Shown here: in pieces, positions 1 through 64,000 of the stretch
Numbering within the stretch: position 1 is the first letter of the stretch
How the letters are laid out: every line of letters begins with the position of its first letter
From: Siphonodentalium dalli
Lineage: Eukaryota; Mollusca; Scaphopoda; Gadilida; Siphonodentaliidae
Reading direction: 5' to 3'
NCBI GenBank assembly: GCA_032622095.1
Contig: CP136064.1
Span: forward strand, 127,957,605 to 128,021,604
DNA: 64,000 bases
Notes under the pieces: model-generated
The model's input: only the letters and a program-made list of their open reading frames with translations
Told to the model about the DNA's origin: nothing
Database searches by the model: none
Program-made: the position numbers and the translations under genes

Positions 1-800
1 TATGACAGAACAGCCAATTTTATTCATCATCCATGACTTTTAATCGATTGCATGACACTCTGTGACAATATTTACCATTTTCCATATTTTGGCTGCCATT
101 TTGACAGCCATATTTAGCCAAAAGTGACAATTTTGGCTCCATTGTGTTGAAATATTCATGAGAAATGGTATGCCTCAATTAATATGCACAGTTCTGCTCA
201 TTTCTTGTTGAAATATGACTAGAATCCAAATGGTGATTTTTTTGGTGAAATGTCATACAGCGTTCTGTCAAATCGAATTATTGAGGGATCGGAAGGGGCT
301 GAGATCTCATGAATGGCATATTGCATTGCTCCAGTGATCAGTTAACATGAACAATACAAAATAAAGTCACATTTCCGAACCAGTTCCATACAGAAGAAAC
401 TGGTCTAGATGATATTATTAAAAAAACGTAAATTTTTCCACTTTAATATGGTTGCCATTTTGACGGTCATCTTGAACAGGGAGTTTTAATTTCACCCTAA
501 AAATGTTCCATTATATCTCACAGAGACATACTTACTGTATATGCCTAATTTTAAATCGCAGATTCCACGGTGAGATTAATTGTGACATTTAATAACTTAT
601 ATAATCACAAAACGCTCTTTAAATTCAGAAAACCACTTAATATAAAAGATGGATTAAAGTGAAATTTCAGCGTGGCTCCATATATAATATATGAATATGT
701 ACATATGTGCAAAATTTCATGCTTTAATCACGAAGTGAACAATTCTTTTACTAATCTACTCCACTAAATTGTCTGAAATACATCGCACTTAAACATGCCT
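1..800. other. No gene seen; AT-rich, traces of GGCTGCCATTTT repeat
   Basis: No reading frame of note. Short remnants of a dispersed family with TGGCTGCCATTTTGAC occur near 90-115 and 450-470. Confidence 0.5.
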
Positions 801-1300
801 GTAAATTTTCAATACAATTCTCCAATAAATGCAGACTGCAGGGTGTGTTGATTTATTAAAATTTTAAATCCTAGATGGCTGCTGGCGGCCGTGTTTTTCA
901 CAATTTTTTTTTCAAATTCGATAGCTCCCATCTAGATGTGATTCTAAACAAGCTGTATATATTGAATGATAACAATTCTCCAATAAATGCAGGCTGCAGG
1001 GTGTGCCGATGGATTTAAATTTGAAATCCAAGATGGCTGCTGGCGGCTTTGGTTTTTAACAAATTTAAGAAAACATTGATGGCTCGCATCGAGAAGTCAC
1101 CCCCGAAGATCCAAATGCAGCTTGGTGATGATTGGATGAGAGATGTGACCTGTAGAGTGTGCTGACGGAAATTCTTGACAGATTACAGATGGACAAGGCT
1201 CATTACTCTGAAAATATGTACAAATCTCTGATTCAAAAGACAATATTTTGCGCCAATTCAGCCACCAAGTTTGGTGGTGATCAAGCAATGCTAACTGAAG
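800..1300. repeat. Dispersed repeat family A (AAGATGGCTGCTGGCGGCC)
   Basis: At least two head-to-tail partial units share ATCCAAGATGGCTGCTGGCG, a line with AATTCTCCAATAAATGCAG and GGCTGCAGGGTGTG. Similar units recur at 6255-7385, 28395-28620 and 31615-32275. The short frames are not gene-like. Confidence 0.7.
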
Positions 1301-1337
1301 GTGTCATCCGGAAAACAAGGTAATCCAAATCTCAAAG

Positions 1338-1400
1338 TAACGAGAGGCCGATCACGATCGGCAGATGTTTAACCCATACCTTGGCAATAGCGATTAGCTA
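1338..1400. repeat. Short dispersed repeat with CGATCACGATCG palindrome
   Basis: AACGAGAGGCCGATCACGAT and the following CGGCAGATG..TAACCCAT..CTTGGC are repeated in inverted orientation at about 61285-61340. Confidence 0.7.
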
Positions 1401-2880
1401 TAACTGATAATTGTCAAAGATATGATCACAGGAATCCATATATCAGTGCCCAAATAATTTGTCTTTTAAGAAAGGGTTAAAGTATTTGGGGTGGGGGAGG
1501 AGTAGTTTTAAATCTCTTAACTCTGTCCCTATTCACACAAGGACCTCTCACTGTGAGATCCAATGGTTTAGTGATTTCGGAGGATATGTTTAACTCATTG
1601 GAAGCAAAAGTGATAAATCCATATCTCTGCCACTTTTGACATGCCAGATATTCAAAATTTATTCATTTCTAAAGAGAAATTATAATTTGTTGACGAGCCA
1701 GAAGCTTAGAACAACATACATGTAGGGGATTCCATCTCATATTTAAATGGTACTTTAATTACCCCCCTTCCCCCATTCTCCCCAGTTGTTATTTGTTTAT
1801 CAAACATGGACAGATCAGATCAGATATGACCTGTGTATTAAAATAAGATTAAGTGTTTCATAACATTGGTGTATGGTTTTCAAAAATATATGTAGTTTAT
1901 GCAATACAAAAGTATTATCTATATAATGTTATACAGACATAATATGATGAGGATGCTGGCCCCTATGACCCCTAAATCAAAACAGATTACCATAGTTCAT
2001 ATAAAAGAAAGTAAGTAGCCCTCAATTAAATGGTTTCACACATTACAATGTTTTAAAAGTAGCTTGGACACTAAAAGCCACAACCTTCAATGTTAATCTT
2101 TTAAGCGCTATGTGGCTCCTAAAATTCAATCAACAATGACAATATGAACAAATGGGAAAATAAGGTTCCTGGAAATATTAACAACATCTACCATATTGAT
2201 TTTCAAAACAAGGCATCACTTACAATATTCATGTAAATCATATTGGCTATCAGCCATTATTTTAATTTCAAATTGAAAGCATGTGTCTGAAGGGTTAATA
2301 TATTTTTTCAAAAATCAATTAATCAGTCAATACCAAAATTGATAGAAGTGAATAGTGTGGAAAGATAACCAATAGATAAGAGATATGAGGATGAGTCCAT
2401 GTACATTATAGCATGTGTCTATGGGAACCTTGGAAAGAGTTAATTATTTTTGAAGCAGATTAATGGAATATAGAAGACACTTATATAGGTGAGGGGACCC
2501 TTATCTCACCCTGTAATGAAATTTCAATAAGAGAAACGCCAGTCTTATGCTGCCATTAATCAATTTGACAGATAGAATAAACAACTAGCCAGCCACCAGT
2601 GTTGTTTATCTTTGACTTCATCTAACAACCCACCAGAGCTCTGTATCATATGTCATCACTCATTTCATAACAGATTTCACTTGGAATGACAACATAAAAT
2701 GTACTCTCATATACTCTGGATATTGGAAGTTCACATGGTAATTTATTGATATCATTATATTACATGCAATAAAATCTTCATATTTTCAAATCAGGATATC
2801 ACACCTAATTAAGAGTATAAAACTAAAATAAATGAAAGTGTCACTGACAATTGTTTTTTTTATTTAAAATTTTAATATTT
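1400..2880. other. No gene seen; AT-rich non-coding
   Basis: No long frame, RNA gene or clear repeat was recognised. Confidence 0.4.
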
Positions 2881-3270
2881 GTTTTTGTTAAAGAAAAAAA
2901 AAGGGTCATAACTCCTTTAAAATAAATAGGATCAAACCCATATTCAAACTCGAGAAACCTACATACCATATTTTTTTCCCAATCAAATATAAGATGTTTG
3001 AGTTATGGCAGCATGCATGAATTCGAAGTTGAAAAAGGGCCATAACTCTGTAACAAAAACTCAGATCAAACCCAAATTCGATCTGTATTTTGGGCCCTAG
3101 AAACCCATATACAAAATTTGGTTCTGATTGGATTGAAAATGTTTGAGTTATTGCATTACACATAAAGTGTCTATGGACGGACAGACGGATGGAGGGACTG
3201 ACAGACGGGTACACATAAAAAATGGGCTCTATCTTCGGTAAAAATGGACAGATGAAATCCATTCGAACCT
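2880..3270. repeat. Dispersed repeat family B (GGACGGACAGACGG tail)
   Basis: It has GGGTCATAACTC, ACCAAATTT-type lines and a GACGGACAGACGGATGGA tail. The 118-codon minus-strand frame here is low complexity and is not considered a gene. Other copies lie at 22130-22290, 27220-27380 and 33000-33070. Confidence 0.65.
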
Positions 3271-3508
3271 GAGCAATATTTTAAGTTAATATGCGTTCCA
3301 AATTTCATTCCATTCAGTCAACATTAAAGGCACGGATGGCCATCGCAGTGGGTATGTTGTTAAAATAGTCACTTCCATTAAAACTACAATAAACAGAAAG
3401 AATATTAAAATATAGACACACCCTGTTCTTATACCAATCATAAATATCACATAAATGGTATGTTATTGGCAAGTTTACCTTTAACTAAAGTTGCCATCCG
3501 GAAATATA

Positions 3509-6081
3509 CAATGGACGATTTGCGACTAGCAGAGTTATCGTTGATGACCGGTATTATCCCCCCTGACTAGTAGGTATATCGAGCTCTCTTCCAAGCAAAT
3601 GAGTCATGGCCAGGTGTGTTCTTCTAGAAGTAACTTCAACAAAGCGATGTTTTATCAAACACTGCAGCATGATTTTGTTGTGTTATTTGTTTAAAACGAC
3701 ACACATAGGTATAATTATAAAGCCACAACTATTAAAGCTATATTTGCTAATTCTTTTACTTTATATATACAGGCAATATATAGTTCCACGCCAATAAAAA
3801 CGCGAATTGCTAATATCTGACTGTGGACTGTCTTCATGCACCTTGCCCATGAAAAGACATATACATGTATACATATTGTCGTCTTAGAAAGAAAAAAAAA
3901 TCATAAAATAAAGTGACTCTTGTTTTAAATTTACTCCGCACCTCATGTAAAAGCGACAGCTTTATTTAAGCCGGAACTTGCGCCCTGTTCGCATTCCTAA
4001 TATTTATACTCCAACAAATTACTTCCACGCAAATGCACCTACAACATGTGAAAATAAAGAGCGTTCACTAATACATTATATATTTACATGGTGAAATAAA
4101 GAGCGATTGACTCACTGTTGTGAATTATTTGGGAATTCGAAAATACCAAAAACTTGATCAGATGTATAGTAAATTTGGTCAATAATTGTTTAGTCTTTTC
4201 AGAATTTAGGGGGAATGGGTATATATATGAGCTTGTATATGTAATATATTTCCAGTCACCACAGTTAAATAGACATAGCTCATTTGAACCTCGAAATGGG
4301 TATACATCATTTTGAAGGAGGGATACTACATATATATATATGCATATATTTGTATGTCGGACGAAAAAAGTTCCCAATGTCATGGCTCAGATATTTTAAT
4401 TTTTTCCATAAAGAGTGAGAGAAACGCTCTTTATTTGTACAATGTTAGGAACATACTAAGAACTAATGCTCTTTATTGTTTCATACTACAAACAAATCAT
4501 AGGACGATATGTGCGATGACTTGAAGACGTGTGTCCACGATGTGCATGTGCACGTGGTGCTTGTGCACGGTGTCCGTGTATGAAGCAAGCCGTTGGTGAA
4601 TTAAGTTTCCAAGTCTGCTTTCCACAGAGTTGACCACAATTCCGTATAGTAATAACATTTTGAGTTTCCAGGTCCGGTTTGGGGATCTAACTATAGGCAA
4701 TTCTATGAGAGGATGAAATTAGTGAAACAAAATTAAATCAGTAGTATAATGTTGGTATGAAGAATTAAATATATTAAATTTATGATATCCCAGTTTCTGA
4801 AAATATTTTCTTATTGTTTTTGCCATATTCGGCTTTTTAGTGATGCTTATGTCAATGTTAAGCCACTTTGCTCTAACTTAAATGCGGCTTGCAAATAAAT
4901 ATGAAAATATTTAGCAATTAATTATTACTCAAGATAGAACTGTATAATGTAGATATTTAAGAAGTTACATATACCGCGCTGTGGTATATATTTGACCCTG
5001 CATATCTGTGTTGAACGCAACTTGCCTCCGACGTGCAAGCTCCGACGTGATAGCAAGAGTTAGTTGAAACAAGCTCCCGAACTTTTATCTTGCGATCAGT
5101 TTATTACTATGAAGTAAATTAGATCATAAATCAAATAAATTAATTTATAGGCAACCTTGGCATTCAAGTTAATAACCACACTGGTGTTGAAACTAAACCC
5201 TCATAAATTATGAGATTTAGTAATCAGATATCATGGCACACATATAGCATAACTCAATTTCCTTTAGAACTTGCCGATTTTATTTTAAAATCTTACATAA
5301 ACACTATCCAAAAATGCAAATGAGCGCACATTAGTTTATGTATAATGCTATTTACTTTGCTAACAGTGACTTATATAGGTCCCATGGGTCGCATGTTAGC
5401 CACACATATGTTGCTTTAATAAATATATTCATGAATACAAATCCCAAAAAGAAGAGATGCTCTTTATTGGCCTGATTGGTGGCAATTTAAAAGTCATTGT
5501 ACCCATATGCACAAGGGGCGATGAAACAATGACAAAATAAAACCAAAGGAACACACAAAAAACGTTATCATCGTGCATGATGGATAGCATAAATCCATAA
5601 ACTCCGTAATCGTAATTCATTGGAGTTTTCGGGCGGAACATGGTGGAAGCAAGCTTATTTATTTCCAATCCTTCTGACATGGTTCTGCAAGTCTGGTAAA
5701 CCAGAAAACCTCCCAACAATTTTATGCACAAGGAACTAACTGTGTTCAGGCACATGCCTTATACTTTATTGTCATATATATGTTAACTTTGGGTATTTCT
5801 ATAATAGTTTGGAAGAAAATTACACAGGAGTCAGCTCGTAAATGTTCACTAGGTAGAAGGTGCATATATACTAGTTCATACATGTAGATAGTTATTTTGT
5901 TTTGCAAATATATATGAGGTTAAAAGAAAGTTGCGATGTAGTTTTCCCGACTGACCGCTTGTCTTGGTGTGAATAAGTGGCTGTTGCATTAGTACCGCTG
6001 AGAATATACCTATTAGTCAGGGGAGGTAATCGACGATAATCGCCATCGACGATAACTCTGCTAGTCGCAAACGGTCCATTG
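3509..6081. mobile_element. 2.57-kb element with about 70-bp terminal inverted repeats
   Basis: The left end (3509-3578) and the right end (5990-6081) are imperfect inverted copies. Both contain CAATGGAC, TTTGCGACTAGCAGAGTTATCG-like and CCCCTGACTARTAGGTATAT segments. The interior is AT-rich, repeats short AATAAAGAGCG / CGCTCTTTATT motifs, and has no transposase-like frame. No clear target duplication was found, so the superfamily is unassigned. Confidence 0.65.
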
Positions 6082-6109
6082 AATCAAATTCAACAAAGGC
6101 CCATGACCA

Positions 6110-7385
6110 TGGTAAATGAAAGTGTCAATGACGCTGTAGCTCAACTTGGAGGGGGATGATAAGATCATGTGTTAAAGTCAATGGAGTGATTAGGAATGTT
6201 GAAAGATGAAATGTCTAAGTAATACGAGATATCAACATGAAGAGATATATATAAAGTACAATTCAAAATGGCTGCTGGCAGCCATGTTTTTGAACAGAAT
6301 TTGGAAAAATGGTAAGTGACAAGCTAGAGGTCATCCCGAGGATCTATATGAAGTTTGGTGACAATCAAATGAGTGATGTGGCCTGTAGGGTGTGCCAAAG
6401 GATTTAGTGATGCAAAGAGTAAAATACAAGATGGCTACCAGCATCAATGATTTTCACCACAAATCATTAAAAATCGATAGCTCCCATCACAAACATGCCT
6501 GTAAATTTTCAAACATTTCACCAATAATTGTGGGCTGTATGGTGTGTCGATAGATTCAAATATGAAATCTAATATGGCCACTGTTTTTTAACAGAATTCG
6601 GAAATGAAAGTGTCAATGACACTTAAGCTCAACTTGGAGAAGGCCTAGGTTACAGTTAATCGAGCGATAGGGAATGCAGAAAGATCCATATGAAGTTTGG
6701 TGATGATTGGATGAGAGATGTGACCTGTAGTGTGTGCTGACGGAAATTCTTGACGGATTACGAATGGACAAGTTGAGCCAAAAGGTTCATAACTCTGAAT
6801 TAGATCTGATATCTAATATGGCCACTGTTTTTTAACAGAATTCGGAAATGAAAGTGTCAATGACACTTCAATCTCAACTTGGAGAAGGCCTATCAACAAA
6901 TGTTACAGTTAATGGAGCGATAAGGAATGCAGAAAGATCCATAGGAAGTTTGGTGATGCAGGGTGTGGCAAATTTGAAATCCAATGGCAGCCATGTTTTA
7001 AAAATAATTTCAGAAAAATAGATTGGTCCCATTTAGAGGTAACCTTGAAGATCCATATGAAGTTTGGTGATGATCGGATGAGAGATGTGACCTGTAGGGC
7101 GTGCTGATAAAGGGTGTGCTAACGGAAATTGTTGATGGATGGACTCAAAAGCCATGGCAATAGCTCAAACTTTACAAAGTAAAGTTGAGCTAAACATGGT
7201 AAGCTCCCATCTAGAGGTCACCCCGAAGATCCCAATGAAGTTTGGTGATGATCAGATATGGATGTGGCATGTAGGGTGTGTGAAAGGAAACAGATTAACA
7301 GATGGATGGACACGCGCACACACGCAGACACATGACCAACCCATGGCAATACTCAAACTTTACAAAGTACAGTTGAGCTAAAAAT
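6110..7385. repeat. Array of family A repeat units
   Basis: Three or four diverged units carry GATCCATATGAAGTTTGGTG, GAGATGTGACCTGTAG and GGCAATAGCTCAAACTTTAC. The array ends in GAGCTAAAAATG. Spacing is irregular because of internal deletions. Confidence 0.7.
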
Positions 7386-9691
7386 GAATGCATGGGTGTC
7401 CAAATGGCCTTGCCCGTGATAAATTTGATATAAATTGATATGCATAAGTATGTGTCACTGATACTTCTTCTTTTGGTGTAAGGCATATCTTTTGAAGAGC
7501 ATTTCCTTTCCAAAATAATATAATATGTATGTAGTGTTGGCTGATTATAAGAATTATAAGAACTGATGCAGTATTTCAGTTCATCAAGAAATAAAATAAA
7601 TTTTCAAAACCAGCTTCATTAGTTAAGAAGTTTGAAAAACATTGTAGTTATTTCTTGTTCCCAAAAACACTACCACGGTTAATCCATTACATTTAATATA
7701 CCTGTACCTCAAGTAATGCCCATTGGATGAATGAATACTTTGCGGCTTTTTAATGAAGAGACAGGACAGGAGCTTTCGGAGGAAGATTGACTTAAATCAT
7801 ATTCTTTAATTGAAATACATGTGGTGGCATAACTGATCAGTACGGAATGGTGCCCATGCAAGACCTAGAATATGGCATCTGGTTTGGATCTTCTGGTGTA
7901 ATTGTCAAGCACTCTAGCAAAGTAGCATGATAACGCTTGGAATGACGAAAGGACTCTATTTGGTATCAAAATTGCCATGCTTTTAAGCAAAACTGCTTCT
8001 GGTGACTAATTACAGTTATTTCTATGGGCCATATGTAGTCTAGCTTTTTGTATACATGATCAGTGCAGTGTTTGTGAAGACAATCTTTACTATATTATGT
8101 GCTGCACTGGTCAATACTCTGGGAGTTAGATATTTTGTCTGGCAGTTGATTGTAGGAATGCCACATCTGGCCATGCTTAAGTCGTTCCATACTGAATACT
8201 CAATGATTGGTAGTTTCCTTAGGAAATGTTCAGATAATAAGTTCAACAAACTTTTTAGTGGCCATCCACTGGCTTATAAAGTGATGAAGCAACAAGATAT
8301 GAAAAGCTGTCGAGCAAATTGATCGATGGGGAAAAGTGAACTACACTTGTGGTCTGTCTGAAAAGAATACTTTGAATGTAAACAGGCTTTTTGAAAATGA
8401 TCTCATCAGCATTATTGAGCATTAACACGATGCCTCCTGATATTTAGCACATCTCTATTTCCAATCTGATTCAATAGTAATATTTAGGGCTGAAGCAAGG
8501 AGGGGGGGTACAAACATGATTTGTTACAACAAATTGGAACACTTATACATATCATATGGTCATGTTTATTTCTTATCAATGAATAGTTTATATGTACATA
8601 ATATTTATGAATAGAAAAATAATGTTAAGAAATGAAATCAGCACTTAACAAGGCCAAAACAAGCTTGCACCACTTAAACAACTTTCACATACATAACTGC
8701 AAATGTTCAGAGTGACAAAAATACATCCAGGTAACGCTAGGATATTTTAAGGAACAAGGTAAATTTGTCAACTTTTTTTAACATTTGAAACTAAAATTTG
8801 TTTAAATTAAACCTTGCGTATGGAAGTTGAGACAATAAAATTAGGAGAAGCGATGTAGCACAATCAAGTAAAATTGTAAAAAAAAAATTGTATAGATATA
8901 GTGTTAGATTGTATGAGGTACTCTCTCATTATGAGGTGTTCATTAATTTGTAATGTGCATGAACTAATACTCCTTAAGTTAACCATTTTCTCTCTTAACC
9001 CTTTCTTAACTAAATACTCATTGATGAGTAGTTCCCTTAGGAAATGTTCAGAGAATAAGTTCAACAAACGTTGACGACATTTCCCACCATTGAAAATGAA
9101 ATTTTCTGCACTTGTATTTTTTTTGCCTGTCTGTTGTCTGCTAATTTATCCTGAACACCTCTCCAAATGAATAATAGACCATTCCAATGTGTAAAGGAAT
9201 AACTGAATGGGAGAATCCATATTATATAGAAAGTGTTAATGAAGGAGAACTATGGAAATAATAGAGGTTTAGTCAGAAAACTTCTAACTTTGCCAGACAA
9301 GCACAATCAGACGATCCTATTCCATATAGTATGGCAGGATATCGTATTCAACATTATTTCATCTATAGTCTGCTGATAAACTCCGCCTCGGGTAAAGAGA
9401 ACTATAGTCTGTTATGTGATGTTAGAAGTTTTTTCAATCTAAACAAAATCAGTTAGTGCATAGAAAAAACCAAATCACCATGGATACCTTTTCTGGAAAA
9501 TAAATCTGAACTATGTTGGAGGACTTTAAAATCCAGACACAAAAGCCATGAGAAATACAGATGTACAAAATTATGTGAGAAAGTAGATATGGAAGTACAG
9601 ATAAAGCTCTTGACCATATCCTCTTACTTCCTCTATAAAGTCACTGGCATTAAGGCGACACAGAGTGGGCTAATCTCAACACAGTCAAAAG
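7386..9691. repeat. Non-coding; contains two copies of a AAATGTTCAGA..ATAAGTTCAACAAA repeat
   Basis: Segments near 8190-8255 and 8995-9075 share ATACTCA-TGA-TAGT-CCTTAGGAAATGTTCAG and ATAAGTTCAACAAA. A third copy lies at 49755-49830 in aPKC intron 4. The 88-codon frame at 8056-8322 overlaps one copy and resembles no known protein. Confidence 0.5.
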
Positions 9692-10116
9692 CAAGCCTGC
9701 AAAAAGTGTGTCATTTGCAGAATGAGGTCACCAGAGGGTGAATTTAGTGACGCTATCCCGAATAGTGGGCTAGTACACCAAATTCACCCTCTGGGAACCT
9801 CATTCGGCTTAGGCCTCAACTGCTATGGGAGACCTGGGATGAGATTGAAGTTCCCCAGTTGAAGTTGGCGATGTTTACCCATTAGTCACCTCGATTATGC
9901 ATTTTATTTTCTGCAAATTAAGGGATCTAGAAACTTCCCAGAAGAGAAAAAGTAATCAAAAACAATTTTACTTTTCTAGAAGATAAGGTCTAAGCAGAAT
10001 GAGGTCCCCAGAGGGTGAATTTGGTGATGCTAGCCCACTGTGCAGGATAGTATCGCTAAATTCTACCTCTGGGGACCTCACTCTGCAAATGACAGACACA
10101 CTATTTAGCAGGCTTG
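9692..10116. mobile_element. hAT-type MITE, copy 1 (425 bp)
   Basis: Termini CAAGCCTGCAAAAAGTGTG and its inverted partner ending GCAGGCTTG are flanked by 8-bp duplications GTCAAAAG / GTCGAAAG (7 of 8 match). Inside are repeated hairpins of GCAGAATGAGGTCCCCAGAG with CTCTGGGGACCTCATTCTGC. A shorter sister copy lies at 62580-62789. Confidence 0.85.
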
Positions 10117-10308
10117 GTCGAAAGATTCCAGTGGTGAAGACAATACAGATGATCAATGACAAATTCTTCAGCAAATTAATCTTCCAGAATTGAAGCTAAA
10201 TCCTCTAACTTTTGGATTCATCGAAAATCTGGAGCTCTTATCTAGTGCAATTATTGGTTTATTTGGCGGGAAAAGATACCATTAGAGCTATTTTGGACAC
10301 TTTCAGAC

Positions 10309-11043
10309 TAGTGGTGCGCACCGGACTGCAAACAAACTGTCTGGTCCCAGTCCACAGCTGTACCGGACCAGGGACAGGACCACCCCTTCTAAAGCTATCC
10401 AGTGAGAACTGGACCGGTCTGGTCTGGTCCAGACTATATAGCTTTTGTGGAACTATTACATAGTTTACAAATGTATATGACTTCAACATGTATACTGTTG
10501 TCTGTTGCCATGACGCGAGATTCAGTCAGATATCAGATGCTGCCAAATGCTAATTGTGACAAATTTCCCATGCAAGTTATCTTCATCTTCAGTGAGTCTA
10601 AAGACTATTCATTGTAATTTTTGTTTCTGTTTTTGTAACGATATAATTATAAATTATCACAGTGAATTAGTCTGATAAATATTTCAAGACCTAATGATCC
10701 ACCATTGTCGGAAATATGTCAAACATGTTATCCTGTTTCCTGCCAGGGCCCAGGATGCATGGTTCCCGTGCTGGAAATTATCTTCAACCTTGCCACAAAA
10801 TGTGTACTGGTTTATTGTTAACTGCAGCAAGCAATGCTGCAAACATTGTTTGGGCACCTTGTTTTGATATTGTAAAATTAATTTTCGCCATACCTATATG
10901 ATGAACACTTTGTCAAAAGGGTAATTCATTCACATGTAAGTGGACAGGACCGCTTTAGATCGGTCCAGGCAAGGGTACTGGACTGGAACATCCTGGACCA
11001 GACCGGCCTAGTCAGTGTACCGGACCACAGGTCCGCATCACTA
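10309..11043. mobile_element. hAT-type non-autonomous element (735 bp)
   Basis: It is flanked by a perfect 8-bp duplication TTTCAGAC (10301-10308 and 11044-11051). Ends TAGTGGTGCGCACCGG and CCTGTGGTCCGG..GCATCACTA form imperfect inverted repeats. Subterminal GGACCGGTC / CTGGACCAGACC motifs repeat at both ends. No transposase frame is present. Confidence 0.85.
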
Positions 11044-11051
11044 TTTCAGAC

Positions 11052-12518
11052 ATTTCCTTCAAAAGAACACTTTCTGGTTTTCAAAAGAAAATCCATTTTC
11101 TCCACCAAAACTATTTCACCTATTAAACCAGTGCGGGTACCAGATCATAATATTCTTCTTCTGTTTTTGTGATTTTCATAAGGATTTAACTAGTTTGATT
11201 TAACCTCTTCGCTTCTATGACATCTAACTATTACGGACGTAAAAGTGCACGCCATGTGCAATATGGTCAGTAGGTACTATGGACCTACTTCAGCACACTA
11301 GCAGTAGGCCATTATACATAACTGTAACTCAGAGATTGGTGCATCGGAATAACAGTATCTCGAAGTTTCAAACGGTGTATGATGTTCAACGATTGTGTAT
11401 GGTAATAGCCTTTCAACTGAGTCAGTTTTATGGTTCTTGTGACATTCCCGTTATATTTTTCCACTGGAAAATGGCAATAACGTCAACAGCCCAGCACACG
11501 ATGTCATAATGTCATTTAGCAGCAAAGAGGTATATTTAGATTTTTTTCCTGTTCAGAAACATGTCACCTAATTCTGAGGTATAAATTATCTCCCTTCGAA
11601 ATCTAACAATACCTAAAAGTTCAGAAACGATGTCTTGATTACTTTACATACAAATCAGTAGACTCAAGCCTTTCGAATTGCCAGATGTGAGGAACTGATA
11701 GTTCCTTGATGTTGGAAAAATGGTCATCTCAACATCATCTTATAAACTATGGTCACAGTCTGGTGACCAGGGCTAACAGTTTAATTGAATTTCATACTAA
11801 ACAAAAAGGAACATTACAGGCTGCCAGCTCAAATGCAATTATAAGGAAGACACAGTATTTGCTCACAAGGAATGTCCAGAATATAAGTTCAAGTTGAATG
11901 CTAAAGGGATATGACGGTTTGAATGTTTTACTGGGTGAAAATGATAATATGTATTGTACTTTATTTGAAAAGCTATTCAATAGATTCCATACTACCACAT
12001 CACTGGATAAAATGATAAGTGTATTCTATATACTAGTATCTATCTTTCATTTTCAATTACAGACATATAGATTAAAGGGATTCAAGGCGTTCAAATTTGG
12101 TTCATGGGAGTTAACATAAAAGTCTGTAAAACAACAATCATCTGTACATACATATGTACGTACATACAAAAATAGATTGACTTTGTTCCTATTTTCATCA
12201 TTAATAGCTCATCCGTAATGAGATTCTGCATGTCAAAACCATTGTTATGCAAACATGTGGAATTTGAATAGTGGATGTTTTTATAGACTTTTATATTTTT
12301 TTAACATTCACCAACTGAGTGCCTTGGTCCCTTTAACCCTTCACTTTCAGATGACTCAAATGTCTATAAGTTTCCATTGAAAACAAGTCATTTTATCTTT
12401 GGGGGGGGGGAAACATGTCCAATGTATACTAGTACTTTTGTAGCTGATGAGAGAATCTATTTAGTAAAGAAAGGGTTAAACCAGGCATATCCCTTTAACT
12501 TGTCAATAGGTACCTGTA
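11052..12518. other. No gene seen
   Basis: Short frames only, none with recognisable protein features. Confidence 0.4.
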
Positions 12519-12691
12519 CAGTAATGCTCTAAGTAATAAACACCTTAACCACAGCAGAATTATGGGTAATTTTTCAGGATTTAGTTGGAAATATGGCCTG
12601 TTGCCATTCATCAGCATATTTCCGACTAAATCCTGAAACATTACCCATAATTCTGCTGTGGTTAAGGAGTCGATTACTTAGAGCATTACTG
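12519..12691. mobile_element. Mariner-type foldback MITE, copy 1
   Basis: A near-complete palindrome with ends CAGTAATGCTCTAAGTAAT / ATTACTTAGAGCATTACTG flanked by TA. Arms contain AACCACAGCAGAATTATGGG. Copies 2 and 3 are at 14822-15034 and 22795-22925. TA flanks and CAGT termini suggest Tc1/mariner. Confidence 0.85.
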
Positions 12692-12693
12692 TA

Positions 12694-14821
12694 GTTAACT
12701 GATAACATTGATAGGTGGAGAGCAAGAAGATTAGTTAAAGAGCTAAACTAAAGCTGAAGCCAGATGTAATATGAGGTATTGGACACATTGCACAGACGGT
12801 TAACAAAATTTTATCAAAAGCTACTTGTTATGACACACCTAAATATATTTCAGTATTGAGGTCTTTTTCAATTTGAATTGTTACCAACAAAAGTTCACAA
12901 TTTCATTTCATTTGAAGATGCATAATCCGATTTAGTGCCCTTAAATTACTATTTTTCGACCTCGAAACCCACCCCTCAATGCTCAGAGTTATCAGATTAA
13001 AATTTTTTTTTAATCTGTTAATTTCATCCACATTGAATTTTTGCCAGCCTTGCCAACAGTCCACTGACCTCTTCCAGAAATATTCAAACATGCGCGGATG
13101 TTGTCACGCGAGGTCGTGGTTTGCAATTATTTTTGGATTATAAGATGAAAAGTATCGCCAGCAAAAAAAATTGAGTTGAGTATTTATTGGCAATAAACTA
13201 ATTTGAATAACTAAATCAGCTTTTGGTGAAATTCAGTTGTTGTAACACAGGGACAATCGGATCGTGTGCATCTTGATACCAAGCAGGTGAGCAGATTTAT
13301 TCAACTTGGACATCAAAGAAGTATATCATGTTCATATTTTACATTATTTGCTATGTATTAAAACTATTCAAATTTTAGCTTTTAAAATTCTTTTTTGGAA
13401 ACCACTGGCATGTGAGCAATCCCTGAATAATTTGAGAATACAGATTGTTGCGAGTGAAGAACTTTATGCAGAAGAAATGTGGAATGATCTTGTATGATGA
13501 TATACATGAAATTAATATAACATACTCAATCCTTTTCCCCACAATGCAATCTCAAAGAAGCATGTATTGAAGGACCAACAAAGGTATATTCTCACATATG
13601 CAATGGTAAATGACCTACGCTATAGGTTTAAGAATTGTGATACATGAGAGTGAAAATGTCTTGTTATTTTAACAGTTGAAAATATAGTATGGTCGTCAGG
13701 CAGTTAGAAACAGAAGAAATTAGTAAAGAAGCTGTTTTGGTCTAAAAATGTGTGGACTGGTTTGCAAAATCTGCTTTGGGGAAACTTCACAATTCAACAT
13801 GGCATCCAAGATGGCTGTCGGTATCAGAAAATGTGGAATTTCTGCAGAAGGTGTACCAATTAGAAGCAAATTAGTAATGAATTGAAATATACACAGACAA
13901 TGCATACTTGTAAACCATATATGTAGGATAGCTGTCCCAAAATGGCTGCCAAAATGATCGAAATCGCATGAAATTTACATTTTGTAAAAAATTTATTAGC
14001 TAGTCCTAGAAGAACACACAAACTCTCCAATTATGTGAAAAAGAATGATAGCAGAGTATAAAAAAAAATGTTTTATCACAAATATACAAATTCTCTATAA
14101 TGTTTCTCATGAGAGAGCAAGCGAAAGCAGGGTCTCATAAAATTATTAAATCTAGACTTTTGGTCGCCCAGAAGCAGAAAAACAACACGGTATTATTTCT
14201 GCAGCTACAACTTGATTGATTCTATAACCTTTTCTAGAAGTAGAAATATATGTACTTGGAAAAGTATCAAGAATGTGACTGATCACCATTTATTATGATA
14301 TCTATAACATCAAACCATTCAAATTTCACTGCTATGGAACAGTATGAGAGCTAGTCAGAGTATTGGGTAAAATGTGTAGTTCCCATTGTCAGTGTCTCAC
14401 AATATTATTCATAGTTGCCTCCTATCAAGTGATGAAACAAAGTTTCCCCAAAGCGGATTTTAGCAGATTTTAGATATGTTATACTGAAGAATCCCCTGCG
14501 TATTTTGACACCAAAATCGCTTTTTTAACCAACTTCTTCTGGGTTAACCCACCATTTCGTGTACCAGGACCATACTAATAGCACAGCAGCTCAATACACT
14601 GAGGCAACGGCAGTGAATAAACTGAAATCCTTTTCTCAGATGACCAGATTATAAGAATTAAGTGTCATGTTAGGACATTAATTACTCTTAACAAATTCTT
14701 TCAGACAGTAAACAAGGAAACCTTCTACAGCATCTTTATCAAGTTATGGAAGAGGATTGTCAGTTCATCCTTTAGTCCTAAAACTGAAATTATCCAATAA
14801 CTTAAGCTTCTTGAAAATGTA
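12694..14821. other. No gene seen; traces of family A
   Basis: Isolated AAGATGGCTG and AAATGGCTGCCAAAATG fragments occur at 13800-13960. No supported gene. Confidence 0.4.
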
Positions 14822-15034
14822 CAGTAATGTTCTAAATAATCGACTCCTTAACCACAGCAGAATTATGGGTAATTTTTCAGGATATAGTCGGAAATATGGC
14901 TTGTTGCCATTCATCTGAAAGCTCACACTGAGTGCTTTCCTATGAATGGCAACAAGCCATATTTCCGACTAAAACCTTAAAAAATACCCATAATTCTGCT
15001 GTGGTTAAGGAGTCGATTATTTAGGGCATTACCG
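14822..15034. mobile_element. Mariner-type foldback MITE, copy 2
   Basis: Same palindrome family as 12519-12691, with TA at each side. It lies 184 bases beyond the CAPZB stop codon, so it may be transcribed in the CAPZB 3' UTR. Confidence 0.85.
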
Positions 15035-15217
15035 TATGATCTTTGAGTGGAGGTATGTCCTACGCCTGGGTTATATCTAGTTTTTTGTTTCTGCTTGCTG
15101 TTGAAGAATCCTGAATCTTCCAAGAAATTGCACCTTCACCTCCTCCTGGTCTTTTGGGAATTAAATACTCCACAGTATAAAAATATCACATTATACAATG
15201 TCTAATATTGCCTATAA

Positions 15218-34742
<19,525 letters not shown>

Positions 34743-34745
<3 letters not shown>

Positions 34746-34900
34746 AGTAATTAGTTAAAAAGTTAAGAGAATTGCGGATGAGGAAGCTGGCGTAAAAATG
34801 GCTTCTCCGGCTGGGCAGTAAGGAATTCCCAAAACCTCCCAACCAATTAAAACTAGTTTTACAAAACATGCAGCCAATCATATTCTAGATAATATTTATT
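34743..34900 (-). promoter_or_regulatory. CAPZB: Probable CAPZB core promoter and 5' UTR
   Basis: Upstream of the ATG are two CCAAT boxes (plus-strand CCAAT at 34843-34847 and 34874-34878), 31 bases apart, the spacing of paired NF-Y sites. A YY1-like GCCATTTT (minus strand, about 34795-34802) lies between them and the ATG. No TATA box is apparent. This fits a housekeeping gene. The transcription start is not determined. Confidence 0.45.
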
Positions 34901-35600
34901 TCCTTTTATGGTGATATTGACAGGTTGTTGTGATGTCATTTCGTGTCCCCCACCCCCACCCCGGCCAAAATTTCACTTCTCTCTTATTAATATTTATATC
35001 TTAATTCCATATTACAAATTTCAGGAAATTGGTTTTTAAATATAGTGCGTAAATTTATAATAAAATCATGATTTTATAAATGTTAAATTTATCACGTGAC
35101 ATTGTGTCTAAAAATAAACGATTGGGAGTACCCCTTTGAAGTGACGGATGAAAAGACAGGTGAAAACAACTTTCATTTCCTCGAATGCCCTTAAAAGTTT
35201 AGCATTCGATCATTGAGGTAAATCCATTATCTTTATGCCAACATAATGTTCATAATCTCATATTCAAGTAGGCCTATACATATACTTATGAATTATACAG
35301 ACTGTGTTAGTGTGTACGAAGTTTTTATCACTGCGGAATGACAGGAATTCTGGACGGCAATATCATAATAATACGAGTTTTAATTTTATGACTTCCCCAT
35401 CGGCATCGTCGCCCAATATTTTGAGTTTTTCAAAGAACTATAACTCTAATATTCCAGTTATTTAGTAAAATATCACCTTTACTAAATAACAACTACCCCG
35501 CTGGACAAAACAAGCCCGTCCTATCTGACATACCAAATTGGTTACTTGGACGTATTCATCCAGATCCAGACAAGTGTCCACTTAACCGCGGTTTGCGTTG
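34901..35600. other. Intergenic; no gene seen
   Basis: AT-rich. GCTGGACAAAACAAG (35503) and GACAAGTGTCCAC (35569) recur inverted beside the second satellite array near 39400. Confidence 0.4.
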
Positions 35601-35639
35601 CCACCGTGGCCGAACTGCAACTACACGGCGGTTCCACCG

Positions 35640-35785
35640 GCTGACTGCCGTTCGGCCGCGGTGTACTTGCCGTTCGGCCGGGGTGTACTTGTCGTTCGGC
35701 CGCGGTGTAGTTGCCGTTCAGCCGCGGTGTACTTGCCGTTCGACCGCGGTGTACTTGCCGTTCGACCGCGGTGTACTTGCCGTTC
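35640..35785. repeat. 22-bp CpG-rich satellite, array 1
   Basis: About six units of TTCGGCCGCGGTGTACTTGC plus CG. Because 22 is not a multiple of 3 and no unit has stops, five frames stay open; these are not genes. Confidence 0.95.
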
Positions 35786-36254
35786 TTGGAATGATGTTGA
35801 AAAACACAAAGAGGGCACCATAAATGAGGCTTCATTGAGGCCATTGTCTAAATACCGTCCGCCAGACGATCTATTATATGTTTGAGGGTCAATCTGTCTG
35901 GTGACAAGGTGTGATAATCTTTTAAGTAGTCAACGTCCCACCAGTAAACTGTCATAAAATCAAGGTGTCATAATCCATCCTGATTAGAAAAGGCTCCCGC
36001 TGATAATTGTTAGGCGACACGGAAGTGTGATGTTGCTGACAACAGACTTCATCTAGATTTGGCAGCACGTGTCTTTTTGAGAAATAAGCATTGGAATGCC
36101 GTGCACACGTGGCAGCCTCATCATTAGAGAATTGAATCACCATCCTGTCATTTAAGACTGATTATAAAATAAGGATTATGGTTTGTTGTCACATCCTACT
36201 TTGAACTGTTTGTTTGCCCATATTGAAATATTTGTTATTGTGATGTTGTTTTCT

Positions 36255-36830
36255 CCTGTTAAAACAGGGGGGGGTCGGAAAAAAATTTCAGGCACGTATG
36301 GCATTTTTTCCCTTTCGATCATTTTTTGTACCCACCCACCCCCACCGCCAAATTTTTTTCCGTTTTCGGAAGTTTTTTCCGACCATTTTTTGACACCCAC
36401 CCCCCCTTTTAACACTAAAACAGAGATTTGCGGGGGGAAATTCACTGTAAACAGCTGTATATGAATTTCTGTGCATACTATTTATCATGGATGTTAACAT
36501 GGACATGTAAATAGGAATGAGTAATTTTGAGGTCATTCGCCCAAAAAAACATGGCTGCCAGCGGCCATCTTGGATTTCAAAATTTGCAACAAAATACAAC
36601 ACGATAACTGCCTGCAGTCAGTTTACCAGTTAGAATTACATTATTTCTCTCATTCAAACTGATTCAAAGTGGTTTTGAAGCCCAACTCATTGCCAAAACA
36701 CTAAAAACAAGCAGGAATTTTTTTTTTTAGTTGCGGAAAAAATTGCTTGTTGGTGGCTTTGACCACCCACCCACCCCGGCATACGTGCCGGAAGAAATTT
36801 TTTCACCCCCCCCTGGTTAAAATATATTTT
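36255..36830. mobile_element. MITE with about 45-bp inverted ends and poly-G motif
   Basis: The left end TTAAAACAGGGGGGGGTCGG, then AAATTTCAGGCACGTATGGC, pairs with the right GCATACGTGCCGGAAGAAAT then CACCCCCCCCTGGTTAA. A family A fragment lies inside near 36550. Confidence 0.7.
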
Positions 36831-36984
36831 TTGGACATTAATTTAAACTAGTATTTGGTTTGAGTTATATACTGACTACATCCACCCATGTGGACCTCCT
36901 TTTGGAATTCACTGCCGCCAATTGAATGTATAAAAATATGTGCCAGAATTGTCTTCAGAATGAACAATAAAGAGCGTTTACACG

Positions 36985-37300
36985 TAAGTGCGTGATACGG
37001 TATTTTTCGCCCGCGAAGATTTTATGAACCTAAATATTCAAATCCTTTCAATACCGTGGTTACTTTAAAGACAAAACCACGGCAGCATGCCAATTGACCT
37101 TTGATAAAACTTGAAAGGGAATATCGAGGAGAAAATGACATGTCACAATCATGTTAACTCAAACAGTTACGATGTAGCAAACAATGTCATTGCTACAGTC
37201 CTCGCGCCCAATTTCTGAATAATGCTGATGTAATAAATTGTAATTCGCGTGCACCTGGCATTTGAGATGTACAGATGTGCGCAAAATTAACGGTGGTTAT
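36985..37300. repeat. Internal fragment of the hAT family at 52855
   Basis: TTTTTCGCCCGCGAAGATTTTA, CAAACAGTTACGATGTAGCA and CGCGCCCAATTTCTGAATAAT correspond to 53130-53400. Terminal repeats are missing. Confidence 0.6.
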
Positions 37301-37689
37301 CAACCTCCCAATCAAGGGTTTCACTCACTTTTTTTGTGGCAATATACGTAAACAATACTTTATAATGGATATATAACAAAATAAAAATTTAATGATGCAT
37401 GCATGGTTTATACATCCATTGAATAAAAGCGACCACGTGGTTCGTTTTTGTGGATTTGCAATATCTCGGATATGGGAGATCATGGGATGATCAGAATTGT
37501 GCTAAATTAATCGGCTTTCTGGGAAACACGGCACCAGAGCGCATCACTTCAACAAAACGGGAATATCTGAGAATGTACTTCCGTTGCGAAAACAAAAGTA
37601 TCGTGGTTCTCCGTTATTTATTGGCGTATATATACGGCGCCGCTGTGTATTCCAATGTTTATTTATTTATGAAACTCTATTTCTCTTTC

Positions 37690-38735
37690 ACCCTTGAATG
37701 AAGTAATTACAGTATCCTTATCAAATTTGTGAAAATGGGATCACAAAGTCAAATAAGGGCAGAGCAAGAGACTTAACTATTTCACTACATAGTAATTCTT
37801 AAAATATGTTTGCAAGAACTAGTTGGCTTATATAGAATGGAATGTTCTTCCTTGACTGCAATTCAGATTTTTTTAATGGGGTCACCTGGTCAAATAGGGG
37901 CCAAGCGAAGGACAGTTTCCCTCTTAATATATGCTTCCTTCATAAGGACCATCAGGTCTATTTGACTGATATTTATGATATGTATGAAGGGTTCTTTGGT
38001 GTCTGGGATTCAAATTTATTCAGATGGGGTCACCAGGTTAAATAGGGTGGGACCAGGGACATAACTATATGTCTCTATAGTAATTCTTAAAATGTCTTCT
38101 CAAGAGAGTTTGGACTATTTAGCTTACATATAGTATTATAGTATGGAGGAATCAGGAGGATCCTTTAGTGACTGAGATTCAGATTTGTTAAAATGAGGTC
38201 AACCTGTCAAGAAATGGCAGGCTATGGGGAGTTAACACTTTTGTGTCTAATAAAATCATCGAAATACCAAATTCATTAAAACATCTACATGTACCTTGGA
38301 ACCACCTGACTGATTGGTCTGACATACATGTATTGTGTTTTGGGTCCATGGATAATTGGGCTTCAAACATGTTTAAATGGTTTTAGAAAAAGGCGCTTGT
38401 GAGATTGGAAATTTCCAACAATTGAGAAAGTTTGAGGTGTCGGTTGTGAAATTCCAACCTAAGACTTGGGAGTCTGGATCCCGGTCGGGAGGGGACTTGT
38501 TGAGCTGGAGGAGGGGGGGGGGGGGGGGGGGGTGATCAGTAGTGTACAGTTGGCAATTTCAAGGTGGATTTTTACCAAGCTACATACTTGAAGTCTCTCT
38601 AGCCACATATCCTGTTTAAATCTACTTCTTTTAAAGTGATTATGAAAAGTGCTTACTGTTTTGGTCTCCAGAGTCCCAGTCTTATCAGTCTTTGCAGTCT
38701 GGTGAGCGACCCCACAGTCATTGACTGTCTTGTAT
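37690..38735. repeat. Dispersed repeat family H, copy 1
   Basis: GGGGTCACCTGGTCAA, AGGGTTCTTTGGTGTCTGGG and, after a run of 20 G (38513-38532), AGTAGTGTACAGTTGGCAAT to CAGTCTTATCAGTC. It matches 56900-57315 closely. Confidence 0.75.
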
Positions 38736-39204
38736 TTAATATGCTCATTTGATCATATTTTTTTCAAAAATAATAGCAACTCTAATAAAAACATGGGGAT
38801 CATTTTATTTACTAATTCTCGGTTATGGTGTCAAAGCATACCACATTAGAACAAAATATCGGTAAGCTCCTCCCACAGCCAACCAATTAAAGCAGAGAAT
38901 AAAATCTCACAAACTAATTCTGGATGATTGACAGGTGTATGTCGACGTGATAGCATGCACGGGATCGACGCATGACTTAAAAGTTTTTTTTATATTTGAC
39001 AACAAAGTTCCATTAAAATCTTCGTTATATCGTTGAAACAGTTGGGTTAAATATAAATCTGATTTGCATAATGACCTTAAAGCCGATATTATGTATGGAT
39101 TTAAATTTCCTGTAATTAAAAATACTAACCTTCGTCTATTTCTACAAATAAAACACATGTTTTAAACTCGAGAAAAAAGACGATACAAATCAGGAATCTA
39201 ACCC

Positions 39205-39405
39205 CGGTGTACATGCCGTTCGGCCGCGGTGTACTTGCCATTTGGCCACGGTGTACTTGCCGTTCGGACGCGGTGTACTTGCCGATCGGCCGCGGTGTAC
39301 TTGCCGTTCGGCCGCGGTGTACTTGCCGTTCGGCCGCGGTGCTCAACCGCGGTTACACAAAGTGACACCGCGGCCGAACGGCAAGTACACCGCGGTGGCA
39401 GTGGA
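39205..39405. repeat. 22-bp CpG-rich satellite, array 2, with inverted unit
   Basis: About seven units of the same 22-mer as array 1, then one unit in the opposite direction (CCGAACGGCAAGTACACCGC). GTGGACACTTG..TTTTGTCCAGCGGG follows, the inverse of the flank of array 1. Confidence 0.95.
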
Positions 39406-39445
39406 CACTTGTTTTGTCCAGCGGGGTACACCAACAGAATCACAC

Positions 39446-40115
39446 CACAGAGTGCGAACAGCAAAGGGTGCGAACAGCACCCTTGGTTTCTTGAGAAGGA
39501 ATCTGAGAAGAGCGGACAAGAAACACAAGAAGATGGCCTATGAGTCCATGGTTAGATCAGCATTAGATTATGGAGCGGAGGTATGGGACCCGTACAAGAA
39601 GGAAGATATCAAGACACTATCTAGAGAAGGTTCAAAGAAGGGCTGCAAGGTTTATCACCGGAAAGTATACAGACAGAAAAAATGGTGCAGTGACAGAGAT
39701 GTTGGACAATGAAAACATGGTACCACTCCAAACAAGAAGACGCGAGCTCAGGATGAAACTCTTTAGCAGGGTAGCACAGGGGCTGGTGCCAGCTATAAAC
39801 TCAAATGACATACTAAAACCAAAAAAAGAGGGTAGAAAAATTAAGGCGAAAAAATTCCCAGGCTTTGAAACGACAAACAGAGTGTATTAACTCAAATTCA
39901 TTCGAGCAAATCAGAGGCAGAGCTGTAACACCACAGTACGAAAATTCGTTCTTTGTTCGTACAATTCTCGAGTGGAATAGCCTGGATGTGAGCGTATGTT
40001 AAGAAACAACAGACAAAACAGCTTAAGCCCTACCAACGGTGCACCTACAGTCGCAAGGCTCCTCGCTGAGATACCTACAGATACAGAGACACATTTCAAG
40101 AACACTGTAGATTAA
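39446..40115 (+). pseudogene. LINE (non-LTR) reverse-transcriptase C-terminal fragment, broken
   Basis: Spread over three frames is the typical tail of CR1/Jockey-like ORF2: NSTLGFLRRNLR, AYESMVRSALDYGAEVWDPY, then after a frameshift near 39620 LEKVQRRAARFITGKY and MVPLQTRRRELRMKLFSRV. After a second shift near 39890 comes ENSFFVRTILEWNSLD. These are the post-thumb motifs found in many invertebrate LINEs. The catalytic domain is absent (5' truncated), so it is dead. Confidence 0.85.
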
Positions 40116-41527
40116 TAGACTAGTATAGGAAAACGAAACCTGGCATGGTGGTTTGCTTGGGGGAGGATGGCGGTACATTCTAATTACCATGGCCTGCCTT
40201 TAAGACCCTATAAATAGGAACACAAAGAGAAGGGACAATGCACCATTTTGGCATCAAAATAATTTATTTTGCTGGATGGTGTTCACAATGAATTGAAACT
40301 TATGAACAAATAAATAACCTTACCACTCTCCTGTCATACCTCATTCATACACATAGGCCTACCATACACACCATACATTCCTGGAAGACGCCTCAGTGAT
40401 GTTGTTTCACCGCCAACTCAACCAATATAAACATATTAACATTATTCATTACATATTCCAATCAATATGACCTTTATCCAGTACAATATTGAGGTACAGT
40501 AATTACTTAACTTATGATTACAACACATACATGTAGCTAACAGTTATGGGAGGCCCTTTTCACATTTATTATTTATTTGCACTTAAGCGCAAATACCTAA
40601 CACTCCCTTCCCTCTGATTGTGAATGATTGAGTCCATCTCATAGTATATTATGATGGGCCCATAGTAATAGCCCCATACAGACTCGAAGTTGAAGAAAAA
40701 ACATATTTCCATATGCATATCAGCATCTCTGTCCCTGGTGTCCCATGAATTTTTGTCTCACTCCCAGAGCTCTAGTATATTTTATTAAAGGGATATCTCC
40801 TGCACAGATATATACCATTTCCATGGCCATAAAAAGGGAATTAGGGGTTACCGGGGGGCTTGCTTCCTTCATATGGTGTACTTATTGACTTGAATAGGGG
40901 GAAAAAACCCTATTTTCATATTATCAGCATCCCTGTCCCCAATAATGTGTGTCTCCATCACAGAGATCAAGTATATTTTATAAATGAGACATATCCTGCA
41001 CAGATCTATACCATTTCCATGTCATAAAAGGGATCTAGGGGTTACTGGGGGATTGCTTCCCTCATATGGTGGGCCTACATGTATATAGACTTGAGTGATG
41101 TGTTTAGGCCTGTGCCATTTAAAATTAATTCAGGGGGGAATCAATGAATATTAATTTTTATTTAGGCTTAAGCACAAATGATTTATGCTCAAGCGCATAT
41201 GATAGAGGTTATTTGCGCTTAATATTTGGAGATCATCACTGGTATTCTATCATATTCCTCATAGATTCTCAAAATTGTTCATCTCAGAATGAATTAGTAT
41301 ATTTCAATGTGTCTTATTGGCAATGCAATTTCCTTTCTTTTGATGTATAATACGATTGTATCAAACGAAGGGAAGTACCATACGCGCTTAGTAGCTTACC
41401 ATGACCTCCACACCTGCCTTGTGACATTTGTGTTTGAAACCAAAAATTTGATTTATTTCTTGTAATATCTACATGTACATCGGACAACCACTTCAAGATT
41501 TTTGGTATAATTTATATTTCCACCTGC
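40116..41527. other. Intergenic; no gene seen
   Basis: Two diverged copies of CAGATATATACCATTTCCATG..AAGGGA-TAGGGGTTAC (40800-40870 and 40990-41060). Short TTAAGCGCAAA palindromes are also present. Confidence 0.45.
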
Positions 41528-41531
41528 TTAA

Positions 41532-42263
41532 CTCTTTCGATGCCAAGCTTGCATAAATGCGAGTTACCCAGTCGCTGCCAAATACGCATCTATGCGAGTT
41601 CGGGGGTGCACCTGGTTTACAGGTCGTAATTATATTGTTTTGTTGCATTACAACGGGGGTTCATTTATTTTATGTAGAGTGCTGGTGTGCGCTGACAATT
41701 TAGAAGAAATGTCAGTCAAAGTCATGCTACTCCTGAAGTTCTATGAGTACAGTCCGAGCCAGAATATATCATTGACAAATTAACTTTTGGTGGGATGCGA
41801 TATATGAGTGGAAAATAAACATCATAATTGACTTGGCGGCCTCCTTTCTGCTGATCAGTTTAGCGTCCAAAAATTCTGTCGGAATGAGGTCGTTGAAAAA
41901 TACGGAATAGTAGCCGGAATATGATTAACTGGTGAAGCATTAATTAATGGAATAGAACACTAGAACAAAAAACAAACATTTAATCATATATGAATTGAAA
42001 AAAATTACCGATAAACATAAATTAAAGCAAATCCAAGATGGCCACCAATGGCACGTGACCCCTATGACCTTGAATGGGTTGCCACGTCGGGGCAGGTGAT
42101 AGGTCATTGTCATATATATACCCACATGTGAAGTTTCAACTAAATACACCTAAATTACCCGATAGTCATTGCATTACCCACAAATACATAAAATACTTGT
42201 ATTTACACCCAGAATGCTTGGCACTGGGGAGTATGTCGGTGTGGCGGGGTAGCAGCGAAAGAG
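41532..42263. mobile_element. TTAA-flanked element (piggyBac-like), copy 1
   Basis: TTAA at 41528-41531 and 42264-42267 with ends CTCTTTCGATGCC and GGTAGCAGCGAAAGAG. The interior shares AAGATGGCCACCAATG, TGAAGTTTCAAC and AGAATGCTTGGCA with copy 2 at 50304-51136. No transposase frame. Confidence 0.75.
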
Positions 42264-42340
42264 TTAACAGAAGACACATTCTTTTCTGTGGGTCTCCATT
42301 TAGTCCCCATATATTTTCGTTTTAATAATCCCAATAGAAT

Positions 42341-42875
42341 GTAGCGGTCGCATTGTAAATATAGAAGGCCGATGTCTTCTCTGCTCGAGAGGTCTAGAAA
42401 CATCTTGGTCACAGTCGTTTTGTGTGATCACCGAAGTTAAGCAACATCGAGCTCGGTTAGCTCTTGGATGGGTGACCTGCTTGGGATTCTGAGTGCTGCC
42501 AACTTTCGGTGTGACTCCCGCTCTTCTCTCTCTCTCTCTCTTATCTCGTTCTGTTACACTGGGGCTCGTCTGCTCCTCAGAGTCTGTGTCATGATGCGAC
42601 CGCTCTGGGGGAGGACTTAGGAGAGATTTGGTGAATCTCAAAAGAACGGGTAGTAGTGTAGCGGTCATGTTGTAAATATAGCAGGCCGATGACTTTTTCT
42701 GCTCAAGAGGTCTAGATCTTTGTCACAGTTATTAGAAGCTTTGCGTGATCACCACAGTTAATCAACGTTGAGCTCGGTCAGTCCTTGGATGGGTGACCTG
42801 CTTGGGATTCCTGGGGCTGCCAACTTTCAGTGCGACTCCCACACTTCTCTCTCTCTCTTGTTCTGTTACAAAAAC
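42341..42875 (+). repeat. Two tandem copies of a 5S-rRNA-derived SINE-like repeat
   Basis: Each unit starts GTAGCGGTC..TTGTAAATATAG and includes a 3'-half 5S rRNA segment (42425-42500 and 42747-42821). The segment has GATCACCGAAGTTAAGCAAC, GCTCGGTTAG, TTGGATGGGTGACC (the box C region) and TGGGATTC..GCTGCC. A CT microsatellite and GTTCTGTTACA follow. The 5' half of 5S is replaced by unrelated sequence, so this is not a functional 5S gene. Structure suggests a 5S-headed SINE or chimeric pseudogene. Confidence 0.85.
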
Positions 42876-42879
42876 AACA

Positions 42880-43584
42880 CAATAGGTAAGTGCAATAATC
42901 CAACAATTATATTAGAGGTTCATCAAAGTGTTGGATTACTGGGGTGACAGTGACATACATTATACCGTAGGTGGTCAATTACTTTAAGGATAGCTGTTGG
43001 CCTAACACATGATAAATCAGTTTCGATATGCATATATGGTTTAGACATTGGCCTTTGATAATAAAGGCCTATCATATAATACTGTTTATAAATATTGAAT
43101 GTTGTTCAATGTATGTCGCTGATAATTAAGCATGCCCCCTTCAGACCTAAATTCCGTCTGATACAGAAACATCTATGAGTACTTAGAAACATGACTGGAA
43201 AGGAGAGTTCATGTGGACAAGGATCCAGCGGACCCTATATTGAGGCCATCTGAATGTCCCTTATTTGATATACCGGTACTAGTAATTGAAGTGTGTCTGC
43301 ATACTGTATACGGTAGGTCTAGTCTATTGAGCAAAATCAGTTGTCTGGAGACGACATCACAGTGATCACATGCAAGTGCAGTCTTGTCTGTAATGGCCCG
43401 CAAAGGTACCGGTATAAATGATGTTTTGACATCATGAAATTGAAACATAATTATGTCATGACGTCATAACTGGCTTTCTTTTAGCTAATGTTCAGTAGGA
43501 ATTGATCTAATATGAAATTATCTATAGTGATAACTGTTCTTTAATACTTCAATTGTTCATTATCATATATCGGAAATCGTGAGG
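42880..43584. other. Intergenic; no gene seen
   Basis: No supported feature. Confidence 0.4.
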
Positions 43585-45596
43585 CCTAAAAAAATAATAC
43601 CTTTGTTTTCGCTAACGAGCTAAAAAAAATTAGGGTAGGTAAGGCCAAAAAAAAAAAAGTTTTGGTTCTCAGGCCCCGCCGCATTGAATAAAAAGGTCCG
43701 CATTAGGCCTTTTTATTGCAATGCCTGAAGTTATGACAAAAAAACTTACGAAAAAATAAATTTGAAATTTTTTTTTTTTTTTTTTGATTTAATCAAAATG
43801 TCCATAGTAGATATGTGTTGAATATTAGTGTGCATTGAGCTCTAACATGTAATGTGTTAAAAAGTGACTTGCAGGCTTACAACATGAAGTAGATGACTAC
43901 AATTAAGAAAATGATTAGCTGATCCTCATGCTCTTCTTACAATTAGTCATTGTGAACAACTTACACTAATTGTATCTTTATACAATTGAAAGGCACAGGA
44001 CTAAATTCAGGATCACATATTAGAATGGGGAGGTATCAGTTTTTAGACAACAATAACAGTAGTTAATGTCAGGGGCATTATATAATTTTAGGTAATCCCA
44101 GTCATACACTGGTAGTACAATGTCATTTTTATATAAGACTAAATGAGTTTATATGCATAACAGTTCCCTCTACATTTGTGGTTATTACTAGACAGAGGAA
44201 GGTATCTTTGTCCATGCTACTATGCGCAGAAAAAAATAAAAATAAAACCCTCCCTCCCTCATTGATTTGAAAAAAAAATTGCCCGAGAACCAAAACACTT
44301 TTTTTTTTTGGCCTAGGTAGGCTTAACTTTTTTTTTTTTGGTTAATTTTTTTTTTTCAGTATCTTTAAAAATAACTGTATACTACTTGTCAATAACCCAA
44401 TCTATGCACTTCTTAGCCCCAATCAGGTTAACCCAGATGACAGAGGAACTAGAAACTCCAATTCAATCTTACATATGCTTTAATATTTACATATATACTA
44501 TTCTATATACAAAGATAGTCTTTGATAATCCTAATATTTCCTATATGGTCTGGCGACAACTGGAGTCAGTCCAGCACCACTGCACTGTTCACATATTGGA
44601 GTGACCGTCTTGTACCGATCTCTTAAGGATGGCTTCACAACACCACCTTCTCCGCATTCAGTGAAGGATCTAGGTATTTTTTGGGGACACCTGTTTTTGG
44701 GCAATGATATGCCGAAGGCATAACCTGACGACCTGATCGGAGGAATGTTTGGGAAGGGTGACCCCTGATGATGGTGGGGGTTCTTTCCCTGGAAAATTTT
44801 TGAAAATCCATTGCATTTAGAGCTAATCTAAGGCTCTTTGAGTCAGTATTTTGAATTTTACAGAGAGGTCAATTTTATCAAGTTTCTCAAGCATAATTTT
44901 GGAACTTTTTATATATGTATGGATTGGAAATGCTTATAAGTTATTGTCAGATATCTTTTGGTTCTATGGATTATGCTTATCGGAAGCCTTATCCTGCTTG
45001 AAATTAGACTTGCCATCATCACTCTAATTCATAAATAGGCTATTTTATAAAATTCAAGTGAGACACATACCATACATAATATACTACATGTACATGTAAT
45101 ACAGAAATCCTACATGTACATGTAGTACAGAAACAATGTACATGTATTACGGTAGTAATGACTATATATGGTACTAATCTCTATGTTAATTTTTCATTTG
45201 GTATTATGAGATCCCACTTGATAACCAGGTTGATTTGATCAAATTGTTAATGTTCCTGTGCTGTAATTGATTGAAATACTGAAGTCTGAACGCTAAATGA
45301 TAACATACCTGAACTCAAATTATTTGAAGTTTTCACAGATGAAAGCTAGATAAAGCCAAACATACTTTACAGTATGATTCCAACTGTTAAACTTAAATCT
45401 TTTTGTAAACTTAAATTTCTTATGTCAATATATATAAATATATAAATGTTTTGCATCTTGTTATGATATGAATTGGGACCTAAATTTTTGGGTCCATTTT
45501 TTGTTTGTTTGCAATGGCAATAAAAAGTTTAGGGTCGGCGGTTTAAAATAGGGTCGGTCGGGTTAGCGGAAACAAACGTATTTTTTGTTTAGGCCT
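43585..45596. mobile_element. Family F element, copy 4, with a nested relative
   Basis: Ends AGGCCTAAAAAAATAATACC and the inverse of AGGCCTAAACAAAAAATACG (followed by TTTGTTTCCGCTAAC) bound 2.0 kb. Inside, 43650-44316 has its own ends AGGCCAAAAAAAAAAAAGTT then TTGGTTCTC and the inverted partner, so one family member sits within another. Interior 44540-44660 matches copy 3. Confidence 0.7.
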
Positions 45597-45966
45597 GAGG
45601 TAGCAAATTTTCATTTATTTTGTTGGATCATTGATGATTCCACACTTTTTTGCAACCCCACTCGAGTGTTGCAAATAAAGTTGAAATATTATTGAAGTGT
45701 ACAGTACTGTGTATTCAGGATTGAGAACTTAATAATTTTCATACATCAAGTAGTGTGGTACCGGCTATGTCAAGTAGTACGGCTAGTATGTTTCATTGTA
45801 TTTCTTAAATGTTTCCACCCTGTACTGCCCTGTTTTATTGGAATTCTTCGAAATTTCCCTCCTGTAATACTAGCAGTTATTATTCTGACCTGTACTACTA
45901 TTTGTATCCCGAGAGGATAATTGGATGAAATAAATTCCTTATCTTGCAGAATCTTTTTTTTTTCAG

Positions 45967-46036
45967 AGCCCTTCAAGATGCCAACAAGAAATACAGAGGC
46001 CGATGACAGTGTTCGTCTGAAAATTGGTTATGATGG
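45967..46036 (+). CDS. aPKC: aPKC exon with start codon
   Basis: A polypyrimidine tract and CAG end at 45966. The exon then has 11 bases of 5' UTR and ATG at 45978 in a good context (A at -3). It encodes residues 1-19 plus two bases of Gly20, ending at [17 protein letters not shown] is the first PB1 strand and holds the conserved lysine. A non-coding exon must lie upstream and was not located. Confidence 0.85.
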
Positions 46037-49000
46037 GTAGGTATAGGTGTAACTCTTCTCATGCCAGGGCTGTAACCAACAGAAATATACAATTATAGAA
46101 GTGTACTGGCAAGTGGCAATACTACCGTACATGTCATTTGATCTTCATATACCTGTATACTGTTGGCATTGGCCTTGGCTTAAAATTAAAATAATTTAAT
46201 TGATGTGGTTAAGACTTTTGAACATCCAATGACAAAATGTTTTTAAAATCCTTATTATTTTATATCGTGGCATGCCATAATAAGAAATTTTTCCCCATTT
46301 AGCAAGTTCGTTCTTTATTAAAGAAAGAACTTGTCAAATTGGAAAAAATTCTTATTATGGCATGCCATAATATAAAATGTACATATATTTGAATGTCATA
46401 TTTTTCCCCACTCATTATGTACTGGTCGTGTAAGATAGTTCCACTGACTGAGTGGATAGTTCTCACGCTGAAACAGATATCCTGTTACTGTCGACAACCG
46501 GTTGCAGTACGATCAAGCGGTTAACATATATGTAATACACACACGCGATGCCAATGCAAAAACCTAATGTATTCAGGTCTTTAATAAGAGTGATATTCCC
46601 GAAAGGACTATTAGGTCCTTTCCTTAACCCCTCATTTTATGGCCTTTCATATCAGAAATCAGAAAAAAAAGAAAAAAAAGTTGCAAATAATTTTTTGTTA
46701 TAACATTAATTTTTCTTCTTCTTCTTTGATGGTTTATGTTCCGAGAGGGATGCTGGTCCATTATAGATGTACCTCTGTGAATTTCCAGTTGCATCGCACA
46801 CTGAATATTTGATCTAGCTGACAGCGGGATTGCCTGCATCAACGCCTTCATAGAACTTGTCCAAAAGCATGTAGCTGTCGGCTTTGATAAATTTGTAATC
46901 GTCTTGGTCTATTTTAATTCGGTTGTGCAGGTGGACCAATTTCTCTTTCTCAGCTTGATCTTTCTCCCTGGGGAATGAAGTCACTTTCTGTGGATACTGT
47001 GATAACATAGGCCGGCCCCTATAGCGGTGAGCTGTCTGCAGACTGGGTGACTCCGCAGTATGACGGTTGTCTCCATCTGTAGCTGAGTGGGAAGAGGGAT
47101 CTGGGCATCTCTCAGATCACCTCTCTCTCCACCTGGCCATCCTCGTTGTGTCCCTTTGATGCTGAGAAGATGTTTTCTTTGTTATCTTCCTCTTCTTCTG
47201 GGTAGCCCCTCATGTGACAGCAGGTCTCTGGATGAATCCATGGTGCAACATGGAATTTCAGAAAAAGCTCAACGTGGCTACCTGACCTGTGTAAATTCCA
47301 TGTCAGACAGGGATCCACATTGAGTGAGTGAAAGACGTGTCTGACTTCAACAGGGATTATTGACAAATCCATTGTACCGCTGAAGTCGGCGCTCAATCCA
47401 ATATGTCTTATCCCGCCGGCAGTCGGAACATGATTGATCAGTCAAAATTAAACGTATTCAAAAGTCTTCTGTGAATTGCATGTCACATAGTCTGGCTTTG
47501 GTGGCTTAACATCAAAGATGCATGACGTCATCTTTGATGTTCCGATGTCTGGGGAAACACATGCACCGAGTCCTCGGCAAAGATCAATGCAATCGTTTTG
47601 AATGCAGTACGGCCTGGTCATTTGACTTATACTGTCCGACTCACTAGTAGCAGACAGTATCATGGATACTCGAGAAATGCGTAAATCTGATGTATGGGCA
47701 CATTTCGTTCTGCTTAAACAAAATAAAAAGAAATTCGCAGAGTGCACACTCTGTCGAACCCGATTTACATATACATGGTGATTGGTCTACACTTCTAACA
47801 TTACCGACTTTAATATTTTCTTTGAAATTACATGTACATGCAGACATTCATTTCTGTATGCAAATAGTGATATTGGCTTTTTGTTAATTGTAATCTCATA
47901 CCCTGTGAAAGATCAAGGATGTAAATCAATCAATCAATTAATAATAAGTAATCTGAGTGCTTGCAAGTTCCAAAGAACTCACATCAAAGTAGTGTTTTCA
48001 AGCAGTCAGACTTGTTTGCAGCCTAATGACTAATTCTCAGCATTTGATTGTGTTCGAACAGAAAACACTGTTTTCGGCTGATATCCAGTAGTTAGAATAC
48101 CTGAGTCACATGACCTAATACTGACCAATATCCCACTCCTGCAAGCACTATAATGACAATAAAAGCTGCTGCGAATTGCATGTATGAAAATTTATATAGG
48201 TCATGCAATATTCTTCCCAAATGTAACAATAATAAGTCAGGTAGCGAGTTGAGACGACAATACAAACAGGTCAAGCGTGACACATATATTTATAAACACT
48301 GAGAGTTTTAGTTCACTGTGTCAAAGTGAGTTCGCCATATAGTTAATTGACCAAATTATAGTGATATCTTGGTGCATATATGCTGTAAACAATGAGTGTA
48401 AAGTCAAAGGTTGAAAACCGCGGATATCCGTTTATGATCCAGTTACACCTCGTGGTTAACTGGCTACAAAAATAGGTCAACTGTTTCTACACTAAATGGT
48501 TTATAAACCAATATTGACAATACCGGTAATCACACTGGACTTGGTCATTGAAATATAATGTAAATTATACCAATTAACAATGTCTTCCATACACTGGTTT
48601 GTGCATGTATGTTCTATTTAAGGTTCTCAGCAGCTCTGTTCAAATTAAACCTCTCAAATGATTATACCAATATTCAAATTGTAAATATAATCAATGAACA
48701 ACCGATTCAAAATATTTATTTGTATGACATATTTACAGTATCATGTACCACCGGTATGTTGACTAATTGTTGTCAGTTTACAATGATTGTTGTAGCATGA
48801 ACTAAAACACAGAATATTTATTTTCTTCTAGCAATATTCTCATCATACATGTGAATAATGCCATAAGCCTTGACATGTTCTACACAGAAATTAAAGACAT
48901 CTGTAAATTTGATGAGAAGAAGCTGTTCACTGTCAAATGGGTTGATGAAGAAGGTAATTATTAGTCTGAGTTTGATAAGATTGTAAACTTAAGCAACAAC

Positions 49001-52000
49001 ATGTACCGGTAGTGAACAATTGTTTTTAAAAACATTAGAGAAAATGATTGAGCTTGGGCTGGTATTGCTGCTGTTGACTTTGCTAACCTTTTTTGTTGGG
49101 TGTTTGTCCTCATGTTGACAATATGTTTTGATTTATCTTACATGAGACAAAGTCTTTGGTGGAACTACATTTATTTTTAATTTCGTGGAATGCATGTATC
49201 CCATGACAATATCTTGAATAAACAATATGTTGCAGTGACCTGTGATATGCAATGATTTGGCTAGTAGCCTAGTAGTTGCACTTGGAAATTACTATCATCA
49301 TAAAATACTTCATACTCTCTATCATTATCAGTGAATATTGAGTTACAATGTCCATCATGTTTGATCTGTCTTTTAATGGCATTGCTCTGAGGACATAGAA
49401 CAGGTTAATGCTTTACTATTTAATTTTTTAGGTGATCCATGTACAATTTCATCACAAGCAGAACTAGATGAAGCAATTAGGCTTTACGAGCTGAACAAAG
49501 ACTCAGAAATAAATATGCATGGTGAGTAGTTAAAAATGATTACATGTATACATATTAGTTGTTTTTTGGAGCCTTGAGGTTCTTTTTAAAAATATGATTG
49601 TATATGTTGCAAAAAAAATTATACTTTTGACAAGGTTTTCATCGTATGCTCTCATATCTTTCTTACATTGCAGTGTTTCCAAATGTTCCTGAAAGACCTG
49701 GCATGCCATGTCCTGGTGAAGACAGTAAGTTATAGACATATATCATTTAATTTAACCCTTTCTATACTAAATACTCACTAAAAAGTAGTGCCCTTTGGAA
49801 ATGTTCATATAATAAGTTCAACAAGACCATTTCCCTCCAATCAATAGGACTCCTTCTTTCACTTTTATTATCTGTCGTCTACTTAATTTTTTTTAACACC
49901 GTTTCATTTATGGATTTTTACTACTTTGTATATATTTTATAGAATGAAAAGAGTCTGGACATGAGTGAATTTCTCTTGTTGATCCTAAAAATATGTTTAA
50001 CTCCAAATATGAACCCTTTGATGTATTGTTTCTGAAGACAATTTTCAAGTTTCCAAGGCTTCAACAATTGTTTTCAGTATAATTGATAGCATCTGGGTTG
50101 AGGTTGGAAAAATAAGTAAAAATCAGACTTATAGTTTTTCCATCAAGGCTCTATTGAGCTACATTAGCACATCTAATCAATACTTGTTAGGAACTACATG
50201 TTATTTTGTAGTGAAATTTTTGGGAAATATTAACTCCCTTCCATTGGACCATAGACACTATCTGATATGATATCTAAAATAGTTGTTTTCTGAAGGTGTT
50301 TAACTCTTTTACTGCCGATCGCGACTTGAGTCGAAATCGAGTACATGCTGCCATCAGGATGGGTACATGGGGTATAAGTTCCAGACTATATAACACCAGG
50401 AAATATGTGAGATAGGGCAGATAAGAGGCAGCCTCTGTGTATAGGACCATTATCTAAGGGCACTTGGTGATGTCGTGGTCACTTGATCTTTTCATAGGTT
50501 ACTTGTATGTCTCTAATAATATAAAATAGAAACTCAATATGTAAGTAACATACCCAGCAAGATATGTTCATCACAAGCTTATAACATAACAAAGTCGGAA
50601 AATGCCCAAAAACATACAGTTATACAAGGCGTTATACAAGGTAGCCGCCAAGGTCCCGTGACCAATGTGGGGTGGCCAATGTGGCTGCAACATATCAACA
50701 TGTCTATATATAGTTATAAGTCCAACAACATAAGACACGTGACCTATTCAAATGTGGGTATATATAGCACATTTTGGCTGAGGTGTGGGTCCTAGCCTGA
50801 AAGATGTCAACAAATGTGAGAAATAAATGTTACCAATTTCTGCATTGATAGCACCCATATTTTTTCCCATATAAGCATGAATATGCATCAAACATAGCCA
50901 CTAGTGTGTAAACCAAGATGGCCACCAATGTCACATGACCTCATGGTGGTGGCATCACTGGCATGAGTGGCTATGCGATGCCTATGTCCAATGACATATG
51001 AAGTTTCAACACATTATTCCAAGCAATACTTGAGACACACTGTGTTACTCACATACACCCATAATGCTTGTATACATGTGTTGTATGCTTCAATGGCAGT
51101 GGGGAACCCATCTGGTGCTGAGCGGAAGCGAAAGAGTTAAATTTTATGGCACTGCTGGTTTATGATGACAGACCCATGACCTGTATAATTAGGGTCATTT
51201 GGTTGATTTTCTTTAAAAGTTTTACACAAGTGGATAGATTCTAGCTTTATTGTAATGTCTTGTTCTAATTGTCATCACTTTTCGTGAACTGTTATATATT
51301 CTGTACTAGATTGACGATTTTGACTGTAATGGTTGAAGTTATAGGTTAAACATCCAACAATGATGATCGGCATTTTTTGTACTGTTCTTCATGGTTTGAG
51401 GTACAAGCAGAAATTTTGGAGCCCATAATAGAGTTGTGCCATGATACATTAATATGACAATGCTAAATATTCCACAAGCATACCACATCCTCTCAATAGT
51501 TAGAAATATTAGTTTGAATTTGAACACATCTTCATTTCATTTCCAGGAAATATGTACAGGAGAGGTGCCAGGAGGTGGAGGAAGCTCTACAAAGTGAACG
51601 GACATTTATTTCAAGCAAAACGCTTCTCACGGGTAAGTCCTGGACTATCATGTACATATATCTGCCCCCCCCCCCCCCCCCCCCCCCCCTTCAAAATATT
51701 TAGTTTGGATCATTTGTTTAAATCTTTTTCTCTACTAGTGGAGTGGCCAAATCCAAAATGGGCCTTTGTTTTCGAGATATCCTTTGTTTTCGAGATACCT
51801 GGCTGTCACCATTTCAATTATGTTTATATTTGCTACTAGCCTACAGTTTTTCATTACTTAACATTTTATCTAATTCAAATGCCACCTGACTCATAAGAAT
51901 TGTGGTCAAAACATCTTATTTCAGAGAAATTCTGGTTTGCTAGGGAGTTGCCGTGCTTATGCATGGATATAATCTAACAGCAATTATAAATGGAGCACCA

Positions 52001-55000
52001 ACTTGTATTAATGCAGTGGAGATTATCCCACTGTGAACTATGTATCAATAGAATGTATTAGCATGAGAGATAGTACGATACAAGTCCGGACCCAAGTCCC
52101 TAAGAACTAATACAGGTATAATATCCACCGGAGATATAGAAGCTTCAATTTCAATTATTCTAACCTGGGAACTCAATATCTTCTATTTATAACATAGGAA
52201 TCAAATTGACAATTTAAGTTATTTAACGAACATATTACTCGAGACTGAAATACCAATATATGAAAAAACATGTACATGAAGCAACATATGGTGTGAACAA
52301 CTGATATGAATAAGTGTGCAGTGTTGTTCTCTTGTTGGACGCTGCGCCGAAATCTTGGACGATTATACAAAGCTGCAATTTCTCGACCACTATAAATAAT
52401 ATTTGTAATGCAGATTGCATTTGATGGGCATTGTGGTCCCATGTTATGTCACTATATAGAGCATTTTGTGTGTGTGCGGTGATGAATTCCATGTTAAATT
52501 AATAGGTAGTGACTCTATGATATGCAAACTTTGATTGCTCGTGGACTCATATCCAACTTTCCCAAAGCGAGAGAACGATTAGATATGTTATATACTGGAT
52601 TAAAAAATGTATGCCATTTTTGCGTTGCTGCATTTAGCAATAGATAATTAATGATTCTGTTATTTAATGTTTCATTTGGCCAAAACTGTTGCAAGGCTAG
52701 TTAGCGATCTCTCTGAAAATGTTGGTGGAAAGTCAAAAGCGCATGTTAATGAGGACTGCACATTCTAGACTATCAACCTATATTAATGAAAGTTGTAGGT
52801 TATTATTAAACATTACAACATCATTTCTTACCACATCTAATGCATGATTACTTGTAGAGATGGGCGGTACTCGGTATTTACCGTGCAGTACCGGTATCAG
52901 CATAATACCAATTTACTGTACCGAATCAAAACTAACAATATCAAATTTTCGGTACGCAAATTATTCATGTGTTGCCAACTTGTGTTAGTGTATCTTCGTA
53001 TTGAGTAAAGTTTATCAGTAAACACTCCCTAATTGCGTAGGATATATTTATAGCATGCTATCTCGGTACCTTTCTATTAATTGATCATCATCGGCATCAT
53101 GCAGTTGTGCAACTTTCAACTGGTGTAAGCAATTTTTCGCCCGCGAAGATTTTACTAACCTAAATATGTTCAAGTCTATTACACATGGCTTTTGAATAGT
53201 TAAAGATGGAGAAGTGGCTTCATGGTCCTAATTTGATCGAGCATGACAGGGAATCTTGGTTGGGGGGGGGGGGGGGAATTGACAATAAGTAATCACGTTA
53301 AAACATTAACTCAATAAACAGTTATGATGTAACAAATAATGTTGATTGGTACATAGTCTGCATGTCGCACGTGCCCAATATCCTGAATAATCCATGGGAT
53401 TACTGGGTCTGAATTTCCCTGAAATCTACTTTCACTTTCTAAAAATAGAACAGATCCATCAAATGATTTAAGAATTCTTTTATACAATGTGTTTTGCTCA
53501 GATTCATAATACTGTGTTTGCATGGCTGATTTATTTCGCTGTTGGGACTATTTATTGGGATTTGTGAATTATAATCACTGATTACTACTCATAATTTTAT
53601 TCACTAACAAAAATGTTATGTGACGAAAGTGACACGTATATCTATTGCAGTCATGCATTAATGCATTATCTCATTCTTTTCAAAAGTTGTGCGACGGTGC
53701 GCTTGTAAATCATCAAAGAGACGTGTGAATATCACTTAATTATGTAGGTCATTTGTTGCCTAATTAAGCTGTAGTCACGAATGTAGTAAATCCGTGGACA
53801 GTGGGCATATACTGCTCAGTTGTAAACTTGGATCACTGCAATTTACCGGGAATCTCTAAACTGGTCCTATAATTAAGAGCCAAATCCGATTACCGTACCG
53901 TTACCGAGGTAAATCAACGAAAATTTACCGATACCAATACCGAGATTTCATACCGCCCTTCTCTAATTACTTGTAATGGTCGATGGCCATGCTCTATTAC
54001 AACCAGATGCCTACATATTGTTAATGCTTTACTGACCTAATGCCTCAAAAGGAAATCAAATATGTCAAATAATTGACATACAGTGATACAGTGTTTATTC
54101 TATTATTTGACACATCTATATCGTCTGGCTTACTACTGATGTAGTAATTCAGCCAAATAAACTATTAATGTCATTATTGGAATTTCGCTAAGTGATTTTT
54201 ATTTTTGTTGATTTATCTTTCTCCAAATATTTGAAACAAAGTTTCTGGTAATTGGTACACAAAACAACCTAAACATTCAACAAATAAAAATTTCCATCCA
54301 GTGCTAACACTGTCGTCACACCTGTGTCATAGCTGAGGATGTGACACTTGGAACCTGATATAGGATACGACCAAACCAAAAGCAGTGTTAGAGACAAGGT
54401 TTACCCGCACATACGGAGCAAATCGAGGGTATACAAAAAGTTGATTTGAGACACACATCAAAGCTTCATGACAAAAATGTAGTTATTACCACCATCACTC
54501 AAACACAACATATTGCCGTCTAATATAAACACACAATCTAAACAATATGCTGTACGATATATTATGGCCGGCTTTCATATTCGTTGTTTGCAAAGTGTTG
54601 ACATTAGAATTAACCTTCATGATGGGTGCCATCTTGGACTTTGATTGTCTCCTTAGACCAGATGTTGATGTAAATTTCACACTTTATCTTTCTTTGTTGT
54701 ATTCAGCAAAAAATAATTTCAAACTTTTCACTTAATTCTTTACATTCTGGACTAGAGTCCCCATTTATGTGGAGGTTTGTGACTGTGTGGTGGTTAAGTT
54801 TTTGTTAACTAATTCTCAAACTGATAAGATGGACTAATGGTGAAACTACTGTTCAATACGAAATATCTTCTATGTAGTCACTGCAATGATATACAAATGC
54901 CACATGAGACGTCCCCTTTCTAGTCCGTTCGTATGTCCATTCATTGCATGTTAAAATTGGATGCCATATTGGATGCCATCTTGGATTTTGATACTCTTCT

Positions 55001-58000
55001 AATAACACATCTGGATGGCAATTTTCACCTGTCAATTGTATGTGTGTTCTACGTTAAATATAACAAAATACTGCGCATTATGCTATCATTCATAGTTCCA
55101 ATCCCAGGTGCTAACATTATTTTGAATTTTATGACATTGGACAGAGGGATATATTTTTGCCTATTATTTTACCAATTGAAAAGATGTATTAATGGTGAGA
55201 TTAATGTTTGATATGTAATGTTATTATATGTCGTCATTACAATAATATATATTTCACCACTTGGGATGTTCCTTTTCTGGATTTCTCATATGTCCCTTCA
55301 TTAAGTCTTAAAATTAAAACTGACCCCCATATTGGATGCCATCTTGGTTTTTAAATATTGTTAAAAATTAGCATTTTACACTTATTATGTGTGTTCCACA
55401 TTAAATAAAAGCAAATATTACGCAGTATTCTATCATTCTTGGATCCAATCCCCGGCAATGGCTATATTTAGTTTTTAGCTCACCTGAGACGAAGTCTCCG
55501 GTGGAGCTGTAGTCATCATTACTCTTCCGTCCGTCCATACGTCCGTCCGTCAACAATTCTTTGAACATCTTCTTCTAAAGATTCATAGGACCGAATATGT
55601 TCATATTTTGTGTTAATCAGATTTGTTAAAAGTCAGATAATTGCGAAACCAGGGCCATAACTCTTTCCCTCCATGGTAACTCTTAAAACACTTTCTTCTC
55701 AAAAACCACTGGGCCTATTTAGCTTAGATTTGGTATAGAGGGTCCCTACATGACTGAGATTCAGATTTGTTCAAATGGGGTCACTGGGTTAAATAGGGTC
55801 GAAGCCAGGGACATAACTCTTAAAAAACAAAACACTTTCTTCTCAAAAACCATTGGGCCTATTTAGCTTAGATTTGGTATAGAGTGTCCCTACATGATTG
55901 AGATTCAGATTTGTTCAAATGGGGTCACTGGGTCAAATAGGGGCAGAGCCAGGGACATAACTCTAAAAACCAAAAATTACATTTTTGCATTTTGATCTTT
56001 GATTTTTTTTTAGACACATCACAGCTACCCAACCTCCCCAACCACCTCCTGTCCCTGCCACACCATGCTGTACCATACTATATTATCTCTGTCTACTTCA
56101 CCCCCATTAAAATCCTTATTTTGATCACAGCTGTAGGAGTAACACAATGCATTGGTATTGCTCATTGCTCTGCAAAATGTTTGTGCAGTTATTAATTATA
56201 TCAATGTTGACAGCTCTCCAAGACATACCAGTAGCTGATAGTGGATTTATGAATGGAATTTTATCCCATGTTTATCTCAGATACAAATTACCTGTTTGAC
56301 AGATAAAGTTTATTTTTACTATCAATATTAACCATTTCATGACCAGAATTGTGCTGGTGAGAGCAATGAAGACCCTGAGCTTGTGCATTCTCTTATATAT
56401 GTGAGTCTCCCATGGGAGCCTCCCATATAAAAGAGAATGCACTGGCTTTCAAGGTCATGGAAATTTGTTAAGCCAATATAGTCAGGCATTCAAATAATTC
56501 ATGTATGTCATATTCTTGCAGGGATGTCCCCACAGTGTTGGGGGGGGGGGGTGATTTACAGTTTTGTTCAATGAAATGTAATTTTTAAGCTCACCTGAGA
56601 CGAATCTATAGTCATCACTTCTCATCTGTCACCTGTTCATCTGTCTGTCCCCCATCCATCTGTCAACAATTCTTTGAACATCTTCTCTAGATCATAACAC
56701 TGAATGGGTTCATATTTGGTGTGGATGTTCCCTAGGTGACTCACATTCAGATTTGTTCAAATGAGGTAAATCTGTCAAATGGTTACGAAGCCAGGGCCAT
56801 AACTCTTGCCCTCCATAATAATTCTTTAAAACGACTTCTTCTCATGTACCATCAGGTTGAATGAGTTCATATTTGGTATGAAGGGTCCTTGGGTGACCGG
56901 AGTTAAGATTTGTTCAAATGTGGTCATTTGTTTTAAATGGGGTCACCTGGTCAACTAGGGGCCATGCAAAGGACAGTTTTCCTCTTAATATGCTTCCTTC
57001 ACACGGACCATCAATTTCTATTTTACTGATGATTAGTATGAAGGGTTCTTTGGTGTCTGGGATTCAAATTTATTCAGATGGGGTCACCAGATTAAATAGG
57101 GACCAGGGACATAACTGTATGTCTCTATAGTAATACTTAAAATCAGTAGTGTACAGTTGGTAATTTAAAGGTAGATATTCACCGATCTACATACATGAAG
57201 CCTCTCTAGCCACATATCCTGTTTAGATCTACTTCTTTTAAAGTGATTATGAAAAGTTCTGACTGTTATGGTCTCCAGAGTCCCAGTCTTATCAGTCTTT
57301 GACTGTCTTGTTTATGACATTGGGGGAGGGTTACGTTTTTATGTTTACCCATACCATAGTATGGTAAACATAGTGTCGCTGTCCGGACACTTTACGCATG
57401 GTGCGATAACTGAAATATTTTCTATCTGATCAGAACCAAATTTTGTATGTGAACTTCTGAGCACAAGACAGATCGATTTCGAATATGGGTTTGATCCGAC
57501 TATTTTTAACTGAGTTATGGTCCTTTTTCGAAAAATTATTCACTCTTAAAAAAAAAAAAAAAAATTAGATTGAATTCCTAGCTCAATTTAAAAAAAAAAA
57601 AAAAATTAAATAAATAAATAAATAAAACAAATATATAATACAATATATTTTTTTAAAATAATTAAAAACCATTTTTTTTTTTAAAGTTAACAAAATTTGA
57701 AAAACTAACAACATTATAACTCTGCTGAGGGTACCCCGAGTTACCACACCAAATTTGGTTTAAATTGGTCCAAAATCTTGTGATATGTACTGGTAAATTT
57801 GTTTGGAGCGACATTAAACCCAATTCACCAATTCCATCCCATGCCATAGATGCCAGTCTTCAACATAAACAATGTATGTGATTTGTTGGCAGCTCTGCTA
57901 TATAATTGATATTAATGGGTCAGCAGTGAGTGTCTTATCTTGATGGCCATTGGTAGAATTGATACATTTTCATTGTAAACTTAAATTGGACTCTCTTAAC

Positions 58001-61000
58001 CCAAGTAGTCCATGTCCAGGTCACCTTTTCACATTTAACCCAAGGCTGTGGTGGTGCAGCATTACAGATCCTGTACCAGTGCATTCTCTTTTATAAATGC
58101 GAGTGACCCATAAATTCCATTATGTGATCACTCAGATCCAAGAGACACTACCCCCACCAGTGACAGCCCTGCCACTACTGCATTGATTGTGTATGAACTA
58201 CAGGGAAAAACACTCTTATCACATGGAATATTTAAACGACAACACATGAGTGGGGTATGATCTCAGCTTTAATGCAACATTATAAGCTTGTCCTGCAGAT
58301 AGCCCATACGCATGGAAACCAATTAAGCAGAGCCTTAGCTCTGACGAGAAGCCGAAGCAGAGAACGCTGAAGAAATACTTCTGTACAGCGCAGGCATGAG
58401 CATGGCCCGACGAGCAATGTACGATTCGGAGCCGGCGCCCAAGAATTGCTATGAGGCGCCCTAAGCAATAAGCACACACGGCCAACAGGGAGAAGCCCAA
58501 CGAGTGCGACGCAGGAATGGCAGTAGAGACCACTGGACAGCCCAACTCCCTATGGCTAAGCAACAGCGATGGGCGGGTAACACCACAGTTACCCCTGCAG
58601 GACGCACCAAAGCTGGATCAATGGCACTGATAACACAGCACCTGAAAGTGAAAACAAACAGCAGCAACGAGATTTAAACAAACAGGGCCATAGGCCCAAA
58701 ACAAAACAGGCATCACATAACAATGAAGATGGCGTGCCACTTCGGGACGCCGAACAAAGCGGGGCATGGAGCTCCAAGGGGGAGGGAGGGAGCGCGATAC
58801 GTATAATTCCAAAGTGACTTGCTTTTTCCGATACCGGAAGGAGGCAGCATTTCGGGCGGATTTAAAATGCGGACTTTAAGTTCGGCCGATACGGAACGGA
58901 TCGTACCGAAAAACCGGAATGTCTGCCAGATGACAGGATCAAAGAACCACATAAATCACCCAGAACCTTATCGGCCCTGGGTGCATTATGTGATCACTCA
59001 GATCCAAGAGACACTACCCCCACCAGTGACAGCCCTGCCACTACTGCATTGATTGTGTATGCACTACAGGGAAAAACACTCTTATCACATGGAATATTTA
59101 AATGACAACACATGAGTGGGGTATGATCTCAGCTTTAATGCAACATTATAAGCTTGTCCTGCAGATAGCCCATACGCATGGAAACCAATTAAGCAGAGCC
59201 TTAGCTCTGACGAGAAGCCGAAGCAGAGAACGCTGAAGAAATACTTCTGTACAGCGCAGGCATGAGCATGGCCCGACGAGCAAGGTACGATTCGGAGCCA
59301 GCGCCCAAGAATTGCTACGAGGCGCCCTAAGCAATAAGCACACACGGCCAACAGGGAGAAGCCCAACGAGTGCGACGCAGGAATGGCAGTAGAGACCACT
59401 GGACAGCCCAACTCCCTATGGCTAAGCAACGGCCTGGAATATTACACTCAGGCTACAGTTCGAGAGCACTCTCGAATAAGCATAAGATGACTGCGCAGTC
59501 ATAAACATACTGAGCTACTATTGATAAGCCACCCATCAAAGTTACCAGACAGGTGATAACGCTATGGCGACACTACCACTACCAATATCTGCAGGACCGC
59601 CATAGAGTGCGCAGCACTCCCCCAAACCAGGAGCTCCATGCCCAATGACATCAATGAAACAGTTAAACCACCGGGAAAACCATAGTGTCAGATGCCAGGA
59701 AGGTCCCCAGGGCGCCCTGGAGACTATTCAGGTAGAGAGCGTTGCCGACGGGGGAGAGATGGATCCCATCTGAGGTTGCCGAACCTGGGGCGTCATGACC
59801 AGCAGCCAAATGTTAGGGTCGATGGTCTCCCAAGGAGTAGCAGTATTCCCAACCCACTTCAACCGAAATTGGGTATCGTACACCCGCCAGGCAGATCCCC
59901 CACATTTAGCAGCCGCTCAACGAATTGTGCGCAGGTAACGCAAAAGGGGCTGGGCCGACGATTCAGGGTGAACGTCGAGGTACACCGAAACGAAAGTGAG
60001 AAAAGCATCGGTCCACGAGTCAACAGACGTTATTGGAGCAGCATGCCCGCTTGGCGCAACGCGGATTCGCCCGGAAGCAGAGACAACCAACTGACGGGGG
60101 TCAGCTGTATGAATAGATGAGGCGGGTTCCTGCAGTTGATCCAAATTGATAAAATCGCCCCGGAAAATTTTTATCGCGAATAGACCGGGAAATGTGAGAG
60201 CCAAAACCGTCTGCCGCCGTAGGAATCGGCAAGGGGGCGTCCCAATGGGAGACCAGTGAGGATGGTAAGCTAAATAAGGGATTACCCGGATCAGTTCTGT
60301 CTCTTGCCGGAGCGTTCGGTCGGTGTATCACCGAAGCCACACGGGAATCCTCGCGGCGGCAGAGAGAAGTGGAGCTGTCGTCGGAACTGCTGCGTCGACG
60401 TGGCAACAAAGGAGACGCTGATGGTGACCTGGATTCATAGCGCGGAAACTTGGGGCGCGGAGAACCATCCTGTCGGTGACGAGACTGACGACTGGGCTGA
60501 CGACGAGGCTGACGAACAGGATCGCGGCCGCGTGAATGTGAAACCCGGCCACGGGAGGCGCGGCATCCCCGGCCAGAGCTACGGGCAGGCCTGCTGCGCG
60601 AATGCTGTCCATGGCCACGCACCCGTGAATCAGCCACAGATGACACACTTGCCGAAACCCGAGAAGAAGGCCTAACACGGTCACTGGAAGCAGGACCAGC
60701 ACGAGACGAACTGGCAGATGCATCCTGTCGACTGCTACGAGACGAACGGGCGCGGGCCCGACCGCGAGATCCCGTACGAACCATATGAGAACTTTTTTTT
60801 TTTTTAGTGCCACCGAACGACAAACACTGAAACAGGGAAACACGTGCGCGACCCACGAAAATAGGTAACGCCGACGGAACAGCACGCAGACAGAACGCAC
60901 AAGGAACAAGATGATAGACGAATAAATGAAGGCTGGTGAAGAAACACGGTGACGGATGGAAACAGATAGGAATTGACGACACACAACCGAGCGTGATACA

Positions 61001-64000
61001 TATAATTCCAAAGTGACTTGCTGTTTCCGTTACCGGAAGGAGGCAGCATTCCGGGCGGATTTAAAATGCGGACTTTAAGTTTCGGCCGATACGGAACGGA
61101 TCGTACCGAAAAACCGGAATGTCTGCCGGATGACAGGATCAAAGAACCACATAAATCACCCCGAACCTTATCGGCCCTGGGTGCAATAAGTTCTGTACAT
61201 TTGTCTATAATAGTACATGTATAACAGTATACTCTATAATTCAACATAAAAACTCTCATTTATGATTCCGATCATAGTAATTTACTATCGCCAAGGGATG
61301 GGTTAGCATCTGCCGATCGTGATCGGCCTCTCGTTGCCTATTATTTCAATATTTGTAGGGACATGATAATAAAGTTAATACCTCCTGATAGCATATACTC
61401 CACTCTTTCCAAACATATATGATAATTTTTCAGTAGGGTACATTTACAAATAGTCTTACCATACATAGCTGCCACCAATTCCGCCAAGGCCAGGAATCTG
61501 TTTTTCTTTCAATGAATTTGTTTTTGTTTTTGCAGAGAGCCACCTGTAAATATTGCTCAGACAGAATCTGGGGTCTCGGTCGACAGGGATATAAATGTAT
61601 ACAGTGTAAATTACTGGTGCATCGGAAATGTCACAAACTCATTAAAATAACTTGTGGCGGGCATGTAAGTATCAAATTAGTCAGTTTTGTCCATCTTAGC
61701 TTCTATTGTATATTGTGATGTAGTACATTTTTAATTATATTTTAGATATATATATTCTCTTTCCAGTTATTTTATAAAGTCTGTCCATGACTTTAGAAGG
61801 ACACTATCAATTAAGTGTCTTTTTCCCCTCTCTCTGTGAATTATGTAATGAAGCGATTGAAATTATACCGAAGTGCGTGATTGTACAAGGTGCCTAAATT
61901 CATGAAATTATACTGACATTGATGGATATGGAATAGAAGTGATTTTCTTCCAATTATAATCGTATATGAATATGATGCATGTATTTATTCTCTTTGTTTT
62001 TTTTATATTAAAAACTGATCTCCTTTTTCAGGAATCTCCCACAAATTCTACATATTCAAATGATAGCACTGCCACAGAGAGTCCAAGCAACTCAAGATGT
62101 GAGTAGTTACAGTGGTCTTAAAAGACCAATGGTCTCTTTTATCAGTTCCTTTTGAATATGGGTGCTTGGATGCCAGGAAACTGGTCTCTTTCCAGCAGTT
62201 CTTTGCTTCAGTATAATGCCATGTACAAAATGATAGGGTGTGACTGATTCCAAAAATAAAAAAATATTTGGCAAAGATGAAAACTACTGTTAATAGTTCT
62301 GCCCAACAAAATATATGGTAGATTTCAGTACACAGGAGTCACTATTGCCTCCAGTCAATAGTGTCAAACGATTCTGTGATATATTGTGGAGCTCCGTGGT
62401 CCAGTGGTTAGAGCGTCGGACTTGTCTTCGCTGTCAACACATCGAGATGAATTCGCAGCCCGCCACTGGTCTAATGTTGTGAGTTTCACACAGCAGTGGC
62501 TTGACCGAATTGATCGATGTGCAATTGACGGGATTGTACACTGTTCAAATCTCGTGGCAAGTTGTGACCCTTATGCTGGCAAGCCTTGAAATAGTGTGTC
62601 TGTCATTTGCAGAATGAGGTCCCCAGAGGGTGAATTTAGTGATGGACCTCATTCTGATTACAACTCAGCAGAATGAGGTTCCCAGAGGGTGAATTTGGTG
62701 ATGCTAGCCCACTATGCGGGGTAGCATCACTAAATTCAACCTCTGGGGACCTCATTCTGCAAATGACAGGAACACTATTTCAAGGCTTGTATGCTGGTAT
62801 GATTGTACTCACATTTTTATGTCACTGTGTATGCGAATCTGGAGGCTGATTTGGTGTCTATCTCGAATCCGATTATCAATATCGACATCGAAGTCAATTT
62901 ATATCTTGGGTGGGTGTGTGATGATTACTGCAATTTGAGCCAACATGTATGGTACAGTATAGTAATTCTACCTTTACATTCAATTATTGATTTTGTATAT
63001 TCCATATTTTACAGCAGGATCTCCACGAAGGAACATTATAATTGAAGCAGGAAAAGAGGTACGTTAAAAATACCTGGAAATTAAAGTGATAAAATTTATT
63101 TGCCAGTTTTAATGAGATATTAGTACTGTACCAACTTACCGTGTCATTTCGACAGACAAATTGTATAGTATCTACAGTCATTTGTCATTGTTCAACCCAG
63201 ATCCAACATGATTGAGTGGGACACTTATTATTAGAATATATGTGATATATCTGCTTGAGTAATGCAACATGAGCTAGTATTGTTGAAAAATTTAGTTCCA
63301 TATTTTGCATAACTTTATAAAAAATATGTCCACGAACTACACAGATGTGTGAAAGTAGAAGCTTGGCTAGTTTGTTGAACTTTACAAATCTTCCGGACAA
63401 CTTGAGAAATAGAAATAAAAAATTTGGAATAATGTCATTTAACAGTTTTCAAAATGTGTTTGTTATACCTAAGCACAGTGAAAATTTCATGGAATAACAT
63501 CTGAGTAATATTTCCTCTTTAAAGGATGACTCTGATACAGACCAGGAGTATACCGAGGTATTATAACACGTGGTTATTGCTTCATTTTAGTTTGTGCTGA
63601 ATGTCCTGTACTGTTGGTCATGAATTACTCCACTATGATGTGTTGTATCAAGCTGTATTTTGTCTGGTTTTCCTTTCCTTCTCATCCAAAAAGCATAATT
63701 TATCAATTTACATATTTACATTTTTCTATATAGAATTTTGTGAAGGAATTGACCTGTACCTGATAACCCTTTGCCTGATTAGGGTGTTGTTGGTTCTTAT
63801 TATCCTGTCCTTTAATGCATTTGAGAAATTCTCATATATGTTTTTTGTCTAACTTTGAAGATTCTGAAAGTAAGCATGTTTTCTCGTAATTCTGGATTTT
63901 TACTGCATCACTTTGTCTTCTTTTCCTTTGTACATAATTTGTTTACATAAAAAATATTGCTAAAATGAAGATACCTTATAATGCATTTGTCATTTTTCAT
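45967..64000 (+). CDS. aPKC: Atypical protein kinase C, 5' part of gene (9 exons, residues 1-227; continues past window)
   Basis: aPKC is the Ser/Thr kinase of the Par3-Par6-aPKC cell-polarity complex at the apical cortex. The splice model gives a PB1 domain (about 12-95) that would bind Par6 or p62, with Lys15 and the acidic OPCA segment KWVDEEGDP (55-63). Next come [12 protein letters not shown] (96-107), the pseudosubstrate [12 protein letters not shown] (111-122, Ala115 in the phospho-acceptor place), and one C1 finger (127-176) with exact H-X12-C-X2-C-X13-C-X2-C-X4-H-X2-C-X7-C spacing. A Ser/Thr/Asp-rich hinge follows. The single C1, the PB1 and the absence of a C2 domain separate aPKC from other PKCs. 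Coding exons: 45978-46036, 48832-48953, 49432-49521, 49674-49724, 51547-51632, 61536-61664, 62032-62098, 63015-63058, 63525-63557. The kinase domain is not in the window. A single gene covering vertebrate iota and zeta is expected in invertebrates. Confidence 0.93.
46258..46377. repeat. Long hairpin (aPKC intron 1)
   Basis: TGGCATGCCATAATAAGAA plus TTTTTCC and AAGTTCGTTCTTTA pair with TAAAGAAAGAACTT and TCTTATTATGGCATGCCA. Loop is minimal; likely a foldback MITE. ATAT-rich flanks give no clear target duplication. Confidence 0.75.
46640..47770 (-). pseudogene. Unrecognised decayed coding-like block, antisense in aPKC intron 1
   Basis: Consecutive minus-strand frames with higher GC look protein-like but are interrupted: 47112-47396 (94 codons, with [19 protein letters not shown] and an acidic [10 protein letters not shown]), 46814-47008 ([20 protein letters not shown]) and 47448-47747 (Cys-rich). 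Shifts between frames and stops suggest a degenerate gene or mobile-element ORF rather than an intact one. No family was recognised. Confidence 0.3.
47771..48831. other. aPKC intron 1, 3' part; nothing supported
   Basis: A minus-strand frame at 48092-48283 includes a hydrophobic segment [19 protein letters not shown], but it has no partner exon. Confidence 0.3.
48832..48953 (+). CDS. aPKC: aPKC exon: PB1 middle
   Basis: One hundred and twenty-two bases, finishing Gly20 and encoding residues 21-60 plus one base of Gly61. It contains [19 protein letters not shown], matching the aPKC PB1 core. The acceptor is TTCTAG and the donor is G|GTAATT. Confidence 0.93.
49432..49521 (+). CDS. aPKC: aPKC exon: PB1 OPCA segment
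   Basis: Ninety bases, finishing Gly61 and encoding residues 62-90 plus one base of Val91. It contains [20 protein letters not shown], the acidic OPCA part and following helix of the PB1 domain. The donor is G|GTGAGT. Confidence 0.95.
49674..49724 (+). CDS. aPKC: aPKC exon: PB1 end and [12 protein letters not shown]
   Basis: A 51-base exon, residues 91-107 plus one base of Arg108. [13 protein letters not shown] is an invariant aPKC linker as recalled from vertebrate iota and zeta. The acceptor is ATTGCAG and the donor is A|GTAAGT. Only 152 bases separate it from the previous exon. Confidence 0.94.
49755..50299. repeat. aPKC intron 4: third copy of the AAATGTTCA-ATAAGTTCAACAA repeat, then plain intron
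   Basis: 49755-49830 matches 8190-8255 and 8995-9075. The remainder shows nothing recognisable. Confidence 0.5.
50304..51136. mobile_element. TTAA-flanked element (piggyBac-like), copy 2 (aPKC intron 4)
   Basis: TTAA at 50300-50303 and 51137-51140. Ends CTCTTTTACTGCCG and CGGAAGCGAAAGAG. Interior homology to 41532-42263 (AAGATGGCCACCAATGTCAC and TGAAGTTTCAACAC). Confidence 0.75.
51547..51632 (+). CDS. aPKC: aPKC exon: pseudosubstrate and start of C1
   Basis: Eighty-six bases, residues 108-136. [12 protein letters not shown] is the autoinhibitory pseudosubstrate. [11 protein letters not shown] starts the C1 domain with zinc ligand His127. The donor is CGG|GTAAGT, and 32 bases into the intron there is a run of 25 C. 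Confidence 0.96.
51665..51689 (+). repeat. Run of 25 C, 32 bases after a 5' splice site
   Basis: An uninterrupted C homopolymer at the start of aPKC intron 5. Confidence 0.95.
51690..52854. other. aPKC intron 5, 5' part; nothing supported
   Basis: Short frames without recognisable features. Confidence 0.4.
52855..53965. mobile_element. hAT-type non-autonomous element (1,111 bp)
   Basis: A perfect 8-bp duplication ATTACTTG (52847-52854, 53966-53973) flanks TAGAGATGGGCGGTACTCGG and the inverted TACCGCCCTTCTCTA. Many GGTACCG / ACCGGTA / CGGTAAAT motifs sit near both ends, as is usual for hAT subterminal regions. No transposase. Fragments of the same family lie at 28620-28796 and 36985-37300. 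Confidence 0.9.
54590..55480. repeat. Three tandem units of about 350 bp
   Basis: TGCCATCTTGGATTTTGAT-like lines recur at about 54629, 54972 and 55337, with CATTACACTT/CATATGTCC and TAATGGTGA lines between. Confidence 0.7.
55485..55990. repeat. Repeat family H, copy 2 (AGCTCACCTGAGACGAAGTC)
   Basis: It begins TTTAGCTCACCTGAGACGAA and CGTCCGTCCGTCAACAATTC. Two internal copies follow of ACTGGGCCTATTTAGCTTAG and GATTCAGATTTGTTCAAATG. Confidence 0.75.
56332..56467. mobile_element. piggyBac-type MITE, copy 3 (degenerate)
   Basis: TTAA at 56328-56331 and 56468-56471. CATTTCATGACCAG end and a single hairpin with GTGCATTCTCTTATATATG and AAAGAGAATGCACTGG. Confidence 0.6.
56590..57330. repeat. Repeat family H, copy 3
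   Basis: AGCTCACCTGAGACGAATC, then GGGGTCACCTGGTCAACTAG to AGTAGTGTACAGTTGGTAAT and CAGTCTTATCAGTC, the close match of 37690-38735. It is preceded by a run of 12 G. Confidence 0.75.
57340..57700. repeat. ATGTTTACCATA palindrome repeat with A-rich tract
   Basis: GTTTACCCATACCATAGTAT then GGTAAACATAGTG, a family B-like body (TTTGATCCGAC, GAGTTATGGTCC) and A(n)/TAAA(n) runs to 57700. Confidence 0.6.
58039..58118. mobile_element. piggyBac-type MITE, copy 4, truncated
   Basis: TTAA at 58035-58038, then GGTGGTGCAGCATTACAG and CCAGTGCATTCTCTTTTATA as in copy 1. It breaks off at the edge of the split-repeat retroelement. Confidence 0.65.
58119..58567 (-). repeat. Split direct repeat B2 (3' terminus)
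   Basis: Shares TTATGTGATCACTCAGATCC through ATGGCTAAGCAAC with B1. Each copy holds the same 114-codon minus-strand frame, which is a by-product of the duplication and not evidence of a protein. Confidence 0.9.
58797..58983 (-). repeat. Split direct repeat A2
   Basis: Copy of 60995-61185; both carry (plus strand) TACCGGAAGGAGGCAGCAT, GGCGGATTTAAAATGCGGAC and TTATCGGCCCTGGGTGCA. Confidence 0.9.
58984..59432 (-). repeat. Split direct repeat B1
   Basis: Near-identical to B2 at 58119-58567 and contiguous with A2. Just inside it are palindromes TGACTGCGCAGTCA and TCGAGAGTGCTCTCGA (59455-59500). Confidence 0.9.
59728..60784 (-). pseudogene. Gag-like ORF of the DIRS-type element, frameshifted and with a stop
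   Basis: The frame opening at the Met at 60784 (or upstream at 60982) encodes a long Ser/Arg-rich, basic, disordered region. A +1 shift at an A-run (plus-strand TTTTT, 60168-60172) moves the protein to the next frame. There it continues with [20 protein letters not shown] and [17 protein letters not shown], the W-T-x-A-F..Y..HP..L..Y..IR core that I recall from gag-like proteins of tyrosine-recombinase retroelements. An in-frame TGA at 59917-59919 interrupts it before [12 protein letters not shown] and [12 protein letters not shown], and it ends at 59728. Three separate similarity blocks in one order support one decayed gene. Confidence 0.7.
60995..61185 (-). repeat. Split direct repeat A1 (5' terminus)
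   Basis: Outer end of the element; its last shared bases are GGCCCTGGGTGCA on the plus strand. The same point in A2 runs directly into B1. Confidence 0.9.
61285..61340. repeat. Inverted second copy of the CGATCGTGATCG repeat
   Basis: ATCTGCCGATCGTGATCGGC and flanking bases are the reverse complement of 1338-1400 with few differences over about 50 bases. Confidence 0.7.
61536..61664 (+). CDS. aPKC: aPKC exon: C1 zinc finger
   Basis: One hundred and twenty-nine bases, 43 codons, residues 137-179, phase 0 at both ends. It holds seven of the eight C1 zinc ligands: Cys140, 143, 157, 160, His165, Cys168 and 176. [13 protein letters not shown] is typical of the atypical C1, which does not respond to diacylglycerol. 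The acceptor is TTTTGCAG and the donor is CAT|GTAAGT. Confidence 0.96.
62032..62098 (+). CDS. aPKC: aPKC exon: Ser/Thr-rich hinge
   Basis: Sixty-seven bases encoding residues 180-201 plus one base. It has a good acceptor (CTTTTTCAG) and donor (T|GTGAGT) and joins in frame on both sides. Composition is Ser, Thr and Asn rich with no recognisable motif. This hinge is poorly conserved between species, so the support is splice logic rather than similarity. Confidence 0.75.
62383..62579 (+). repeat. tRNA-derived SINE fragment
   Basis: GCTCCGTGGTCCAGTGGTTA followed by GAGCGTCGGACTTG matches a Pol III A box (TGGTCCAGTGG) and tRNA head. A weak B box (AATTCGCAGCC) lies about 50 bases later. It lacks a foldable acceptor stem, so it is not a tRNA gene. 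Its 3' part is cut by the hAT MITE at 62580. Confidence 0.7.
62580..62789. mobile_element. hAT-type MITE, copy 2 (210 bp), inserted in or beside a SINE
   Basis: CAAGCCTTGAAATAGTG and CACTATTTCAAGGCTTG are perfect inverted ends flanked by perfect 8-bp duplications TATGCTGG (62572-62579, 62790-62797). Same hairpin interior (GCAGAATGAGG..CCCAGAGGGTGAATTT) as copy 1 at 9692-10116. Confidence 0.92.
63015..63058 (+). CDS. aPKC: aPKC exon: hinge (SGSPRR)
   Basis: A 44-base exon, residues 202-216. Using the first AG of the ACAGCAG acceptor keeps the frame open; using the second would create an immediate TGA. The donor is GAG|GTACGT. It encodes [15 protein letters not shown], which includes a possible proline-directed or basophilic phosphosite. 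Confidence 0.7.
63525..63557 (+). CDS. aPKC: aPKC exon: acidic hinge (small)
   Basis: A 33-base in-frame exon, residues 217-227 ([11 protein letters not shown]), between CTTTAAAG and GAG|GTATTA. The donor is weaker than the others in this gene. The acidic stretch resembles the region just before the kinase domain in aPKCs. It could be cassette-spliced because it is phase 0 at both ends. Confidence 0.6.
63558..64000. other. aPKC intron (incomplete); nothing else seen
   Basis: No further hinge or kinase-domain exon is recognisable before the window ends. Confidence 0.5.

What the first reader, a model, noticed from the sequence alone, without database searches (positions are those of the whole stretch)
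58119..61185. Split-direct-repeat (PAT/Ngaro-like) retroelement with its polymerase and recombinase genes missing
Seen: two different repeat pairs interleave as A1 - ORF - B1A2 - B2, with B1 and A2 contiguous. Known: this arrangement is diagnostic of PAT/Ngaro members of the DIRS order. Inferred: the element keeps both repeat sets and part of gag but has lost RT, RNase H and recombinase. The low divergence between repeat copies implies recent activity, which would require mobilisation in trans by a full-length relative. A non-autonomous split-repeat element of this compact size (3.07 kb), with a 229-bp spacer between A2 and B2, may be undescribed.
Basis: partly seen in the sequence, partly recalled or inferred. 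Interest (0 to 1): 0.78.

Follow-up and report, generated by a model that had tools for sequence, protein, structure and literature searches.

The report
Gutted Ngaro jumping gene, mobilised in trans
A 3-kb jumping gene that lost its copying and insertion enzymes has still spread across this animal's chromosomes, evidently by borrowing them from complete relatives, and one branch of it is a patchwork of the gutted and complete versions that records how these poorly understood elements copy themselves.

Summary
On the minus strand the element (58123-61185) reads a1 - gag - b1/a2 - 225-bp spacer - b2, the split-direct-repeat layout. It is a Ngaro-type element: long relatives of about 6.2 kb in the same genome share these repeats and carry a gag zinc knuckle, RT/RNase H, tyrosine recombinase (YR) and an SGNH-like ORF. 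The 3-kb form is one internal deletion of about 3.2 kb. Its exact joint occurs at 53 places on all nine contigs (control 0); the intact gag continuation occurs at 128. Of 45 readable 5' ends, 36 follow TAA. For the two copies tested, the joined flanks exist uninterrupted elsewhere, so insertion was precise, without target duplication. The deleted form therefore moved repeatedly with borrowed enzymes. Six of the 31 joint-bearing copies sampled (group D2) are mosaics: ends from the long family, middle with the deletion from the main 3-kb group. The breakpoint inside b1 recurs at the same place in b2 in 5 of 5 complete D2 copies. Best reading: deleted and long RNAs recombined during shared reverse transcription, and b2 is regenerated from b1. 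Short split-repeat derivatives are known in kind (SIRE); this Ngaro case and its recombination record did not turn up in my literature searches.

The parts
61186..61188 (-). 5' flanking triplet on the coding strand (TAT here, TAA in most copies); target side
   Evidence: 36 of 45 readable 5' ends have TAA, 6 TAT (window and L008 are one insertion)
   Evidence: direct repeat with 58790-58985
59774..60784 (-). truncated gag, broken in this copy (frameshift and stop), zinc knuckle missing
   Evidence: aligned to gag of long relatives L027, L031
59772..59773 (-). deletion joint (2-base TC overlap): gag fused to the last part of the SGNH-like ORF
   Evidence: identical in the window and 10 fetched copies; 53 places genome-wide, control 0
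59431..59771 (-). end of the SGNH-like ORF and sequence up to b1
   Evidence: aligns to L027 and L031 beyond the deletion
58986..59430 (-). b1, internal repeat (plus-strand name A2)
   Evidence: direct repeat with 58120-58564
58986..58988 (-). TAA at the b1/a2 joint, the presumed 3-base circle junction
   Evidence: joint identical in 16 of 16 copies read; role inferred from the DIRS1 model (PMC3266345, passages)
58790..58985 (-). a2, internal repeat (plus-strand name B1)
58565..58789 (-). spacer between a2 and b2, present in long relatives too
58120..58564 (-). b2, 3' terminal repeat (plus-strand name A1), ending in TAA at 58122-58120

Best explanation
The element is a non-autonomous, internally deleted Ngaro-type tyrosine-recombinase retrotransposon. 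SHOWN: one deletion joined gag to the end of the SGNH-like ORF of a long element; copies with that joint lie in different flanks on all nine contigs; insertion was precise and without target duplication in the two copies tested; six copies (D2) are mosaics of long-family and 3-kb sequence; b1 and b2 of one copy change together. INFERRED: the 3-kb RNA is packaged with Gag from long copies, reverse-transcribed by their RT/RNase H, closed to a circle at the b/a joint and inserted by their YR, using the 3-base TAA core. In one such event reverse transcriptase switched long -> 3-kb -> long template, which implies that both RNAs shared a particle, and this founded D2. The terminal b2 is rebuilt from b1 during replication, so the breakpoint inside b1 reappears in b2.
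For: Long relatives L027-L032 with the same repeats; L027 and L031 have open gag, RT/RNase H, YR and SGNH-like frames; Pfam on L027: RVT_1 8.1e-10, Phage_integrase 1.8e-8. Deletion joint at 53 places, control 0; intact gag continuation at 128 places, control 0. TAA before 36 of 45 readable 5' ends against about 2.5% of window positions. Joined flanks of D2 copy L037 and D1 copy L007 are each found uninterrupted at 100% in 2 of 40 scored places. Mosaic: 37 of 37 diagnostic columns (159-834) D2 = long, 22 of 22 (885-1378) D2 = D1, 2 private; opposite trees, p-AU 8.7e-10 and 1.1e-4. Mirrored breakpoint in b1 and b2 in 5 of 5 complete D2 copies. The 41-base segment of b has equal length in b1 and b2 in 20 of 20 copies.
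Against: No transcript, particle or circle was observed. The direct parent of D1 was not found: the nearest long copy read, L030, is 94.8% identical in the gag segment, and a search with its RT DNA gave only 97% matches besides itself (40 of 170 candidates scored). The split point for the two trees was chosen after seeing the columns. D2 is one recombination event, so template switching rests on one case. The second long subfamily (L029, L032) is itself mixed at these columns, so part of the D1-like stretch in b could have come from it; nine events on the 3' side, four of them inside b1, still separate D1/D2 from both long groups.
Confidence: 0.8

Rival explanations
1. D2 arose by host gene conversion between genomic copies, and b1/b2 agreement by conversion within one copy, not by template switching during reverse transcription.
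For: The mosaic alone cannot tell the two apart; only one event is known.
Against: b1 and b2 agree in all 20 copies compared for the 41-base segment and by 0-10 differences overall, which fits copying at each insertion better than sporadic conversion. The parent copies would have to lie at unlinked places.
Confidence: 0.2
2. The truncated gag of the 3-kb form is still a working gene, useful in cis or interfering with the long family.
For: Open to the joint in 12 of 24 D1 and 6 of 6 D2 copies, against 9 of 18 long copies. D1 stem changes 6 N: 12 S, p 5e-4 against neutral, though part of that stem may predate the deletion.
Against: Changes shared within D1 (17 N: 11 S) do not differ clearly from singletons (99: 31), p 0.10, whereas the long family differs (6: 15 against 41: 13, p 4e-4) (tests). 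D2 changes are 7 N: 0 S. The zinc knuckle is lost.
Confidence: 0.2
3. The 3-kb copies are decayed remnants or products of DNA-level (segmental) duplication, not a mobile family.
For: The window copy itself has a segmental duplicate 192.5 kb away: L008, flanks 386 of 386 identical.
Against: Other copies have their own flanks, mostly after TAA; two empty sites; 53 places with one joint.
Confidence: 0.03

Closest known systems
Ngaro-like elements DIRS-53_XT / DIRS-54_XT of Xenopus (PMC9210276, passages read)
   Same: Split direct repeats A1-ORFs-B1A2-B2, RT/RH, YR, an SGNH ORF after YR, no MT domain.
   Different: Those are autonomous families with 236- and 152-bp repeats in DIRS-53_XT; the window element lacks all enzymes and has repeats of about 197 and 445 bp with a 225-bp spacer. 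No sequence comparison was possible.
SIRE, the short form of VIPER in Trypanosoma cruzi (PMC6681497, PMC12278014, passages read)
   Same: A short non-autonomous relative of a split-repeat YR retrotransposon.
   Different: SIRE corresponds to the A2-B2 region only and its mobility is left open there; the window family keeps a1, gag part, b1/a2 and b2, and its mobility is supported by empty sites.
TOC1 of Chlamydomonas (recalled; a search found no paper)
   Same: As I recall, a split-repeat element without its own RT and YR.
   Different: PAT-related, alga; details not checked.
Non-autonomous LTR retrotransposons with an autonomous partner, e.g. Dasheng/RIRE2 (title seen in a reference list; details recalled)
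   Same: Deleted derivative amplified by an autonomous partner.
   Different: LTR/integrase elements; here split repeats and a tyrosine recombinase.

Membership tests
Ngaro-like YR retrotransposons | split direct repeats, internal pair 3' of the coding region | tested here: met
Ngaro-like YR retrotransposons | RT/RNase H and YR encoded | tested here: met
   Met in long relatives (L027: RVT_1, Phage_integrase; motifs in L027, L030, L031); RVT_3 below its cut-off. Absent from the window element itself, which is filed as a deletion derivative.
Ngaro-like YR retrotransposons | no methyltransferase domain | tested here: inconclusive
   no MT match at E<=0.1 in the L027 proteins and the YR frame overlaps the RT/RH frame; Pfam could miss a divergent MT
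Ngaro-like YR retrotransposons | SGNH ORF after YR (amphibian Ngaro) | tested here: met
   Lipase_GDSL_2 1e-5, below the curated cut-off; LGSND and DGIHL motifs (motif reading recalled)
Ngaro-like YR retrotransposons | RT places within the Ngaro clade | not testable with these tools
   no eukaryotic reference RT sequences on hand
DIRS order, integration | precise insertion without target duplication at a 3-base core | tested here: met
   model quoted in PMC3266345
DIRS1-like | inverted terminal repeats with internal complementary region | tested here: not met
   the repeats are direct; the inverted pairs found in the window are short and do not join the element ends
PAT-like | MT domain between RH and YR | tested here: inconclusive
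   none found by Pfam in L027
SIRE-like short forms | limited to the A2-B2 region | tested here: not met
   a1, gag part and b1 are retained

The most novel reading that the evidence does not exclude
The D2 copies are a natural experiment on Ngaro replication: two different genomic RNAs of a tyrosine-recombinase retrotransposon were copied together with template switching; the 3' terminal repeat b2 is rebuilt from the internal b1 in the cycle; and the integrating circle carries one TAA that ends on the 3' side while the target's own triplet stays on the 5' side.
Probability: 0.65. Interest if true: 0.65.

Novelty: new variant of a known kind. Interest (0 to 1): 0.5.

Why it matters
How Ngaro and PAT elements replicate rests, as I recall, largely on models read from their repeats. 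A deleted form that moves shows that the repeats, the spacer and the retained 5' and 3' parts are enough in cis. The mosaic branch offers sequence evidence for co-packaging, template switching and repeat regeneration, which can be tested further in genomes with many copies. It also warns annotators that split-repeat elements without RT or YR genes can be mobile families.

Tried and rejected
The 7.3-kb copy first taken for a full-length relative (L007) is a 3-kb copy with a nested non-LTR element. Ten YR loci (L017-L026), picked from the 150 scored PF00589 hits (1445 candidates), plus L001-L006, have no DNA match to the element at E<=1e-3 and no meaningful gag match (best tblastn E 0.86); the YR of L027 scores 34.8 bits, below every hit listed. 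A tree of the whole gag segment did not settle one or two origins of the deletion (p-AU 0.357); dividing it showed the mosaic. A search with L030 RT DNA for a closer parent gave 97% matches besides itself (40 of 170 candidates scored). My notebook remark that L073's b1 and b2 differ in the 41-base segment was wrong and is corrected. Rows left out of trees: L029, L032, L056, L068, L051, L059, L069 (partial or rearranged), and also WIN as a duplicate of L008. In one search the D2 copy L033 is not counted among the five complete copies because its 3' part ends after b1. An Rfam scan of the window gave nothing. A paper search for TOC1 gave nothing.

Full report
Observation. The coding strand is minus. 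There I call B 'a' and A 'b', so the element reads a1 - gag - b1/a2 - spacer - b2. The b1/a2 joint, GTGATCACA-TAA-TGCACCC, equals the two outer ends joined and is the same in 16 of 16 copies read.

Not alone in the genome. The window lies in an unnamed 2.23-Gb genome of nine contigs. A 20-mer of repeat B has 415 matches (backward control 3), of which the first 100 were listed. Among those 100, 33 same-strand neighbour pairs lie within 9 kb: 1 at 0.87 kb, 6 at 2.06-2.20 kb, 7 at 3.8-5.0 kb and 19 at 5.15-5.43 kb; 34 matches are unpaired and were not examined.

Long relatives. Six widely spaced loci were fetched (L027-L032). All six have the a and b repeats in the same order. L027 and L031 have four open frames on the coding strand: gag with a zinc knuckle (495 aa stop to stop), RT/RNase H (617 aa, with YCDD), YR (329 aa, with R, HxxR, GRW and Y) and an SGNH-like frame (393 aa); the other four have at least one of these frames broken or shortened. 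Pfam on L027: RVT_1 8.1e-10; RVT_3 1.3e-3, below cut-off; Phage_integrase 1.8e-8; Phage_int_SAM_1 6e-7; Lipase_GDSL_2 1e-5, below cut-off; gag no match; no methyltransferase match. The passages of PMC9210276 that I saw describe Ngaro-like elements by split direct repeats, RT/RH and YR, no MT, and in amphibians an SGNH ORF after YR. The meaning of the motifs is recalled.

One deletion. Against L027 the window element lacks L027 1748-4966, about 3.2 kb: everything from a point in gag 28 residues before the zinc knuckle to the last part of the SGNH-like frame. The joint has a 2-base overlap and is identical in the window and ten fetched copies. Genome-wide the 25-base joint occurs at 53 places (40 exact, 13 with one mismatch; control 0), on all nine contigs. 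The intact gag continuation occurs at 128 places (up to 3 mismatches; control 0; 100 listed).

Insertion. Of 55 loci examined, 45 had a readable 5' end; the triplet before it is TAA in 36, TAT in 6, and TTA, CGT, TAG in one each (window and L008 are one insertion). TAA is about 2.5% of window positions. The 3' end was located by a string that includes TAA, so TAA there is not an independent count. For one D2 copy (L037) and one D1 copy (L007) the two flanks were joined without the element. Both joined sequences are found uninterrupted elsewhere in dispersed repeats: at 100% in 2 of 40 scored places each, and at 91-98% (L037) or 99% (L007) in the other 38, all spanning the joint. So the insertion adds the element with one triplet and duplicates nothing. 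In L037 the 5' triplet is the target's CGT while the 3' one is TAA. This agrees with the DIRS1 model quoted in PMC3266345 (passages): recombination between a 3-base circle junction and the genome, without target duplication. These were the only two empty-site searches made.

Two groups of deleted copies. I fetched, whole or in part, 30 of the 52 joint places other than the window. Of these 31 copies 30 entered the tree (L051 dropped), with 18 of the 24 long copies fetched. D1 (24 rows, window and its duplicate L008 included) has mean identity 0.981 in the gag segment, D2 (6 rows) 0.997, D1 to D2 0.958, D2 to the main long family 0.970. The D2 copies share a one-base variant of the joint that 6 of the 53 places show. 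The whole-segment tree left one or two origins open (p-AU 0.357).

The mosaic. Column by column, wherever D2 sides with one of the two, it agrees with the long family at 37 of 37 columns from 159 to 834 and with D1 at 22 of 22 from 885 to 1378; 2 columns are private to D2. Trees of the two parts are opposite, and each rejects the other grouping (p-AU 8.7e-10 and 1.1e-4; the division was chosen after seeing the columns). On the 3' side all six D2 loci were read; L033 ends after b1, leaving five complete. In these five, 54 diagnostic events read D1 x18, long x24, D1 x8, long x4; two copies deviate at two neighbouring columns. The change from D1 to long falls between columns 632 and 652 in b1 and between 1506 and 1526 in b2, 874 apart, which is the distance from b1 to b2. 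So b2 repeats the b1 breakpoint although a2 and the spacer between them are long-type. A D2-private base in b1 is also repeated in b2 in the two copies compared. The second long subfamily (L029, L032) is itself mixed at these columns; nine events on the 3' side, four of them inside b1, still separate D1 and D2 from both long groups. Since the D1-like middle of D2 contains the joint, the deletion arose once.

Repeat agreement. Within one copy b1 and b2 differ by 0-10 bases and a1 and a2 by 0-7 (window 6 of 448 and 7 of 196). A 41-base segment of b, absent from L027-L029, L031, L032 and D2, has equal length in b1 and b2 in 20 of 20 copies compared, small length variants included (window and L008 are one insertion).

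Age. D1 copies differ by about 1.9% in the gag segment, D2 by 0.3%; L016, L027, L031 and two D2 copies have no b1/b2 difference. Activity is recent, D2 most so. No mutation rate is known here, so no dates are given. The window copy has a segmental duplicate 192.5 kb away (L008), with 386 of 386 flank bases identical.

Gag of the short form. It is open to the joint in 12 of 24 D1, 6 of 6 D2 and 9 of 18 long copies. Shared changes are mostly synonymous in the long family (6 N: 15 S) but not clearly so in D1 (17: 11) (Fisher p against singletons 4e-4 and 0.10). Whether truncated Gag does anything stays open.

Novelty. SIRE (PMC6681497, PMC12278014, passages) is a published short form of a split-repeat YR element, so the kind is known. 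Searches for Ngaro with nonautonomous (6 papers; passages of 3 seen) and for Ngaro, non-autonomous, gag, deletion (8 papers, listing only) showed no non-autonomous Ngaro family or recombinants between short and long forms (also listings). Repbase, preprints and most subscription journals were not searched. The neighbouring exon encodes a C1 domain; reading it as an atypical protein kinase C of an animal is recalled, and the species is unknown.

Noticed in passing
window 61536-61664 (+): C1-domain exon (PF00130, 1.4e-13), resembling an atypical protein kinase C by recall, about 350 bases from the element, whose coding strand is opposite.
   Followed up: partly
G000:C4:128208100-128211550 (L008): Segmental duplicate of the window's element and its flanks, 192.5 kb away; 186 of 186 and 200 of 200 flank bases identical.
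   Followed up: partly
L007 3225-7034 (+): A non-LTR retrotransposon (endonuclease and RT frames) nested in a 3-kb copy; identification by eye.
   Followed up: partly
L033 and L074 (G000:C2:37.63 Mb): A D2 copy that ends in TAA and host flank right after b1, without a2, spacer and b2: perhaps recombination between b1 and b2 or use of the internal joint as an end.
   Followed up: no
L029, L032, L056, L068: A long subfamily in which about 97 bases of gag are replaced by some 530 bases.
   Followed up: no
G000:C2:117607159 and 117608025: Two B-repeat matches only 866 bases apart: perhaps a still shorter derivative or a tandem joint.
   Followed up: no
G000:C5:33658045 and 33664863: Two deletion-joint copies 6.8 kb apart on one strand: neighbouring insertions or a local duplication.
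   Followed up: no
G000:C2:39406686, 39409775, 39412864: Three YR frames at 3089-base steps, a tandem array of a YR element.
   Followed up: no
window 35646-35785 and 39205-39341: The same 22-base minisatellite unit in two arrays 3.5 kb apart.
   Followed up: no
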